Positions 1-64,000 of a DNA stretch of 64,000 nucleotides are shown one piece after another. Below the pieces are notes generated by a model, which saw only the letters and a program-made list of their open reading frames with translations, was not told the DNA's origin and searched no databases. The translations under genes were made by a program, and so were the position numbers. This DNA is from Streptomyces sp. 3214.6 (lineage in GTDB: Bacteria > Actinomycetota > Actinomycetes > Streptomycetales > Streptomycetaceae): NCBI RefSeq assembly GCF_900129855.1, contig NZ_LT670819.1:8370001-8434000 (forward strand), in the 5' to 3' direction. The number at the start of each line of letters is the position of its first letter. Position 1 is the first letter of the stretch.

Positions 1-659
1 CCAGGACCGGACGCGACCATCTGCTCGCCCTGGCCGCGAGCAACCGCGTTCCCGTGCGCCGGGTCGACGAGGTGCTGGAGGAGACCGGGCTCGACCCGGC
101 CGCGCGACGCCGGGTGAAGACCTACTCCCTGGGCATGCGCCAACGCCTCGGCATCGCCGCCGCCCTGCTCGGCGACCCCCAAGTGGTGCTCCTCGACGAG
201 CCGTCCAACGGACTCGACCCCGAAGGCATCGTCTGGATCCGCGGGATGCTGAGGCGGCTGGCCGCGGAAGGACGCACCGTGTTCGTCTCCAGCCACCTCA
301 TGAACGAGACCGCGTCCTTCGCCGACCACCTCGTCGTCCTCGGCAGGGGCCGGCTCCTGGCCGACACCCCCATGCGGGACTTCATCGACGCGCGCGTGCA
401 GCCCCGCGTACGCATCCGTACGACGGACCCGACCGCGCTGAAGAGCGCCCTCGCCCGGCACGGCCACGACGCCGTGGAACACCCCGACGGGCACTGGAGC
501 GTGCGGCACGCGCGCGTGGACGACATCGGGCGCGTCGTGTCCGACGCCGGGGTTCCCCTGCTCGAACTGGCCACCGAGGAAGGCACGCTGGAGCAGGCCT
601 ACCTCGACCTGACCGCCGCCGACACCGAGTTCGCGGCGCCTGCCCAGGAGGCGGCATGA
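1..659 (+). CDS. ABC transporter ATP-binding protein, 5' end outside window
   Basis: The ATPase subunit powers an exporter together with the permease encoded next. The frame is open from base 3, so the start codon and Walker A loop lie upstream of the window. Visible are the signature region (SLGMRQRLG), Walker B (VVLLDEPSNGLD) and the switch histidine (SSHL). A roughly 100-residue C-terminal extension ending in LEQAYLDLT is typical of the bacitracin/antibiotic-export (DrrA/CcmA-like) subgroup. The stop overlaps the permease start in an ATGA, which implies translational coupling. The substrate cannot be deduced; ABC-2 exporters of this type often handle drugs or lipids. Confidence 0.93.
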   Translation, partial: RTGRDHLLALAASNRVPVRRVDEVLEETGLDPAARRRVKTYSLGMRQRLGIAAALLGDPQVVLLDEPSNGLDPEGIVWIRGMLRRLAAEGRTVFVSSHLMNETASFADHLVVLGRGRLLADTPMRDFIDARVQPRVRIRTTDPTALKSALARHGHDAVEHPDGHWSVRHARVDDIGRVVSDAGVPLLELATEEGTLEQAYLDLTAADTEFAAPAQEAA

Positions 660-1387
660 CCAAGGAATTCACTCCCGCGCTGCACGCCGAGTGGATCAAG
701 ATCCGTACGCTGCGGTCGCAGGTCGGCGCCCTGAGCTCGGTGCCGCTCGCGACGGTCGCCTTCTCCGCGGCGGCCGGCGCCGCCGGCGCCGACGACACCG
801 ACCTGGACGTGCTCTTCTCCGTCTTCTCCGGGGTGAGCTTCGGGCAGATCGCGGCGGTGACCTTCGGCGTGACGGCCGTCTCCGCCGAGTTCCGGGGCGG
901 CGCCCTGCGCGTGTCGCTGGCGGCAGTACCTCGGCGGGGCCGTTGGCTCGCCGCGAAGCTGACGGCGATCGCCCTCCCGATGCTGGCCGCCGGCCTGGTC
1001 ACGGGACTGGCGACGGCGGCGGTGGGCACGTCGGTGCTGGGGGAGAGGGCCGAGACCCTGACGACGGCACAGGCCCTGCAAGGCGTGGTCGGCTGCGCGC
1101 TCTACCTGACCCTCATGGCGCTCCTGGCGGCCGGCCTGACGACGGTGGTGCGCAGCGGCACGGCGGCGCTCGGCCTGCTCATCCCGTTCCTGCTGATCGT
1201 GTCCTTCGTGGTGGGCGACCTGTCCGGCGGCGCGGCGGACCTCCTCCCCGACCGGGCCGGTCAACTGGCCCTGCACAGCGCGCGGGAGAGCACGCTCGGC
1301 CCCTGGACCGGCCTCGCGGTGTCCGCCCTGTGGACGGCGATCGCGGTGACCGCCGGCGCCTGGCGGCTGCGACGCAGGGACGCCTGA
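656..1387 (+). CDS. ABC-2 type transporter permease
   Basis: This 243-residue integral membrane protein has about six hydrophobic segments, including ones near residues 25-45, 105-125, 140-165, 170-190 and 215-235, as in ABC-2 permeases. The N-terminal TPALHAEWIKIRTLRS is the usual amphipathic opening of this family just before the first membrane helix. It overlaps the ATPase stop by 4 bases (ATGA), so the two form one exporter. No substrate-specific feature is visible. Confidence 0.9.
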   Translation: MTKEFTPALHAEWIKIRTLRSQVGALSSVPLATVAFSAAAGAAGADDTDLDVLFSVFSGVSFGQIAAVTFGVTAVSAEFRGGALRVSLAAVPRRGRWLAAKLTAIALPMLAAGLVTGLATAAVGTSVLGERAETLTTAQALQGVVGCALYLTLMALLAAGLTTVVRSGTAALGLLIPFLLIVSFVVGDLSGGAADLLPDRAGQLALHSARESTLGPWTGLAVSALWTAIAVTAGAWRLRRRDA

Positions 1388-1446
1388 GCACACGTGCTCC
1401 ACTGACGGGCCGCCAATTGTCAGTGGCGGCGGGTTTACTGGATCGC

Positions 1447-1821
1447 ATGGACATCGAGCAGTACCTCGCCGCCCCCGGCGACCGCCCGGCCGCCTTAGCG
1501 ACCAGCCACGGTCTCGTGGCGGCGGACGCCGCCGTGCGCGTCGAGGCGGTCGAGCGGTTCCACGAGGACAAGGAGGATCTGGCCGGGGAACTGACGCGGC
1601 GATGGGGCGAGCCGCGGCACATCGGCCTGCAGACGATACGGCTGCGGACCGAGCGGGAGGACATACCCGAGCCCTGGTCCGAGCTGAGCCTCAGGGCAGG
1701 CCACGCATACCTGTGGCAGGTGACGGAACAGGGCCGCTGGGTGGCCCTGGGCGTGGCCGACCTCGACCCGGACGACGAGATAGAACTCCTCCTGGTCGTC
1801 ACGGAGACCGCCCCGCCATAA
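1447..1821 (+). CDS. Hypothetical protein, 124 aa
   Basis: This is a soluble acidic protein without signal peptide or membrane helix. It starts at an ATG (MDIEQYLAAPGDRP). GC at third positions is high throughout, which supports real coding. The middle is charged and helical (EAVERFHEDKEDLAGELTRRWG); the C-terminal half alternates in a beta-like pattern (YLWQVTEQGRWVALGVADL). It lies 59 bases after the ABC exporter on the same strand and could be cotranscribed. I do not recognise the family. Confidence 0.7.
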   Translation: MDIEQYLAAPGDRPAALATSHGLVAADAAVRVEAVERFHEDKEDLAGELTRRWGEPRHIGLQTIRLRTEREDIPEPWSELSLRAGHAYLWQVTEQGRWVALGVADLDPDDEIELLLVVTETAPP

Positions 1822-1895
1822 AGCTGCCTTCGGGCGAGTGCTCCGACTGCCGCGGAACCGGCAAGCTCCGCCGACAGGCGCGCCGTTCGCCGACG

Positions 1896-2393
1896 TCAGC
1901 CCTGCGCCGCCACCCGCAGGCGGGCGAACTCCTCCGCCATCGTCGCCGCCGTCCAATGCGCGTTCAGCCCGCTCGGATTGGGCAGCACCCACACGCGTGT
2001 GTCCCCGATGACCCGCTCCTGCGGACCCACCGCCGCCTTGCGGTCGTCGAAAGCCGCCCGGTAGGCGGTCACGCCCACCACCGCCAGCCAGCGGGGCTTC
2101 AACAGCGTCACCTTCTCCGCCAGCAGCCGCCCACCCTCCCGGTACTCCTCGGCGCTCAGCTCGTCGGCCCGCGCGGTCGCCCGCGCCACCACGTTCGTGA
2201 TGCCGAGCCCGTGCGAAAGCAACTCCCGCTGCTCCGCCGGCTTCATCAGCCGGGGTGTGAAGCCGGAGAGGTGCAGCACCGGCCAGAAGCGGTTGCCGGG
2301 GCGGCCGAAGTGGTGGCCGGACGCCGCCGTCATCAGACCCGGGTTGATGCCGCAGAACAGCACGCGGAGGCCGCCCGCGACGACGTCCGGCAC
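1896..2393 (-). CDS. mug: G/U mismatch-specific uracil-DNA glycosylase (Mug type)
   Basis: The enzyme excises uracil or thymine mispaired with guanine, starting base excision repair. The active-site motif GINPGL sits near residues 15-20, with the Asn that positions the catalytic water, and the intercalation motif NPSGLNAHW is near residue 139. FGRPGNRFWPVLHLSGFTPR is the conserved Mug core. The listed start is a GTG, but the frame stays open upstream into the end of purB and reads FTPAELEAARDRLV, which resembles the usual Mug N-terminus. The true start may therefore be a non-ATG codon (for example CTG at 2450) overlapping purB. Tight packing behind purB suggests cotranscription. Confidence 0.88.
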   Translation of the reverse strand: MPDVVAGGLRVLFCGINPGLMTAASGHHFGRPGNRFWPVLHLSGFTPRLMKPAEQRELLSHGLGITNVVARATARADELSAEEYREGGRLLAEKVTLLKPRWLAVVGVTAYRAAFDDRKAAVGPQERVIGDTRVWVLPNPSGLNAHWTAATMAEEFARLRVAAQG

Positions 2394-2446
2394 GAGACGG
2401 TCGCGGGCGGCCTCCAGCTCCGCCGGGGTGAAGCGTGCGACGTGGG

Positions 2447-3889
2447 TCAGAGGATCGCTCCGGGGGTGTAGCCGGCCGCCTCCGGGCGCTGCTTCACGAT
2501 CTCCTCGACACGGCCGACGACCACGGCCACCTGCGCGGCGGCGGCGCCCGTGAAGGACAGCTTGTCGGCCATCAGCGCGTCCAGCCGCGCGCGGTCGAGC
2601 GGAAGACGCTCGTCGGCGGCCAGCTTGTCCAGCAGTTCGTTGCGCTCGGCGCCCTGCTCGCGCATCGCCAGCGCCGACGCGACCGCGTTCTCCTTGATCG
2701 CCTCGTGCGCCACCTCACGGCCGACACCCGCACGCACCGCGCCCATCAGCACCTTGGTGGTGGCGAGGAACGGCAGATAGCGGTCCAGTTCACGGGCGAC
2801 GACGGCCGGGAAGGCGCCGAACTCGTCGAGCACCGTCAGGAACGTCTCCAGCAGGCCGTCGAGCGCGAAGAACGCGTCCGGGAGCGCGACCCGGCGCACC
2901 ACCGAGCAGGACACGTCGCCCTCGTTCCACTGGTCGCCCGCCAGCTCGCCGGTCATCGACGCGTAGCCGCGCAGGATGACCATGAGCCCGTTGACGCGCT
3001 CGCACGACCGCGTGTTCATCTTGTGCGGCATCGCGGACGAGCCGACCTGACCCGGCTTGAAGCCCTCGGTCACCAGCTCGTGCCCGGCCATCAGCCGGAT
3101 CGTCTTCGCCAGCGAGGAGGGGGCCGCCGCGAGCTGCACCAGCGCGGTGACGACCTCGTAGTCCAGCGACCGCGGGTAGACCTGCCCCACGGACGTGAAC
3201 GCCTGCGAGAAGCCCAGGTGACCGGCGATGCGGTCCTCCAGCTCGGCCAGCTTCGCGGCGTCGCCGCCGAGCAGGTCCAGCATGTCCTGCGCCGTGCCGA
3301 CCGGGCCCTTGATGCCGCGCAGCGGATAGCGGCCGAGCAGTTCCTCGACACGGCCGTACGCCACGAGCAGCTCGTCGGCGGCGGTGGCGAACCGCTTGCC
3401 GAGGGTGGTGGCCTGCGCGGCCACGTTGTGCGAGCGGCCGGCCATGACCAGCTCGCCGTACTCGCCGGCCAGCTTGCCCAGGCGCGCCAGGACGGCCACC
3501 GTACGGTCGCGCACCAGCTCCAGCGACAGCCGGATCTGCAGCTGCTCGACGTTCTCCGTGAGGTCGCGGGACGTCATGCCCTTGTGGACCTGCTCGTGCC
3601 CGGCGAGGTCGTTGAACTCCTCGATCCGCGCCTTCACGTCGTGCCGCGTGACCTTCTCGCGCTCGGCGATGGAGGCCAGGTCGACGGTGTCCAGAACACG
3701 CTCGTAGTCGGCGATCGCCGCGTCCGGTACCTCGATCCCGAGGTCCTTCTGCGCCTTCAGCACGGCGAGCCAGAGCTGACGCTCCAGCTTCACCTTGTGC
3801 TCGGGCGACCAGAGCGTGGCGAGCTCGGCGGAGGCGTAACGTCCGGCGAGGACGTTGGGGATGCGGGGCTTGGCGGCAGCGGAAGTCAC
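2447..3889 (-). CDS. purB: Adenylosuccinate lyase
   Basis: PurB carries out two fumarate-releasing steps: SAICAR to AICAR in purine synthesis and adenylosuccinate to AMP. At 480 residues it has normal length for the actinobacterial form. The fumarase/aspartase-superfamily signature GSSAMPHKMN is at 283-292; other conserved blocks are KGMTSRDLTENVEQ (about 103-116) and GRSHNVAAQ (about 151-159). The GTG start lies only 8 bases after a TAGAAT -10 hexamer, so the mRNA may be nearly leaderless. mug follows directly downstream. Confidence 0.96.
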   Translation of the reverse strand: MTSAAAKPRIPNVLAGRYASAELATLWSPEHKVKLERQLWLAVLKAQKDLGIEVPDAAIADYERVLDTVDLASIAEREKVTRHDVKARIEEFNDLAGHEQVHKGMTSRDLTENVEQLQIRLSLELVRDRTVAVLARLGKLAGEYGELVMAGRSHNVAAQATTLGKRFATAADELLVAYGRVEELLGRYPLRGIKGPVGTAQDMLDLLGGDAAKLAELEDRIAGHLGFSQAFTSVGQVYPRSLDYEVVTALVQLAAAPSSLAKTIRLMAGHELVTEGFKPGQVGSSAMPHKMNTRSCERVNGLMVILRGYASMTGELAGDQWNEGDVSCSVVRRVALPDAFFALDGLLETFLTVLDEFGAFPAVVARELDRYLPFLATTKVLMGAVRAGVGREVAHEAIKENAVASALAMREQGAERNELLDKLAADERLPLDRARLDALMADKLSFTGAAAAQVAVVVGRVEEIVKQRPEAAGYTPGAIL

Positions 3890-3897
3890 GTGTACGG

Positions 3898-3903
3898 ATT
3901 CTA
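3898..3903 (-). promoter_or_regulatory. -10 hexamer TAGAAT for purB
   Basis: On the minus strand TAGAAT is followed by 8 bases and then the purB GTG. With a start point 6-8 bases past the hexamer, transcription would begin at or next to the start codon, a leaderless arrangement common in Streptomyces. No good -35 is visible 17-18 bases upstream. Confidence 0.45.
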
Positions 3904-3962
3904 CTGGCGATTCGTGCAGGCCAGCGCCACCGCCCGGTTCGGCGGAACCTACGAGACGGCCG

Positions 3963-5027
3963 TCACCCCGCGGCGTCGGGCCGAACCTCGTACGGCAGCA
4001 GCTCGGTGCGTTTCGGCGCCACCGCCGGCGTCGGGCCGAAAGCGTCGGCGAGGCTGGTCAGGATGGAGCCGGACCACCTGCTCTCCCCGAACACGCTGAC
4101 CGGCATGGCGAGCACGCCGCACTCACGCCGGAGCGTCTCCGCCGGGATTTCAACCGGGAAGAAATAGTTGCCGGGACACGTCCGGCTCGCCGCGGGAATC
4201 GCCTCGAGCACGTCGTCCGGCAACCGTTCGAACAACCGCTCAGCCCGTGCGGCCAGTACGTCGACGACCTGCCGGGGCACGTCACCGTGCTCGGTCAGCA
4301 GGCGGTCGGCGAGCCTCAGCTGTGACGGCGTCGGCGGATCCGCCCGGAACGCTTCGGCCCATTCTGCCTGCGTCGGACCCATCAGGACCACGCCGAATGT
4401 GCGTGGCCACAGCCATCCCTTGGTGACCGAATGCAGGAGGACCGCGCAACCGGTGTCCAGCAGTCGCCGTGTACCGGCGGCGAACGGCACTCCCAGGTCG
4501 TAGACGCTGTCGATCAGCAGGCGGCGGCGCGGTGATTCCCGCAACCACGCAATCACCGCGGCGCACTCGGCATCGGACAGGTACCGGCCGAGCGGCTTGC
4601 TGGGGTTGGCGAGCAGCAGGTATTCGGGCCGGTCGTCCGCCGGCGATCTCGGCAGGGCCGGCGCCGGCAGCGTCGGGTAGGACGCGGGCGCCAGGCCCGC
4701 AGCGCGGGCCAGCTCGAAGTACACCGGGTACACGTCGCTGGGCAGCCACAACCGCGCTTGCACGGAGCGCAGCCAGTGGAACACCACGCCGAGCCCGTGC
4801 CGGACCCCTCGACACACCATGGCGTGGCCGGACCACTCTTCCGGCAGCTCGAAGCGCCGCAGCCAGGCACGGGCGAGATCGCACCGGTGCACCGTACTCA
4901 TGTCGGTCGGCGGTTCCGGTCGCATCGGAGCAAGCGCCCGATACACGTTGGTCTCGGCGGCATCCAGAAGCGACGAACCAGCAACGAGCTGCCGTTGCCG
5001 GAATTCCTGGAACTCCTCGAACCTCAT
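3963..5027 (-). CDS. PLP-dependent aminotransferase-like protein (fold type I)
   Basis: This 354-residue protein has the layout of class I/II aminotransferases such as histidinol-phosphate aminotransferase. Landmarks are NPSKPLG (141-147), an IDSVY segment with Asp173 and Tyr176 that would contact PLP, and HSVTKGW with the Schiff-base Lys203 followed by Arg209. It starts within the stop of the radical SAM gene (ATGA), so the two proteins are made in tandem. The expected role is transamination or decarboxylation of an amino acid made or modified by the radical SAM enzyme, but the substrate is unknown. Codon usage is less GC-extreme than in purB, which suggests transfer. A non-transaminase PLP activity is possible. 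Confidence 0.8.
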   Translation of the reverse strand: MRFEEFQEFRQRQLVAGSSLLDAAETNVYRALAPMRPEPPTDMSTVHRCDLARAWLRRFELPEEWSGHAMVCRGVRHGLGVVFHWLRSVQARLWLPSDVYPVYFELARAAGLAPASYPTLPAPALPRSPADDRPEYLLLANPSKPLGRYLSDAECAAVIAWLRESPRRRLLIDSVYDLGVPFAAGTRRLLDTGCAVLLHSVTKGWLWPRTFGVVLMGPTQAEWAEAFRADPPTPSQLRLADRLLTEHGDVPRQVVDVLAARAERLFERLPDDVLEAIPAASRTCPGNYFFPVEIPAETLRRECGVLAMPVSVFGESRWSGSILTSLADAFGPTPAVAPKRTELLPYEVRPDAAG

Positions 5028-6364
5028 GCCGTCGCACCTTCCGGCGCGATCTCGCTGGCCCGGTCTTCCAGGGAGGCGTAGCAGCGTCCGTCGGCCATGA
5101 CGTTCCAGCTGCGTGCGATCCCATGGGTGCGTTCCCAGAGCAGGCTGGGTTCGGTGTAAGCGGCGATCCGTATCGGCCGGCCGTCCCAGTCGCCGTGGTA
5201 GACCGGCGCGCCCCAGGGCAGGCGGCTCGCCAGTTCGAAGCCGTGCTGCTCGGCGAATCGGGTGACGACGGACAGCGACACCTGGTGCTCTCGGCTCCAG
5301 ACGTTGGCGGCTCGGTCGAAGTAGAGCGACTCAGTGCTGGTGGAGACGTAGAGCTCTTTGAAGCAGACTTCCTCGACACCGAGAGCCGCGGCCCACGAAA
5401 GGTAGTCGGCGACCCCGGCCGCGTCGGCGACGCCGCCGTGCTGAAGCACGCAGATCAGCCTCAGCTGCAGCCCCGGCCAGCGGTCACGTTCCATGCGCCA
5501 GGTGTTGATCACGGAGCTCACCGGCGTGCGCAACATCATCAGCCGGTCGCTGACGGCGTCGTCCTGATGGTGCCGGGAGACCGCCAGCACGCTCAGGCCT
5601 GCGGCGCTCAGGGCTGCCAGTCGGCCGGCCTGGTCAGCGTGCTGGCCCTTTGCCAGGGTGTGCGCGTTGGTGATCAGGACGACCTTCGGGAAGGCCACCG
5701 AGCAGGCGGACACCAGCCGTAGCTGCTGTTCGAACGGTATGAGCGTGGGCTCTCCGCCGCCGGTGATCACCGCACGCTCGGCACCCGCCACTCGGGCGTG
5801 CTCCAGCCAGTGGGCGACCGCGTCCCACGGGACCCGGGCCGGCGGTTGGTCGCTGGAGATCGAAGCCGAGGAGAAGCAGAACGAACACCTGGCCTGGCAG
5901 GCGGCGGCGACCGGCAGAAGCGACACCGAGCGCGGTCGCATGTCGGCGTAGCGACGCTGTGCCGACGCGTGCAGGTGCAGGGAAGCCGCCATCGCATCCT
6001 CGACGGTTGTCGGGCGCAAAGTGACCTCGTCGCCCACGTGGTCGAGCTCGTGGACGGCTGACAACCGGATGCGAGCCTCGCGCAATTCCATGCCGAGCCC
6101 GGTCGACACGTTGGGCACCAGCTTGTCGGGGTCCACCGTGGTTTCCAGCACCAGCAGTCGGTCGCCCGAAATGGCCAGACGGTCCAGCAGTCGTCGCGCC
6201 TTGCCGATGCCGATTCCCAACTCCGCCCGGGTCAGCAGGTGGAACCGGTCGGGATAGGTACTCTCCGGAATCCCCGCCTTACCGTAAGCGAACGCGTACT
6301 TGTCGAAGCCCTTCGCGAAGTTCGACAGCACGATGACGTGGAAGCGCTGCTCGCCATGGATCAT
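5024..6364 (-). CDS. Radical SAM protein with long N-terminal domain
   Basis: Counting from the ATG at 6364, the 446-residue protein carries a CX3CX2C cluster motif (Cys156, Cys160, Cys163 in ACQARCSFCF) that binds the 4Fe-4S cluster cleaving S-adenosylmethionine. A GGGEPTL motif (SAM-binding GGE) follows at about residue 205. About 150 residues precede the barrel and match no domain I recognise. No extra SPASM-type cysteine cluster is evident; a single CYASLED segment lies near the C-terminus. The start at 6364 is preferred because it overlaps the upstream small gene's stop in an ATGA; an alternative start at 6430 would run through that gene. The next gene is a PLP aminotransferase, so a two-step modification is inferred. 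Confidence 0.85.
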   Translation of the reverse strand: MIHGEQRFHVIVLSNFAKGFDKYAFAYGKAGIPESTYPDRFHLLTRAELGIGIGKARRLLDRLAISGDRLLVLETTVDPDKLVPNVSTGLGMELREARIRLSAVHELDHVGDEVTLRPTTVEDAMAASLHLHASAQRRYADMRPRSVSLLPVAAACQARCSFCFSSASISSDQPPARVPWDAVAHWLEHARVAGAERAVITGGGEPTLIPFEQQLRLVSACSVAFPKVVLITNAHTLAKGQHADQAGRLAALSAAGLSVLAVSRHHQDDAVSDRLMMLRTPVSSVINTWRMERDRWPGLQLRLICVLQHGGVADAAGVADYLSWAAALGVEEVCFKELYVSTSTESLYFDRAANVWSREHQVSLSVVTRFAEQHGFELASRLPWGAPVYHGDWDGRPIRIAAYTEPSLLWERTHGIARSWNVMADGRCYASLEDRASEIAPEGATA

Positions 6365-6606
6365 CCCGTCATCATGCATGAACGGCCCCGGACGACAGGG
6401 GCCGAACCAGGGTTCTTCTCGCGCACCCACGCCTCCATGGCCATCACGTCGCGCAGCGGGACGCGTGGGGTGCGCCCCCAGGGCAGTGGCCAGAGCCGGC
6501 GCGTGATGCTCAGGGTGTGTCCGTCGAGGGTCAGCCGGACGGACAGGGTCGACGCGGTCAGCGGCTGGCGGACAGGCGGCTCACTCACCCCGTCGGGCTT
6601 CGTCAT
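6361..6606 (-). CDS. Small protein, 81 aa, first gene of the radical SAM unit
   Basis: This short protein begins MTKPDGVSEPP and has a beta-rich core (TLSVRLTLDGHTLSITRRLWPLPWG) followed by a charged helix (RVPLRDVMAMEAWVRE). The core pattern resembles the first strands of small PH-like domains common in actinobacteria. In such proteins more strands normally follow, so this copy may be truncated at its 3' end where the radical SAM gene begins. The stop overlaps the radical SAM ATG by 4 bases. It could be a partner protein, a substrate, or simply the broken remains of a resident gene. The evidence does not decide. Confidence 0.6.
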   Translation of the reverse strand: MTKPDGVSEPPVRQPLTASTLSVRLTLDGHTLSITRRLWPLPWGRTPRVPLRDVMAMEAWVREKNPGSAPVVRGRSCMMTG

Positions 6607-6670
6607 GACCGCAAGTGTGGCCTTGCACCGATCCGGTCATGGCCGCCCGTGAGCCGCCGGACAGGCCCTG

Positions 6671-7510
6671 TCAGGGCCCCACCCGTTCCCAGTCCGTCAC
6701 AGGGCCGGGGTTGGTGTGGTCCACAGGGGTGACCCAGAAGGCTTTGCCCAGCTCGGCGTTGAACTGGGCGCCTGTCCGGCCGTCCCCCGAGGAGCGGCCG
6801 GTGAGGCGGCGGCCGATCCAGGGGAGCAGGTGCTGCCGGGCGAAGCGGGCGTCCGCGACGCGGCGGGCGGCCCAGCCCGGGGGCGGGGTGGCCGGCATCG
6901 GCATGTGCCACTCGGTGTCCTCGGGGTCGTGGCCGAGGGTCTGCCAGACGGCCTCGGCGACCCGGCGGTGCCCCTCCGGCGTCAGGTGCAGCCGGTCGAC
7001 GTCCCACATGCGCGGGTCGCCGAGAGACGCGGCGCCGTACAGGTCGACGACGAGCGCGCCGTGCCGCTCCGCCAGCTCCTCGACGCACTCGAACAGCTCC
7101 TCCATGCGCGGCCGGAACCGCTCCAGGACGGGCCCCTGCCGACCCGGGCTGCGCATCAGGACCAGCTGTTTGCAGGCCGGGGCGAGCTGCTCCACGGCCT
7201 CTGTCAGCAGGCCCTTGACCCGGCCCATGTCGCACTTGGGGCGCAGGGTGTCGTTGAGGCCGCCGACCAGGGTGATGACGTCGGCGCCCATCGCCGCCGC
7301 CACCGGCACCTGCTCGTCGACGATCTGCCCGATGAGCTTGCCGCGCACGGCCAGGTTGGCGTACCGGAAGCCGGGCGTGCGGGCGGCCATCCGCGCGGCG
7401 AGGAGGTCCGCCCAGCCCCGGTAGGAGCCGTCGGGCAGCAGGTCCGACATGCCTTCGGTGAAGGAGTCGCCGATCGCGACCAGGCTGGTGTGTGTGGGGT
7501 TCGTCTGCAT
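6671..7510 (-). CDS. SGNH/GDSL-family hydrolase
   Basis: The 279-residue protein is a serine esterase/lipase-type hydrolase of the SGNH superfamily. Block I is IGDSFTEG with Ser16, block II includes VRGKLIGQI, block III is GGLNDTL with the oxyanion-hole Asn, and block V is DRLHLTPEGH with the catalytic Asp and His. There is no signal peptide, so a cytoplasmic esterase is likely. The C-terminal 70 residues (GWAARRVADARFARQHLLPW onward) form an extension seen in streptomycete members. The natural ester substrate is unknown. Confidence 0.9.
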   Translation of the reverse strand: MQTNPTHTSLVAIGDSFTEGMSDLLPDGSYRGWADLLAARMAARTPGFRYANLAVRGKLIGQIVDEQVPVAAAMGADVITLVGGLNDTLRPKCDMGRVKGLLTEAVEQLAPACKQLVLMRSPGRQGPVLERFRPRMEELFECVEELAERHGALVVDLYGAASLGDPRMWDVDRLHLTPEGHRRVAEAVWQTLGHDPEDTEWHMPMPATPPPGWAARRVADARFARQHLLPWIGRRLTGRSSGDGRTGAQFNAELGKAFWVTPVDHTNPGPVTDWERVGP

Positions 7511-7628
7511 GGCGACATAGATGGTAGCCCGAGTCCCATACCCGGCGGTCGGTCACCTCTTGCCGCAGTCACGTCTTGTCGACGGACACCTCTGGACCGG
7601 CCAAGCCCGTCGGTGTCCGTCCGCGACC

Positions 7629-8642
7629 TCAGGCCTGCTGCCCGAACAGCTCCCGCAGCACGTCCTCCATGGTCACCAGGCCGGCCAGCCGCCCGTCCGA
7701 GCCGAGTACGGCCGCCACATGCGTACGGCTGCCGCGCATCGCGGTGAGGACGTCGTCCAGCGGTGTCGCCTCCCGCACCCGCGCGATGGACCGCATGTCC
7801 TGCGGCCGGAACGGCACGTCCTGTGGCGAGGCGTCGAGAGCGTCCTTGACATGCAGGTAGCCGACGATCCGGCGCCCCTCGTCCACCACCGGGAAACGGG
7901 AGAACCCGGACTCGGCCGCCAGGCGCTCCAGCCCCTCCGGGGTGATGCCCACGCGCGCGTGGACGACCCGCTCCAGCGGCAGGACGACGTCGCGCACCGG
8001 GCGCCGGCCCAGCTCCAGGGCGTCGTGCAGCCGCTCCTGGGCGCGGTCGTCGATGAGGCCCGCCTCGCCGGCGTCCCGCACGATCTGGGCCAGCTGGGCG
8101 TCCGAGAAGGCCGCGGCGACCTCGTCCTTCGTCTCGATCCGCAGCAGCTTCAGCAGACCGTTCGCGAAGGCGTTGATCGCGAAGATCACCGGACGCAGCG
8201 TCCGCGCCAGGGTGACCAGCGGCGGGCCCAGCAGCAGAGCGCTGCGCACCGGCTCGGCGAGCGCGATGTTCTTCGGCACCATCTCGCCGAGCAGCATGTG
8301 CAGATAGGTGGCGAGGGCCAACGCGATCACGAAGGACACCGCGTGTCCGGCGCTCTCGGGCACACCCACCGCGTGGAACACCGGCTCCAGCAGGTGCGCG
8401 ATGGCCGGTTCGGCGACCACACCGAGGATCAGCGTGCACAGCGTGATGCCGAGCTGCGCCGCCGCCATCAGCGCGGACACGTGCTGCAACCCCCACAGCA
8501 CGCTCTTGGCGCGCCGGTCGCCCTGATCGGCGTAGGGCTCGATCTGGGAGCGGCGGACGGAGATCAGCGCGAACTCGGCGCCGACGAAGAACGCGTTGAC
8601 GACGAGGGTCGCCAGGGCGATCAGCAGCTGGACGGCGGTCAC
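7629..8642 (-). CDS. CNNM/DUF21 membrane protein with CBS pair
   Basis: This is a hemolysin C/CorC-like protein of 337 residues. The N-terminal DUF21 membrane domain covers about residues 1-190, beginning TAVQLLIALATLVVNAFFVGAEFALISVRRSQIE. A tandem CBS domain (about 200-325) then presumably senses nucleotide or Mg-ATP. It lacks the C-terminal CorC_HlyC domain of its neighbour. Its start overlaps the stop of the neighbouring longer paralogue by 4 bases, so they probably act together as a heteromeric cation (magnesium/cobalt) exporter. The transport role is inferred from the CNNM family. Confidence 0.88.
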   Translation of the reverse strand: MTAVQLLIALATLVVNAFFVGAEFALISVRRSQIEPYADQGDRRAKSVLWGLQHVSALMAAAQLGITLCTLILGVVAEPAIAHLLEPVFHAVGVPESAGHAVSFVIALALATYLHMLLGEMVPKNIALAEPVRSALLLGPPLVTLARTLRPVIFAINAFANGLLKLLRIETKDEVAAAFSDAQLAQIVRDAGEAGLIDDRAQERLHDALELGRRPVRDVVLPLERVVHARVGITPEGLERLAAESGFSRFPVVDEGRRIVGYLHVKDALDASPQDVPFRPQDMRSIARVREATPLDDVLTAMRGSRTHVAAVLGSDGRLAGLVTMEDVLRELFGQQA

Positions 8643-9982
8643 TTCCCGGCCTCCTGTTCAAGACTTCCGGACGACGCGGCGGGCGGCGCGTGCAGCAGCA
8701 CGCGCGCGGCGCGGCGACCGGAGGCGTCCACGACGTCCATGCGCCAGCCGGCGACCTCGACGGTGTCGCCCGCGGCCGGTATCCGGCCCAGCTCGGCGGC
8801 GACGAGACCGGCGAGCGTCTCGTACGGACCCTCCGGGGCGTGCAGGCCCACGCGTGCGAGCTGGTCGGTGCGGGCGGCGCCGTCGGCCGAATACAGGGCG
8901 CGCCCGTCGTCGTCCGTGCCCGCGGGCGCCAGGTCGGGCGTCTCGTGCGGGTCGTGCTCGTCACGGACCTCGCCGACGACCTCCTCCACGATGTCCTCCA
9001 GCGTGGCCACGCCCGCCGTGCCGCCGTACTCGTCGATGACGACGGCCATCGTCCGCTTGCCGGACAGCCGGTCCAGCAGCCGGTCCACGGTCAGCGACTC
9101 GGGTACGAGCAGGGGCTCGCGCATGATCTCCGAGACGGGCACGCGCACGCGGCGCTCCGCCGGGATCGCGAGCGCGTCCTTGATGTGCGCGGTGCCGACC
9201 ACCGCGTCGAGGCTGCCGCGGTACACGGGGAACCGGGACAGGCCCGTCGCCCGGGTCGCGTTCGCCACGTCCTCGCAGGTCGCCGCCGCGTCCAGGGCGA
9301 TGACCTGGACGCGCGGTGTCATCACGTTCTCCGCGGTCAGGTCGGCCAGGTTCAGTGTGCGCACGAACAGCTCCGCGGTGTCCGCCTCCAGAGCGCCCTC
9401 CCTGGCGGAGTGCCGGGCCAGGGCCGCGAGTTCCTGGGGGCCGCGCGCGGCGGCGAGTTCCTCGGTGGGCTCCAGTCCGAAGCGGCGCACGACGTGGTTG
9501 GCGGTGTTGTTGAGGTGGCTGATGAACGGGCGGAAGGCGGCGCTGAACCAGCGCTGCGCGTTGCCCACGCTCTTGGCGACTGCCAGCGGGGAGGAGATCG
9601 CCCAGTTCTTCGGCACGAGTTCGCCGACGACCATCAGGAACACCGTCGACAGGGCCGTGCCCAGCACCAGGGCGACGGAACTCGACGTGGTGGCCGACAG
9701 GCCGAGCGACTCCAGCGGCCCGGCGATCAGCTTGGCGATCGACGGCTCGGACAGCATGCCGACCACCAGGTTGGTCACGGTGATGCCGAGCTGGGCGCCG
9801 GAGAGCTGGAAGGTGAGGTTCCGTACGGCCTTGAGGGCCCCGGCGGCGCCGCGCTCGCCGCGCTCCACCGCCCGCTCCAGTTCGCTGCGCTCGACCGTGG
9901 TCAGCGAGAACTCGGCGGCGACGAAGGCGCCACACGCGAGCGACAGCAGAATCGCCACCAGGAGCAGCAGCACTTCGGTCAT
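8639..9982 (-). CDS. CNNM/hemolysin C family protein with CBS and CorC_HlyC domains
   Basis: This 447-residue paralogue of the next gene has DUF21 helices at about 1-190, a CBS pair at about 210-340 (with the hallmark DEYGGTAGVATLEDIVEEVVGE), and a C-terminal CorC_HlyC domain. The start residues MTEVLLLLVAILLSLACGAF form the first membrane segment. Such proteins are linked to divalent-cation efflux. It is the first gene of a two-gene operon with an ATGA overlap. The terminator-like hairpin of the gene upstream lies before it. Confidence 0.9.
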   Translation of the reverse strand: MTEVLLLLVAILLSLACGAFVAAEFSLTTVERSELERAVERGERGAAGALKAVRNLTFQLSGAQLGITVTNLVVGMLSEPSIAKLIAGPLESLGLSATTSSSVALVLGTALSTVFLMVVGELVPKNWAISSPLAVAKSVGNAQRWFSAAFRPFISHLNNTANHVVRRFGLEPTEELAAARGPQELAALARHSAREGALEADTAELFVRTLNLADLTAENVMTPRVQVIALDAAATCEDVANATRATGLSRFPVYRGSLDAVVGTAHIKDALAIPAERRVRVPVSEIMREPLLVPESLTVDRLLDRLSGKRTMAVVIDEYGGTAGVATLEDIVEEVVGEVRDEHDPHETPDLAPAGTDDDGRALYSADGAARTDQLARVGLHAPEGPYETLAGLVAAELGRIPAAGDTVEVAGWRMDVVDASGRRAARVLLHAPPAASSGSLEQEAGK

Positions 9983-10094
9983 CGGGTCACCTCCGTCCCA
10001 GGATCGGACAGGGCGGGAAGGAACGCGCGATGTCGCGTGCGGGTACTGGGAGGCTCGCCCATGGGCGGACGCTCACACCTTTCACAAGTCGTCA

Positions 10095-10122
10095 GGGTGC
10101 CGTACGGACCCGTACGGCACCC
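10095..10122 (-). terminator. Hairpin after the GNAT gene
   Basis: This is a perfect 12-bp stem (GGGTGCCGTACG / CGTACGGCACCC) with a 4-base loop. It lies 30 bases past the GNAT stop and before the CNNM operon. There is no U-tract, as is usual in Streptomyces. A role as an operator for the CNNM pair is the alternative. Confidence 0.6.
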
Positions 10123-10152
10123 CAATGGTAAAAGATCAGCAAAGGGATCTGG

Positions 10153-10578
10153 TCAGTCGGTGAGCGGTTTCACCCAGCGCCGCCATTTCTCCTCCGGCGC
10201 ATACCCCGCCGCGCGCCACGCATGGTGCGCCGTCTCGTTGCGGGTGAGCACCATCGCGTCCCCGCGCCGCCCGCCCAGCCGTACGAACCGCTCCTCGGCG
10301 GCGGCCAGCAGCGCCGAGCCGATGCCCCTCCGGCGCCACCGCGGGTGCACCGCCAGCCGGTACAGATGGCACCGCCACCCGTCGAACCCCGCGATCACCG
10401 TCCCCACCAGCTCACCGTCCTGCTCGGCGAGGATCAACGCCTGCGGGTCCCGGGCGACCAGCCGCTCCACCCCGCTCGGGTCGTCGCTGATGCTCGTGCC
10501 CTCGGCGGCGGCTTTCCAGAAGGCGAGGACGGTGTCCAGGTCGTCGGGCGTCGCGGCCCGTATCCGCAGATCAGACAT
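10153..10578 (-). CDS. GNAT family N-acetyltransferase
   Basis: The 141-residue protein fills a single GNAT domain. It has an N-terminal strand (MSDLRIRAATPDDLDTVLAFW) and the acetyl-CoA pyrophosphate-binding segment HPRWRRRGIGSALL, which matches Q/RxxGxG/A, near residues 78-91. The C-terminal block (RNETAHHAWRAAGYAPEEKWRRWVKP) is characteristic of small-molecule or peptide N-acetyltransferases. The substrate is unknown. A hairpin follows the stop. Confidence 0.88.
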   Translation of the reverse strand: MSDLRIRAATPDDLDTVLAFWKAAAEGTSISDDPSGVERLVARDPQALILAEQDGELVGTVIAGFDGWRCHLYRLAVHPRWRRRGIGSALLAAAEERFVRLGGRRGDAMVLTRNETAHHAWRAAGYAPEEKWRRWVKPLTD

Positions 10579-10634
10579 GCGGCGATCCCATCACGGGCGG
10601 CGCACCGCGGCGCGGAATTCCAGAATCCGGACGG

Positions 10635-10759
10635 TCACCGGCCCCGCGGCCCGGCGACGACCGGAGCGAACGCCTCCCGGTACGGCCGCCCCTCCGGCGT
10701 CCGCCGCAGCCGCTCCCAATGCAGATCAGTCCGGCGCCGAAACGGAACGGACGCGGCAT
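10635..10759 (-). pseudogene. Remnant of an F420-dependent (LLM-class) oxidoreductase
   Basis: On the minus strand the ATG at 10759 reads MPRPFRFGAGL, the usual opening of LLM-class F420-dependent oxidoreductases. A second frame then ends in HWERLRRTPEG ... EAFAPVVAGPRGR, which resembles the end of the same family (EAFAPVV...L.GR). About 250 internal residues are missing and the two parts are out of frame. I read this as a gene collapsed by a large internal deletion. The family match is from memory of the termini only, so it is tentative. Confidence 0.4.
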
Positions 10760-10814
10760 GAACTCTATTCAGCCGCAAGCGACTTGAGTCCGCGCCGGGA
10801 TTCCACCCCGTCCG

Positions 10815-13382
10815 TCACTCGTGCGCGATCGCCGCCAGCACGTTCATCCGGGAAGCACGCAACGCCGGCAGCAGCGCCGCCACGACACCTACGACCGCCG
10901 AGCCCACGACGACCGCGACGATCGTGCCCCACGGGATCGCGAGGGCCTTCATGCCCTGCAACTCCAGCACCTGCTGTATGCACACGCCCCACACCAGGCC
11001 GAGCGCCAGCCCCAGCACCGCGCCGAACACCGCGATCACCACCGACTCCAGCCGGATCATCCGGCGCAACTGCCGCCGGGCCAGCCCTATGGCGCGCAGC
11101 AGCCCGATCTCCCGGGTGCGCTCCACCACCGACAGCGCCAGCGTGTTGACCACGCCGAGCACCGCGATGACGATCGCGAGCCCGAGCAGCGCGTACACCA
11201 GGTACAGCAGGACGGCGATCTGGTCGTGCACCAGCTTCTTGTAGTCCGCCTGGTCACGGGCCTGCACCTGCGGATACGCGTCGAGCGTCGTGTCCAGTCG
11301 GGGGCGCAGCCGGTCGGCCGTCGTGCCGGATTTCGCGTTCACGTACAGCGCGGAGTCCTGCCCGCCCGGCACATACTTCTCGACGGTCGCGATCCCGAAG
11401 AACAGTCCGCCCCGCGTCCCGAACCCCTCGGCGGAGTCCTGGTCGGTGAGCGCGCCGACCTTCAGCGACGTCGTCCGGTCGCCGGGGAACTCCACCGGCA
11501 GCACGGTGCCGAGCCGCACCCCGTGGTCCTTGGCGAAGTCGACGTCCATGCCGATGGCGCCGGCGGCCAGCGCGGCCGCCGAGTCGCCCTGCGCGTAGGT
11601 GACATGCGCGACGTCGTCGATCCGGTCGTCGTAACCGGTGGCGGTCGTCTTGATCCGCTTGCCGTCGGGCAGCCGTACGGCGACCGGCGCGAACCGCTGC
11701 CGTACGACGAGGCCGACGCCCTCGGTGCCGCGTACGGCTTCCGTGACCTCGCTGGAGAACGGGGTGAAGTTGGCGTTCTGAATGACGAAGTCGGCGCCCA
11801 GCGTCCGGTCGATCTGCTGGTCGAAGGACTTGGACATGGAGGCGCTCGCCACCGACATCCCGCCCACCAGGGCGAGGCCCACCATCAGCGCGGCGGCCGT
11901 GGCGCCCGTACGGCGTGGATTGCGCAGCGCGTTGCGCTGGCTCATCCGGCCGACGGAACCGAACAGCGCCGGGAAGGCGCCGCCGAGGACACGGATCACC
12001 GGACGCACCAGGAGCGGGCCCGCGACGACCGTGGCGATGAGCGTGAGGACCACGCCCAGGCCCAGCAGGGAGGCCGCCGACGCCGTCTTCGAGGAGGACA
12101 CGCAGCCCACGAGCGCGGCCACGCCCAGCGCCCCGACGACCGCGCCGACCGCCGCGCGCACCTTCAGCGGCCGGCCCACCCCGGCGACGTCCGCGTCCGC
12201 CAGCGCCGCCATCGGCGACACGGTCCCGGCGCGCCGGGCCGGCAGGTAGGCCGCCACGAAGGTGACGCCGACGCCGACCACGTACGCCGCCACCGGGGTC
12301 GCCCAGCCGACGACCATCTCCGTGGTCTTCAGGTTCATGCCGAACGCGCTCATCAGCTTGATCAGCCCGGCCGCGAGCCCGATGCCGGCGGCGAGACCGA
12401 GCGTCGAGCCGACGACGCCGAGCAGCACCGCCTCGGTGAGCACCGAGCGCCGCACCTGACGCCGGTCGGCGCCCAGGGCGCGCAGCAGGCCCAGCTCACG
12501 GGTGCGCTGGGCGATCAGCATCGAGAACGTGTTGACGATCAGGAACACGCCGACCAGGACGGCGATCCCGGCGAAGCCGAGCATCACGTACTTGATGACG
12601 TCGAGGAACCCGCCCAGGGCCTGTGCCGACGACTTGGCCTGCTCGTCGGCGGTCTTCACGTCGTAGGGCCCGGCGCCGACCGCTGCGGCGACGCGCTGCT
12701 TGAGCACCGTGTCGTTCACGCCGTGGGCGGCGTCGACGGAGATGCTCGTGGCCCTGTCCGCCGAGCCCAGGAGCTTCGTGGCGGCCGTCCCGGGGTCGAG
12801 GAAGACCAGAGCCGCGCCCGGGTTGGTGGTGGTGAAGGTGGCGATGCCGACGATCTCCACTTTGAACGAGCCCGGCTGGGCCATCACGGTGAGCGTGTCG
12901 CCGATCTTCACATGCTTCTTGTCGGCGGTGTCGGCGTCCAGCATGGCCTCGCCGGCGCCGTGCGGGGCGTGGCCGTCGGTCAGCTTCACGGGGCTGCGGT
13001 CGGTGAGGTACCAGTCGGTGGCGATGGTCGGCGCGCCCGTGGTGGGTCCGACGGACTTGTTCCCGCTGTCGACGACCGTGATGTTCTCCACGCTCACGTC
13101 CGGGTGGGCCGACGCGACCCCGTTCACGCGGGCCAGCTGCCCGGCGAGGGAGGCGGGCACGGTCTGGACCGCGCCGGTCGGCACGGAGGAGCTCAGGTCG
13201 TCCTTGGGCTTGACCGTCACATCCGCCGCCGTGGAGGCGAAGAGCCGGTCGAAAGTGCGCGTCACGGTGTCGGAGAAGATCAGGCTGCCCGCGACGAACG
13301 CCACCGACAGGACGACGGCGAGCGCGGACAGCAGCAGTCGGCCCTTGTGCGCGAGAAAGCTTCGCAGTGTCGCCTTCAGCAC
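10815..13382 (-). CDS. ABC transporter permease, FtsX/MacB-like (855 aa)
   Basis: This large permease has two FtsX-type modules. The N-terminal helix (LLLSALAVVLSVAFVAGSLI) is followed by a large extracytoplasmic region (about 50-250) and three helices with the conserved LIAQRTRELGLLRALGA segment. The second half repeats the plan, with an extracytoplasmic domain (about 480-700) and a C-terminal VVERTREIGLLRAIGLAR block. The GTG start at 13382 is chosen because the homologous sequence begins VLKATLRSFLAHKG and lies 4 bases after the ATPase stop. It probably transmits ATP-driven motion to the exterior for lipid, peptide or antibiotic handling. Confidence 0.92.
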   Translation of the reverse strand: MLKATLRSFLAHKGRLLLSALAVVLSVAFVAGSLIFSDTVTRTFDRLFASTAADVTVKPKDDLSSSVPTGAVQTVPASLAGQLARVNGVASAHPDVSVENITVVDSGNKSVGPTTGAPTIATDWYLTDRSPVKLTDGHAPHGAGEAMLDADTADKKHVKIGDTLTVMAQPGSFKVEIVGIATFTTTNPGAALVFLDPGTAATKLLGSADRATSISVDAAHGVNDTVLKQRVAAAVGAGPYDVKTADEQAKSSAQALGGFLDVIKYVMLGFAGIAVLVGVFLIVNTFSMLIAQRTRELGLLRALGADRRQVRRSVLTEAVLLGVVGSTLGLAAGIGLAAGLIKLMSAFGMNLKTTEMVVGWATPVAAYVVGVGVTFVAAYLPARRAGTVSPMAALADADVAGVGRPLKVRAAVGAVVGALGVAALVGCVSSSKTASAASLLGLGVVLTLIATVVAGPLLVRPVIRVLGGAFPALFGSVGRMSQRNALRNPRRTGATAAALMVGLALVGGMSVASASMSKSFDQQIDRTLGADFVIQNANFTPFSSEVTEAVRGTEGVGLVVRQRFAPVAVRLPDGKRIKTTATGYDDRIDDVAHVTYAQGDSAAALAAGAIGMDVDFAKDHGVRLGTVLPVEFPGDRTTSLKVGALTDQDSAEGFGTRGGLFFGIATVEKYVPGGQDSALYVNAKSGTTADRLRPRLDTTLDAYPQVQARDQADYKKLVHDQIAVLLYLVYALLGLAIVIAVLGVVNTLALSVVERTREIGLLRAIGLARRQLRRMIRLESVVIAVFGAVLGLALGLVWGVCIQQVLELQGMKALAIPWGTIVAVVVGSAVVGVVAALLPALRASRMNVLAAIAHE

Positions 13383-13386
13383 TGGG

Positions 13387-14223
13387 TCAGTCCTCCTCGG
13401 GGGCGCCGTTGACCAGCGCGCGGCTGCCGTCGAAACCGGGGGTCCGGGGGCTTCCCGCGGAGAAAAGGCGCATTCGCTCCAGTACCGCCTCCGCCGTGGG
13501 CTGTTCCATCTCGTCCACGATGCGCCCGTCCGCGAGGAAGAGCACCAGGTCGGAGTGGGCGGCGGCGCTCGGGTCATGGGTGACCATGACGACACTCTGG
13601 CCGAGATCGTCCACGGCCTGGCGCAGAAAGGCGAGCACCTCCAGGCCCGCCCGCGAGTCCAGGTTGCCGGTCGGCTCGTCGGCGAAGATCAGCTCGGGCC
13701 GGGAGGCGAGCGCCCGGGCGCAGGCCACGCGCTGCTGCTGGCCGCCGGACAGCTGCGACGGCCGGTGTTTGAGACGGTCCCGCAGGCCCAGCGTGTCGAT
13801 CACCTGGTCCAGCCACTTCTGGTCCGGCTTCTGACCGGCGATGTCCATGGGCAGGGTGATGTTCTCGGCCGCGTTGAGCGTCGGGATCAGGTTGAACGAC
13901 TGGAACATGAACCCGATCCGGTCCCGCCGCAGCCGGGTCAGCTCCCGCTCCTTCAGCCCCGTGATCTCGGTGTCGCCGAGCCACACCTGACCGGCCGAGA
14001 CGGTGTCGAGGCCGGCCAGACAGTGCATCAGCGTGGACTTCCCCGAGCCGGACGGGCCCATGACGGCGGTGAAACGGCCGCGCGCGATGTCCACGTCCAC
14101 CGAGTCCAGGGCGAGCACCGTGGTCTCGCCCGAGCCGTACGCCTTGGTCAGACCGCGGGCGCGGGCCGCGATCCGGTCGGCCAGGGCCAGGCCGGGGGCG
14201 TGCTCCGCAGCAGGTGTGGACAA
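13387..14223 (-). CDS. ABC transporter ATP-binding protein, MacB/LolD-like
   Basis: This is the complete ATPase partner of the FtsX-like permease. It carries Walker A (GPSGSGKST), the signature LSGGQQQR, Walker B (LIFADEPTGNLDS) and the switch His (VTHD). The TTG at 14223 is preferred as start, because a strong GAGGAGG ribosome site lies 6-7 bases before it and the product then begins LSTPAAEHAPG. An upstream in-frame codon at 14304 would add a non-conserved leader. The gene immediately precedes the permease. Confidence 0.92.
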   Translation of the reverse strand: MSTPAAEHAPGLALADRIAARARGLTKAYGSGETTVLALDSVDVDIARGRFTAVMGPSGSGKSTLMHCLAGLDTVSAGQVWLGDTEITGLKERELTRLRRDRIGFMFQSFNLIPTLNAAENITLPMDIAGQKPDQKWLDQVIDTLGLRDRLKHRPSQLSGGQQQRVACARALASRPELIFADEPTGNLDSRAGLEVLAFLRQAVDDLGQSVVMVTHDPSAAAHSDLVLFLADGRIVDEMEQPTAEAVLERMRLFSAGSPRTPGFDGSRALVNGAPEED

Positions 14224-14334
14224 GGCTTCCTCCTCGCTCGCGTGGACGGGCCGACTACGCGCCGGCACCCCTCCTGGCCGAGCGTAGTGTGACCCGGCGC
14301 ACACCGCGCATTGCTTTTCGATTCCCGGCCGCCC

Positions 14335-14364
14335 TTGCCGCTGCTAGCACCCCGGCGCTAGCGT
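14335..14364 (+). promoter_or_regulatory. Promoter and probable operator of the TA pair
   Basis: TTGCCG (14335-14340) and TAGCGT (14359-14364) are spaced by 18 bases. The -10 ends 6 bases before the antitoxin ATG, so the transcript would start at the ATG (leaderless). Two copies of the palindrome GCTAGC (14343-14348 and 14357-14362) lie in the spacer and over the -10, fitting autorepression by the ribbon-helix-helix antitoxin. Confidence 0.55.
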
Positions 14365-14370
14365 CGAGGT

Positions 14371-14661
14371 ATGGCGAAGACCCAGCTGAACGTACGCGTC
14401 GACGAGGGCACGGCCCGGGCCGCCCGCGAGCGCGCGACGGCGCGCGGCATGAGCGTCAACCGCTACATAGAAGAGCTGGTCAGACAGGACGCCGGGGAAA
14501 TCGGTCATACGTTCGTCGAGGCGGCCAGTGACTTCATGAAGCAGTACGAGGCCGTCTTCGTGGAGGAGTTCGGCGCGGAGCGCGAGGGCGGCGGCACCCC
14601 TGGCACGGGTACGCGCGAGGCCGGTACCCGCGAGGCCGGTACGCGCGAAGGTCGCCGCTGA
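14371..14661 (+). CDS. Ribbon-helix-helix antitoxin
   Basis: This 96-residue protein starts with an Arc/ParD-like domain: the strand TQLNVRVDEG is followed by helices containing ARERATARGMSVNRYIEELVRQ. The middle (GHTFVEAASDFMKQYEAVFVEEFG) should bind the toxin encoded 4 bases downstream. The C-terminus ends in three near-identical GTREA repeats, encoded by a 15-base tandem repeat, and looks disordered and variable. It is expected to neutralise the toxin and repress the operon through the GCTAGC sites. Confidence 0.82.
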   Translation: MAKTQLNVRVDEGTARAARERATARGMSVNRYIEELVRQDAGEIGHTFVEAASDFMKQYEAVFVEEFGAEREGGGTPGTGTREAGTREAGTREGRR

Positions 14662-14665
14662 TCCC

Positions 14666-15040
14666 TTGAGCGACCTTCGTATCGACCTCGCATGGCTCCT
14701 CATGCTCGCCGAACAGAACACCCCGGGGGACCCCCAGGTCACCGACTGGGGAGCACTGGTCGCGGCCGTGGCACGCCACCAGGCCGAGATATTCGACGTC
14801 CCCGTCTACGACGACCCCCAGGCCCGCGCCGCGGCCCTGCTCCAACTCCTCATCCACATCCCCGCGTTGGAGCGCTCCAACGCACTGTTCGCCTGCGCCG
14901 TCGCATACGCGTATCTCGTGGCCAGCGGCCTGAAGGTCGCCACCTCGCCCGAACAGGTCCGTGACCTGGCCCGGCTGGTGAAGGACGGGCAGACCTCGGT
15001 GTCCGACATCGCGCAGGAACTGCGCCAGTGGAGCCTGTGA
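14666..15040 (+). CDS. Fic/Doc-like toxin component
   Basis: This 124-residue protein has a TTG start 4 bases after the antitoxin. The core IPALERSNALFACAVAYAYLVASGLKV corresponds in position to the Doc region after the Fic motif. The canonical HPFx(D/N)GNKR catalytic loop is absent and reads HIPALERSN. From memory, streptomycete homologues are labelled as toxin components of Fic-type systems. With so altered a loop it may not phosphorylate EF-Tu as Doc does, and may use different chemistry or be a regulatory relative. Confidence 0.72.
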   Translation: MSDLRIDLAWLLMLAEQNTPGDPQVTDWGALVAAVARHQAEIFDVPVYDDPQARAAALLQLLIHIPALERSNALFACAVAYAYLVASGLKVATSPEQVRDLARLVKDGQTSVSDIAQELRQWSL

Positions 15041-15044
15041 GGCC

Positions 15045-15761
15045 TCAGTCGGGTGCGTCGGGCCGCCGGGCGGTACCGGTCACGCAGTAGGAGAACGGCA
15101 GCCGCGGCCCCTTCTCCGGCAGCAACAGCCGCCCGTACGGACCGAGTTCGAACCCGGCCTCGCGCAGTGCGCCGACCGCGTCACGGGTGAGCCGGCAGCC
15201 GCCGGCCAGATGAGGCCACACCGTACGGTCCAGCGCGCGCTGGGTGAACCGCATCGCTCGGCCGCCGCCCGGCCCGTGTTCGAGGAACCGCACCTCGCCG
15301 CCGGGCCGCAGCACCCGCCGCAGCTCGGCCAGGGCGCGTGGCACGTCCCGCACGCTGCACAGCACCAGCGAGAGCACCGCCGCGTCGAAGGCCTCGCTCT
15401 TGACCGGCAGGGCCTCGGCGACGCCCGGCACGACGTCGACCGGGACCTCGGCGCGCAGGGCGGCCTCCAGCGCCGCCCGCCGCATCCCGCGCTCGGGTTC
15501 GATCGCGACGACCTCCGAGACGGCGCCGGGATAGTGCGCGAAGTTGAGCCCGTTGCCCGCGCCGATCTCGATGACCCGGCCGGAGAGTCCGGCGAGCAGC
15601 CGGTCGCGCACACCGGCGAGACCGGCCCGGGTCTCCGCGGCCGCGCCCAGCCGGGCGTAGCAGCGGGCGAACAGCGGATGGTGGACGGAATCACCGAGCA
15701 CCTTGCCGGAACCGGAACCGGAACCGGAACCGGAACCGGAACCGGTGGAGCACAGTCGCAT
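15045..15761 (-). CDS. Class I SAM-dependent methyltransferase
   Basis: The 238-residue enzyme has a Rossmann methyltransferase fold. Motif I is VIEIGAGNGLNF (about residues 63-74), the acidic post-I is AIEPERGM, and motif IV is FDAAVLSLVLCSV. The pattern resembles UbiE/thiol methyltransferase-like proteins. The ATG at 15761 has a GGGAGG ribosome site at good spacing, so the unusual N-terminal Ser-Gly run is translated. Without it the protein would start at the GTG of VLGDSVHHP. The acceptor substrate is unknown. Confidence 0.85.
   Translation of the reverse strand: MRLCSTGSGSGSGSGSGSGKVLGDSVHHPLFARCYARLGAAAETRAGLAGVRDRLLAGLSGRVIEIGAGNGLNFAHYPGAVSEVVAIEPERGMRRAALEAALRAEVPVDVVPGVAEALPVKSEAFDAAVLSLVLCSVRDVPRALAELRRVLRPGGEVRFLEHGPGGGRAMRFTQRALDRTVWPHLAGGCRLTRDAVGALREAGFELGPYGRLLLPEKGPRLPFSYCVTGTARRPDAPD
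15706..15745 (-). repeat. Hexanucleotide tandem repeat in the methyltransferase gene
   Basis: Six perfect copies of CCGGAA (plus strand) and a partial seventh encode alternating Gly-Ser near the N-terminus. Such a run can change length by slippage in units of two residues without a frameshift. Confidence 0.95.
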
Positions 15762-15843
15762 GGCGACCTCCCGGGCAGGACGGGCCTACCTGGATTCTCC
15801 CCCGCGCGGGCCCGTCGCACCCCCGCTGTTGCGTCGCGTGCGG

Positions 15844-16530
15844 CTACTGGATGAAGTCGCGCACCCGTTCGTACACGCCGTGGTCGTTGTTCATCTCGTC
15901 GTGCGAGATGCACCCGACGCCGACGTTGGTGGCCCCGCTCAGCAGCGCCGAGGAGTCCGGGTCGACGGCGGCGTCGCAGTTCGACCAGTAGGTCGCGTAG
16001 TTCACGCTGCCCGGGGTCTCGTCACCGGAGTTGAGCGCGGTGACGAAAGAGCTGCCGGTGACCATCTCGGCGCACGAGGTGTACAGCCAGCTGCACCACG
16101 CGGCGACCGACGTGCCGTGGTTGGTGCCGGCGACGGAGACGAAGTCGTCCACGTACGCCGTCCCGCCGAGGTTCTTGAGGTAGTAGCGGGAGCTGAGCGC
16201 GCCCATGGAGTGGACGACGACGTCGACCTTGCTCGCGCCGGTTCTCGCCAGCACTTTCTTGATCTCGGTGGCCAGCTGCGAGGCGGTGGTGGCGTTCGAC
16301 TGGGACCAGCTGTAGGTCCACGCGTCGAGCTCGGAGGCCGCGTAGCCGTCGGCCTTGAAGTCGGCGACCCAGTCGTCCCAGCTGCTCGACGAGCTGCTGA
16401 TGCCGTGCACGAAGACGATCGGGTTGTGGGTCGCCGCGTGGGCTGTGGGGGCGGAGAAGGACAGTGACAGCAGGAGCGAAGAGACCACGGCCGAGAGAGC
16501 CGCGGCGATGCGACGCTTGGGGCGCTGCAT
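15844..16530 (-). CDS. Secreted lipase/esterase (alpha/beta hydrolase)
   Basis: The 228-residue protein has a signal peptide ([20 protein letters not shown], cleavage after AHA around residue 33). The mature enzyme shows [10 protein letters not shown] (oxyanion region), the nucleophile elbow [13 protein letters not shown], and a late His ([15 protein letters not shown]). This is the class 2/LipA-type triacylglycerol lipase pattern. Four cysteines ([17 protein letters not shown]) could form disulfides outside the cell. It is transcribed away from the LuxR gene. Confidence 0.9.
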
Positions 16531-16644
16531 GATGCCTCCTGAAACGGGTGGGGTTGCCAGGAGTGTCCGGCGGGTCTACGCGCGCCGCATCGGTGAAATC
16601 GCCGGTCTTTACGGTTCAAGTAACCCGCCAGTAACGTCAGTTGT

Positions 16645-18876
16645 GTGGTGACACCGGTGAACCCCCCACCTCTTGACCGCACTTCGCCACCGACGCCCCC
16701 GGACGCGGGTCCGCGCCCGGCCTCGGCGCTGCCGGACGGCGTCCGCGTGCGCGTGCTGCGGCTCGTATACGGCGATCCGCGCGCGGCCGCCGAACTCGCG
16801 GCGCGGCTGACCGAACGACAGCGGGCCGGCCTCGACCCGCTGCCGACCGAACCCGCCGAGCTCGCTCCGGCCCTGCTGCGGGACTACCGCCGGGAGATCC
16901 GCGCCCTGCCGGAGGACACCCGGCTGCTGCTTCTGCTGGCCGCCGCCGACCAGTACCCGGTGGCCACCCACGCCTTCCTGCGGGCCGTGGCCGCCGCCCG
17001 CCTGGACACCCGCCCCCTGGAGGCGGCCGAGGCGGCCGGTCTCGCCTACTCCACGGCCGGCGGCGTCGGCTTCCGCGACGCCTGGACCCGGATCGCCGCC
17101 TACGAGACGGCCGTTCCCGCCGATCGGCGCGACGTCCACCGACTGCTCGCCCGCGTCCTGCACGGGCCGGCGGAGACGCCCCGGAGGTCCTGGCACCGGG
17201 GCGCGGGCGCGCTCGGCCCCAGCGCGCGGCTCGCCGCGGAACTGACGGCGGCGGCCGCCCAGGCACGCGCCGCCGCGGACCCGGCCCTCTCGGGCGCCCT
17301 CGCCGAACGCGCCGCCGTGCTCTGCGCGGACCCTCGCGAACAGTCCCGCCTCCTCGCCGACGCGGCGACCGACGCCTGGCACTCGGGCGACGGCGACCGC
17401 TCCCGCACCCTCGCCGCCCGCACGCACTCGGGCGCCCTCACCGGCATCCTCGCCCTGCGCACGGGCAACGCGACGGAGGCCTTCGACGCCCTGCTGGCAG
17501 GCGCGGCGCGCACGCCGCGCACCGGCGGCGCCGTCCCCCCGGCGCCCCGCGCCCCGGCTGCCCCCGCCCCCGCCTCCCATCTCCTTGCCCGCGCCGCCGA
17601 AGCCGCCGTCTACACCGGTGACCTGCGTCGATGTCGTGAAGTGGGGGCGGTCGCCAGGGCGCTGGGTGTGGACCCGCCGGGCGTGTCGGGTGGGATCGCC
17701 GCGGCCGTCGACGGGCGGTACGACGATGCGCGCGTTCTGCTGGCGGCGACCGCCGGACGGTGCGGGCCCGGCGGTGACCCCACCCTTCTCGTTCACGCCG
17801 GCATCGCCGCGCTGATGCTCGGCGACCACACCCGCGCCGCCACCGCCACCGTGCGCGCGGCCGCCGCCGCCCGCGCCCGGGGCCTCACCACGGCCGTGTC
17901 CCAGGCCATGGAGTTCCGCGCCTACGCCGAGTTCTGGACCGGCCGCCCGCGGGCCGCCGAGACCGCCGCGCTGGACGCCCTGCGGCAGGCCTACGCCACC
18001 GGACAGGACAACGGCGCCTGCCATCTCCAGGCCGCCCTGGCGATGTTCGCCGCGCTCACCGGCGACGGCGATCTGTGCCGGGAGCGGGCCACGGCCGCCC
18101 GCTCGTACGCCCTCGCCCACGGGCTGGGCCTGCCCGCCGCCCTCGCACAGTGGGCCCTCGCCTTCCTCGACCTCGGCTCCGGCCGCTACGACGCCGCCGC
18201 GACCCGGCTGCGCGCCCTCGCCGCGTCCGGCCCGGGCCACGGCCACCGGGCCATCCGCCATCTCGCCACCCCGCACTATGTCGAGGCCGCCGCCCGCACC
18301 GGCGACACCCGCGTCGCCCGTGCCGCGCACGCCGACTACGACCGCTGGGCCCGTGCCGTCGGCAGCTCCGACGACCTCGCCCTCAGCGCCCGCTGCCGGG
18401 CCCTGCTCACCCCGGGCGCCGACGCCCTCGACCACTACCGCACGGCCCTCGACCTGCACGCCGAAGGCGCCCGCGCCGTCGAACGCGCCCGCACGGAGCT
18501 GCTGTTCGGCAGTGCCCTGCGCCGACTGCGCCGGCGCACCGAGGCCCGCGACCGGCTGCACAGCGCGCTGGCGGCGTTCGACTCCTTCGGCGCCCCGCAC
18601 TGCGCGGAGGCCGCCCGCGCCGAACTCCGCGCACTCGGCGCGCCCGCCGCCGCCCCGGACCGTGGCGGCCGACGCCCGACGACCGACCTGACCGCGCAGC
18701 AACTCCTGGTCGCCCGCATGGCCGCCGACGGCGCCACGAACCGCGAGATCGCCGCCCGCCTCGCCCTCAGCCCCCGCACCATCGACCACCATCTGCGCGG
18801 CGTCTTCACCCGCCTCGGCATCCGCTCCCGCATCGAACTCGTACGGCTGCTCGCGGACGCCGACGACAGACCCTAA
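16645..18876 (+). CDS. Large LuxR-family regulator without a visible P-loop
   Basis: The 743-residue protein ends in a LuxR helix-turn-helix (about 683-740: LTAQQLLVARMAADGATNRE, then IAARLALSPRTIDHHLRGVF). The central part is made of Ala/Arg-rich helical repeats like the TPR-type region of LAL regulators. It opens with REIRALPEDTRLLLLLAAAD, which in LAL proteins follows the ATPase domain. No Walker A or B motif precedes it, so this is a truncated LAL form lacking the N-terminal ATPase. The GTG start follows a short intergenic gap. The stop overlaps the bioD stop by 4 bases. Confidence 0.85.
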   Translation: MVTPVNPPPLDRTSPPTPPDAGPRPASALPDGVRVRVLRLVYGDPRAAAELAARLTERQRAGLDPLPTEPAELAPALLRDYRREIRALPEDTRLLLLLAAADQYPVATHAFLRAVAAARLDTRPLEAAEAAGLAYSTAGGVGFRDAWTRIAAYETAVPADRRDVHRLLARVLHGPAETPRRSWHRGAGALGPSARLAAELTAAAAQARAAADPALSGALAERAAVLCADPREQSRLLADAATDAWHSGDGDRSRTLAARTHSGALTGILALRTGNATEAFDALLAGAARTPRTGGAVPPAPRAPAAPAPASHLLARAAEAAVYTGDLRRCREVGAVARALGVDPPGVSGGIAAAVDGRYDDARVLLAATAGRCGPGGDPTLLVHAGIAALMLGDHTRAATATVRAAAAARARGLTTAVSQAMEFRAYAEFWTGRPRAAETAALDALRQAYATGQDNGACHLQAALAMFAALTGDGDLCRERATAARSYALAHGLGLPAALAQWALAFLDLGSGRYDAAATRLRALAASGPGHGHRAIRHLATPHYVEAAARTGDTRVARAAHADYDRWARAVGSSDDLALSARCRALLTPGADALDHYRTALDLHAEGARAVERARTELLFGSALRRLRRRTEARDRLHSALAAFDSFGAPHCAEAARAELRALGAPAAAPDRGGRRPTTDLTAQQLLVARMAADGATNREIAARLALSPRTIDHHLRGVFTRLGIRSRIELVRLLADADDRP

Positions 18877-19601
18877 GCGCCCGAACCGGTCCTCGTCCGG
18901 AACGTCTGCGCCTCCCACGTCCCGTCCAGGCGCGGCGCCAGCCAACCGGGCGCCGCCGTACGGAAGTCGGCGGGCGCGAGCGCACCCGATCCGGCCGGGA
19001 GCACGCCCAGCAGGGGCGCCCCGGCCACCTCCGGCAGGTCCGCCACGTTGCAACGGGACGCCAGGTCGGGGGAGTCGGGCCAGCTGCCGATGACGACGCC
19101 CAGCAACTCCACGCCCCGCGAGCGCAGTTCACGGGCCGTCAGTTCCGTGGTGTTCAGCGTGCCGAGCCCCGCCGACGCCACCACCAGCACCGGCGCCCGC
19201 AGCGCCTGCGCCGCGTCGGCCAGCGTCCCGCCCGCCTCGTCGAACCGTACGAGCAGACCGCCCGCGCCCTCGACGAGCACCAGGTCGTGGTCCGTCGCGA
19301 GCTTCTGGGCCGCTTCCACCACCTCGTACGGCCGCACCGGCGCGAGGCCCGCCCGGCGTGCCGCCGTCGCCGGGGCCAACGGCTCCGGATAGCGGGCGAG
19401 TTCGGCCGTCGTGAGCGCCCCCGCGAGCCGCGCGACCTCGTGGGCGTCCCCGGGCTCGTCCGGCCCGACGCCGGTCTGCGCGGCCTTCAGCACGGCCACC
19501 GAGCGCCCCGCCGCCAGCGCCGACGCGGCGACCGCGGCCGTCGTGACGGTCTTGCCGACCTCCGTGCCCGTCCCCGTGATCACCAGGATCGGCATGTTCA
19601 T
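18873..19601 (-). CDS. bioD: Dethiobiotin synthetase
   Basis: BioD closes the ureido ring of dethiobiotin from diaminopelargonate, CO2 and ATP. The P-loop GTGTEVGKT is at residues 10-18 and [12 protein letters not shown] is the second conserved block. The ATG at 19601 is chosen because it overlaps the bioA stop (ATGA); an internal ATG at 19595 is possible. It is the last gene of the bioB-bioA-bioD run, and its stop overlaps that of the convergent LuxR gene. Confidence 0.95.
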
Positions 19602-20878
19602 CCCTCCCGCGCCGCGGCGCACACCGCGCGCGCGATCCGAGCCACGTCCACGTCACCGGTGACGTAGGGCGGCATCGTGTAGACCAGATCGCGGAACGGG
19701 CGAAGCCAGACGCCCTCCCGCACGGCCGCCGCCGTGGCCGCCTTCATGTCCACCGCGTGGTCGAGCTGGACGACTCCGATGGCGCCGAGGACCCGGACGT
19801 CCTGGACGCCCGGGATGTCGAGGGCGGGGGCCAGCCCGTCCCGCAGCCCGGTCTCGATCCGCTTGACCTCAGCGAGCCAGTCCTGTCCGAGCAGCAGTTC
19901 GATGGAGGTGCAGGCGACGGCGGCGGCGAGCGGATTGCCCATGAACGTCGGCCCGTGCGCCAGCACCGGCACCTCGCCCCGCGAGATCCCGTCGGCCACC
20001 CGGGAGGTGCACAGGGTCGCCGCCATCGTCATATAGCCGCCGGTCAGCGCCTTGCCGACGCACATCACGTCCGGCGTCACCGCCGCGTGCCCCGCCGCGA
20101 ACAGCGCGCCGGTGCGCCCGAACCCGGTCGCGATCTCGTCGAACACCAGCAGCACGTCGTGCGCGTCGCACGCCTCGCGCAGCACCCGCAGATACGCGGG
20201 GGAGTGGAACCGCATCCCGCCCGCGCCCTGCACCACCGGCTCCACGATCACCGCGGCCAGTTCGTCGGCGTGCCGCTCGATCGCCGCACGCAGCCGCTCC
20301 GCGTACGACTCCTCGTACTCGACCGGCGGCGGGTCCACGAACACCTGCCGGGGCAGGACCCCGGTCCACAGGTCGTGCATCCCGCCCTCGGGGTCGCACA
20401 CGGACATCGGCTGCCAGGTGTCGCCGTGGTAGCCCCCGCGCCAGGTCAGCAGCCGCTGCTTGCCCGGGCGGCCCAGCGAACGCCAGTACTGCAGGCACAT
20501 CTTCACCGCGACCTCGACCGACACCGAACCGGAGTCGGCGAGGAAGACATGCTCCAGACCGTCGGGCGACATGTCGACAAGGAGCTTGGCGAGCCGTACC
20601 GCGGGCTCGTGGGTCAGCCCGCCGAACATCACATGGCTCATCCGCCCGAGCTGTTCGCGCGCGGCCTCGTTCAGCACGGGGTGGTTGTAGCCGTGGATCG
20701 CCGACCACCAGGACGACATGCCGTCGACCAGCTCACCCGAGCCGTCCGCCAGGCGCAGCCGTACCCCGCTCGCCGACGCGACGACGAGCGGGTCCACCCG
20801 GCCGGGCATCGGACCGTAGGGATGCCACACATGCCGCCGGTCGAGCTCCAGCAGTTCGGAGACGGGCAGCTCAGGCAT
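19598..20878 (-). CDS. bioA: Adenosylmethionine-8-amino-7-oxononanoate aminotransferase
   Basis: BioA transfers the amino group of SAM to KAPA, giving DAPA. It is a class III PLP aminotransferase of 426 residues with the [13 protein letters not shown] block (about 245-257) and Schiff-base Lys276 ([11 protein letters not shown]). The N-terminal HVWHPYGP motif and [15 protein letters not shown] are diagnostic for BioA. Its start overlaps the end of bioB by 8 bases and its stop overlaps bioD by 4, so the three are translationally coupled. Confidence 0.97.
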
Positions 20879-22079
20879 TGGGCGCGAGGTCGGTACCGGC
20901 GCCGCGGCGGCGCACGGCGACCAGGTCCGTACGCGGCTCGCTCACCGCGGGAGCCTCAGCGACGGCAGCGGCAGCGCCACCGCACACGCCACCGCCCTCG
21001 TGGGACCCACAGCCCGCGCTCTCGTGCGCACCGCAGCCGCCGCCCTCGTGGGACCCGCAGTCACCGCCCGCCGTCACCCGGTGCTCGGGCAGCGTGACCT
21101 CGCCCGCGCCCTCCACCTCGAACCCGGCGTCCGCGATCATCTCCAGGTCGGCCTTGCCGGCCTGGCCCTCGGTCGTGAGGTAGTCGCCGAGGAAGATCGA
21201 GTTGGCCAGGTGCAGGGCCAGCGGCTGCATGGTGCGCAGATGGACCTCGCGGCCGCCCGCGATGCGCACCTCGACGTCCGGGCAGACGAACCGGACCATC
21301 GCCAGGATCCGCAGACACCGCTGCGGGGTGAGGTTCCACTCCTTGGCCAGCGGGGTGCCCTCGACCGGGATGAGGAAGTTGACCGGCACCGAGTCGGGGT
21401 CCAGCGCGCGCAGCGAGAACACCACGTCGACGAGGTCCTCGTCGCTCTCGCCCATGCCGGCGATCAGGCCCGAGCAGGCCGACAGGCCGGCCGCGTGCGC
21501 CTTGTTGACCGTGTCCACCCGGTCGGCGTACGTGTGCGTGGTCGTGATGTCCCCGTACGTCGACTCGGAGGTGTTCAGGTTGTGGTTGTAGGCGTCCGCG
21601 CCCGCCTCGCGCAGCCGCTCGGCCTGGCCGTCGGAGAGCAGGCCCAGACAGGCGCACACCTCGACGCCCTCGTTCTCTTCCTTGATCGCCTTGATGGTGC
21701 CGGCCACCCGGTCGACGTCCCGGTCCGTCGGACCGCGCCCGGACGCCACCAGACAGACCCGCTTGGCCCCGCCCGCGAGCCCCGCCGCCGCGGCCCGGGA
21801 GGCCTCGTCGGGCTTGAGCCAGGTGTACTTCAGGATCCCGGCCGTGGAGCCGAGCCGCTGCGAGCAGTACGAGCAGTCCTCGGGGCACAGGCCCGACTTG
21901 AGGTTGACGAGATAGTTGAGCTTCACCCGTCGCCCGAACCAGTGCCGGCGCACCTTCCCGGCCGCAGCCACCACGTCCAGCACGTCGTCGTCGGAAGTGG
22001 CGAGGACGGCCAGAGCTTCCTCGCGGGTCGGCAGCTCGCGCCGAAGCCCCTTGTCCACCAGCGTGTTCAGCAGGTCCAT
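20871..22079 (-). CDS. bioB: Biotin synthase with Cys/His repeat tail
   Basis: BioB inserts sulfur into dethiobiotin by radical SAM chemistry. The cluster motif CPEDCSYC gives Cys65, Cys69 and Cys72; YNHNLNTSE and the [10 protein letters not shown] block are standard. The ATG at 22079 gives 402 residues, about 50-60 longer than usual BioB. The extra part (from residue 341) has three 8-residue repeats of the form CG(S/A)HE(G/S)(G/A)G, then VCGG and an Ala/Arg tail. Such repeats suggest metal or cluster binding, perhaps linked to repair of the auxiliary cluster consumed each turnover. That role is inference only. Confidence 0.96.
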
Positions 22080-22226
22080 GAGAGCCGATCCTGTCCTACG
22101 CACCCGCTTCGGGCCAAGGTAGGGATCGCACAACACACCCGCTTCGACGTGTGGGTATTGCCACACCGTGGGTGGCGATCGCTGCCGCTAGTGTCTGTCC
22201 GCTACCTACAAAAGCCCGGAGGACCC

Positions 22227-23354
22227 ATGGCGTTCGGCTGGATCGACGAGCAGGCGGAGCTGCGCCGCCGCGCCGGACTTGTGCGGACGCTGCGGCCCCG
22301 CACGGCAGACTCCCCGCTCCTCGACCTCGCGAGCAACGACTACCTGGGTCTGGCCCGGCATCCCCGGGTGGTGGCGGGGGCCGTGGAGGCCGCCAGGACG
22401 TGGGGCGGCGGCGCGACCGGTTCCCGACTGGTCACCGGCACCACCGAGCTGCACGGCGAGCTGGAGCGGGAGCTCGCGCAGCACTGCGGGTTCGAGGCGG
22501 CCCTCGTGTTCTCCTCCGGGTACGCGGCCAACCTCGCCGCCGTCACCGCGCTGGCCCCGCACGGCTCGCTGATCGTCTCCGACGCGGGCAACCACGCCTC
22601 GCTCATCGACGGCTGCCGACTCGCCCGCGGTACCACCCAGGTCGTCGGACACGCCGACCCGCAGGCGGTGCGCAAGGCGCTCGGCACGCACGACGGCCCG
22701 GCCGTGGCCGTCTCCGACACGGTCTTCTCCGTCGACGGAGACGCCGCCCCGCTGGCCGCTCTCGCGGCCGCCTGCCGGGAGCACGGCGCCGGACTGGTCC
22801 TCGACGACGCCCACGGGCTCGGCGTGCTCGGGGACGGCGGCCAAGGCGCTCCGTACGCGGCGGGTCTCGCGGGCGCCGCCGACGTCGTCGTCACGGTCAC
22901 GCTGTCGAAGTCGCTCGGCAGTCAGGGCGGTGCGGTGCTGGGCCCCGCGCGCGTGATCGACCATCTGCTCAACGCGGCTCGGACGTTCATCTTCGACACC
23001 GGCCTGGCCCCGGCGGCGGCGGGCGCGGCGCTGGCCGCCCTCAGGCTGCTGCGCGCGGAGCCGCAGCGCGCGCCGCGCGCGCGTGCGGTGGCGGACGAGC
23101 TGTACTCCCGGCTGACGGCCGCGGGTCTGGAAGCGGTGCGTCCGGACGCCGCGGTCGTCTCCGTGCGTGCGCCGTCCCCGGAGGAGGCCGTGCGGTGGGC
23201 GGCGGACTGCCGGTCGGCAGGCCTGGCCGTGGGCTGCTTCCGTCCTCCCTCCGTGCCCGACGGCATCTCACGCCTGAGGCTGACCGCCCGTGCGGACCTC
23301 TCCGGGGCCGAGCTGGAACGCGCTGTACGGGTGATCGACGAGACACGACCATGA
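22227..23354 (+). CDS. bioF: 8-amino-7-oxononanoate synthase
   Basis: BioF condenses pimeloyl-ACP/CoA with alanine, the first step of the ring assembly pathway completed by the divergent bioB-bioA-bioD. It is an alpha-oxoamine synthase of 375 residues. Landmarks are LDLASNDYLGLARHP, the GATGSRLVTGTTELH loop, DDAHGLGVLG and Schiff-base Lys228 (TLSKSLGSQGG). A GGAGGA ribosome site precedes the ATG. The 147-base gap to bioB must contain both promoters; no clear BioQ/BirA-type operator was recognised there. Confidence 0.96.
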   Translation: MAFGWIDEQAELRRRAGLVRTLRPRTADSPLLDLASNDYLGLARHPRVVAGAVEAARTWGGGATGSRLVTGTTELHGELERELAQHCGFEAALVFSSGYAANLAAVTALAPHGSLIVSDAGNHASLIDGCRLARGTTQVVGHADPQAVRKALGTHDGPAVAVSDTVFSVDGDAAPLAALAAACREHGAGLVLDDAHGLGVLGDGGQGAPYAAGLAGAADVVVTVTLSKSLGSQGGAVLGPARVIDHLLNAARTFIFDTGLAPAAAGAALAALRLLRAEPQRAPRARAVADELYSRLTAAGLEAVRPDAAVVSVRAPSPEEAVRWAADCRSAGLAVGCFRPPSVPDGISRLRLTARADLSGAELERAVRVIDETRP

Positions 23355-23379
23355 GTCGGCGTGACACGGCCGTGGGTCG

Positions 23380-23436
23380 CCGCTGAGCACCGCTTGCCGA
23401 CTACTGCGGTGTGTTGTGCCGCGGTGCGCTCAGCGG
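23380..23436. terminator. Inverted repeat between convergent bioF and DUF397 gene
   Basis: Arms CCGCTGAGCACCGC and GCGGTGCGCTCAGCGG pair imperfectly across a 27-base loop region and overlap the DUF397 stop codon. The location between convergent genes fits a bidirectional terminator. Confidence 0.45.
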
Positions 23437-23663
23437 AACGCTGCCGTGAAGCCCGTCCAGCTCTCGGGGGAGAAGAGCAGGGCGGGTCCGGCCGGGTCCT
23501 TGGAGTCGCGTACGGCGAGCAGGCCGGCCCAGGGGCCGATGGCCGGCCGGGCGGTCTCCACGCAGTTGTTCGCTCCCGTGCTGTAGCTGCTGCGCAGCCA
23601 CCGCACCTGCGGGAGGTGATCGGAATCGGTACTGGAAGGTACGTTCCGCGGTAGTGCGGACAT
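23430..23663 (-). CDS. DUF397 protein
   Basis: The 77-residue protein is of the BldB/DUF397 class. It has the family core VRWLRSSYSTGANNCVETA, then LLAVRDSKDPAGPALLFSPESW and an aromatic end (FTAAFR). It lies 9 bases after the XRE regulator on the same strand. In Streptomyces such small proteins pair with a DUF5753 helix-turn-helix protein in developmental or silencing switches (WhiJ-like clusters); here the pair plausibly forms a regulator complex. Confidence 0.9.
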   Translation of the reverse strand: MSALPRNVPSSTDSDHLPQVRWLRSSYSTGANNCVETARPAIGPWAGLLAVRDSKDPAGPALLFSPESWTGFTAAFR

Positions 23664-23672
23664 GGTGCCTCC

Positions 23673-24533
23673 TTACGCGCCGTCGGCTATCGCGGCGATG
23701 TAATCCGATGAGTCCCCGGGCGAAAGGGCGTGCGCCCGAAGGGCGTTGAAGGCCTCGGTGTAGGCCTGGAGGTCTTCTTTCCGTTCGAGATAGAGGCTAC
23801 TCGTCAAGTGGTCGAGGACAACCACATCCAGATCAGAAGTGCGCGAAAATGAGAAGATAACGAAAGGGCCGGTTAGGCCGATATGCGCCCCGGCGGAGAA
23901 CGGCAGGACCTGAAGTCTCACCTGCGGCAGCCGGGCCGCCTCCACCAGCCGACCGAGCTGATGCGCCATCACCTCGGGCCCGCCCACCTCCCGCCGCAGC
24001 ACCGCCTCGTCCAGCACCGCGTTCAGCTCCAGCGGCGGCTGCGCGCGCAGCACGTCCTGGCGGGCCAGCCGTACCTCCACCAGGGTGTCGAGCTGCTCCT
24101 CGTCGGCGCCCTCCACCGCGGCCCTGGTCACCGCACGCGCGTACTCGGGCGTCTGCAGCAGCCCCGGTACCACACTCGTCTCCAGTGTGCGCATCGCGCT
24201 CGCCTGGGACTCCAGACTGATGAAGTCCCGGTAGGTGGGCGGCAGCACCCCGCGGTAGGCGTGCCACCAGTGGTCCCGACCGCCGCTGCCCTCGACGCCC
24301 GCCAGCGCCAGCATCAGCTCCCGCAGCTGTGGATCGGCCACACCGTAGGCGTCGAGGAGTAACCGCACATCGGCCGGTTTTGACCCACTGGTGCCGGTCT
24401 CGATGCGGCTCACCTTGGACTGGTGCCAGCCCACGAGCCGGGCCGCCTCACCACTGGTGAGGCCCGCCTGGGTGCGCAGTGTGCGCAGTTCGGCGCCCAG
24501 TTTCCGGCGGCGCACCGCGGGACCGTGTTGCAT
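23673..24533 (-). CDS. XRE-family regulator with DUF5753 domain
   Basis: The 286-residue protein has an N-terminal helix-turn-helix (about 10-65: LGAELRTLRTQAGLTSGEAA, then RLVGWHQSKVSRIETG) and a C-terminal DUF5753 domain (about 90-275). The latter shows the typical EARTLETSVVPGLLQTPEYAR-like segment and HIGLTGPFVIFSF. It is WhiJ-like and transcribed with the DUF397 gene, divergent from the RsbW-like ATPase. These three gene types commonly occur together in streptomycetes. Confidence 0.92.
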   Translation of the reverse strand: MQHGPAVRRRKLGAELRTLRTQAGLTSGEAARLVGWHQSKVSRIETGTSGSKPADVRLLLDAYGVADPQLRELMLALAGVEGSGGRDHWWHAYRGVLPPTYRDFISLESQASAMRTLETSVVPGLLQTPEYARAVTRAAVEGADEEQLDTLVEVRLARQDVLRAQPPLELNAVLDEAVLRREVGGPEVMAHQLGRLVEAARLPQVRLQVLPFSAGAHIGLTGPFVIFSFSRTSDLDVVVLDHLTSSLYLERKEDLQAYTEAFNALRAHALSPGDSSDYIAAIADGA

Positions 24534-24746
24534 GGGCTCCTCCTTACTCCTTACGGGCCGTCCAAATACGCTCTGTCGTCGCAGAGTTCACCGCATCGAG
24601 CGACAGATATATGCATAACTTGGTGGATCGCCACCCGTGACCGGCGCGGTAATGGCAGTCTGGCGAAGAAGCACCAGTCCGGGACCGTACTCGAACCACA
24701 CGCACCGTGTCGGACTTCGGTCCCGTGGGAAAGGGACGACGTCGCC

Positions 24747-25229
24747 ATGGCAGATCACCTGGAAGCATCCGTCACTCTGCCGAGCGATCCCGCTTCGGTC
24801 TCCACGGCCCGCGGCTTCGTGGTCGGCACCCTCGGGGAGTGGGGTCTGCCGGCGGACACGGAGGCGGCCGACACCGTCCGGCTGATCGTCTCAGAACTCG
24901 CCACCAACGCCGTACAGCACACTTTCGGGCAATCCCCCACCTTCACGGTGGACCTCGTCCTCGACCGTGACGAACAGCTGCGCATCGGCGTCACCGACAG
25001 CCACCCGCGCTTCCCGAAACGACTGCCGGCCGCCGTCCAGCAGGACAACGGCCGAGGCCTGGTGATCATTCGCTGGCTGACCGCGGAGTGCGGCGGCAAG
25101 CTCAGAGTGCGGCCCACCCGGGAGGGCGGCAAGACGGTCACCGTCGTACTCCCGTGGACCGTCCCGTTGGCGGAGCCGGTGGCCGGAGCCCTGACTGCCC
25201 CGGCGGAGGGCGAGATCCCGGGGCGGTGA
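24747..25229 (+). CDS. RsbW-like ATP-binding (anti-sigma type) protein
   Basis: The 160-residue protein carries a GHKL ATPase fold. The N box is LIVSELATNAVQHTF, the G1 box IGVTDSHPRFP, and GRGLVIIRWLTAECG is the G2 region. In Streptomyces such small proteins act as anti-sigma factors or phosphate-sensing partners; here the neighbouring XRE/DUF397 pair suggests the abaA/whiJ-type arrangement. The ATG at 24747 follows GGGAAAGGGACGACGTCGCC, which contains the likely ribosome site. The sigma partner is unknown. Confidence 0.88.
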   Translation: MADHLEASVTLPSDPASVSTARGFVVGTLGEWGLPADTEAADTVRLIVSELATNAVQHTFGQSPTFTVDLVLDRDEQLRIGVTDSHPRFPKRLPAAVQQDNGRGLVIIRWLTAECGGKLRVRPTREGGKTVTVVLPWTVPLAEPVAGALTAPAEGEIPGR

Positions 25230-25279
25230 GGGCGCGTCAGGGACGCCGGCGCCGCCCCGGGAGGCTCAGTGGACCCGGC

Positions 25280-25753
25280 TCAGCGGACCCGCCCGTACCA
25301 GACGCTCTTGGTCCAGATCTTCTGCAGTTTCACCACGTCCCCGGTCTTCGGCGAGTGCCAGATCTTGCCGTTACCCGCGTAGATCCCGACGTGGTACACG
25401 TTCGAACCCGAGTGGAAGAACACGAGGTCGCCCGCCTTGCGGCTGGACGCCGAGATGTGCTTCGTCTTGTTGTACTGCTGGGCCGCCGTCCGAGGCAGGG
25501 TCTTGCCCGCCTTCTTGTACGAGTACAGCGTGAGCCCGGAGCAGTCGAACCTCTTCGGCCCGGTGGCCCCGTACTTGTACGGAGCGCCCTTCTTGGAGGC
25601 CGCGATCTGGAGCGCCTTCGTCGCCGGTGTGGCAGCCGAGGCGTCCGGGGCGAGCCCGGGAACCACGACCGAGCCGCCGACGGCGGCGATGGCGAAGGCC
25701 GAGGCCGTACCGGCCCGGACCATGAGCGACGGGACACGATTGAGCGCAGTCAT
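25280..25753 (-). CDS. Secreted NlpC/P60 cell-wall endopeptidase
   Basis: The 157-residue protein has a signal-like N-terminus (residues 1-41, ending ASAAT) and a single NlpC/P60 domain. The catalytic Cys71 is in RFDCSGLT, His121 in YHVGIY, and the polar third residue is probably His133. It is expected to cut peptidoglycan stem peptides outside the membrane. The ATG at 25753 lies directly behind a c-di-AMP riboswitch, so expression should fall or rise with c-di-AMP, a second messenger tied to cell-wall stress and turgor. There is no separate wall-binding domain. Confidence 0.93.
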   Translation of the reverse strand: MTALNRVPSLMVRAGTASAFAIAAVGGSVVVPGLAPDASAATPATKALQIAASKKGAPYKYGATGPKRFDCSGLTLYSYKKAGKTLPRTAAQQYNKTKHISASSRKAGDLVFFHSGSNVYHVGIYAGNGKIWHSPKTGDVVKLQKIWTKSVWYGRVR

Positions 25754-25765
25754 GCGCAACCCTTC

Positions 25766-25886
25766 GTCAGCCGCCTGTGAAGGATGACCTGTCGGATTCG
25801 GGCTGGCGAAGTTGCCCGGCCGCTGACGCGGCTTCACCCCAAGGGCTGCTCGGCCCGGTCATGGCGTGACCGTTCCGGCGACCCGT
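25766..25886 (-). ncRNA. c-di-AMP riboswitch (ydaO/yuaA leader)
   Basis: On the minus strand the leader contains GGGGTGAA, then a GCC-rich hairpin, then CCCGAATCCGACAGGTCATC and CAGGCGG, in the order of the ydaO consensus. The closing stem pairs GTCGCC (at 25882-25877) with GGCGGC (at 25775-25770), and GGTCA-CGCCA-TGACC forms a P2-like hairpin. The NlpC start is only about 14 bases after the closing stem. The recognition is from memory of the consensus and not a covariance-model hit. Confidence 0.82.
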
Positions 25887-26306
25887 CGTGCTTGGGTCCT
25901 CCACTCCTGCCGATGCACTTCTGTCGACCGGTCATCCGGGCGGCGGCAGGACTCGGCGTCCGCCCGGACCGCCCCGCCTCTTGTGGCGGGGGCTTGTCGT
26001 CAGTCAGGGATCTTGGCTCACGGATGTCCGAAAATCCCAATGGAACCGGGGATTTGTGGGGTTACTCACCACTCACCCGTTCGGGTGGACACCCTGATGG
26101 CCGATCAGGTGTCAAGGCGGCCACAGGGCCCCGGACCAGCGGTGGAGCCTTTTATTCCGCCCGAAGAGCGCCCATTTGCGCAACCTCTACCGGCCGTGGA
26201 AGACAGCGCACGCTACGCCGAACGGGGGTCGCCCGTCTGGTCCGTTTCAACTCCGGGCCGGACGGCACGCTCGGGGCGCGGACCGCCCGGCCGGAGCCGG
26301 GTCGCG
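25887..26306. other. Gene-free stretch upstream of the riboswitch
   Basis: No convincing gene is visible. A hairpin CCCCGCC-TCTTGT-GGCGGGG lies at 25972-25991. The interval should contain the NlpC promoter on the minus strand. A possible frame from 26098 on the plus strand has weak third-position GC bias and was not called. Confidence 0.5.
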
Positions 26307-26612
26307 TCAACTGTCGGAGAGCGGAGGCACCGTGACGCGCGCCGTGCGGCGCTCCCCGTCCAGGACGCACAGCGCCCGCGCGAGCGTCGGGGCGTGCAGC
26401 TCGTTCTCGCCCCGCTGGTGCATCAGCGTCAGCGCGTCACGCAGTACGGCGGCCTTGCTCACCAGAGCCTGGGCGGCCCGCAGCCCGCGGTACGTGTCGC
26501 CGTGGTGGGCGGGATTGATACGGCCGAGCAGGTCGACGACGTCGAGGTAACCGTCGATCAACTCGGCCTCGGCGCACGTCAACGCGGGCAGCGGCGGCAG
26601 TTCGGGCACCAT
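26307..26612 (-). CDS. Small protein downstream of clpP, 101 aa
   Basis: This all-helical protein starts at the ATG at 26612, 7 bases after the clpP stop, with GGTGAGGGG as ribosome site. The segment DGYLDVVDLLGRINPAHHGD is followed by RAAQALVSKAAVLRDALTLMHQRG, and it ends RTARVTVPPLSDS. I do not recognise the family. Tight linkage to an unusual ClpP suggests an adaptor, substrate or partner of that protease, but nothing in the sequence shows it directly. Confidence 0.7.
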   Translation of the reverse strand: MVPELPPLPALTCAEAELIDGYLDVVDLLGRINPAHHGDTYRGLRAAQALVSKAAVLRDALTLMHQRGENELHAPTLARALCVLDGERRTARVTVPPLSDS

Positions 26613-26619
26613 CGGCCCC

Positions 26620-27255
26620 TCACCTCCCACCCTGGCCGCCGGCCGAGGTCTTGCGGGTGGAGATGATGCCGTCCACCAGGCCGTACTCCAGGGCCTCCGG
26701 GGCGGTGAGGAACTTGTCGCGCTCGATGTCCGCGCTGACCTGCTCCGGGCTGCGCCCGGTGTGCAGGACGAGCATCCCCTCCAGGGTGGCCCGGATGCGC
26801 GCCAGTTCATCGGCCTGGATGGCGAGATCGCTGGCCTGTCCTTCGACGGGCTCGGGCAGGGACGGCTGGCGGATCGTCATCCGCGCGCCCGGCAGGGCGA
26901 ACCGCTTGCCCGGCGTGCCCGCCGCGAGCAGCACCGCCGCCGACGAACCCGCCTGGCCCAGACAGGTCGTCTCCACGTCGCAGGTGACATACCGGATCGT
27001 GTCGTACAGGGCCGTCATCGCGCTGAACGAGCCGCCGGGGGAGTTGATGTAGAGCGCGATGTCCCGGTCCGGGTCCTTGTGCTCCAGGTACATGAACTGG
27101 GCCATCACGTTGTTCGCCGAGAAGTCGTCGATCGGCGTCCCCAGGAAGACGATCCGCTCCTCCAGCAGCTTCGAGTACGGATCCATCGTCCGGGTGCCGA
27201 AGCTCGTGCGTTCGGTGAACTCGGGCAGGACATGGCGGGCGGACGGTCGGGTCAT
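26620..27255 (-). CDS. ClpP-family protein lacking the catalytic histidine
   Basis: The 211-residue protein matches ClpP throughout: the strand [20 protein letters not shown], the nucleophile region [15 protein letters not shown] (Ser104) and [20 protein letters not shown] (Asp180). At the position of the catalytic His (normally IHQP) it reads ARMTIRQPS, so Arg129 replaces it. The subunit is probably inactive alone and would act in a mixed ring with another ClpP. A strong AGGAGGGG ribosome site precedes the ATG. It is one of the extra streptomycete ClpP copies and not the housekeeping one. Confidence 0.92.
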
Positions 27256-27296
27256 CGGAAAGCCCCTCCTTCTGCGTCGGGCGCATCTGTAAAAAA

Positions 27297-27323
27297 TGTA
27301 CAGGACGTACGTGACGTTAGAAT
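27297..27323 (+). promoter_or_regulatory. Promoter and palindromes of the Phd-type antitoxin gene
   Basis: TAGAAT (27318-27323) lies 6 bases before the ATG, predicting a leaderless mRNA. Upstream are TGTACA (27297-27302) and ACGTACGT (27305-27312), palindromes whose centres are 9 bases apart; they may be the antitoxin's own operator and could also affect the divergent clpP. Confidence 0.5.
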
Positions 27324-27329
27324 GGGGGT

Positions 27330-27608
27330 ATGGCCTACGAGATTCCGGTGACGCAAGCCAGGGCTGAACTCGCCGACCTGATCAACCGCGTGGTGTACGG
27401 CGGAGAGCGCGTCGTCGTGACACGGCACGGCAAGCCCCTGGTCGCCCTCGTCTCCGCCGCCGACCTGGAGCGACTCGACGAGCTGGACCGGCCCGTGGAG
27501 GAGCCGGTGATCCGCTCGGTCTCCGCCGTGCGCGAGGTCGCGTCCGCTCCCCGCGAACAGCAGCGGTTCGGCATCGCGGCGGAACACCGGGGGCCGAACC
27601 CCTCGTGA
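27330..27608 (+). CDS. Phd/YefM-family antitoxin, no toxin partner beside it
   Basis: The 92-residue protein begins [20 protein letters not shown] and continues [20 protein letters not shown], the classic Phd/YefM fold that binds DNA and a toxin. No RelE/YoeB/Doc-like frame follows: the next 336 bases are non-coding. It is therefore either an orphan antitoxin, a plain repressor, or paired with a toxin elsewhere. It diverges from clpP across 74 bases. Confidence 0.88.
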
Positions 27609-27944
27609 GGACGCAGCCGGCCGGCGAGCGCCGGGCCGCGCCCCCGTGGGTCGTGCCCGGGCCGTAAGCGCGCCTCCCGGGCCGTGAGGGCCGTCGCTCT
27701 GTATACGGTCCGGTCCTCGGCGTCGTCCCGGGCGCTTTTCCCGTGGGATCCGTACGGCGGGAGGGCCTGGGCGCGTCGATGAGCGGGACGCCGCCCGCTG
27801 TCGGGATCATGCATCGGGCAGCGCCCGGTTAACAGGCCCGAAACGCGGTCCAACTAGCCTGCCGGTCCATGCCACCAGGGACTTTTCCCCGTGGCCGCGG
27901 CAACCGGGCCCCGCACGGCCCGGAGCGAGGATGTGAGGTGGGAC
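27609..27944. other. Gene-free stretch before the urease operon
   Basis: No gene is visible. A GC-rich segment with CCCGGGCCG repeated near 27656-27690 could fold as a terminator for the antitoxin gene. The urease promoter should lie in the second half. The ureA ribosome site GAGGTGGG ends 3 bases before the GTG. Confidence 0.5.
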
Positions 27945-28247
27945 GTGCAACTGACCCCGCACGAGCAGGAGAGGCTGCTGATCCACGTGGCGGCCGACGT
28001 CGCCGAGAAGCGCCGGGCCCGTGGGCTCAAGCTGAACCACCCGGAGGCCGTGGCCCTCATCACGTCGCACATCCTCGAAGGCGCGCGTGACGGCCGTACG
28101 GTCGCCGAGCTCATGTCCTCCGGCCGCAAGCTGCTCACCCGCGACGACGTCATGGAGGGCATCCCCGAGATGATCCACGACGTGCAGGTCGAGGCCACCT
28201 TCCCGGACGGCACCAAGCTCGTCACCGTCCACGACCCGATCGTCTGA
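27945..28247 (+). CDS. ureA: Urease subunit gamma
   Basis: The 100-residue gamma subunit is one of the three structural chains of the nickel enzyme that splits urea into ammonia and carbamate. The sequence [20 protein letters not shown] and the end [14 protein letters not shown] are diagnostic. The GTG start at 27945 follows GAGGTGGG. It is the first of six genes transcribed together: ureA, ureB, ureC, ureF, ureG, ureD. Confidence 0.97.
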
Positions 28248-28257
28248 GGGGGCCTCG

Positions 28258-28569
28258 ATGATTCCCGGAGAGATCCTGTTCGCGGACGAGCCCGTCGTCT
28301 ACAACGAGGGCCGCGAGGTCACCCGGCTGACCGTTCTCAACGCCGCCGACCGGCCCGTCCAGGTCGGCTCCCACTACCACTTCGCCGAGGCCAACCCGGG
28401 CCTGGAATTCGACCGCGCCGCCGCGCGCGGCAAGCGGCTGAACGTCGCCGCCGGCACCGCCGTGCGCTTCGAGCCCGGGATCCCCGTCGACGTCGAACTC
28501 GTCCCCCTCGCCGGCGCCCGTGTCGTGCCCGGGCTGCGCGGGGAGACCGGAGGTGCCCTCGATGCCTGA
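28258..28569 (+). CDS. ureB: Urease subunit beta
   Basis: The 103-residue beta chain opens [20 protein letters not shown] and contains [20 protein letters not shown] and [17 protein letters not shown], the usual urease beta blocks. It starts 10 bases after ureA and overlaps ureC by 8 bases, so the structural genes are coupled. It lies in the trimeric urease core with no catalytic residues of its own. Confidence 0.97.
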
Positions 28570-30283
28570 GATCTCGCGTGCCGCCTACGCCGACCTGTTC
28601 GGCCCGACGACCGGCGACCGCATCCGGCTCGCCGACACCGACCTGCTGATCGAGATCGAGGAGGATCGTTCCGGCGGTCCCGGCCTCGCCGGTGAGGAGG
28701 CGGTCTTCGGCGGCGGCAAGGTCATCCGTGAGTCCATGGGCCAGTCCCGCGCCACGCGCGCCGACGGCACGCCCGACACCGTCATCACGGGCGCGGTCAT
28801 CGTCGACCACTGGGGTGTGGTGAAGGCCGACGTCGGCATCCGCGACGGGCGGATCACCGGCATCGGCAAGGCCGGCAACCCCGACACGATGGACGGCGTC
28901 CACCCGGACCTGGTCATCGGACCCGAGACCGAGGTCATCGCGGGCAACGGACGCATCCTGACGGCCGGCGCGGTCGACGCGCACGTCCACTTCATCTGTC
29001 CGCAGATCGCCGACGAGGCGCTGTCCTCTGGTGTCACCACGCTCGTCGGCGGCGGCACCGGGCCGGCCGAGGGCTCGAAGGCCACCACCGTGACCCCCGG
29101 CCCCTGGCACCTCGCGCGCATGCTGGAGGCGATGGAGCAGTACCCGTTGAACATCGGGTTCCTCGGCAAGGGCAACACCGTCTCTCAGGAGGCGATGCTG
29201 TCGCAGATCCGGGGCGGGGCGCTGGGCCTGAAGCTGCACGAGGACTGGGGGTCGACCCCGGCCGTCATCGACGCCTCGCTGACCGTCGCCGACCGGACCG
29301 GCATCCAGGTCGCCATCCACACGGACACCCTCAACGAGGCCGGTTTCGTGGGCGACACCCTCGCCGCGATCGCCGGCCGCGGCATCCACGCGTACCACAC
29401 CGAGGGCGCGGGCGGCGGACACGCCCCGGACATCATGACCGTCGTCTCGGAGCCGCACGTGCTGCCGAGCTCGACCAACCCGACCCGGCCGTACACGGTG
29501 AACACCGCCGAGGAACACCTCGACATGCTGATGGTGTGCCACCACCTCAACGCGGCGGTCCCGGAGGACCTGGCGTTCGCCGAGTCCCGGATCCGGCCGT
29601 CCACGATCGGCGCCGAGGACGTCCTGCACGACCTCGGCGCGATCTCGATCATCTCCTCCGACGCGCAGGCCATGGGACGGGTCGGCGAGGTCATCATGCG
29701 GACCTGGCAGACGGCCCACATGATGAAGCGGCGCAGGGGTGCGCTGCCCGGCGACGGCCGCGCGGACAACCACCGGGTACGCCGCTACATCGCCAAGTAC
29801 ACGATCAACCCGGCGCTCGCACAGGGGCTGGGCCGCGAGATCGGCTCCGTCGAGGGCGGCAAGCTCGCCGACCTGGTGCTGTGGGAGCCGGCGTTCTTCG
29901 GAGTCAAGCCGCACCTCGTCATCAAGGGCGGACAGATCGCGTACGCGCAGATGGGCGACGCCAACGCCTCGATCCCCACCCCGCAGCCGATCCTGCCGCG
30001 ACCGATGTACGGGGCGATCGGGCGGGCGCCGGCGTCGAACTCGTTCAACTTCGTGGCCCCTCTCGCCATTGAGGACGGGCTGCCGGAACGGCTCCAGCTG
30101 GGCAAGAAGTTCGTCGCCATCGACTCCACACGCGCGGTGACCAAGGCGGACATGCGGGAGAACGACGCCCGGCCGCGCGTCCAGGTCGATCCCGACAGCT
30201 TCGCCGTGCACATCGACGGAGAGCTCGTCGAGGCGACTCCGGCCGCCGAACTGCCCATGGCCCAGCGGTACTTCCTGTTCTGA
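28562..30283 (+). CDS. ureC: Urease subunit alpha (catalytic)
   Basis: The 573-residue catalytic subunit shows all nickel ligands: His141 and His143 (HVH), the carbamylated Lys224 (GLKLHEDWG), His253 (AIHTD), His279 (AYHTEG) and Asp367 (SSDAQAMGR). The flap carries Cys326 and the general acid/base His327 (MVCHHLN). The start [20 protein letters not shown] is conserved, so the upstream in-frame start at 28520 was rejected. It overlaps ureB by 8 bases. Confidence 0.98.
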
Positions 30284-30311
30284 TGGACACGTCGAGGACA
30301 GGTGGTCCGTG

Positions 30312-30986
30312 ATGGGCAGGGCAGCACTTCTGGTCCTGGCCGACGGCCGCTTCCCCGCCGGAGGGCACGCGCACTCCGGCGGGGCGGAGGAGGCCGTCAA
30401 GGCCGGGCGGATCACCGACGCGGCGAGCCTGGAGGCCTTCTGCCGGGGACGGCTGCACACGGCGGGACTGGTGGCGGCGGCGCTGGCCGCGGCGGCGGCC
30501 GTCGGGGCGGACCCGGCGCAGCTGGACGCGGCGGCGGACGCCCGCACGCCGTCCCCGGCGCTGCGCACGGCCGCACGGCGACTGGGCCGGCAGCTGATGC
30601 GGGCCGCCCGCGCGACCTGGCCGAGCGCCGAACTGGACGCCCTGGCACGGGAGTTCCCCAAGGGAGCGCATCAGCCGGTGGTCCTGGGTCTGACCGCGCG
30701 GGCGGCCGGCCTGGGGGCGCAGGACGCGGCGTACTGCTCGGTGTACGAGAGCGTGAGCGGGCCGGCGACGGCCGTGGTGCGGTTGCTGAGCCTGGACCCG
30801 TTCGAGGCGAGTGCCGTCCTGGCCCGGCTGGCGCCGGAGCTGGACAGGGTGGTCGACCGGGCGGTGTCCGCGGGGGCGGCGGTGGCGGCGGGCGGGGTCG
30901 ACGCGTTGCCTGCGGCTTCCGCGCCGCTGCTGGAGATCGGGGCGGAGGTGCATGCGGCTTGGCCCGTGCGGTTGTTCGCCTCCTAG
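30312..30986 (+). CDS. ureF: Urease accessory protein UreF
   Basis: UreF gates nickel delivery and GTPase timing in the UreD-UreF-UreG activation complex. The 224-residue protein begins ALLVLADGRFPAGGHAHSGG, the usual UreF entry, and continues as an all-helical, Ala-rich chain. A GTG one codon upstream (30309) is an alternative start. It is 28 bases after ureC. A dispersed Streptomyces repeat separates it from ureG. Confidence 0.93.
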   Translation: MGRAALLVLADGRFPAGGHAHSGGAEEAVKAGRITDAASLEAFCRGRLHTAGLVAAALAAAAAVGADPAQLDAAADARTPSPALRTAARRLGRQLMRAARATWPSAELDALAREFPKGAHQPVVLGLTARAAGLGAQDAAYCSVYESVSGPATAVVRLLSLDPFEASAVLARLAPELDRVVDRAVSAGAAVAAGGVDALPAASAPLLEIGAEVHAAWPVRLFAS

Positions 30987-30989
30987 GTT

Positions 30990-31093
30990 TCTCGCCCCCG
31001 CCGCCCCTTCCCGTCCCATCCCGGGGGGCCTCGCCCCCCAGATCCCCGTTCGGCCCTGAAGGGGCCTCGTCCTCAAACGCCGGACGGGCTGAA
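30990..31093. repeat. Dispersed streptomycete intergenic repeat between ureF and ureG
   Basis: The segment contains CCTCGCCCCCCAGATCCCC and GGGGCCTCGTCCTCAAACGC, then CGGACGGGCTGAA, a mosaic I recall as highly repeated between Streptomyces genes. It can form several short hairpins and may act as a processing or attenuation site inside the urease operon. Confidence 0.6.
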
Positions 31094-31110
31094 GAGTAGG
31101 AGCCGTTGCC

Positions 31111-31788
<678 letters not shown>

Positions 31789-31789
31789 C

Positions 31790-32548
31790 ATGAGCGGGGT
31801 GCACGCCACCGCGCGGATCGGCGCGCGCGGCGACGGACGTGGGGGGACCGCGCTGCCCGTCCTGGAGAGCGACGGGCCGCTCGCCCTGCGGCGCACCCGG
31901 GGTACGGACGGTCAAGCGCGGGTCGTGCTCGTCGGGGCGATGAGCGGACCCCTCGGCGGCGACCGCTTCGCCGTCGAGGCGGACGTCGGCAGCGGCGCCC
32001 GGCTGCGGGTGGGATCGGCCGCCGCCACCATCGCCCTGCCCGGCCAGACGAAGGACGAAGCCCACTACGACGTACGCCTGAGGGTCGCCGACGACGGTGA
32101 ACTGCACTGGCTGCCCGAGCAGTTGATCTCGGCCAAGGGCAGCGACCTGTTCGTCGCCACCCGGGTCGACCTCGACGCCGGGGCCCGGCTCGTGCTGCGC
32201 GAGGAGCAGGTCCTCGGGCGGGTGGGGGAGGAGCCCGGCCGGCTCACCAGCCGGCTCGTCGTGCGGGTCGCCGGCCGGGTCGTCCTCGATCAGGAACTGG
32301 CCTGCGGGCCCGGCGCTCCCGGTGGCTGGGACGGGCCCGCCGTGCTCGCGGGACACCGCGCCCTGGGCCAACTCGTACTAGTCCGGCCCGAGTTCGCCGA
32401 GCAGGCGGTGGCGGCCCAGGTCCTCGGGGAGCAGGCCTGTGTCATGCCGCTGACCGGGCCCGCCGCCCTCGTCACCGCTGTGGCGCCCGACGGCCTGCGG
32501 CTGCGCCGTGTGCTGGACGAGGCGCTCGCCGCGCTCGACATCCGGTGA
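31790..32548 (+). CDS. ureD: Urease accessory protein UreD
   Basis: The 252-residue scaffold UreD (UreH) bridges urease apoprotein to UreF and UreG. Conserved segments are GPLALRRTRGTDGQARVVLV, then MSGPLGGDRFAVEADVGSGA and HWLPEQLISAKGSDL. It starts 1 base after the ureG stop and ends the operon. Sequence conservation in UreD is low, so the context supports the call as much as the motifs. Confidence 0.92.
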   Translation: MSGVHATARIGARGDGRGGTALPVLESDGPLALRRTRGTDGQARVVLVGAMSGPLGGDRFAVEADVGSGARLRVGSAAATIALPGQTKDEAHYDVRLRVADDGELHWLPEQLISAKGSDLFVATRVDLDAGARLVLREEQVLGRVGEEPGRLTSRLVVRVAGRVVLDQELACGPGAPGGWDGPAVLAGHRALGQLVLVRPEFAEQAVAAQVLGEQACVMPLTGPAALVTAVAPDGLRLRRVLDEALAALDIR

Positions 32549-32666
32549 GCGGTACGTTCTGCTCCGGTTATCGGATTGGCAAAGAAGGTCAACGACACCT
32601 GTTCTCAGGCACCTCACAGCCGAGAGGATCCCTCTGCCGCCATAACTAGGTAGGGAGAGGGCCCAC

Positions 32667-34268
32667 TTGAGGGACATACGACCGACCAAACGGACCGCTG
32701 CGCTCGGCTCGGCCGGTGTACTCGTCGCCGCGACGCTGCTCGCCGGCGCCGTCGCGGCGCCCACGGCGAGCGCGACCAGCAGCCGCCCCGGGCAGGACCG
32801 TGAGGCGCGCGGCGCCGCGATCGCCGCGGACCGCGCAGCCAAGGCCGGCATCGACTGGCAGGACTGCCCCGCCGACTGGGGCCTGGAGAAGCCGATCCAG
32901 TGCGGCTGGGTCACCGTGCCGCTGGACTACGCCAGGCCGAACGGCAAGCAGATCAAGCTGGCCGTCGACCGCATCGGCAACACGGGCACGCCCCAGGAGC
33001 GCCAGGGCGCGCTCGTGTACAACCCCGGCGGCCCCGGCGGTTCCGGCCTGCGCTTCCCGCGCCGCGTCACCACCAAGGCCCCCGTGTGGACCAACGTGGC
33101 CAAGGCCTACGACTTCGTGGGCTTCGACCCGCGCGGGGTCGGCCACTCCGCGCCCATCTCCTGCATCGACCCGCAGGAGTTCGTCAAGGCGCCCAAGGCC
33201 GACCCGGTCCCCGACAGCGCGGCCGACAAGCGCGCCCAGCGCAAGCTCGCCCGTGAGTACGCGGACGGGTGCGCCGAGCGCAGCGGCAAGGCCGTGCTCG
33301 CGCAGATGACCACGCCGAACACCGTCCGCGACCTGGACGTCATCCGCGCCGCCCTCGGCGAGAAGAAGCTCAACTACCTGGGCGTCTCCTACGGCACCTA
33401 CATCGGCGCCGTCTACGGCACCATGTTCCCGGGCCATCTGCGTCGCATGGTCGTCGACAGTGTGGTCAACCCCTCCCGCGAGAAGATCTGGTACGAGGCC
33501 AACCTCGACCAGGACGTCGCCTTCGAGGGCCGCTGGAAAGACTGGCAGGACTGGGTCGCGGCCAACGACGCGACCTTCCACCTGGGCACCACCCGCGCCG
33601 CCGTCCAGGCCAAGTGGCTTCAGCTGCGCGCCACCGCCAAGAAGAACCCCATCGGCGGGGTCGTCGGCCCGGCCGAGCTGATCTCCTTCTTCCAGAGCGC
33701 CCCGTACTACGACTCCTCGTGGGTCCCGGTCGCCACCGTCTTCAGCAAGTACGTCGCCGGGGACACCCAGGCCCTCGTCGACGCCGCTGCCCCGGACCTC
33801 ACCGACACGGCCGGCAACATCACCTCGGAGAACGGCAACGCCGTCTACACGGCCGTCGAGTGCACCGACGCCAAGTGGCCCACCAGCTGGCAGAAGTGGG
33901 ACCGGGACAACACGGCGCTCAACAAGAACTACCCGTTCATGACCTGGGCCAACGCCTGGCTGAACCTGCCGTGCGCCACCTGGCCGGTCAAGCAGCAGAC
34001 CCCGGTGGACGTCAAGACCCACAAGGGCCTGCCGCAGGTGCTGATCGTGCAGTCCACGCGTGACGCGGCCACCCCGTACGACGGCGCCGTCGAACTGCAC
34101 CAGCGGTTCAAGGGCTCGCGCCTGATCACCGAGAGGGACGCCGGCTCCCACGGTGTGACCGGCCTGGTCAACACCTGCATCAACCCCCGGGTGGACGCCT
34201 ACCTCCTCACCGGCAAGCTGGACACCGCGGACGTGACCTGCGCGCCGCACGCCACGCCGAAGCCGTAA
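32667..34268 (+). CDS. Secreted tripeptidyl aminopeptidase-like alpha/beta hydrolase
   Basis: The 533-residue enzyme has a signal peptide (TKRTAALGSAGVLVAATLLA up to about residue 38) and an alpha/beta fold. Landmarks are GALVYNPGGPGGSGLRF, the nucleophile elbow LGVSYGTYIGAVYG, Asp in STRDAATPYDG and His in DAGSHGVTG. This is the S33-type secreted tripeptidyl aminopeptidase (Tap/SlpD-E) pattern in Streptomyces, trimming peptides outside the cell. A TTG start at 32667 follows GGGAGAGGG. A strong terminator hairpin follows the stop. Confidence 0.92.
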   Translation: MRDIRPTKRTAALGSAGVLVAATLLAGAVAAPTASATSSRPGQDREARGAAIAADRAAKAGIDWQDCPADWGLEKPIQCGWVTVPLDYARPNGKQIKLAVDRIGNTGTPQERQGALVYNPGGPGGSGLRFPRRVTTKAPVWTNVAKAYDFVGFDPRGVGHSAPISCIDPQEFVKAPKADPVPDSAADKRAQRKLAREYADGCAERSGKAVLAQMTTPNTVRDLDVIRAALGEKKLNYLGVSYGTYIGAVYGTMFPGHLRRMVVDSVVNPSREKIWYEANLDQDVAFEGRWKDWQDWVAANDATFHLGTTRAAVQAKWLQLRATAKKNPIGGVVGPAELISFFQSAPYYDSSWVPVATVFSKYVAGDTQALVDAAAPDLTDTAGNITSENGNAVYTAVECTDAKWPTSWQKWDRDNTALNKNYPFMTWANAWLNLPCATWPVKQQTPVDVKTHKGLPQVLIVQSTRDAATPYDGAVELHQRFKGSRLITERDAGSHGVTGLVNTCINPRVDAYLLTGKLDTADVTCAPHATPKP

Positions 34269-34290
34269 CCACCGGCAGCACGACGGCAAC

Positions 34291-34322
34291 GAGGGGCGGC
34301 CGGAGCGACCCGGCCGCCCCTC
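34291..34322 (+). terminator. Terminator after the aminopeptidase gene
   Basis: A perfect 13-bp stem GAGGGGCGGCCGG / CCGGCCGCCCCTC with a 6-base loop (AGCGAC) lies 22 bases past the stop codon. Confidence 0.85.
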
Positions 34323-34341
34323 AAGCATCTTGACGGACCAT

Positions 34342-34393
34342 CAACCCGAGCCGTCGACCCGAGCCGTCGACCCGGGCCGTCGACCCGGGCCGT
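34342..34393. repeat. 13-bp tandem repeats, four copies
   Basis: Units CAACCCGAGCCGT, CGACCCGAGCCGT, CGACCCGGGCCGT and CGACCCGGGCCGT run head to tail in the 3' region between convergent genes and abut the acyltransferase stop codon. Confidence 0.9.
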
Positions 34394-35211
34394 CAACTCA
34401 GCGGCAGCCGACGGAACTTCCGTTCCTTCCGGGGCTTCTCCGGCTTCTGCGTCTTCTCCGCCTTGGCCGCGGCGGCCTCCTCCGCCTTGGCGACGGCCGC
34501 GTACTGGTCCACGTACTCCTGCTCGGACAGCGTCAGGATCGCGTACATGATCTCGTCCGTGATCGCGCGCAGCACCGCCTTCTCGTTCTCCATGCCGAGG
34601 TAGCGGGAGAAGTCGAGGGGCTTGCCGAAGCGGATCACCACGGGGTGCAGGGTGGGGATCTTCTTGCCGGGAGGCTGTGCCTCGAAGGTGCCGATCATCG
34701 CGCAGGGGATCACCGGCGCCTGGGCCTTCAGGGCCATCACCGCGACGCCGACCTTGCCCTTGTAGAGGCGGCCGTCGTGCGAGCGGGTGCCCTCCGGGTA
34801 GATGCCCAGCAGTTCGTCCTTGCTCAGGACGCCGAGGCCCTCGCGGATCGCCGCCTGACCGGCCTCCTTGCCCGAACGGTCGACCGGGATCTGTCCGGCG
34901 CTGCGGAAGAAGGTCGCCGTCAGCCGGCCCTTGATGCCGGGGCCCGTGAAGTACTCGGCCTTGGCCAGGAAGGTGATACGCCGCTTGAGGACCGCGGGCA
35001 TCAGGAAGTGGTCCGAGAACGACAGGTGGTTGCCGGCGATGATGGCCGCTCCCGACTCGGGGACATGCTCCAGACCCTCTATGCGGGGACGGAAGAGCAG
35101 TTTGAGCAGCGGCCCCAACACCACGTATTTCAGGAGGTAGTAGAACAAGGGAGTCGCTCCTCGGGTCCGGCGGATCGGCTCGTGGCCGTGTTCCAGCAGG
35201 TCAACCGGCAT
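34393..35211 (-). CDS. 1-acyl-sn-glycerol-3-phosphate acyltransferase (PlsC family)
   Basis: The 272-residue enzyme transfers an acyl chain to lysophosphatidate or a related lipid at the membrane. Motif I is NHLSFSD (His62, Asp67 of HX4D), motif III is IYPEGTRS, and VIPCAMIGTFEAQPPGKK is motif IV. The ATG at 35211 is preferred to upstream frames, which lack coding bias. The last 40 residues are Lys/Ala/Glu-rich (KAEEAAAAKAEKTQKPEKPR), probably a cytoplasmic charged tail. The specific lipid acceptor is unknown. Confidence 0.92.
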   Translation of the reverse strand: MPVDLLEHGHEPIRRTRGATPLFYYLLKYVVLGPLLKLLFRPRIEGLEHVPESGAAIIAGNHLSFSDHFLMPAVLKRRITFLAKAEYFTGPGIKGRLTATFFRSAGQIPVDRSGKEAGQAAIREGLGVLSKDELLGIYPEGTRSHDGRLYKGKVGVAVMALKAQAPVIPCAMIGTFEAQPPGKKIPTLHPVVIRFGKPLDFSRYLGMENEKAVLRAITDEIMYAILTLSEQEYVDQYAAVAKAEEAAAAKAEKTQKPEKPRKERKFRRLPLS

Positions 35212-35288
35212 GGTGTGGGGTGTCAGTGTAGGGGCAGGCGGCGACGGCCGGAACCGTGCCGATCCAGGTCCGCGGCCCGTCCTCGCCA

Positions 35289-36542
35289 TCACAGCCGTAC
35301 GACGACCAGGGCCGTGTCGTCGGTCGCGCCGCCGGGCGGCAGCAGCTCCAACAGGACGGCGTCGGCGAGGGTTTCGGGGTCGGCGTCCCGGTGCCTGGCG
35401 AGGGCGTCGGCGAGGCGGTTCACGCCGGTGTCGATGTCCTCCCACCGGCGTTCCACCAGCCCGTCGGTGTACAGGGCGAGGGTGGCGCCGTCGTCGTAGG
35501 AGGTGCACGCCTGGGGCCGGGGGGTCGGGGTGGGGCGGGCGTCGAGTGGGGGATCGGTGGCCTGGTCGAGGAACTCGACGCGGCCGTCGGCGTGGACGAG
35601 CACGGGCGGCGGGTGCCCGGCGCTGCTGTAGGTGATGGTGCGGTGGTCGAAGTCGATGAACGTGGTGACCGCGGTGGCCGACTCGGCGCCGTCCACGACA
35701 TGCGCGTACCGCCCGAGGACGTTCAGCGCCTCCGCCGGTCCCTCGGCGACCCGGGAGGCCGCGCTGAGCGCGCTGCGCAGCTGACCCATCACCCCGGCGG
35801 CCTCCAGACCGTGCCCCACGACGTCGCCCACCGACACGCCGATGCGGTTGCCGCCGACCAGGTCGACCAGGTCGTACCAGTCCCCGCACACGTTGAGCGC
35901 GCCCACGGCCGGCCGGTAGCGCACGGCCGCGCGGTGGTGTCCGACCTGACGGCGGGCCGGCAGCATCGCCTCCTGCAGGACCAGGGCCACCTCGCGTTCG
36001 CGGGCGTGCGCGCGGCGCAGCCGCTCGTTGAGTTCCTGCAGCTCGCGGGCCCGGGTGTACAGCTCGGCCTCCAGGACGCGGCCCCGGGTGTCCACCTGTG
36101 ATCCGTGCCCGCCCGACCCGCGCCCGCCGCGGGCCCGGATCAGCTCGGTGACCTCCTCGACCCGGTGCACCAGCAGTACCACCGACCCGTCCGGGCCGTG
36201 CACCGGCGCGTTCACCGGGCTCCAGTAGCGCTCCTCCCACTCGCCGGGGCACTCGACCGACTCGACGTCGTAGCGCTGCAGTGCCATGGTGTCCCGCTCG
36301 CCGGTGGCCAGCACCCGGCGCAGCGAGGCCTCCAGGTTGTGCATGCCGGTCGCGGCCTGGTCGTTGGGGTTGTCGGGGAACACGTCGAAGAGATGCCGGC
36401 CGATCGTCTGCTCGAGCTTGCGGCCCGTCACGCGCAGGTACTCCTCGTTGGCGTCCGCGTACACCAGCTCAGGCGTCAGCAGCGCCACCATGCCCGGCAG
36501 GGCCTGGAACACCGCCGCGTAGTCGATCGCCGTGTCGTTCAT
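35289..36542 (-). CDS. PAS domain-containing PP2C/SpoIIE-type phosphatase
   Basis: The 417-residue protein has an N-terminal PAS sensor (about 5-125: IDYAAVFQALPGMVALLTPE, then YADANEEYLRVTGR), a coiled-coil linker (about 140-175) and a SpoIIE phosphatase domain (about 180-410). Metal-binding acidic residues lie in NVCGDWYDLV, VGDVVGHGLEAAG, LYTDGLVERR and GGATDDTALVVV. Such enzymes dephosphorylate anti-sigma antagonists. The next gene on the same strand is a larger paralogue with a fused ATPase. Confidence 0.92.
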   Translation of the reverse strand: MNDTAIDYAAVFQALPGMVALLTPELVYADANEEYLRVTGRKLEQTIGRHLFDVFPDNPNDQAATGMHNLEASLRRVLATGERDTMALQRYDVESVECPGEWEERYWSPVNAPVHGPDGSVVLLVHRVEEVTELIRARGGRGSGGHGSQVDTRGRVLEAELYTRARELQELNERLRRAHAREREVALVLQEAMLPARRQVGHHRAAVRYRPAVGALNVCGDWYDLVDLVGGNRIGVSVGDVVGHGLEAAGVMGQLRSALSAASRVAEGPAEALNVLGRYAHVVDGAESATAVTTFIDFDHRTITYSSAGHPPPVLVHADGRVEFLDQATDPPLDARPTPTPRPQACTSYDDGATLALYTDGLVERRWEDIDTGVNRLADALARHRDADPETLADAVLLELLPPGGATDDTALVVVRL

Positions 36543-36608
36543 GGCTCGCGCCCCATCCGCCGATATTGCGCCATTTTCTCATGTGATGTGACGAATGGGG
36601 GATTGCGC

Positions 36609-39155
36609 TCAGACGCCGGGATCCGTGAGCGACTGCTCGGCCCAAATGATCTTCCCTTCGGGGAGGAAGCGGGTGCCCCACCGCTGGGTGACCTGGGAGA
36701 CCAGCAGCAGCCCGCGGCCGCCCTCGTCGGTGGTACGCGGATGGCGCAGGTGGGGTGCGGTGGCCCCGCCGTCGAAGACCTCGCAGACCAGGGTGCGCTC
36801 GCGGATCAGCCGCAGCCGGATCGGCCCGGTGGCGTACCGCATGGCGTTGGTGACCAGCTCGCTGACGACCAGCTCGGTGGTGAACGACAACTCGGCGAGG
36901 CCCCACTCCGCCAATCGGCGGCTCGCCGTCTTACGGGCCTGGGCGACCGCCGCCGGGTCGGCGGGCAGCTCCCAGTCGGCGACATGGTCGGCGGCCAGCC
37001 GGTGTGTGCGGGCCATCAACAGGGCCACGTCGTCGTGCGGCCGGGCCGGGACGAGTGCGTCGATCACGGCCCGGCAGCGCAGGTCGAGACGGTTCGACGC
37101 CCGCTCCAGGGCCAGCCGCAGCCGCTCCCGGTCCGTGTCCAGGGACCAGTCCTCGCCCTGGGCCAGCAGCCCGTCCGTGTGCAGCGCGAGCGTGCTGCCC
37201 TCCGGCAGGGTCACCTCGGCCGACTCGAACGGCGGGCCGCCCACGCCGAGCGGCGGCCCCTGGGGCAGGTCGACGAACGTGACGGTGCCGTCGGGCAGGA
37301 CGACGGCCGGCGCGGGGTGCCCGGCGGCGGCCATCGAGCACCGCCCGTCCACGGGGTCGTAGACGACGTACACGCACGCCGATCCCACGGTCTGCGTCCC
37401 CTCGGCCCCCGGCTCCGCCTGCCCCTCTCCCGCCGCCACGCCGTCCTCGTGGTCCATGCGGGTGACCAGGTCGTCCAGGTGCGCGAGGACCTCGTCGGGC
37501 GGCAGGTCCAGGGCGGCGAGGGTGCGTACGGCGGTGCGGACGCGGCCCATGGCCGCGGCGGCGTCGATGCCGTGCCCGGGCACCTCGCCGACCACCAGGG
37601 CGACCCTGGCCGCCGACAGCGGGATCAGGTCGTACCAGTCCCCGCCGAGGCCGGTCAGCTCGTCGGCCGGCCGGTAGCAGGCGGCCACCTCGACCGCCTC
37701 CTGCTCGGGCAGGCGGCGGGGGAGCAGGTTGCGCTGGAGCACCAGGGCCGCGTCGCGCTCGCGGGTGTAGCGGCGGGCGTTGTCCACGCAGACGGCCGCC
37801 CGCGAGACGAGGTCCTCGGCGAGGGCCAGGTCGTCCTCGTCGAACGGCTCACGCCGGTGGCCGCGCAGGAACGTGGTCACGCCAAGGGTGGTGCCCCGCG
37901 CCCGGACCGGCACCACCAGGACACTGGGCGGCTCGGCCGCGGGGGCCACGGCCGCCCCCCACTCCTCGGTGAGCCGCTCGGCCCGCCAGGGCCGCCCCGT
38001 CACCAGACAGCGTGCCGGCGGCGAGTCGACCGGATAGACAACGGCGGGGGCAGCGGCGACGTCCCCGAAACCCTCGCCCTCACCCGTCGCCCGACCCGCC
38101 TCGCGCGGGGCGGCGGAGCCTTCGAGGCCGTCCTGCGCCGGAGACGAGTCGGTCCCGTGGGCGACCGTGGGTGTGTCGGTGGCGGCTGTGCGTCGGCCGG
38201 CTCTGTGCAGGGTGACGGTGTTCTTCGGGGCGTCCGTCGGTCGCTCCTGGGCGGGCTCCGCGCCGCGCAGGACCGGCTCCAGCAGGTCCACGGTGACGAC
38301 GTCGGCGAAACCCGGCACGGCCATGTCGGCCAGTTCCTGGGCGGTGGCGCCGATGTCCAGGCTGCGGCCGATGCGCCGGCCGGCCCGGTCCAGCAGTGCC
38401 AGCCGCTGCCGGGCGCGGTGGCGCTCGGTCATGTCGACGACCGTGTAGTACACGCCGATGGGATGGCCGTGGTCGTCGTCGAGCCGGGTGAACGACAGCA
38501 TGTGCGCCGTCTCCCGGTGCGGCGAGGCCCGTACGTGCCCCAGGTGCTCGTACCCGACGACGGGCTCCCCGCTCTGCAGCACCCGCCGCATCTGCGCCTC
38601 GATCGCCTCGGAGTCCAGACCCGGCTGGACGTCCGCGAGCCGCAGGCCCAGCCGGTGCTCGGGCGGCCCGCCGCCGAACCGGGCGAGGGCCGCGTTCGAC
38701 CACACGAAGCGCAGGTCGGTGTCGACGATGGCGATGCCGATCGGCGAGCCGCTCACCATCTTCTCCAGCACGGGTCGGCTCATGCTCCAGCCGGGGGCGT
38801 CGCCGCGCTCGTTCAGCAGGACCAGCCAGCGTGTCGGGCCGCCGGGCTCGTCGGCCGAGGTGATCCGGGCCATGACCGGGATCGGCCGGCCGTCTCCGCG
38901 GCGGGCCGACAGCAGTCCGGCCCAGCCGCCCTCCCGACGGCACCGTTCGAGGACGTCCGGCACCCGCGCGGCGTCCGCCCGGGTCAGCAGCCCGGCCAGC
39001 CCCCTGCCCACCGCGTCGGCCGCCGGATACCCCAGCAGCCGCTCGGCGTCCCTGGTCCAGCCCCTGACCACACCGCCTGCATCGAGCAGGAGGGGGGCGG
39101 CATCCGCCACGTCGAACCGCCGACGGGCAACGTCGTCCTCGTCGTGTGTGCCCAC
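36609..39155 (-). CDS. PAS-PAS-GAF-SpoIIE phosphatase with C-terminal RsbW-like ATPase
   Basis: The protein of about 848 residues holds a full signalling cassette. Two PAS domains (about 10-120 and 125-250) come first, the second with SMSRPVLEKMVSGSPIGIAI. A GAF domain (about 260-450) is followed by a PP2C/SpoIIE phosphatase (about 465-690: GGDWYDLIP, GHGIDAAAAMGRV). A GHKL ATPase (about 710-845) follows: VSELVTNAMRYA, GRGLLLVSQVTQRWGTRF. The GTG at 39155 has AGAGAGGT before it; an ATG at 39206 is an alternative start. It combines phosphatase and kinase-like modules that normally act oppositely on anti-sigma antagonists. Confidence 0.93.
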   Translation of the reverse strand: MGTHDEDDVARRRFDVADAAPLLLDAGGVVRGWTRDAERLLGYPAADAVGRGLAGLLTRADAARVPDVLERCRREGGWAGLLSARRGDGRPIPVMARITSADEPGGPTRWLVLLNERGDAPGWSMSRPVLEKMVSGSPIGIAIVDTDLRFVWSNAALARFGGGPPEHRLGLRLADVQPGLDSEAIEAQMRRVLQSGEPVVGYEHLGHVRASPHRETAHMLSFTRLDDDHGHPIGVYYTVVDMTERHRARQRLALLDRAGRRIGRSLDIGATAQELADMAVPGFADVVTVDLLEPVLRGAEPAQERPTDAPKNTVTLHRAGRRTAATDTPTVAHGTDSSPAQDGLEGSAAPREAGRATGEGEGFGDVAAAPAVVYPVDSPPARCLVTGRPWRAERLTEEWGAAVAPAAEPPSVLVVPVRARGTTLGVTTFLRGHRREPFDEDDLALAEDLVSRAAVCVDNARRYTRERDAALVLQRNLLPRRLPEQEAVEVAACYRPADELTGLGGDWYDLIPLSAARVALVVGEVPGHGIDAAAAMGRVRTAVRTLAALDLPPDEVLAHLDDLVTRMDHEDGVAAGEGQAEPGAEGTQTVGSACVYVVYDPVDGRCSMAAAGHPAPAVVLPDGTVTFVDLPQGPPLGVGGPPFESAEVTLPEGSTLALHTDGLLAQGEDWSLDTDRERLRLALERASNRLDLRCRAVIDALVPARPHDDVALLMARTHRLAADHVADWELPADPAAVAQARKTASRRLAEWGLAELSFTTELVVSELVTNAMRYATGPIRLRLIRERTLVCEVFDGGATAPHLRHPRTTDEGGRGLLLVSQVTQRWGTRFLPEGKIIWAEQSLTDPGV

Positions 39156-39268
39156 GGTCGACCTCTCTGTCGCTGAGAGTGGTCTACCACCTCCTGACTC
39201 AATCATCACCCTGCCTGCACGACCGGCGCCGAGCCACCCGGGGACTGCGGGGCCGGTCCGCGGATCCC

Positions 39269-40522
39269 TCAGGCCTGCCGGGTCAGCACCCGCTCCAACG
39301 CCGTCAGCGCCGAGGCGAGTTCCTCTTCGGTGATCGTCAGCGGCGGGGCCAGCCGGATGGTCGAGCCATGGGTGTCCTTGACCAGGACGCCCTCGCCCAT
39401 CAGGCGCTCGCTCACCTCGCGCCCGGTGCCGAGCGCCGGGTCGACGTCCACGCCCGCCCACAGCCCCCGCGCCCGGAAGCCGACGACGCCCTTGCCGACC
39501 AGCCCGGTCAGACCGTCGCGCAGGACCGCCCCCAGCTCGGCCGCCCGGCGCTGGAACTCACCCGTCTCCAGCAGCTCCACCACCGCCGTGCCGACCGCCG
39601 CGGCCAGCGGATTCCCGCCGAACGTCGACCCGTGCTCGCCCGGCCGCAGTACCGACAGCACCTCGCGCCGCGCCACCACCGCCGACACCGGCACGATCCC
39701 CCCGCCGAGCGCCTTGCCCAGCAGCAGCACGTCGGGGACGACCCCCTCGTGCTCCACGGCCAGCGTGCGCCCGGTGCGCCCGAGCCCCGACTGGATCTCG
39801 TCGGCGACGAAGAGACAGTTCGCCCGCCGGGTCAGCTCCCGCACCCCGGCGAGATAGCCGTCGTCGGGGATGAGGACGCCCGCCTCGCCCTGGATCGGCT
39901 CGATGAGCACCGCGGCGGTCGTCTCGTCGACGGCCTGCTCCAGCGCGGCCAGGTCGTTGTACGGGACGATCCTGAACCCCGGCGTGAACGGCCCGAAGCC
40001 CGCCCGCGCCGTCTCGTCCGTGGAGAAGCTCACGATCGTCGTCGTACGGCCGTGGAAGTTGTCCGCGGCGACCACGATCGTCGCCCGGTCGGCCGGGACG
40101 CCCTTCACGTCGTAGGCCCACTTGCGGGCCACCTTGATGCCGGACTCGACCGCCTCCGCGCCCGTGTTCATCGGCAGCACCATGTCCAGACCGGTCAACT
40201 CCGCCAGCCGCTCGGCGAATTCGGCGAGGCGGTCGTTGTGGAAGGCGCGGGAGGTGAGGGTCAGCCGGTCCAGCTGACGGTGGGCCGCCTCGATCAGCAG
40301 CGGGTGCCGGTGGCCGAAGTTGAGGGCCGAGTAGCCGGCCAGCATGTCGAGGTACCGGCGGCCCTCGACGTCCTCCACCCAGGTGCCCTCGGCGCGCGCG
40401 ACCACCACGGGCAGGGGATGGTAGTTGTGCGCGAGGACGGGCTGCTCGGCACGGATCAGGTCGGCGGAGGAACGCCCGGAGGCGGCATCGGCGGACTGCG
40501 CGGGGACGACGGGTGCGGTCAT
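39269..40522 (-). CDS. rocD: Ornithine aminotransferase
   Basis: The class III PLP enzyme (417 residues) converts ornithine to glutamate semialdehyde. Hallmarks are NYHPLPVVVARAEGTWVEDV, then PMNTGAEAVESGIKVARKWA and the FVADEIQSGLGRTG block. The Schiff-base Lys in LLLGKALGGG and GSTFGGNPLA complete the pattern. It starts within the stop of the dimethylargininase gene (ATGA), so arginine-derived ornithine or citrulline handling is coupled. The Lrp regulator and its operator lie upstream of the pair. Confidence 0.95.
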   Translation of the reverse strand: MTAPVVPAQSADAASGRSSADLIRAEQPVLAHNYHPLPVVVARAEGTWVEDVEGRRYLDMLAGYSALNFGHRHPLLIEAAHRQLDRLTLTSRAFHNDRLAEFAERLAELTGLDMVLPMNTGAEAVESGIKVARKWAYDVKGVPADRATIVVAADNFHGRTTTIVSFSTDETARAGFGPFTPGFRIVPYNDLAALEQAVDETTAAVLIEPIQGEAGVLIPDDGYLAGVRELTRRANCLFVADEIQSGLGRTGRTLAVEHEGVVPDVLLLGKALGGGIVPVSAVVARREVLSVLRPGEHGSTFGGNPLAAAVGTAVVELLETGEFQRRAAELGAVLRDGLTGLVGKGVVGFRARGLWAGVDVDPALGTGREVSERLMGEGVLVKDTHGSTIRLAPPLTITEEELASALTALERVLTRQA

Positions 40523-41343
40523 GAACGGATCTCCTGCGTGCAGCACTTGATGCCACCGCCGGCCTTCAGGAACTCCGAGAGGTCGACGGGGACGGGGACA
40601 TAGCCGCGCTCGGCGAGCCGGGAGGCGAGGACTTCGGCCTGCGGGGCGATGAAGACATGACGGCCGTCGGAGACCGAGTTCAGGCCCAGCGCCATGGCGT
40701 CGTCGCGGGTGGCGAGTACCGCGTCCGGATACAGCCGGGCCAGCACCTCCCGGCTGCCGGCCGAGAACGCCTCCGGGAAGTACGCGATGTTGTCGTCGTC
40801 GAGGACGAACAGCGCCGTGTCCAGGTGGTAGAAGTGCGGGTCCACCAGCGTCAGGCTGATCACCGGGTGACCGAAGAACTCCTGCGCCTCCCGGTGCGCC
40901 TCCCGGGTCGTGCGGAACCCGGTGCCGGCCAGCACGTACCGGCCCGTCCACACCAGGTCCCCCTCGCCCTCGCAGACGGACTCGGGCCGGTGGACGTCGA
41001 AGCCCGCCGCCTTGAACCAGGTGTCGTAGTGCACGGACTCCGGCCGCCGCTGCGGCGCGTGGAATAGGGCCCCGAAGACCCGGCCCGCCACGACGACCGC
41101 CGAGTTCGCGGCGAAGACCATGTCGGGGAGACCGGGAGCCGGCTCCACGACGTCCACGGTGTGGCCGTGGGCCCGATAGGCGCTGATCAGCGTCTGCCAC
41201 TGGGCCTGGGCCAGATCGACGTCCACGGGGGTGTCGGGACGCATCCAGGGGTTGATCGCGTACTGCACGGCGAAGTGTCTGGGTTCACAGACGAGAAAGC
41301 GCCGGGGGCGCTGCACACGGTCGTCGGTCACACTCTCGGGCAC
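40519..41343 (-). CDS. ddaH: Dimethylargininase (DDAH)/amidinotransferase-fold enzyme
   Basis: The 274-residue enzyme of the amidinotransferase fold would hydrolyse N-omega-methylated arginine to citrulline and methylamine. Key parts are GLPDMVFAANSAVVV, the DPHFYHLDTAL segment with the catalytic His, and the C-terminal GGGIKCCTQEIRS (nucleophile Cys267/268). The GTG at 41343 is chosen because GGAGGA stands just upstream and the protein starts VPESVTDD. Some relatives act as arginine deiminases, so plain arginine is also possible. It is the first gene of a two-gene operon with rocD. Confidence 0.9.
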   Translation of the reverse strand: MPESVTDDRVQRPRRFLVCEPRHFAVQYAINPWMRPDTPVDVDLAQAQWQTLISAYRAHGHTVDVVEPAPGLPDMVFAANSAVVVAGRVFGALFHAPQRRPESVHYDTWFKAAGFDVHRPESVCEGEGDLVWTGRYVLAGTGFRTTREAHREAQEFFGHPVISLTLVDPHFYHLDTALFVLDDDNIAYFPEAFSAGSREVLARLYPDAVLATRDDAMALGLNSVSDGRHVFIAPQAEVLASRLAERGYVPVPVDLSEFLKAGGGIKCCTQEIRS

Positions 41344-41441
41344 AGAGGGTTCCTCCGCTTTTCCTGCGGTGTCGACTGAGGGTTGACACCAAGGTAGGAA
41401 CTGACGGGGACGCACGACAAGGAATGAGCATTGCGTGTCTG

Positions 41442-41488
41442 CGCAGGAACGCTGCGTGGTGAGGCCGGTCTACGCAGGTTCGCTGCGT
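41442..41488 (-). promoter_or_regulatory. Two palindromic operators for the Lrp-type regulator
   Basis: CGCAG-GAACG-CTGCG (41442-41456) and ACGCAG-GTTCG-CTGCGT (41472-41488) are perfect inverted repeats with 5-base spacers. Their centres are 31 bases apart, three helical turns. A third half site, TCGCAGG, follows at 41491. They lie between lrp and ddaH, about 100-150 bases upstream of ddaH. Confidence 0.65.
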
Positions 41489-41498
41489 CTTCGCAGGT

Positions 41499-41984
41499 TT
41501 ATTCGGGAGCGTGCTGGGTCGCGCCCGCCTCCGGGCTCTCCGGGAGCAGATGCGACAGCACCATCACGCTGATCGTCTTCCGGATGAACGGCTCGGCCCG
41601 GATGCGCTCCAGCACGTTCTCGAAGTGCTCCACGTCCCGCGCCCGCACATGCAGCAGTGCGTCCGCCCCACCCGTCACCGTCATCGCCGCAGTGATCTCC
41701 GGATGGTTGCGCACCACCTCCGCCAGCCGCCTCGGCGGGGCGGCCCCCTCGCAGTACACCTCCACGTACGCCTCCGTGCGCCAGCCCAGCGCCGACGGCT
41801 GCACGGTCGCCGTGAACCCGGTGATCACCCCGGTGTCCCGCAGCCGGTCCACCCGGCGCTTGACCGCCGTCGCGGACAGGCCGATCGCCGTGCCGATCTC
41901 GGCGAAGCTCGACCTGGCGTTCGCCATCAGAGCCGTGATGATCTTCCGGTCGAGATCGTCGAAAGGGGCGGGCGCGCTGTTCAT
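41499..41984 (-). CDS. Lrp/AsnC family regulator
   Basis: The 161-residue protein has an AsnC-type winged helix-turn-helix (about 8-60: LDRKIITALMANARSSFAEI, then GTAIGLSATAVKRRVDRLRD) and a RAM ligand-binding domain (about 75-150) typical of amino-acid sensors. The ATG at 41984 is used. It lies on the same strand upstream of ddaH-rocD, and the phased CGCAG-N5-CTGCG sites stand between them. Arginine or ornithine is the likely effector by context. Confidence 0.93.
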   Translation of the reverse strand: MNSAPAPFDDLDRKIITALMANARSSFAEIGTAIGLSATAVKRRVDRLRDTGVITGFTATVQPSALGWRTEAYVEVYCEGAAPPRRLAEVVRNHPEITAAMTVTGGADALLHVRARDVEHFENVLERIRAEPFIRKTISVMVLSHLLPESPEAGATQHAPE

Positions 41985-42062
41985 GCGGGCACTGTATCCA
42001 GGGCGTACGTCCACACCCCGGTACATGTCCAGCGGTGCGGTTCGCCCCTACACTCCACCTTC

Positions 42063-42815
42063 ATGCTGCGCGCCCTCGCCGTCGACGACGAACGCCCCTC
42101 GCTGGAGGAACTGCTGTACCTGCTCACCGCCGATCCCCGGATCGGCAGTGTGGAGGGCGCCGGCGACGCGACCGAGGCGCTGCGCCGCATCAACCGCGCC
42201 CTGGAATCCGGCCCGCACGGCCCGGAGGCCATCGACGTCGTCTTCCTCGACATCCAGATGCCCGGCCTCGACGGCCTCGACCTGGCGCGTCTCCTCACCG
42301 GCTTCGCGCGGCCCCCGCTGGTCGTCTTCGTCACCGCCCACGAGGACTTCGCCGTCCAGGCCTTCGACCTCAAGGCCGTCGACTACGTCCTCAAACCCGT
42401 CCGCAAGGAACGCCTCGCCGAGGCCGTGCGCCGGGCCGCCGAACTGCGCGGTGCCGCCGCCCCGCGCATCCCCGTGCACGAGCCCGACCCGGACCACATA
42501 CCCGTCGAGCTCGGCGGCGTGACCCGCTTCGTCGCCGTCGACGACATCACCCACGTCGAGGCGCAGGGCGACTACGCCCGCCTGCACACCGACCGCGGCA
42601 GCCACCTGGTCCGCATCCCCCTGTCCACCCTGGAGGAGCGCTGGCGCGCCCGCGGCTTCGTCCGCATCCACCGCCGCCACCTCGTCGCCCTGCGCCACAT
42701 CGGCGAACTCCGGCTGGACGCGGGCACGGTGAGCGTCCTGGTCGGCGGCGAGGAACTCCAGGTCAGCCGACGCCACGCCCGCGAACTGCGGGACCTGCTG
42801 ATGAGGAGGACTTAA
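42063..42815 (+). CDS. LytTR-type response regulator
   Basis: The 250-residue regulator has a receiver domain (about 1-120) with acidic pocket DDE (9-11 region) and phosphoacceptor Asp63 (FLDIQMPGLDG), Lys near 110 (YVLKPVRKE), and a LytTR DNA-binding domain (about 145-248: THVEAQGDYARLHTDRG, VRIHRRHLVAL). The cognate kinase is the LytS-like gene at the end of the operon. The target genes probably include the symporter two genes down. Confidence 0.94.
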   Translation: MLRALAVDDERPSLEELLYLLTADPRIGSVEGAGDATEALRRINRALESGPHGPEAIDVVFLDIQMPGLDGLDLARLLTGFARPPLVVFVTAHEDFAVQAFDLKAVDYVLKPVRKERLAEAVRRAAELRGAAAPRIPVHEPDPDHIPVELGGVTRFVAVDDITHVEAQGDYARLHTDRGSHLVRIPLSTLEERWRARGFVRIHRRHLVALRHIGELRLDAGTVSVLVGGEELQVSRRHARELRDLLMRRT

Positions 42816-42818
42816 GCC

Positions 42819-43178
42819 GTGCCCCAGGACCCCGTCGAACGGCGCGTCGTCGTCACCGGACCGCCGCGCCGCACCCGGCGCTCCTTCGGCTACTACCGCC
42901 CGCGCACCGAGATCGACGAGCAGACCACCCTCGGGCACACCTACGTCCGTTCCCTCATGCGCTCCCAACTGCGCGCCGCCCTCACGGTGTTCGCCGTCCT
43001 CATGCTGCTCGTCAGCCCGCTGCCCCTCCTCTTCGCGGCGATGCCCGACGCCCACCGCCTGCAGTGGGCGGTCCTCGGCTTCTGCCTCTACGCCCCGCTC
43101 GTCCTGCTCGCCCGCTGGTACGTGCGCCGCGCCGAACGCAACGAACGGGACTTCATCCGGCTGGTCGAGGACAAGTGA
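42819..43178 (+). CDS. Small membrane protein, 119 aa
   Basis: This protein has two membrane segments near residues 52-75 (AALTVFAVLMLLVSPLPLLF) and 83-98 (WAVLGFCLYAPLVLLARW). It begins at a GTG, 3 bases after the regulator stop. The N-terminal tail is basic and Arg-rich (RRVVVTGPPRRTRRSFGYYR). Its size and place just before a sodium/solute symporter resemble the DUF485 small subunits that accompany acetate symporters, and the LGHTYVRSLMRSQL segment fits that class. I infer a helper of the transporter. Confidence 0.8.
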   Translation: MPQDPVERRVVVTGPPRRTRRSFGYYRPRTEIDEQTTLGHTYVRSLMRSQLRAALTVFAVLMLLVSPLPLLFAAMPDAHRLQWAVLGFCLYAPLVLLARWYVRRAERNERDFIRLVEDK

Positions 43179-43191
43179 AGGCCGCACCGCG

Positions 43192-44937
43192 ATGAACTCG
43201 ACGTTCGCCGTTCCCGCCGTCGCCCTGGTCGTCGTGGCCACCGTCCTCGTCGGCGCCTTCGGGCTGCGCATCTCCCGCACCACCTCCGACTTCTACGTCG
43301 CCTCCCGTACCGTCGGCCCCCGCCTCAACGCGGCCGCCATCAGCGGCGAGTACCTCTCCGCCGCCTCCTTCCTCGGCATCGCGGGACTGGTCCTCGTCCA
43401 GGGCCCGGACATGCTCTGGTACCCCGTCGGCTACACCGCCGGCTACCTGGTCCTGCTTCTCTTCGTCGCCGCCCCGCTGCGCCGCTCCGGCGCCTACACC
43501 CTCCCCGACTTCGCCGAGGCCCGCCTCGCCTCCCGGCCGGCCCGCCGGCTCGCGGGCGCCTTCGTCGTCGGCGTGGGCTGGCTCTATCTGCTGCCCCAAC
43601 TCCAGGGCGCCGGGCTGACGTTGACCGTTCTCACCGGCGCCCCCGACTCGCTGGGCGGGCTGATCGTCGCGGTCGTCGTCACCGCGACCGTCGCCGCGGG
43701 CGGCATGCGCAGCATCACCTTCGTGCAGGCCTTCCAGTACTGGCTCAAGCTCACCGCGCTCCTCGTCCCCGCCCTCTTCCTGACCCTGGCCTGGCAGGGC
43801 GACGGCGCGCCCCGCGGCGCCTTCGAGGAGCCGGCCACCTTCCGTGACCAGCGTGTCGTCCGCGTCGACGACACCCTCGACCTCAAGCTGGCGAGCCCCC
43901 TCACCGTGACGGTGGACGGCACGGTCGACGGCCGCCCGCACGACGACGCCGTACTGCGCCTTCCCGCCGGCATCCACCACATCGAGCGCGGCGCCCGCCT
44001 CACCTTCGCCGCGGGTACCGCCGTCCCCACCGCCGAACGCGGCAGCAACGGAGGGATGTCCACCTCCCTCGCCGCCGGCCGCGAGGAACGCCCCCTGTAC
44101 GCGACCTACGGACTGATCCTCGCCACGTTCCTCGGCACCATGGGCCTGCCGCACGTCGTCGTCCGCTTCTACACCAGCCCGCACGGGGTCGCCGCCCGCC
44201 GCACCACGGTCGCCGTCCTCGCCCTGATCGGCGCCTTCTACCTCCTGCCGCCCCTCTACGGCGCCCTGGGCCGCCTCTACGCCCCCGAACTCGCCCTCAG
44301 CGGCGACGCCGACGCGGCCGTCCTGCTGCTGCCCGACCGGGTCATCGGCGGCCTCGGCGGCGACCTGCTGGGCGCGCTGGTCGCCGGCGGCGCCTTCGCT
44401 GCGTTCCTGTCCACGGCGTCCGGGCTGACGATGGCCGTGGCGGGGGTGCTCGCACAGGACGTCCTGCCGACCCGCGGCGTACGGCACTTCCGGCTCGGCA
44501 CCGGGCTCGCCATGGCCGTACCGCTCGCCGCGAGTCTGCTGGTGGGCGGGCTGCCGGTGGCCGACGCGGTGGGGCTGGCCTTCGCCGTGTCGGCGTCCTC
44601 CTTCTGCCCGCTCCTCGTCCTAGGCATCTGGTGGCGCCGGCTGACCCCGCCGGGCGCTGCCGCCGGGATGCTGGTGGGCGGCGGGTCGGCGTTCCTCGCC
44701 GTCGCCGCGACCATGGCCGGCTTCCCCGGCACGGGCGGCCTGCACGCGCTGCTCGCCTGGCCCGCGCTGTGGTCCGTCCCCCTGGGCTTCCTCACCATGA
44801 TCCTGGTGTCCCTGGCCACCCCCGGCCGCGTCCCCGCCGGCACGGCGGCGATCCTCGCCCGCTTCCACCTGCCCGAGGAACTGCGCACGGAGGAGCTACG
44901 GGCGGCGGAGACGAAGGCCGCGGAGCCAACGGCATGA
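43192..44937 (+). CDS. Sodium/solute symporter (SSS family, ActP-like)
   Basis: The 581-residue transporter has about 13 membrane helices. It starts NSTFAVPAVALVVVATVLVG and contains SDFYVASRTVGPRLNAAAIS, then GEYLSAASFLGIAGL, the ActP/MctP fingerprint for monocarboxylate uptake with sodium. An inserted loop of about 90 residues (roughly 200-295, DGAPRGAFEEPATF to ERGSNGGMST) sits outside the membrane between helices and is not in Escherichia coli ActP. The kinase gene overlaps its stop (ATGA). A substrate such as acetate, pyruvate or lactate is inferred from family. Confidence 0.92.
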   Translation: MNSTFAVPAVALVVVATVLVGAFGLRISRTTSDFYVASRTVGPRLNAAAISGEYLSAASFLGIAGLVLVQGPDMLWYPVGYTAGYLVLLLFVAAPLRRSGAYTLPDFAEARLASRPARRLAGAFVVGVGWLYLLPQLQGAGLTLTVLTGAPDSLGGLIVAVVVTATVAAGGMRSITFVQAFQYWLKLTALLVPALFLTLAWQGDGAPRGAFEEPATFRDQRVVRVDDTLDLKLASPLTVTVDGTVDGRPHDDAVLRLPAGIHHIERGARLTFAAGTAVPTAERGSNGGMSTSLAAGREERPLYATYGLILATFLGTMGLPHVVVRFYTSPHGVAARRTTVAVLALIGAFYLLPPLYGALGRLYAPELALSGDADAAVLLLPDRVIGGLGGDLLGALVAGGAFAAFLSTASGLTMAVAGVLAQDVLPTRGVRHFRLGTGLAMAVPLAASLLVGGLPVADAVGLAFAVSASSFCPLLVLGIWWRRLTPPGAAAGMLVGGGSAFLAVAATMAGFPGTGGLHALLAWPALWSVPLGFLTMILVSLATPGRVPAGTAAILARFHLPEELRTEELRAAETKAAEPTA

Positions 44938-46139
44938 GCGGCTTCCTCGCGGGCGTCTGCATCGCCATCCTCCCCTTCCTCGCCGCGGGCTTCTGGCTGG
45001 GCCGCCGCACCGCACGCCCGGAAAGCCTGGGCGGGCTGGGCACCCCCGTCGAGCACGCCACCTTCCAGACCCTGCACACCGCCTCCCTCGCCGCACCCCC
45101 GCTGCGGGCCGGCCTCACGGAGGAGACGGCCCGCAGATCGGCCCGCAGACTGCGCACCCTGCTCGGCACGGACGCCCTGTGCCTGACCGACGAGAAGGAG
45201 GTGCTGACCTGGGACGGAGTGGGCGCACACCATCGCGCCGAGATCATGGAGCGGCTCGTCGGCCCCCTGGAGAGCGGCCGCGGCGAGGCCTTCCGCCTGA
45301 CCTGTGAGCACCCCGACTGTCCCGTCCGCTGGGCCGTCGTCGCCCCGCTCACCGTCGACGACCGGGTGCACGGCGCCCTGGTGGCCTGCGCGCCCCGCGA
45401 GTCCGCCGTCCTGGTGCGGGCGGCCGGCGAGGTGGCCCGCTGGGTGAGCGTCCAGCTGGAGCTGGCGGACCTCGACCAGTCCCGTACGAAGCTGATCGAG
45501 GCCGAGATCAAGGCCCTGCGTGCCCAGATCTCCCCGCACTTCATCTTCAACTCGCTCGCTGTGATCGCGAGTTTCGTGCGCACCGACCCCGAACGCGCCC
45601 GCGAACTGCTCCTGGAGTTCGCCGACTTCACCCGCTACTCGTTCCGCAGGCACGGCGACTTCACCACCCTCGCCGACGAACTCCACGCCATCGACCACTA
45701 TCTGGCCCTGGTCCGGGCGCGCTTCGGCGACCGCCTCGCCGTCACCCTCCAGATAGCGCCCGAGGTCCTCCCCGTGGCGCTGCCCTTCCTCTGTCTCCAG
45801 CCGCTCGTGGAGAACGCCGTCAAGCACGGCCTGGAGGGCAAGACCGGCACCTGCCACATCCAGATCACCGCACAGGACGCCGGCGCCGAGGCCCTGGTCG
45901 TCATCGAGGACGACGGCGCCGGCATGGACCCGGTCGCGCTGCGCCGCATCCTGGCCGGCGAGGTGAGCCCGTCCGGCGGCATCGGCCTGTCCAACGTCGA
46001 CGACCGGCTCCGCCAGGTCTACGGCGACGACCACGGCCTGGTCATCGAGACCGCCCTCGGAGCGGGCATGAAGATCACCGCCCGGCTTCCGAAGTACCAG
46101 CCGGGCGTGCACTCGGCGGCCCGGCTCACCCCCAGGTGA
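44934..46139 (+). CDS. LytS-like sensor histidine kinase
   Basis: The 401-residue kinase has only one N-terminal membrane helix (about 3-23), a GAF-like region (about 55-175) with a CEHPDC cysteine pair (Cys124, Cys129), and a His-kinase core of the LytS/YehU class. In that core His202 is in ISPHFIFNSLAVIASF, the N box is QPLVENAVKHG, and GIGLSNVDDRLRQVYG follows. It should phosphorylate the LytTR regulator that heads the operon. The cysteine pair could sense redox or bind metal, but that is only inference. Confidence 0.92.
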   Translation: MSGFLAGVCIAILPFLAAGFWLGRRTARPESLGGLGTPVEHATFQTLHTASLAAPPLRAGLTEETARRSARRLRTLLGTDALCLTDEKEVLTWDGVGAHHRAEIMERLVGPLESGRGEAFRLTCEHPDCPVRWAVVAPLTVDDRVHGALVACAPRESAVLVRAAGEVARWVSVQLELADLDQSRTKLIEAEIKALRAQISPHFIFNSLAVIASFVRTDPERARELLLEFADFTRYSFRRHGDFTTLADELHAIDHYLALVRARFGDRLAVTLQIAPEVLPVALPFLCLQPLVENAVKHGLEGKTGTCHIQITAQDAGAEALVVIEDDGAGMDPVALRRILAGEVSPSGGIGLSNVDDRLRQVYGDDHGLVIETALGAGMKITARLPKYQPGVHSAARLTPR

Positions 46140-46310
46140 TCAGCTCGTCCTGGTCACCACCATGGCGAGCGTGATCAGCCCCAGCACGACCCAGCCGAAC
46201 CACAGCCAGCCGTTGCTGCCGAGCGCCACCGTGTAGGCGGTCACCATGACGAGCCCGCCGACGGTGAGCGCCCCCATGGTCTTCGTGGAACTGTCCGTGG
46301 TACCGGCCAT
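46140..46310 (-). CDS. Small two-helix membrane protein, 56 aa
   Basis: The protein begins MAGTTDSSTKTMGALTVGGL and has two membrane helices (about 13-30 and 32-50). A GAGGAGGG ribosome site supports the ATG at 46310. Its stop abuts the kinase gene's stop tail to tail. It lies downstream of the CtaG-like gene and could belong to the same transcript; function unknown. Confidence 0.75.
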   Translation of the reverse strand: MAGTTDSSTKTMGALTVGGLVMVTAYTVALGSNGWLWFGWVVLGLITLAMVVTRTS

Positions 46311-46371
46311 CGCGACACCCTCCTCAGGGCCGCCCTCGGCAGGGCGGGTCCCCCTCCATGGTGCCCCGGGT

Positions 46372-47322
46372 TCAGCGCCCGCGTGCCTGGAGCGACGCAA
46401 GATAGGCGTTGTACGCCTCCAGCTCCTGGTCCCCGTCGCGGTCGGCGGCCCGGTCCTTGCGCTTGGCCTGCCGCTGCTCGGAGCCGTACCACTGGAACAG
46501 CAGGGCGATCAGCACCAGCACGGACGGGATCTCGCTGAACGCCCAGGCGATGCCGCCGGCCGCGTTCTGGTCGGACAGCGCGTCGATGCCCAGCGAGGCG
46601 GGCGGGTTCTTGAACGTCTCGACCATCGGCTGCGAGGCCATCATCAACGCGATGCCGAAGAACGCGTGGAACGGCATGCCCGCGAACAGCTCCAGCATCC
46701 GCATCAGATAGCCCGGCCGGTTCGGGCCCGGGTCCACGCCGATGATCGGCCAGAAGAACACCACGCCGACGGCGAGGAAGTGCACCATCATCGCGACGTG
46801 TCCGGTCTTGGAGCCCATCAGGAAGTCGAACAGCGGCGTGAAGTACAGCGCGTAGAGACTCGCGATGAACAGCGGGATGGTGAACGCGGGATGCGTGATG
46901 ATCCGCATGTAGCGGCTGTGCAGCAGCATCAGCAGCAGCTCGCGCGGCCCCTTGCGGCCCCGGCCGGCGGCCGGCAGCGCGCGCAGCGCGAGCGTCATGG
47001 GCGCGCCCAGCAGGATCAGGATCGGCGACAGCATGCTGATCACCATGTGCTGCACCATGTGCACGCTGAACATGACCATCCCGTAGTCGTTCAGCCGGGT
47101 GCACATCACGAGCCCGACGGTCAGCACACCTACGACGAACGACACGGTCCGCCCCACCGACCAGGCGTCCCCGCGCCTGCGCAGCCGCACGACCCCCCAG
47201 CCGTACAGTCCGAGCCCCACCAGGCAGGCGACGAGGAAGAACGGGTCCGCCGACCACTGAAGACCCCGCCCCAGCGTGAACGGCGGCAGATCCATGGTCA
47301 TGCCGTGCCCGCTGTGATCCAT
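46372..47322 (-). CDS. Cytochrome c oxidase assembly protein CtaG-like (caa3_CtaG)
   Basis: The 316-residue membrane protein has about seven to eight helices and starts MDHSGHGMTMDLPPF, with His residues typical of copper-handling CtaG. Conserved parts are MVMFSVHMVQHMVISMLSPI, then LILLGAPMTLALRALP and FPFHAFFGIALMMASQPMVE-like text. The family helps insert copper into the terminal oxidase. The ATG at 47322 is preferred to an upstream frame start. A charged C-terminal tail (QAKRKDRAADRDGDQELEAY) faces the cytoplasm. Confidence 0.9.
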   Translation of the reverse strand: MDHSGHGMTMDLPPFTLGRGLQWSADPFFLVACLVGLGLYGWGVVRLRRRGDAWSVGRTVSFVVGVLTVGLVMCTRLNDYGMVMFSVHMVQHMVISMLSPILILLGAPMTLALRALPAAGRGRKGPRELLLMLLHSRYMRIITHPAFTIPLFIASLYALYFTPLFDFLMGSKTGHVAMMVHFLAVGVVFFWPIIGVDPGPNRPGYLMRMLELFAGMPFHAFFGIALMMASQPMVETFKNPPASLGIDALSDQNAAGGIAWAFSEIPSVLVLIALLFQWYGSEQRQAKRKDRAADRDGDQELEAYNAYLASLQARGR

Positions 47323-47475
47323 CCGCCGGCTCCTGATTCGTGGGGGGTTGTACGTTTCCTGCCGCACACCAGAGTAGAGAAGCCCCCGGCGGCCTCCGGC
47401 ACCGGGGCAGCTCACTCGGGCGGTTCACTCGGGCGGTCCCGACTCGGAGGCGTTCACCGGGGGGAGGCTTGTGCC

Positions 47476-48255
47476 ATGTCTGTCATCTTCTTCGACATCG
47501 GGGCGACCCTGGCGGATCCCCAGCCGGAACCCGACGGCTCCCTGACACTTCGGCCCCTGCCGCGCGTCTTCGCCGCGCTCGACGCCCTGGGCGAGGCGCC
47601 CAAGGGCATCATCTCCAACCCCGGGTCGGCAAAGGCCGCCGTGGCACGGGCGCTGGCGGAGGCGTTTCCCGGCCGTTTCACGGACGCGGCGCTGGTGCTC
47701 TGGGGAGTGAAGGACAGCCGCGGCATCTTCGACCGGGCGGTCGCCGCCACCGGCGGGGCCGCCGACTCGTGTGTCTTCGTGGGCGAGGACGCCCAGGAAC
47801 GCGGCTTCGCACGGGAGGCGGGGATGCGCACCGCGGCCCACCCGGTGTTCGCCCTCGCGGCGGCGGAGGACCGGCCCGTGCTCCGGGCGCGGATCGAGGT
47901 CCGCGACGACCAGGACCTGCGCTCGTTGACCGCGGCCATGGACGAGACCGAGGCCGTGCCCGCCGAGGTGGTCTCCGAGCGGCTCGTGCTCGCCATGGTG
48001 ACCACGCGGGGTGTCGACGCGCTGGAACGCGCCGGTTTCACGGTGGACGTGCGGGGGCCGGTGGAGGAGACGGCCCGCGCCGACGCCGAGCAGGACGACG
48101 CCGAGCGCCGGGCGACCGAGAAGTTCGTCGAGGACCTGCTGGCGCGCGGCGAGGCGGTCTACGAGGGCGAGGAGCCCACTCCCCGGACGACCCATGTGGT
48201 CGAGCGCACGGACGACGGACGGCTCTCCGTCCGTCGCCTGCGCTTTCTGCACTGA
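47476..48255 (+). CDS. HAD-superfamily protein with altered active-site motif
   Basis: The first 130 residues follow the HAD plan: MSVIFFDIGATLADP (motif I), GIISNPGS (motif II), a Lys in LWGVKDSRG (motif III) and CVFVGEDAQERGFAREAGM (motif IV). Motif I reads DIGAT where phosphatases have DxDGT; the nucleophile Asp7 is kept but the second Asp is Gly. A normal phosphatase mechanism is unlikely. The C-terminal 120 residues (AAMDETEAVPAEVVSERLVL onward) are an acidic domain I do not recognise. It ends convergent with the metalloprotease-like gene. Confidence 0.82.
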   Translation: MSVIFFDIGATLADPQPEPDGSLTLRPLPRVFAALDALGEAPKGIISNPGSAKAAVARALAEAFPGRFTDAALVLWGVKDSRGIFDRAVAATGGAADSCVFVGEDAQERGFAREAGMRTAAHPVFALAAAEDRPVLRARIEVRDDQDLRSLTAAMDETEAVPAEVVSERLVLAMVTTRGVDALERAGFTVDVRGPVEETARADAEQDDAERRATEKFVEDLLARGEAVYEGEEPTPRTTHVVERTDDGRLSVRRLRFLH

Positions 48256-48279
48256 GCCGACGTACAGCTCACCGGCTGC

Positions 48280-49713
48280 TCAGTCGAAGCCCCGCCGGAT
48301 CAGGGCCAGGCCCTCGCCGGTCTCGCTCCGCGTGATCTCGTGGGTCTTCAGCCGGGCAGGGCTGTCGTCGACGAACGCCGTGGCGGAACGGTGCTCCTGG
48401 GGCACATGGACCCGGCCGCGGCGGAACAGGTCCTCGAGGAACGACGTGGCGACCCGCTCCGGGTCGGCGGGCCGCACCGAGCCGCCGGCCGGGTCGGAGC
48501 CCGCGATGCCGAAGCGTCGCTCCTGCGCCGGGGCGGAGAGGGAGAGCGGCTGGGTGACGCCGTACATCGCCCCCTGGACCGTCACGGCCGTCAGACCCTG
48601 ATCGTCGGGCCCGCCGGGCGTCGCCTCGGCGATCGCGGCGGCCCGGCGGGTCAGCTCCGGCTCGGTGAGGGACGTGGCGGCCTCCAGGGAGAGGATGCCG
48701 TGCCGGATGAACGCCGAGCGCAGGGAGGGGCCGTACTTGCCGCCGTTGCGGCGCTGGTCCGCGGCGATCATGTGGCCCGCGACCTGCGCGTAGTAGGCGG
48801 ACACCACGGGGGCGGCCACGACGGCGTCCACCAGGAGCTGTCCCGCCATCTCGGCGGAGAACGCCAGACCGGCCTGGTCCTGCAGGTCCTGCTGGTGGAA
48901 GATCCCGGCGACGATCTTCAGGAACGCGCCGCTGAAGACCCGCGAGAACGAGTGCGGCTCGCTGGTGAGCATGCTCGCGGGGCCGTTCGGCTGCAGCAGC
49001 ACCGGGTCGCGGTAGAAGAAGCTGTTCGCCATGTTGCGCAGGCAGTCCGGGTCGACCCGCTCCGGATGGCGCTGACGGATCGCCCAGCCCAGCTGCTCGG
49101 CCATCCTCGACACCCGCGAGGACAGTTCGAGTTCGCCCTGCGTCTCGGCCAGCACGCCGATCCGCAGCGATTCCAGCCGGAGCGAGCTCAGCAGGGCGCT
49201 GATGTCGCCGAACGCCTCGTGAAGGGCGGCCGCCTCCGCGCTCGCGGTGTCGAACAGCTGGGGGCGCAGGGCGTCGAGGACCGCGTGCCCTGTCTCGTGC
49301 TCGACGATCTCGTTGCTCTCGCAGGTGGCGACGAGGACGCCTGCCACCGTACGGCGGAAGAACCACAGGCCTTTACGGTCGTAGAAGGCGTTGAGGTCGT
49401 TTCCCGCGTCGAGGTGCGCGGTCAGGAGGCGTCCGACGCGCGGATGCCAGTGCGTCCCGGTCGGGGCCAGCGGCCCCCAGGTCTGACTGGCCCTGCTGAG
49501 CGCGTCGGCCGCCACCCAGTACCGGAAGGCCTCAGTGCCGGGTCCGGCACTGTCGGGCTGCGGCGCGTTTCCCGCGATGGCCGTCGGGAAGGGCTGGGTG
49601 TCGAGCTGTGGCACGGGATGCGGTACGGGCATGTTGACCTGCGGAGGAAATCCGGGGTCGTCCTCGTACACCAGCACCGTCGGAAGGGTGACCTGCTGTT
49701 GCTGCACCGTCAT
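48280..49713 (-). CDS. Cytosolic gluzincin-type metalloprotease-like protein
   Basis: The 477-residue protein has a zinc motif EIVEHETGHAVLDALRP (His139, Glu140, His143) followed 23 residues later by HEAFGDISALL, whose Glu166 would be the third ligand, as in thermolysin-like gluzincins. It has no signal peptide or propeptide; the N-terminus is Gln/Pro-rich (TVQQQQVTLPTVLVYEDDPG). The C-terminal half (from about residue 250) is helical and ends with FLEDLFRRGRVHVP. The ATG at 49713 is used. A frame upstream through the insertion-sequence end is not supported by coding bias. Confidence 0.78.
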   Translation of the reverse strand: MTVQQQQVTLPTVLVYEDDPGFPPQVNMPVPHPVPQLDTQPFPTAIAGNAPQPDSAGPGTEAFRYWVAADALSRASQTWGPLAPTGTHWHPRVGRLLTAHLDAGNDLNAFYDRKGLWFFRRTVAGVLVATCESNEIVEHETGHAVLDALRPQLFDTASAEAAALHEAFGDISALLSSLRLESLRIGVLAETQGELELSSRVSRMAEQLGWAIRQRHPERVDPDCLRNMANSFFYRDPVLLQPNGPASMLTSEPHSFSRVFSGAFLKIVAGIFHQQDLQDQAGLAFSAEMAGQLLVDAVVAAPVVSAYYAQVAGHMIAADQRRNGGKYGPSLRSAFIRHGILSLEAATSLTEPELTRRAAAIAEATPGGPDDQGLTAVTVQGAMYGVTQPLSLSAPAQERRFGIAGSDPAGGSVRPADPERVATSFLEDLFRRGRVHVPQEHRSATAFVDDSPARLKTHEITRSETGEGLALIRRGFD

Positions 49714-49760
49714 GGGGACTCCCTGAGGGGGAGGGAAATGGGGGGTTTGGTCCTTCGTGT

Positions 49761-49791
49761 TCAGTACGAGGCCCCCGGTGCCGGGTGTCAA
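49761..49791 (-). promoter_or_regulatory. Possible promoter of the metalloprotease-like gene
   Basis: A consensus TTGACA (49791-49786) is followed after 19 bases by TACTGA (49766-49761), about 48 bases before the ATG. The spacing is longer than ideal. The insertion sequence ends about 48 bases further upstream. Confidence 0.35.
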
Positions 49792-49839
49792 TTCGAACAG
49801 AAACGGACGGTGACGGCCGAGTGGCCCGCGCCAGGTGAG

Positions 49840-49854
49840 ACGCTGTTGGTAAAT
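49840..49854 (+). repeat. Left terminal inverted repeat of the IS
   Basis: ACGCTGTTGGTAAAT, preceded by the direct repeat CCAGGTGAG. Confidence 0.85.
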
Positions 49855-49922
49855 CGGGTGCGGGCGTGACGACGGCCTGTATGACCGCGTTGGGGTTGTG
49901 CGGGCCGTCGTCGTGTTGAGGG

Positions 49923-51578
49923 GTGGGTTCGGTGTCGTTGCGTGGGGTGGATCTGGGGGAGATCCCGGAGGAGACCGCTCGGCTGGCACGTGCGGTCTTC
50001 CCTAAGGGCTGCCTGGTGATGCGGGTGCGGGATGTGCTCGGGCCGGTGTTCTCGGATGCCGATTTCGAGGAACTTTTCCCGGTCAGGGGGCGGCCGGTGG
50101 TGTCTCCGGCCCGGCTCGCGCTGGTTTCGGTGTTGCAGTTCGCCGAGGGGCTGACCGACCGCCAGGCCGCGCACGCGGTCCGCTCGCGCCTGGACTGGAA
50201 GTACGCCCTTTCACTGGAGTTGGCCGACACCGGATTCGACTTCTCGGTGCTCAGCGAGTTCCGTGCCCGGCTGGTCGACGGCGAGGCCGGCCAGATGGTG
50301 TTCGACGCGGTACTCCGGGCGGCTGGCGAGGCAGGGCTGGTCAAGGCGGGCAAGCGGCAGCGCACGGATGCTACCCACGTGCTGGCCGCGACGAGAGACC
50401 TGAACCGGCTGGAGTTCGTGGTCGAGACACTGCGGGCGGCATTGAACCAGGTGGCGGAGGAGACCGGGGACTGGCTGGTGACGGTGTCGCCGCCGGAGTG
50501 GTTCGACCGCTACTCGGCCCGGCCGGAGGACAGCCGTTTCCCGTCCCGGTGGGCCGCGCGCGTCGAGCACGGCGACCAGTGCGGGATTGACGGCATGACG
50601 CTGCTGAAGGCCGTCTGGTCGGCTGCGTCACCGCCCTCGTTGCGCAGCCTGCCCGCAGTGGAGTTCCTGCGGCAGACCTGGGTGCAGCAGTTCCACCACG
50701 TCGAGGGCACCGTGCGCTGGCGCGGGACGAAGGACCTCCCACCCGGTCTGATCCGCTTACGGACCCCCTACGAGCCCGAGGCCCGCACTGGCTCGAAACG
50801 GGACCTGGGCTGGTCCGGTTACAAAGTCCACCTCAGCGAGACCTGCGAGCCCGACGCCCCGCATCTGATCACCCACATTCGCACCACGCCAGCGCCGGTC
50901 AACGACGTCCTCGTCCTGGAGGACATCCACACCGCCCTGGCCGAACGGGGTCTGCTGCCGGACGAGCACCTGGTGGACGCCGGATACATCGACGCCGAAC
51001 AGATCCACCACGCCCGCCGCGATCACGACATCGAGCTGGTCGGCCCGGTCAAGTCCACCACCGTGAAGGGACAGGCGAGCGGAGAAATCTTCGACAACAC
51101 CCGCTTCACCATCGACTGGGACCAGCGCCAGGCCATCTGCCCCGGCGGACAGACCAGCGTCGTCTGGCGGGAAGCCCGGAGCCAGTTCGACGCCCCGGTC
51201 ACCCGGGTCCGGTTCGCCGCCCGGCACTGCGACCCCTGTGAGCTGCGGACCTCGTGCACCAGCTCCAGGACCGGCCGCAACCTGACCCTGAGACCGAAGA
51301 CCGAGCACGACATCCTTCAGCAGGCCCGAATCGAGCAGGACACCGACCACTGGCGCCGACGCTACGGACACCGCGCCGGCGTCGAGGGCACCATCTCACA
51401 GGGCGTCCAGGCGTTCGGCCTGCGCAGATCCCGCTACCGCGGCCTCGCCAAAACCCGGTTGCAGCACCACTTCACCGGCGCCGCCGTCAACTTCGCCCGC
51501 ATCGATGCCTGGCTCACCGGCAGACCACTCGCCAAGACCCGCGTTTCGCCCTTCGCAGCACTCCGCCCCGCTGGATGA
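49923..51578 (+). CDS. IS1182-family transposase
   Basis: The 551-residue DDE transposase is intact. The N-terminal domain (DUF772-like) contains VVSPARLALVSVLQFAEGLT and DFSVLSEFRARLVDGEAG. Catalytic acids are likely Asp in KRQRTDATHV, Asp in LVDAGYIDAEQ and Glu in GHRAGVEGTISQG. A zinc-type CDPCELRTSC segment lies late in the protein. The start may be GTG at 49923 or 49932; the latter has better spacing from GAGGGGTGG. The stop TGA is inside the loop of a perfect hairpin. Confidence 0.93.
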   Translation: MGSVSLRGVDLGEIPEETARLARAVFPKGCLVMRVRDVLGPVFSDADFEELFPVRGRPVVSPARLALVSVLQFAEGLTDRQAAHAVRSRLDWKYALSLELADTGFDFSVLSEFRARLVDGEAGQMVFDAVLRAAGEAGLVKAGKRQRTDATHVLAATRDLNRLEFVVETLRAALNQVAEETGDWLVTVSPPEWFDRYSARPEDSRFPSRWAARVEHGDQCGIDGMTLLKAVWSAASPPSLRSLPAVEFLRQTWVQQFHHVEGTVRWRGTKDLPPGLIRLRTPYEPEARTGSKRDLGWSGYKVHLSETCEPDAPHLITHIRTTPAPVNDVLVLEDIHTALAERGLLPDEHLVDAGYIDAEQIHHARRDHDIELVGPVKSTTVKGQASGEIFDNTRFTIDWDQRQAICPGGQTSVVWREARSQFDAPVTRVRFAARHCDPCELRTSCTSSRTGRNLTLRPKTEHDILQQARIEQDTDHWRRRYGHRAGVEGTISQGVQAFGLRRSRYRGLAKTRLQHHFTGAAVNFARIDAWLTGRPLAKTRVSPFAALRPAG

Positions 51579-51593
51579 GTCCAGCGGGGCGGA
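51562..51593 (+). terminator. Hairpin with the transposase stop codon in its loop
   Basis: A perfect 14-bp stem TCCGCCCCGCTGGA / TCCAGCGGGGCGGA encloses the loop TGAG, whose TGA is the transposase stop. It may act as terminator and as a barrier to reading in from outside. Confidence 0.8.
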
Positions 51594-51608
51594 ATTAACC
51601 AACAGCGT
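51594..51608 (-). repeat. Right terminal inverted repeat of the IS
   Basis: ATTAACCAACAGCGT on the plus strand, followed by the direct repeat CCAGGTGAG. Confidence 0.85.
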
Positions 51609-51701
51609 CCAGGTGAGCACGGGCCACCGAAGGGGTGCCGGGCCGACGGCCGGCCGGGTGACGGTGAGCGCGCCGAACGCCCAGGACCGTCCTGGGGCGT
51701 C

Positions 51702-52727
51702 CTAGAGCACGCACTCCGCTTCCGCGTACCGCTCCTGCGGAACGGTCTTCAGCGTCTCGACCGCCTCGGCGAGGGACACCATCACGATGTCCGTCCCGCG
51801 CAGGGCCGTCATGTTGCCGAACTCCCCCCGGTGCACGGCCTCCACCGCATGCCACCCGAACCGTGTGGCGAGCACCCGGTCGTACGCGGTCGGCGTGCCG
51901 CCGCGCTGCACATGCCCCAGAATCACCGGCCGTGCTTCCTTCCCGAGCCTCGACTCCAGCTCGATCGACAGCTGCCGGGCGATCCCCGCGAAGCGCTCAT
52001 GCCCGTAGATGTCCTTGGCGCCCTCGTCGAACTCCATGCTGCCGGGCGCGGGCTTGGCCCCCTCCGCGGCGACGACGATCGCGAACCGCTTGCCCGCCTC
52101 GAACCGCTCACCGACCCGGCGGGCCAGCTCCTCGATGTCGAAGGGCCGCTCCGGTACGACGATGGCGTGGGCGCCGGCGGCCATGCCGGAGTGCAGCGCT
52201 ATCCAGCCGGTGTGCCGCCCCATGACCTCCACGACCAGCACCCGCTGGTGGGACTCGGCGGTGGTCTTCAGCCGGTCGAGCGCCTCGGTGGCCACACCGA
52301 CGGCCGTGTCGAAGCCGAAGGTGACGTCGGTGACGGCGATGTCGTTGTCGATGGTCTTCGGCACGCCCACGATGGGCAGCCCCGCGTCGGACATCAGCCG
52401 GGCCGCCTTGAGGGTGCCCTCACCGCCGATCGGGATGATCGCGTCGAGACCGAGCTCCGCGACATGGCCCCGGGCCCGCTCCACGCCGTCGCGCAGATGC
52501 GAGGGCTGGACCCGGGAGGAGCCGAGGATCGTGCCGCCGCGGGCCAGGATGCCGCCCACCGCGTCGAGGTCGAGCTTGAGGTAGTCGCACTCCAGGAGGC
52601 CCTTCCAGCCGTCCCGGAAGCCGATGACCTCGTCGCCGTGGTCGGCGACGGCACGGTGCACGACGGACCGGATGACGGCGTTCAGGCCGGGGCAGTCGCC
52701 GCCGGACGTGAGGACACCAATGCGCAT
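51702..52727 (-). CDS. pfkA: 6-phosphofructokinase
   Basis: The glycolytic enzyme phosphorylates fructose 6-phosphate. The 341-residue protein has RIGVLTSGGDCPGLNAVIR at the start, IPIGGEGTLKAARLM (Gly at the position that marks ATP rather than pyrophosphate use), the fructose-binding and catalytic PKTIDNDIAVTDVTFGFDTA, and EVMGRHTGW. The ATG at 52727 fits the family; an upstream start at 52793 was rejected. The insertion sequence lies just beyond its stop. Confidence 0.95.
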   Translation of the reverse strand: MRIGVLTSGGDCPGLNAVIRSVVHRAVADHGDEVIGFRDGWKGLLECDYLKLDLDAVGGILARGGTILGSSRVQPSHLRDGVERARGHVAELGLDAIIPIGGEGTLKAARLMSDAGLPIVGVPKTIDNDIAVTDVTFGFDTAVGVATEALDRLKTTAESHQRVLVVEVMGRHTGWIALHSGMAAGAHAIVVPERPFDIEELARRVGERFEAGKRFAIVVAAEGAKPAPGSMEFDEGAKDIYGHERFAGIARQLSIELESRLGKEARPVILGHVQRGGTPTAYDRVLATRFGWHAVEAVHRGEFGNMTALRGTDIVMVSLAEAVETLKTVPQERYAEAECVL

Positions 52728-52917
52728 AGCCCGAAACAACCTTCTCCACGTGGGCCGGTCCGGACCACGCTGTCCGGCTCGAATCCCCGCCACCCTAGCG
52801 GCAGGAGGGGGCGGGGTCGTAGCACGCGTCCGCCTGCTGGACGCGCCTGCTCACCTGTGCGGACGTACCGTCAGACGGGCTGCTGACGGTGCGCTGAAAA
52901 TCAGGTGAACATCCAGG

Positions 52918-53646
52918 TCAGGCAGGCTGCTGCGCAGCCGCGATGCGCTCGCCCCGCAGCGCCTCGTACCAGCGGTCGTCGATCGGCGGCAGCGCGTTCA
53001 CGTCGAGCGCCAGCTTCAGCAGCAGGTCCGCGATGAGCGGGTTGCGCGCCAGCACCGGGCCGTGCATGTACGTCCCGAACACGGTGTCGTTGTACGCGCC
53101 CTCGGTGCCGTCGCCGGTGCCGTTGCCCTTGCCGAGCTGGACCCGGGCGAGGGGGCGGGCGGTCGGGCCGAGGTGGGTGACGCCCTGGTGGTTTTCGAAG
53201 CCGGTCAGCTGTGGCAGACCGAGCCGCGGGTCGATGTCCCCGAGGACATCGCCGACGCACCGCTCGCCCTCGCCGCGCGTCGTCGTCACGTCCAGCAGGC
53301 CGAGACCCGGCTCGCGCTGCCCGAGGTCGTTGACGAACTCGTGGCCCAGGATCTGGTAGCCGGCGCAGACCGCGAACACGATCGCGCCGTTGTTCACGGC
53401 CTGGTACAGGTGCGCGTCCCGGCGCAGCCGCTCCGCCGCGAGCCGCTGCGGACGGTCCTCGCCGCCGCCGATGAGGTAGATGTCACCGGACGTCGGGATC
53501 GGCTGGTCGCTGCGCACGTCGAGGCGCGCCACGTCGAGACCGCGCTGCCGCGCGCGGCGCTCGACGACGAGGGCGTTGCCCTGGTCGCCGTAGGTGCTCA
53601 GCAGGTCGGGGTAGATCCACACCAGCCGCAGTTGGTTGTCGCTCAT
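52918..53646 (-). CDS. gatD: Lipid II glutamine amidotransferase subunit GatD
   Basis: GatD supplies ammonia by glutamine hydrolysis to MurT, amidating the D-Glu of lipid II. The 242-residue class I glutaminase has GDIYLIGGGEDRPQ, the nucleophile elbow FAVCAGYQILGHEF (Cys near 95) and FGTYMHGPVLARNP with the catalytic His. It starts 17 bases after the murT stop, as usual for this pair. It acts on the cytoplasmic side of the membrane. Confidence 0.95.
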   Translation of the reverse strand: MSDNQLRLVWIYPDLLSTYGDQGNALVVERRARQRGLDVARLDVRSDQPIPTSGDIYLIGGGEDRPQRLAAERLRRDAHLYQAVNNGAIVFAVCAGYQILGHEFVNDLGQREPGLGLLDVTTTRGEGERCVGDVLGDIDPRLGLPQLTGFENHQGVTHLGPTARPLARVQLGKGNGTGDGTEGAYNDTVFGTYMHGPVLARNPLIADLLLKLALDVNALPPIDDRWYEALRGERIAAAQQPA

Positions 53647-53663
53647 GGAAACGTCCTTCGTGG

Positions 53664-54902
53664 TCAGTTGCCGACGCGGCGGCGCAGGTCCTGGAACGCG
53701 GTGTAGTTGGCGATGACCTCGATCCGGCCCGGCGGCGCCAGCTGCACGGCCTGGTCGAGGTTCTCGCACACCTGGAAGTGCTGGTTTGCGACCTCCAGAC
53801 GCACCGCGAGGTCCAGCTTGCGGTCACCGACGACGAAGATCGGGTGGCCGGTCAGCCGCGTGTAGTCGACGTCCCACAGCCAGGAGGTGTCGGTGCCGTC
53901 GGCGCCGCGCGCGTTCACCGAGAGGATGACCGGGGCCGGCGGCGGATCGATCAGGCTGAACGTCTCGAGCCAGCCGGCCGGGTTCTTCGCGAGCAGGAGT
54001 CTCAGGTCGCGCTGCATGAACTGGACGACGTCGTAGCGTCCGGCGACGGCCTGCACCTGGTACATCCGCTCCAGCGCGACCTGCGGCGGCACCCCGAACA
54101 CGGCGGCGACGGCGGCCGAGGAGGCGGCGTTGGCCTTGTTGGCACGGCCCGGCAGCTGCAGATGGATCGGCCAGGCGGACCCGTGCGGATCGAGCACATG
54201 GTCCCCGGACAGCACCCAGCTCGGCGTGGGCCGCCGGAACCCGCACTCGCCGCAGAACCAGTCGTCCCCGGGCCGCTGCATGACGCCGCCGCAGGACGGG
54301 CACGACCAGGCGTCGTCCTTCCACATCTGACCGGCGGCGACCCAGATCACGTTGGGCGAGGAGGAGGCCGCCCACACCACCAGCGGGTCGTCGGCGTTCG
54401 CCACGACGACGGCCTTGGAACCGGCGAGGCCCTCACGCCAGTTCTCCGCGAGCATGCGGGTCTCGGCGGCGCGGTCCAGCTGGTCGCGGGAGAGGTTGAG
54501 CAGCGCGATGCACTTGGGGGCGGTGTCGCGGGCCACGCCCGCGAGGTACTTCTCGTCGACCTCGATCACGCCGTAGCGCGCGTCGGAGCCGCCCGCGAGG
54601 GCCGAGGTGATGCCGGCCGGCATGTTGGCGCCGAGCGCGTTGGACACGACCGGCCCGGCGGCGCGCAGCGCCTCGGCGATCAGCCGGGTGGTGGTGGTCT
54701 TGCCGTTGGTCGCCGAGACGAGGACGACGTCCAGGTTCTGGGCGAGCCGGGCGAGGAGGTCGGGGTCGAGTTTGAGCGCCACCCGGCCGCCGATCACCGA
54801 ACCGCTGCCGCGCCCCGCGGCGCGCGACGCCGCCGCGACCGCCTTGCCCGCGGTCACGGCGATCTTGGCCCGCGGCGTGAGCGGGTCCGAGTTGCCTGCC
54901 AT
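53664..54902 (-). CDS. murT: Lipid II isoglutaminyl synthase subunit MurT
   Basis: This Mur-ligase relative of 412 residues activates the alpha-carboxyl of D-Glu in lipid II with ATP. It has the P-loop SATNGKTTTTRLIAE, a Cys4 zinc ribbon (CPSCGG at about 205 and CGECG at about 220) specific to MurT, and a C-terminal DUF1727 domain with SVNARGADGTDTSWLWDVDY. It is the first gene of the murT-gatD pair, divergent from the deformylase gene. Confidence 0.96.
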   Translation of the reverse strand: MAGNSDPLTPRAKIAVTAGKAVAAASRAAGRGSGSVIGGRVALKLDPDLLARLAQNLDVVLVSATNGKTTTTRLIAEALRAAGPVVSNALGANMPAGITSALAGGSDARYGVIEVDEKYLAGVARDTAPKCIALLNLSRDQLDRAAETRMLAENWREGLAGSKAVVVANADDPLVVWAASSSPNVIWVAAGQMWKDDAWSCPSCGGVMQRPGDDWFCGECGFRRPTPSWVLSGDHVLDPHGSAWPIHLQLPGRANKANAASSAAVAAVFGVPPQVALERMYQVQAVAGRYDVVQFMQRDLRLLLAKNPAGWLETFSLIDPPPAPVILSVNARGADGTDTSWLWDVDYTRLTGHPIFVVGDRKLDLAVRLEVANQHFQVCENLDQAVQLAPPGRIEVIANYTAFQDLRRRVGN

Positions 54903-55060
54903 CAGTTCTCGATCCTCCTTGCGTACGCGCCGCGCCTCTGCCGTACGGCAACGTGGTAGGTGGTCAGCCTATCGAGATCCATTCGCACTCCCGAATCCCG
55001 GGACCGCGTCACACCCGTGGACGGCATGCGCGTGTCAGAAAGGACCGTACCCTTGCCGCC

Positions 55061-55615
55061 ATGCGACACGGCTCCATCCCGGGCGCCCACGGGCGCGTCC
55101 GGCCCCTCACCCTGCTCGGCGACCCCGTCCTGCACGCCCGTTGCGAGGACGTCACCGACTTCGGCCCCGAACTCGCCCGCCTCGTCGAGGACATGTTCGC
55201 CACGATGTACGCGGCCAGGGGGGTCGGCCTGGCGGCCAACCAGATCGGCGAGCCGCTGCGCGTCTTCGTCTACGACTGCCCCGACGACGAGGACGTCCGC
55301 CATCTGGGCCATGTGGTGAACCCGAGGCTGGTCGAGGCGGACGGCATCGTGCTGCGGGGACCGGAGGGCTGTCTGTCCCTCCCCGGCCTGGAGGCGGGAA
55401 CGGAGCGCTATGACCACGCGGTGGTCGAGGGCGTCACGATGACCGGCGAGCCGATCACCGTCGACGGCACGGGTTTCTTTGCCAGATGCTTGCAGCACGA
55501 GGCCGACCACCTGGAAGGCCGCGTGTACGCGGACCGGGTGGAGGGCCGGCGCAAGCGGAAGCTGATGCGCCAGGTGTCCCGAGCCTCCTGGCGCCCAGGG
55601 AGCGGTCCGGTCTGA
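55061..55615 (+). CDS. def: Peptide deformylase
   Basis: The enzyme removes the formyl group from nascent proteins. All three motifs are present: GVGLAANQIG (about 54-63), EGCLSLPG with Cys104, and QHEADHLEG with His146, Glu147 and His150 as metal ligands and base. The 184-residue form starting at the ATG at 55061 fits the family; an upstream start was rejected. The basic C-terminal tail (RRKRKLMRQVSRASW) is normal for type 1 actinobacterial forms. It may be one of several deformylases. Confidence 0.95.
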   Translation: MRHGSIPGAHGRVRPLTLLGDPVLHARCEDVTDFGPELARLVEDMFATMYAARGVGLAANQIGEPLRVFVYDCPDDEDVRHLGHVVNPRLVEADGIVLRGPEGCLSLPGLEAGTERYDHAVVEGVTMTGEPITVDGTGFFARCLQHEADHLEGRVYADRVEGRRKRKLMRQVSRASWRPGSGPV

Positions 55616-55633
55616 AGGGGCGCGGGGCGGCCG

Positions 55634-56275
55634 TCAGAACCCGGGACCGCCGATCTTGTCGCCGGCCGCCGCGAGGCGACCCCACAACAGGTCGGCCAGA
55701 CTGCGCACCAGTTCGGCCCGGGAGCAGGGCCGCTCGCCCAGCCACCAGTCCCCGGCCGCGTGCATCATCCCGACGATCCCATGCCCCCACACCCGCGCGA
55801 GCTGCTGGCTCCCGGGCCCGAGATCCAACCGGTCCTCGATGACCTGGGCCAGCTCCTCGCCCATCCGCCGAAGCAGCGGAGCGGAGTGCTTGCCGACATC
55901 GAACCCCTGCTCCCCGGGTGACCCGTCGGCCGGATGCATCAGAAACCGGTACACCTGAGGCCGGGCCTCGATCGCCGCGAGGTAGGTGTCGAGGGTCGCC
56001 TCGACCCGCTCCCGGCGCTCGGCGGGGGCGTCCAGCGCCGCCCGCAGCGAGTCCAGCAGCGCGTCGGTGTGCCGTTTGGCGAGGGCGGCGTACAGCCCTC
56101 CCTTGTCACCGAAGTGGCGATAGAGGATCGGCTTGGTGATGCCCGCCTCCGCCGCGATGGCGTTCATCGAGGCCTGCGGCCCGTCGCGCAGCACCACCCG
56201 GTCGGCGGCCTCCAGCAGCTCGCGCCTTCGGCGGTCGGCGGACCGTTGCTGCTCGGTCCGCTGCGTGGTGTCCAT
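55634..56275 (-). CDS. TetR-family regulator
   Basis: The 213-residue repressor-type protein has the TetR helix-turn-helix (about 15-62: RRRELLEAADRVVLRDGPQA, then SMNAIAAEAGITKPILYRHF) and a helical ligand domain with an N-terminal part of the TetR_C group. It diverges from the acyl-CoA dehydrogenase gene, and palindromes in the gap fit its operator. The effector is probably an acyl-CoA or fatty acid by context. Confidence 0.94.
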   Translation of the reverse strand: MDTTQRTEQQRSADRRRRELLEAADRVVLRDGPQASMNAIAAEAGITKPILYRHFGDKGGLYAALAKRHTDALLDSLRAALDAPAERRERVEATLDTYLAAIEARPQVYRFLMHPADGSPGEQGFDVGKHSAPLLRRMGEELAQVIEDRLDLGPGSQQLARVWGHGIVGMMHAAGDWWLGERPCSRAELVRSLADLLWGRLAAAGDKIGGPGF

Positions 56276-56390
56276 GTGCTCTCCCCACCCGTGCTGATTC
56301 GGTGACGCCTGCGCAAACTAACACCTGACAGCAGCCTGACATCGAACGGGCTGGCGGGCTCCAGGCCCGTCATCAGGAGTTGACTTTCCC

Positions 56391-56427
56391 TACCGAGCGG
56401 TAACAGACTCTGGTTACCGCTAGTAAC
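56391..56427. promoter_or_regulatory. Overlapping palindromes, probable TetR operator
   Basis: TACCGAGCGGTA (56391-56402), GCGGTAAC-N8-GTTACCGC (56397-56420) and GTTAC-CGCTA-GTAAC (56413-56427) overlap in the gap between the tetR and acyl-CoA dehydrogenase genes. The last ends 26 bases before the dehydrogenase ATG. Confidence 0.7.
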
Positions 56428-56453
56428 ATGCACGTTCCGCCGCTGGAGGGGAC

Positions 56454-57680
56454 ATGGCCGAGTTCACCATGGAGCTCAACGACGAACAGAAGGAGGTCCG
56501 GGACTGGCTGCACGGCTTCGCGGCCGACGTCATCCGCCCCGCGGCCGCCGAATGGGACGAGCGTGAGGAGACTCCCTGGCCGGTCATCCAGGAGGCCGCG
56601 AAGGTGGGCATCTACTCCCTCGACTTCTATGCGCAGCAGTACTTCGACCCCACCGGCCTCGGCATCCCGATGGCCATGGAGGAGCTCTTCTGGGGCGACG
56701 CGGGCATCGCCCTGTCGATCGTGGGTACCGGCCTCGCCGCGGTGGGCGTCCTCGCCAACGGCACCGAGGAGCAGATCGGCACCTGGATCCCGCAGATGTA
56801 CGGTGACGCGGGCGACGTCAAGGTCGCGGCGTTCTGTTCCTCGGAGCCCGACGCCGGCTCGGACGTCGCCTCGATGCGCACCCGTGCCGTGTACGACGAG
56901 GCCAAGGACGAGTGGGTGCTCAACGGCACCAAGACCTGGGCGACCAACGGCGGCATCGCCAACGTCCACGTGGTCGTCGCGGTCGTCGACGCCGAGCTGG
57001 GCTCCAAGGGCCACGCCTCCTTCATCGTCCCGGCGGGCACCCCGGGTCTCGCCCAGGGCCAGAAGTTCAAGAAGCACGGCATCCGCGCCTCGCACACCGC
57101 CGAGGTGATCCTCGACAACGTGCGCGTCCCCGGCTCCTGCCTCCTCGGCGGCAAGGAGAAGCTGGACGAGCGGCTGGCGCGGGCGCGCGAGCGGGCGAAG
57201 TCGGGCGGCGAGCGGGTGAAGAACGCGGCGATGGCCACCTTCGAGGCGTCGCGGCCCGCGGTCGGCGCCATGGCCGTCGGCACCGCCCGTGCCGCGTACG
57301 AGGTGGCCCTCGACTACGCGAAGACCCGGGAGCAGTTCGGCCGTCCGATCATCGACAACCAGGGCGTCGCCTTCCAGCTCGCGGACATGCGCACCCAGAT
57401 CGACGCCGCGCGGCTGCTGGTCTGGCGCGCTTCCTGGATGGCGGTCAACGGCAAGCAGTTCACGGCCGCCGAGGGCTCCATGTCGAAGCTGTTCGCCAGC
57501 GAGACCGCGAAGAAGGTCACCGCCCAGGCGATCCAGATCCTCGGCGGCAACGGCTACACCAGGGAGTACCCGGTGGAGCGCATGCACCGCGACGCCGCCA
57601 TCTACACCATCTTCGAGGGCACCAGCGAGATCCAGCGGCTGGTGATCGCCCGGACCTTGTCGGGGATGCCGATCCGGTAG
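56454..57680 (+). CDS. Acyl-CoA dehydrogenase
   Basis: The 408-residue FAD enzyme oxidises an acyl-CoA to the enoyl-CoA. Parts seen are [20 protein letters not shown] (FAD/substrate loop), [19 protein letters not shown], and [19 protein letters not shown], followed by [19 protein letters not shown] with the usual catalytic Glu in FEGTSEIQ. A charged helical insert near 240-265 ([20 protein letters not shown]) is longer than in short-chain enzymes. Its promoter carries the palindromes of the divergent TetR gene. The substrate chain is not defined by sequence. Confidence 0.94.
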
Positions 57681-57699
57681 CGCCGTCGGGGCGTCTCCC

Positions 57700-58218
57700 T
57701 CACCGGTGCTTCAAAGGGGTGAGTTGTTCGATGTCGTAGCGCTTCCGCAGGAGCTCGATCGCCTCGTGGTCCGGTGGGCCCCCGGCGGCCAGGATCTCGA
57801 GCAGCTCCTCGAAGTAGCGCTCGTGGTCGGGTGGCGGGGAGGACTGGAAGAACACCCTCGTCGTAGCGTCCGTCGGGTTGGCGAAGGCGTGGGGGCAGCC
57901 CGGGGGCACGACGATGACCGTGCCCGGGGTGGCCCGGACCACCCCCGCGCCCGAACTCGACTGCCAGCGCTGCCAGTTGTCGGCCGTACGCACCCGCGGC
58001 TCGAAGGCGAGGACGTCCAGCTCGCCTTCGAGGACGTAGAACAACTCCTCGCTGCGGGTGTGCACATGGGCACCCACATCGAAGCCCGGCGGGACCTCCA
58101 CCTCGAAGGTGGAGGCCACGCGCGAGTGGGTGCCGGTGACCTTGAACGTCACCCGCTGGGCCGGGGTCTGGACGACCCTGCCGTGGCCCGGCGGCACCAG
58201 CAGTCCGTCGCTCACCAT
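57700..58218 (-). CDS. Cupin protein, probable tetrahydroxynaphthalene oxidase (MomA-like)
   Basis: The 172-residue cupin has metal ligands in GAHVHTRSEELFYVLEGELD (His51, His53, Glu58) and a second block VIVVPPGCPHAFANP. It lies downstream of rppA; from memory, MomA in another Streptomyces is a cupin encoded next to rppA that oxidises tetrahydroxynaphthalene to flaviolin, so the same role is inferred. The C-terminus is helical (ERYFEELLEILAAGG). It starts inside a small upstream frame (see 58212). Confidence 0.82.
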   Translation of the reverse strand: MVSDGLLVPPGHGRVVQTPAQRVTFKVTGTHSRVASTFEVEVPPGFDVGAHVHTRSEELFYVLEGELDVLAFEPRVRTADNWQRWQSSSGAGVVRATPGTVIVVPPGCPHAFANPTDATTRVFFQSSPPPDHERYFEELLEILAAGGPPDHEAIELLRKRYDIEQLTPLKHR

Positions 58219-58295
58219 GGGACCGGGAGGGCTTCGGGGGCGCGGATCAACGCGCCCTTCCCGGGCAGGGTCCCGGTGGTCGTCTCTTCGATCAT
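58212..58295 (-). CDS. Possible 27-aa ORF between rppA and the cupin gene
   Basis: A short frame starting at the ATG at 58295 (beginning MIEETTTGTLPGKG, ending PEALPVPW) has strong G/C at third positions. It starts 6 bases after rppA and overlaps the cupin start by 7 bases. It might be a real small gene, a coupling leader, or the true N-terminus of the cupin if a frameshift exists here. Confidence 0.4.
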   Translation of the reverse strand: MIEETTTGTLPGKGALIRAPEALPVPW

Positions 58296-58301
58296 GTGTG
58301 C

Positions 58302-59366
58302 TCACGCCCTCCCGTCGTCCGTGCGCTGCCAGCGCCCCAGTGTCATCTCGGCCGTGATGCCGGGCCCGAACCCGGCGAGCAGCCCGCGCGCCCGGTCGGC
58401 GGCGCCACCCTCGTCGAACAGCCGGCGTGCCGCGTCCAGGACGACGGCGCTGGCGATGTTGCCGTACTCGGTGAGCGTGGCCCGGCTGAAGCGGAAGGCG
58501 TGCGGGTCGACCTGCAGGAACACGCTGAGGTCGTCGAGGATGCGGGGGCCGCCCGCGTGGACTATGTAGAAGTCCAGGTCGGCAGCGTCCCAGCCATGCT
58601 TGCCCGCGAGGTCCTGCAGGGCCGGCGCGAGCGGCTCCATCGTGGCCGGCACCCGCTTGTCCAGCAGGAAGTGGAAGCCGGTCGCCCGGACGTCGTACAT
58701 GATCCACTCTTCGGTCTTGGGGATCACGTACGAGCCGTTGCGCTCCAGCCGGATGCCCTCGCCGCCCCGGCCGCGCACCACGGCGGCCGCGATGCCGTCG
58801 CCGAACAGGCCGTTGCAGAGCAGGGATCCGACGCCGAGGTCGGTGGGCTGGTAGCACAGCGAGCAGAACTCGCAGGCCACGATGAGGGCGTTGGCCTCGG
58901 GGTAGGCGGTGCAGAAGTCGTGCGCCCGGTTGATCGCGGCACCGCCGGCCGCGCAGCCCAGCTGGGCGATCGGCAGCTGCCTGGTGGTGCTGTCGAAGTC
59001 CATCTCGTTGATCATCCAGGCCGTCAGCGAGGGCATCATGAAGCCCGTGCACGACACGTAGATGATGACGTCGATGTCGCTGGTGAGCAGCTCCGCCTCG
59101 TCCAGCGCCCGCTGTACGACCGCCGGGACACGGGCCTTGGACTCGGCCACGTAGACCCTGTTGCGTTCCTCGAAGCCAGGATGTTTCAGGGTCTCCTCGA
59201 TGGGCTGCACGAGGTGTCGGGTCCGGACGCCGGTGTTCTCGATCAACCGGAGAGCCAGCGGCAGCTGGGCGTGGTCTCCATGGCGGGAGCGCGCCAGTTC
59301 GAGCGTCTCCTCCATCGTGATCACGTGCTCCGGAACCGACACCGAGGGCCTGCACAAAGTCGCCAT
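58302..59366 (-). CDS. rppA: Type III polyketide synthase, 1,3,6,8-tetrahydroxynaphthalene synthase
   Basis: RppA condenses five malonyl-CoA units to tetrahydroxynaphthalene, the precursor of flaviolin-type pigments. The 354-residue chalcone synthase-fold enzyme has the triad Cys138 (QLGCAAGG), His270 (IVHAGGPR) and Asn303 (EYGNIASA) at the positions known for the streptomycete enzyme. The ATG at 59366 matches the family N-terminus (MATLCRPSVSVPEHVITMEE). It is followed by the small frame and the cupin, which together form a pigment cluster without the P450 genes of S. coelicolor. Confidence 0.96.
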   Translation of the reverse strand: MATLCRPSVSVPEHVITMEETLELARSRHGDHAQLPLALRLIENTGVRTRHLVQPIEETLKHPGFEERNRVYVAESKARVPAVVQRALDEAELLTSDIDVIIYVSCTGFMMPSLTAWMINEMDFDSTTRQLPIAQLGCAAGGAAINRAHDFCTAYPEANALIVACEFCSLCYQPTDLGVGSLLCNGLFGDGIAAAVVRGRGGEGIRLERNGSYVIPKTEEWIMYDVRATGFHFLLDKRVPATMEPLAPALQDLAGKHGWDAADLDFYIVHAGGPRILDDLSVFLQVDPHAFRFSRATLTEYGNIASAVVLDAARRLFDEGGAADRARGLLAGFGPGITAEMTLGRWQRTDDGRA

Positions 59367-59478
59367 GAACCGTCCCTCCAAAAGGTGGTTCACCACTGGG
59401 GTGCGTGCACACCCACGATCACCCGTTAGGGCGACGACTTCGCGCGGTGCTACTCCATTCGGGGGACATTTCCAGGTC

Positions 59479-59510
59479 AGGGGCGCGGGGAACTGCGCGA
59501 CCAGCCCCAG
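59479..59510. repeat. Dispersed streptomycete repeat (GGGGCGCGGGGAACTGCG type)
   Basis: GGGGCGCGGGGAACTGCGCG followed by ACCAGCCCC is a sequence I recall from many Streptomyces intergenic regions. It lies between rppA and the downstream-transcribed small gene, with GGGGC/GCCCC arms that could terminate transcription. Confidence 0.6.
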
Positions 59511-59514
59511 GGCA

Positions 59515-59751
59515 CTACGGCGCACCCCCGCTGCTGTGCGCGATACAAGCCACATCGATACGATCGGCAAGCTTTGCGAGCTCAATGGTCAAAGCGGCAA
59601 CGGTGTCCTCGTCAAGCCCCTCGGCCCCGGCCTCGACAAGATGCAGCCACCGTCCACCCAGCGTGCGGAGCAGCTTGCTCACGTCGGCCGCAGCCACCTG
59701 CAGGGTCCCGCGGTCATCGACGATCAGAGGCAGAGTCACTTCGCGGTTCAC
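59515..59751 (-). CDS. Small conserved streptomycete protein (DUF6213-like), 78 aa
   Basis: The GTG at 59751 gives VNREVTLPLIVDDRGTLQVA, then LLRTLGGRWLHLVEAGAEGL and helical LAKLADRIDVACIAHSSGGAP. I recall this as a conserved small Streptomyces family, here named DUF6213 with moderate certainty; function unknown. It is read after the aldehyde dehydrogenase gene on the same strand and toward rppA. Confidence 0.72.
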   Translation of the reverse strand: MNREVTLPLIVDDRGTLQVAAADVSKLLRTLGGRWLHLVEAGAEGLDEDTVAALTIELAKLADRIDVACIAHSSGGAP

Positions 59752-59776
59752 ACCCGGGATCGTAGCCGCGCGGCGC

Positions 59777-61171
59777 TCACGCACCGTGCCAAACCGTGGT
59801 GATGTTGCAGAACTCCCGGATTCCGTGCCCGGACAGCTCACGGCCGTATCCGGACCGCTTCACCCCGCCGAAGGGGAACCCCGGATGGGACGCCGTCATC
59901 CCGTTGACGTACACCCCGCCGGCCTCCAGATCCCGTACGAAACGGTCGACCTCGGCCTCGTCCCGGGTCCATACGTTGGAACTCAGACCGAACGGCGAGT
60001 CGTTGGCGATGAGCACCGCCTCATCGAGGTCGGCCGCCCTGTACAGCGTGGCCACGGGCCCGAAGGCCTCCTCCCGGTGGATCCGCATCTCGCGCGTGAT
60101 GCCGGCGAGAACAGTGGGCGGGTAGTACCAGCCGGGCAGCTCGGGCCGGCGGAGCCGATGGCCGCCGCACAGCACCGCCGCTCCACCGTGCCGGGCGTCC
60201 TCCACCAGCTCCTCCAGGTCCGACCGCCCCTGTTCGCTCGCCAGCGGCCCGACCTCCGTCTCCTCCTCCAGCGGGTCGCCGACCTTCAGCGCCGTCATGC
60301 CCGCCACGAACCGTTCGGCGAACGCGTCGTACACGTCCGTGTGAACGATGAACCGTTTGGCTGCGATGCAGGACTGGCCGTTGTTCTGTACACGCGCGGT
60401 CACCGCCACCTGCGCGGCCCGGTCGACGTCCGCCGACGGCATGACGACGTAAGGGTCGCTGCCGCCCAGTTCCAGCACCGTCTTCTTGATCATCTCCCCG
60501 GCGGTGGAGGCGACCGCCCGCCCGGCCGGCTCGCTGCCGGTGAGCGTCGCGGCCTTGACGCGCTCGTCGCGCAGCAGGTCGTCCACCGCTCCCGACCCGA
60601 TCAGCAGTGTCTGGAAGCAGCCCTCGGTGAAACCGGCCCGATGGAACAGGTCCTCCAGGTACAGCGCGGTCTGCGGGACGTTCGAGGCGTGCTTCAGCAG
60701 CCCCACGTTGCCCGCCATCAGCGCCGGCGCGGCGAACCGGACCACCTGCCACAGCGGGAAGTTCCACGGCATCACCGCGAGCACCGGACCCAGTGGCCGG
60801 TAGCGGACCAGGGCGCGCGAGGCGCCGGAGTCCTTCACGTCGGCGGCGGCCGGCTCCTCGTCGGCGAGCAGTTCCTCCGCGTGCTCGGCGTACCAGCGCA
60901 TCGCCTTGGCACACTTCGCGGCCTCGGCGCGGGCCTGCTTCACCGGCTTGCCCATCTCGGTGGTCATGATCCGGGCGATGTCCTGCTGGTCCTCGTCCAG
61001 GAGGTTCGCGGCCTGGATCATCAGGCGCGCCCGGTCGACGAAGCGCGTCGACCGATACGTACGGAACGTGGCCTCCGCGAGCTGGAGCCGGCGCTCCAGT
61101 TCCTCCTCGCCCATGGCCTCGTACGTGCGAAGCGTCTCGCCGTTCGCCGGGTTCACCGTCGCGATGGGCAT
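59777..61171 (-). CDS. NAD(P)-dependent succinate-semialdehyde dehydrogenase
   Basis: The 464-residue ALDH-superfamily enzyme oxidises succinate semialdehyde or a related aldehyde to the acid. Active-site Glu234 (LELGGSDP) and Cys268 (NNGQSCIAAKR) are present, with the MPWNFPLWQ and GFPFGGVKRSGYGREL blocks. The start MPIATVNPANGETLRTYEAM matches the GabD/SSADH group. The ATG at 61171 is used. The physiological aldehyde is not certain. Confidence 0.93.
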   Translation of the reverse strand: MPIATVNPANGETLRTYEAMGEEELERRLQLAEATFRTYRSTRFVDRARLMIQAANLLDEDQQDIARIMTTEMGKPVKQARAEAAKCAKAMRWYAEHAEELLADEEPAAADVKDSGASRALVRYRPLGPVLAVMPWNFPLWQVVRFAAPALMAGNVGLLKHASNVPQTALYLEDLFHRAGFTEGCFQTLLIGSGAVDDLLRDERVKAATLTGSEPAGRAVASTAGEMIKKTVLELGGSDPYVVMPSADVDRAAQVAVTARVQNNGQSCIAAKRFIVHTDVYDAFAERFVAGMTALKVGDPLEEETEVGPLASEQGRSDLEELVEDARHGGAAVLCGGHRLRRPELPGWYYPPTVLAGITREMRIHREEAFGPVATLYRAADLDEAVLIANDSPFGLSSNVWTRDEAEVDRFVRDLEAGGVYVNGMTASHPGFPFGGVKRSGYGRELSGHGIREFCNITTVWHGA

Positions 61172-61247
61172 GACCGACCTCCTGAAGAGCTGCCTGTGTC
61201 TCGACCTTCCCGCGCCGGACCCGAGGCCGCAACGCGTGCGCATCCGC

Positions 61248-61730
61248 TCAGGTCGAGTGCTCCGTCAGGCGGTCGAGAAACGCGGACTGCGCCGTGACGA
61301 TCACCTCGTGGGCCCGGGCGAGACCGAACCAGGCGACCCGGTCCAGTTCCGGGAACTCCTCAAGGCGTCCGGATCTCGGCGGCCACTCCAGCGTGAACGT
61401 GCCGGGGACGATCGTCGCCGGGTCGAGGTCCGCCTCGACGGCCCACGCCGTGACGATCTTGCCGTTCTTCTGGCGGACCTCGCCGAGCGGGATCGCCTCG
61501 CCGTCGGGCGGGGGCAGCCCGAGCTCCTCCCGGAACTCGCGGCGGGCCGCCTCCCAGGCCGGTTCGTCGGGCTCGTACTCGCCCTTCGGGACGGTCCACG
61601 CCCCGGCGTCCTTCCTCGCGAAGTACGGGCCGCCCATATGGCCGAGCAGCACCTGAGGGCCGTCGCCCGTGCGCCGGAACAGCAGCAGGCCCGCGCTGCG
61701 CCTCGGCGCGGCGGGCTTCGCGGGTGTCAC
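61248..61730 (-). CDS. NUDIX hydrolase
   Basis: The 160-residue protein has a complete Nudix box, starting GEYEPDEPAWEAARREFREE and ending LGL, for magnesium-dependent diphosphate hydrolysis. The GTG start at 61730 overlaps the DNA ligase stop (GTGA), so it is coupled to the ligase. This linked pair recurs in actinobacteria and suggests cleaning of a nucleotide or RNA/DNA end metabolite, which is inference. Confidence 0.93.
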   Translation of the reverse strand: MTPAKPAAPRRSAGLLLFRRTGDGPQVLLGHMGGPYFARKDAGAWTVPKGEYEPDEPAWEAARREFREELGLPPPDGEAIPLGEVRQKNGKIVTAWAVEADLDPATIVPGTFTLEWPPRSGRLEEFPELDRVAWFGLARAHEVIVTAQSAFLDRLTEHST

Positions 61731-63265
61731 GGGTGCACCTCCGGGTGCGCGGCGAGCAGGGTCTGCACCGTGTCCGCCTCGGCCGGGCGCTTGTCCTCGC
61801 GGTAGCGGACCACGCGGGCGAAGCGGAGGGTGACGCCGGCCGGGTAGCGGGTGGAGCGCTGCAGACCGTCGTAGGCGATCTCGACGACGAGTTCGGGGCG
61901 TACGGTCACCACATGGCCGTCGTCCTCGACGGCGAGCTCCTTCAGGCGCTCGGTCTGCCAGGTGAGCATCGCGTCGGTCATGCCCTTGAACGTCTTGCCG
62001 AGCATGGCGAAGCCGCCGCCGGCGGCGCGGGCCCCCAGGTGCAGGTTGGAGAGCTTCCCGATGCGCCGCCCATGACCCCACTCGGCGGCCAGCACCACCA
62101 GGTCGAGCGTGTGCACGGGCTTCACCTTCAGCCAGGACGCACCGCGCCGGCCCGCGCTGTAGGGCGCGTCGAGGGCCTTGACCACGACTCCCTCATGGCC
62201 GCGCAGCAGCGTCTCCCTGGCGAACTCCTCCGCCGCCTCGGCGTCCTCGGGGCCGGACACGACCCTGCGGCGCACCCGCATCGGCTCGGGCACCAGCCGG
62301 GCCAGCTCCGCGTGCCGTTCGGCGAACGGCAGGTCGAGCAGGTCCCGGCCGTCCACGGACAGCGCGTCGAAGAAGACGGGGGAGACCGGGACCGCCTCGG
62401 CGGCCGTCGCCACGTCCACGCGGGAGCCGACGCGGCCGGCGGTCTCCTGGAAGGAACGGGGGCGTCCCGTCTCGTCGAGGGCGATGACCTCACCGTCCAG
62501 GATGAAACGCGACCCGGCCAACTCCCGTGCCGCGTCCGTAACTTCGGGCAGGCGGTCGGTGATGTCGTCCAGCGTGCGGGTGTAGAGGCGGATGTCGTCG
62601 CCGGCGCGGTGCACCTGGACTCGGATGCCGTCCAGCTTCTCCTCCACCGCGCAGACGCCGAGCTTGCCGACCGCCTCGGTGACGGAGGACGCGGTGTGCG
62701 CGAGCATCGGCAGGACCGGGCGGCCCACGGTGAGCCGGAACGTCTCCAGGGCCGGCGGCCCGTCCGCGAGCAGCGCCCGCGCCACCGTCTGCAGGGAGCC
62801 CGCCAGCATCACCGCCCGTCGTACGTCAGCCGGCGGCGCGCCGGTCGCCTGCGCCAGACCCTCCACGGCTACGGCGTCCAGCGCGCCCTGCCGGACCTCG
62901 CCGGTGATGAGGCCCAGCAGGAAGCGCTGCTCGTCCGCGGTGGCCGCGCCCATCAACGCGCCGACCAGCCGCGCCCGTTCGGCCTGCGAACCGGGGCCCG
63001 ACACCGTGCCGAGCTCGGTGAGGAGGGCGTCCACCTCGCGCACGGTCAGGGTCGGCGCCCCGGCCGGGTCGACCGGTTGGCTCAGCACCTTCCAGCCGAC
63101 ACCAAGGCGGCCCTGGGGGAGCCGCCCCGCGAGGTACGGGATGACGATCGGAACGTCCTCCGCCTCCGCGTCCCGGAAGAGTTCGGCGAGCAGGGCGATC
63201 TTGCGGGAGCGCGCCGAGGCGGCGGCGACCTCCCGGGACACGTCGGCGAGCCGGGTCAGCAGCAT
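61727..63265 (-). CDS. ATP-dependent DNA ligase
   Basis: The 512-residue ligase seals nicks using ATP. An N-terminal DNA-binding domain (about 1-180) precedes the adenylation motif EEKLDGIRVQ with Lys210. Motif III is FILDGEVIAL, motif IV HEGVVVKALDAPY and motif V SWLKVKP; an OB-fold domain follows. It resembles the stand-alone actinobacterial LigB-type enzymes used in addition to the NAD ligase. The ATG at 63265 is used, as the frame before it lacks the family N-terminus. Coupled to the NUDIX gene. Confidence 0.95.
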   Translation of the reverse strand: MLLTRLADVSREVAAASARSRKIALLAELFRDAEAEDVPIVIPYLAGRLPQGRLGVGWKVLSQPVDPAGAPTLTVREVDALLTELGTVSGPGSQAERARLVGALMGAATADEQRFLLGLITGEVRQGALDAVAVEGLAQATGAPPADVRRAVMLAGSLQTVARALLADGPPALETFRLTVGRPVLPMLAHTASSVTEAVGKLGVCAVEEKLDGIRVQVHRAGDDIRLYTRTLDDITDRLPEVTDAARELAGSRFILDGEVIALDETGRPRSFQETAGRVGSRVDVATAAEAVPVSPVFFDALSVDGRDLLDLPFAERHAELARLVPEPMRVRRRVVSGPEDAEAAEEFARETLLRGHEGVVVKALDAPYSAGRRGASWLKVKPVHTLDLVVLAAEWGHGRRIGKLSNLHLGARAAGGGFAMLGKTFKGMTDAMLTWQTERLKELAVEDDGHVVTVRPELVVEIAYDGLQRSTRYPAGVTLRFARVVRYREDKRPAEADTVQTLLAAHPEVHP

Positions 63266-63303
63266 GCAGCCATGGTGCGGCGCGCTCCGCCGTTTTACCC
63301 GCC

Positions 63304-63393
63304 GAGGGACGGGTCGTTTTCGTCTGCGGGTGCGTCGTGGCTGGTCGCGCCCACGCGGCGGAGCCGCATGCCGATACAGCCCCGCGCCCCTTA
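63304..63393. repeat. Dispersed streptomycete repeat overlapping the oxidoreductase stop codon
   Basis: On the minus strand the oxidoreductase stop TAA opens the sequence TAAGGGGCGCGGGGCTGTAT. GCGGCTCCGCCGCGTGGGCG follows, then CGACCAGCCACGACGCACCC, the classical repeated block I recall from many Streptomyces intergenic regions. GCGGCTCCGCCGC can form a hairpin. Confidence 0.7.
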
Positions 63394-64000
63394 GGGTGCT
63401 GCGTCCAGGTCTGCCATCAGCAGCTCGCCGTTGATCGCGGCTCCGGCTCGGTAGCCGCGGCTCGCGGCGTTCACGACCTGCTCGGCGAAGCCCGAGGCAT
63501 TGCCCGCCGCCCACAGTCCGGGGACGGTCGTCAGGCCCCGTCCGTCGACCACGGGGTATGTCCCGAAGGGGGTTTCGGTGGTCTCGGCGCCCAGCCGGGT
63601 CAGCAGGTCCGTCTGCGGGACCGCCCGGGGCGCGACGAACAGCACCTCCCGGTCGTACACCCGGCTGTCCGTGAGCCGGACCCCGGTGAGCCGGTCGTCC
63701 TCGACGACCAGATCGGCGACCTCGCCGGGGACGACGTGCACGCCGGCCACGGCCAGCCTGCGCAGGTCCTCGTCGGTCAGCTCCTCCTCGCCGACCGTGT
63801 GCAGGAAGAGGGTCACGTCCTTCGACCACTGGGTCACCATCAGCGCCTGGTGGACGCCCATCGGGGTCGTGGCGAGCACGCCGAAGGCCTGGTCGCGGAC
63901 CTCCCAGCCGTGGCAGTACGGGCAGTGGACCACGTCCCGGCCGAAGCGCTCGGCGAGGCCCGCGACCGGCGGCAGCTCGTCCTTCAGTCCGGTCGCGACG
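63391..64000 (-). CDS. FAD-dependent oxidoreductase (thioredoxin reductase-like), 5' end outside window
   Basis: The visible part covers the C-terminal two thirds of a flavin oxidoreductase. A CPYC pair (VHCPYCHGWEVRDQA) stands at the thioredoxin-reductase disulfide position. FAD-binding GLTTVPGLWAAGNASGFAEQ and a helical end (NAASRGYRAGAAINGELL) follow. The frame is open to the right edge, reading ATGLKDELPPVAGLAERFG before the listed start. It may be a redox enzyme of the TrxB or alkyl-reductase type; thioredoxin may not be its partner. Confidence 0.9.
   Translation of the reverse strand, partial: VATGLKDELPPVAGLAERFGRDVVHCPYCHGWEVRDQAFGVLATTPMGVHQALMVTQWSKDVTLFLHTVGEEELTDEDLRRLAVAGVHVVPGEVADLVVEDDRLTGVRLTDSRVYDREVLFVAPRAVPQTDLLTRLGAETTETPFGTYPVVDGRGLTTVPGLWAAGNASGFAEQVVNAASRGYRAGAAINGELLMADLDAAP

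Follow-up and report, generated by a model that had tools for sequence, protein, structure and literature searches.

The TDP-desosamine enzymes DesII, DesV and DesVI are a radical SAM enzyme, a PLP aminotransferase and an N,N-dimethyltransferase, respectively. The daptide pathway uses an oxidative decarboxylase with an RRE accessory protein, an aminotransferase and a methyltransferase (PMC10036551). With respect to mobile elements, the Streptomyces element PAISt uses the 3′ end of bacA as its integration site (PMC4057263), and cis-mobilizable elements (CIMEs) are without integration genes but keep their attachment sites (PMC5704250). The unit that we describe here consists of a gene for a radical SAM enzyme (rSAM) and a gene for a PLP enzyme (aminotransferase-like, AT), often joined by a methyltransferase (MTase) gene, and is thus an enzyme set of the same kind as that for desosamine. 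The carbonyl, amine, N-methyl logic that we propose for it resembles the three steps of the daptide pathway, and the daptide methyltransferase is the nearest curated family of its MTase. As with PAISt and the CIMEs, it is found at the 3′ end of a gene together with a short direct repeat, a swapped gene tail and no integrase inside; it differs from them in that copies occur at other sites without these ends and in that the role of its 13-bp core is putative. The pair, often the trio, constitutes a real, narrow, highly conserved and mobile enzyme family that is apparently undescribed and has no assigned function. No curated family covers the pair and a literature search on this gene set returned nothing but the daptide paper, which agrees with the first-pass annotation, where no known pathway with such a set came to mind.

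The window, by which we mean the whole stretch of 64,000 nucleotides analyzed from Streptomyces sp. 3214.6 (NZ_LT670819.1, positions 8,370,001 to 8,434,000, forward strand), holds three minus-strand ORFs of 81, 446 and 354 aa between a GDSL hydrolase gene and purB, with 4-bp ATGA overlaps at both junctions. The coordinates first given for them (6361-6606, 5024-6364 and 3963-5027) stand. The features of the locus are as follows.

6671..7510, minus strand: resident GDSL/SGNH hydrolase gene, host gene of the insertion, assigned from the many other Streptomyces in which GDSL is directly followed by purB
6778..6790, minus strand: TCGGGGGACGGCC, within the 3′ end of GDSL, the left-hand one of two copies of a putative recombination core; the GDSL tail beyond it is of an alternative type, B
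6406..6622, minus strand: 217 bp of foreign DNA, a fragment of an unrelated gene and the bulk of the 81-aa ORF, assigned from 91.7% DNA identity to locus L094
6361..6606, minus strand: 81-aa ORF, a chance chimaera outside the unit, unmatched at other loci of the pair
6368..6378, minus strand: near-invariant TGCATGATGAC directly 5′ of the rSAM start codon, each position identical in 35-38 of 38 copies
5024..6364, minus strand: radical SAM enzyme, 446 aa, ATG start at 6364, assigned from Pfam and NCBIfam matches, alignments and an AlphaFold2 model
3963..5027, minus strand: PLP enzyme of fold-type I, similar to class I/II aminotransferases; annotated length 354 aa, of which residues 1-337 are native and the final 17 foreign
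3963..4016, minus strand: displaced native GDSL 3′ end (PKRTELLPYEVRPDAAG*), fused in frame to the aminotransferase
2447..3889, minus strand: resident purB, right-hand neighbour, used as the divergence yardstick

The 446-aa protein comprises an N-terminal domain (residues ∼1-140), a radical SAM barrel with a CX3CX2C motif and C-terminal strands with an invariant C428. It matches PF04055 (Radical_SAM) in Pfam at 35.7 bits against a cut-off of 29.5 (E=1.3e-8). The cluster motif CQARCSFC corresponds to C156, C160 and C163 when counted from the ATG at 6364 and is invariant in an alignment of 35 homologues, in full agreement with the cysteines picked out at first reading. An AlphaFold2 model (pLDDT 84.5) contains the partial TIM barrel expected of the superfamily, and its fold matches span residues 122-446; they comprise, for the barrel only, MoaA, viperins (Z up to 17.9), SuiB, SkfB, DesII, BlsE and GDGT-MAS. 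The N-terminal domain, which the first-pass annotation could not place, found nothing convincing in Pfam, PHROGs or PDB sequences and had no match in viral contigs. Because the whole-model fold search is dominated by the barrel, we do not claim a new fold for it. In the query for an RRE/PqqD-like domain, the N-terminal domain alone gave no Pfam match, and its predicted strand-helix order does not appear to resemble that of an RRE. We also considered an ADP-ribosyltransferase-like or DUF952-like assignment from a motif resemblance noticed by eye and did not adopt it; profile comparison with PF06108 and PF01885 gave values (hhalign E 0.2-0.4) similar to those of unrelated controls, whereas DUF952 itself gives E 1e-4 with PF01885. 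Immediately upstream of the gene, the TGCATGATGAC block at -14..-4 is more conserved than the flanking DNA; it may act as an operator, or as the -10 element where transcription is leaderless.

The assignment of the 354-aa protein as a fold-type I PLP enzyme with Lys203 as its PLP-binding residue is confirmed by three lines of evidence. It matches PF00155 (Aminotran_1_2) in Pfam at 29.7 bits against a cut-off of 19.7 (E=4.8e-7), and K203, D173, Y176 and S200, the last forming a Ser200-x-x-Lys203 motif, are invariant in 35 homologues. An AlphaFold2 model built on the L049 sequence (pLDDT 88.4) matches class I/II aminotransferases with Z 24.8 (314 residues aligned at 4.1 Å), so that both the fold and the PLP-binding Lys, Asp, Tyr and Ser of fold-type I class I/II aminotransferases are present. 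In enzymes of that class, a C-terminal Arg binds the substrate α-carboxylate; in the alignment of 35 AT sequences, no Arg is invariant after residue 168, and this speaks against an ordinary α-keto acid as the substrate. The sequence match of AT to its family is weak, CobD is among its best matches, and fold-type I includes lyases and decarboxylases too.

Among 84,980 species genomes that we scanned, relatives of rSAM occur at 41 species-level loci. The AT gene adjoins rSAM at these loci, the exception being the truncated copy L055, and in a metagenome bin (L054, 2898-5132) both are encoded in one ORF with AT at the N-terminal end. This natural fusion proves that the two proteins belong together, and with the conserved co-occurrence it bears out the first-pass reading of a coupled radical SAM/PLP pair resembling a biosynthetic pathway. 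Adjacent rSAM and AT genes range from Streptomyces to Dyella and Tenacibaculum, are also present on two Embleya plasmids and lie at many different chromosomal sites; identity of the pair is about 90% across streptomycete genera and 43% to a Tenacibaculum bin. The neighbours of the fused gene in L054 look planctomycete-like by eye. The simple gene caller that we used is valid for high-GC loci only, so for L053 we relied on a plain listing of its ORFs.

The true third member of the unit is an N-methyltransferase-like gene that has been lost from the window copy. A full-length class I SAM methyltransferase lies 3′ of AT in 17 of the 41 loci, usually with its start overlapping the AT stop by 4 bp (ATGA); it is internally deleted in L022 and was undetected in the other 23. 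The versions that accompany the pair in Dyella and Tenacibaculum are 63% and 35% identical, respectively. The L049 protein, from the complete trio of Streptomyces sp. TP-A0356 (L049, 8001-11160), is nearest to the daptide methyltransferase family NF041820 (E=6.6e-28, 97.8 bits, below the cut-off of 175), and its characterized relatives in the PDB are N-methyltransferases, namely CcbJ, CypM and aminosugar N,N-dimethyltransferases. The best candidate for a replacement elsewhere in the genome of the window is 32% identical and an ordinary paralogue. Because the rSAM tree is poorly resolved and the MTase labels omit L042 and L043, counts of gain and loss were not used. Some copies are visibly broken: in L027 (7536-8375) the AT is without residues 145-195, including the PLP Asp, in L055 (8001-8390) rSAM is cut after 99 residues, and the deleted MTase of L022 lies at 10351-11047.

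The small protein had been taken as the first member of a trio, and this part of the annotation was not upheld. The 81-aa protein is present at none of the other loci that carry the pair, and its 68 N-terminal residues derive from an unrelated gene found elsewhere in another Streptomyces: window positions 6406-6622 are 91.7% identical in DNA to positions 5726-5942 of L094 in genome G164, where the match falls inside a 226-aa ORF with no GDSL gene or purB nearby. Its ATGA overlap with rSAM arises because the start region of the rSAM gene, TGCATGATGACGGGATGA, which is common to nearly all copies, supplies the ATGA. Absence at other loci and origin from a foreign scrap rule the protein out both as a member of the unit and as a RiPP precursor. 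Small overlapping ORFs at insertion junctions can imitate operon partners, and some caution is warranted in reading them.

Comparison with other genomes supports the earlier view of an inserted unit of deviating composition and corrects the identity of the gene that was disrupted. The GC3 of the two enzyme genes is 0.84-0.86 (rSAM 0.855, AT 0.842) as against 0.94-0.96 in purB, GDSL and CBS genes, consistent with the remark that codon use here is less GC-extreme than in purB. Far from being a constant feature of Streptomyces, the pair occurs, judged by a close rSAM relative, in 7 of 199 sampled genomes. Comparing the GDSL-purB interval in other Streptomyces, as had been proposed, we found that in many Streptomyces purB directly follows GDSL and the unit is absent; there, GDSL mostly ends in ..GRRLTGRSSGDGLPPKRPELLPYE..*, with purB generally within 74-250 bp. 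The interrupted gene is this GDSL gene and not, as first suggested, a PH-like resident gene that lost its 3′ end. Its missing end was found on AT: positions 3963-4016 match the GDSL C-termini (..GRSSGDGLPPKRPELLPYE..) that adjoin purB in other Streptomyces, so the normal GDSL tail (..PKRPELLPYE..) is now the C-terminus of AT, residues PKRTELLPYEVRPDAAG. In keeping with this, DNA homology of the window AT to all other copies ends at 4016, leaving the last 17 codons non-native, and on the other side the homology of the window to most other copies starts about 20 to 50 bp 5′ of the rSAM start.

The same arrangement is seen in L017, L018, L022, L026, L049 and L091, where, as in the window, GDSL ends in ..GRSSGDGRTGAxFxAELGKAFWVTP.. 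and the normal tail is displaced about 3 to 10 kb further on. The break falls at a 13-bp direct repeat, TCSGGSGACGGCC, which in those six loci is present at both junctions and may correspond to the attachment sites of a CIME. In the window, this core marks the exact point at which the match to most GDSL genes of Streptomyces breaks off (query 1-123/124); the right-hand core and the MTase gene have been deleted, so that AT reads into the displaced GDSL tail. In some strains the alternative GDSL tail lies directly beside purB and is therefore also a resident allele, which makes site-specific recombination the likeliest, not a proven, mechanism of insertion, with the 13-bp core as its putative target. 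The unit itself contains no integrase; in L049, what looks like a broken tyrosine recombinase is encoded at some distance outside it. Copies at other sites are without ends of this type. The insertion shows that the 3′ end of GDSL next to purB is a hot spot, and we have high confidence in the anatomy and insertion of the unit as described here.

The GDSL-purB interval (window 6671-6790 and 3963-4021, and in L017, L018, L022, L026, L049, L091 and L132) is variable more generally, with two alternative GDSL C-terminal tails and strain-specific inserts. The insert in L132 is 10 kb long with sugar-uptake and glycosidase-like genes. L018 has a 117-bp direct repeat of the alternative tail (7124-7241 and 11207-11323) flanking a DUF5958-rSAM-AT-methyltransferase insert, beyond which lie further cargo and, at 16739, the normal tail, in what looks like tandem insertions. 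A DUF4326 gene lies between the displaced tail and purB in L017 (11353-11703), L026 (11387-11737), L049 (11370-11729) and L108 (1063-1441); S. ipomoeae, in which this interval is free of the unit, is among the strains that have it.

Synonymous divergence provides an estimate of how recently the unit moved. The dS of rSAM and purB is 0.13 versus 0.49 against Embleya, 0.09 versus 0.33 against S. ipomoeae and 0.26 versus 0.59 against Kitasatospora mediocidica; because silent sites of the unit have diverged 2-4 times less than those of purB, it has spread recently. The dN/dS of both enzymes is about 0.2-0.37. Selection maintains the pair even as it moves from site to site and from host to host. 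Phage records yielded no relative, and viral contigs gave one generic radical SAM protein only; carriage by phages or viruses was rejected on these data.

Taken together, these findings point to an ancestral mini-operon of radical SAM enzyme, PLP enzyme and SAM methyltransferase genes, with ATGA overlaps at both junctions, which spread horizontally, was inserted into the 3′ end of GDSL beside purB and, in the window copy, later lost its MTase gene by deletion. The conservation, co-occurrence and single natural fusion of the pair, the MTase as its third member, the recent horizontal spread and the insertion site with both junctions are shown by the data above; the chemistry is proposed. By the logic of such pathways, the rSAM enzyme may convert a position of its substrate to a carbonyl, with oxidative decarboxylation and deamination as examples of how this could happen; going by their families, the PLP enzyme would transaminate this carbonyl to an amine and the MTase, when present, would N-methylate it. 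The product would be a methylated amine or, in the window, a free amine. The inserted mini-operon with this route is our best explanation overall, and we give it about an even chance of being right. The carbonyl, transamination and N-methylation chemistry, taken by itself, is put forward more tentatively, at clearly less than even odds, as the order and nature of the reactions are modeled on daptide and desosamine logic. The lack of an invariant C-terminal Arg in AT fits a carbonyl that is not an α-keto acid, and N-methylation may not be essential given the 23 loci in which the MTase was undetected. Within 2.5 kb on either side, 27 loci in differing contexts showed no conserved small ORF or precursor peptide beyond shared unit DNA, and no transporter, protease, glycosyltransferase or sugar gene is conserved alongside the pair. 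Since neither a precursor gene nor a transporter is conserved, a common metabolite or something encoded elsewhere is the likely substrate, which is probably not encoded beside these genes. In a more specific version, an undescribed radical SAM family that has a novel N-terminal domain would work with a dedicated PLP enzyme and N-methyltransferase as a minimal, self-contained and freely mobile route from a C-H or carboxylate position to a methylated amine; it would act on some metabolite that is abundant in the host instead of a dedicated precursor. We regard this version as speculative and somewhat unlikely. The complete trio could reveal new radical SAM chemistry.

The locus can be read in other ways. 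The window copy may be a decaying remnant, perhaps making nothing here, of a family that is functional elsewhere: it is truncated at both ends, with the MTase lost, the AT C-terminus replaced and the upstream sequence cut at -48, broken copies are known in L055, L027 and L022, and dN is slightly raised. The window rSAM has a dN/dS of 0.34 to L049, as compared with 0.16-0.29 for other copies to L049, and a copy that seems to evolve slightly faster than its sisters could be decaying. Yet both ORFs run uninterrupted over their 446 and 354 codons and retain every invariant residue, their dN/dS is well under 1, the -14..-4 block is present and many intact sister copies are likewise without the MTase, so we regard decay as somewhat unlikely. 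We see a smaller chance of RiPP-type maturation, in which rSAM would act on a ribosomal peptide or host protein whose gene lies at another locus, and the PLP enzyme and MTase would finish its terminus in a daptide-like way. The MTase, nearest to the daptide profile and related to CypM, and the peptide maturases SuiB and SkfB among the rSAM fold matches point in this direction, but no small ORF is conserved in the 2.5-kb flanks of the 27 loci, no transporter or protease gene is conserved with the pair, and the N-terminal strand-helix order is predicted to be unlike that of an RRE. The unit departs from daptides in other respects as well: it has a radical SAM enzyme where daptides use an NAD(P)-dependent dehydrogenase, its AT is class I/II where theirs is class III, and it comes with neither a precursor with a C-terminal Thr nor an RRE-containing DapB, no other genes being conserved.

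Quite improbable, too, is the tailoring of a sugar nucleotide or nucleoside after the DesII-DesV-DesVI pattern, that is, radical SAM deamination to a keto-sugar followed by transamination and N,N-dimethylation. DesII, BlsE and MoaA are among the rSAM fold matches and the MTase profile matches aminosugar N,N-dimethyltransferases, but the resemblances of rSAM cover the common radical SAM core only and score far below family cut-offs (DesII profile TIGR04426, 15 bits against 450; the BlsE match is also weak). In addition, AT matched PF00155 and not a sugar-aminotransferase family, and sugar genes are not conserved nearby. Of the curated profiles, viperin_w_prok (NF038283) comes closest to the rSAM core, the PADLOC pVip profile gives E=5.8e-8, viperins are among the fold matches and the patchy, mobile distribution is that of defence genes, all of which would be consistent with synthesis of antiviral nucleotides akin to that by prokaryotic viperins. 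We consider this highly improbable: the NF038283 match has 31.6 bits against a cut-off of 180 over 107 core residues, the protein has an extra 140-residue N-terminal domain and a PLP enzyme as partner, and the search of phage records gave no relative and that of viral contigs only the generic radical SAM protein mentioned above. The mini-operon with its carbonyl-to-amine route thus remains our preferred reading.

Several of the more distant loci have neighbours of note. In Dyella choica (L052, 5373-7905), the trio is codirectional with and 74 bp behind NAD-salvage-like genes, which by eye encode NMNAT-NUDIX and NAMPT-like proteins; a link to NAD was considered and set aside, since this neighbourhood is not conserved in Tenacibaculum or L054. 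On plasmid pHsw1 of Hymenobacter swuensis (L107, 5581-7196), the gene of a distant rSAM relative (35% over 105 residues) overlaps one whose small product resembles a nucleotidyltransferase. In S. ipomoeae (L046, 4919-6703), a group II intron reverse transcriptase-like protein is encoded directly upstream of the unit.
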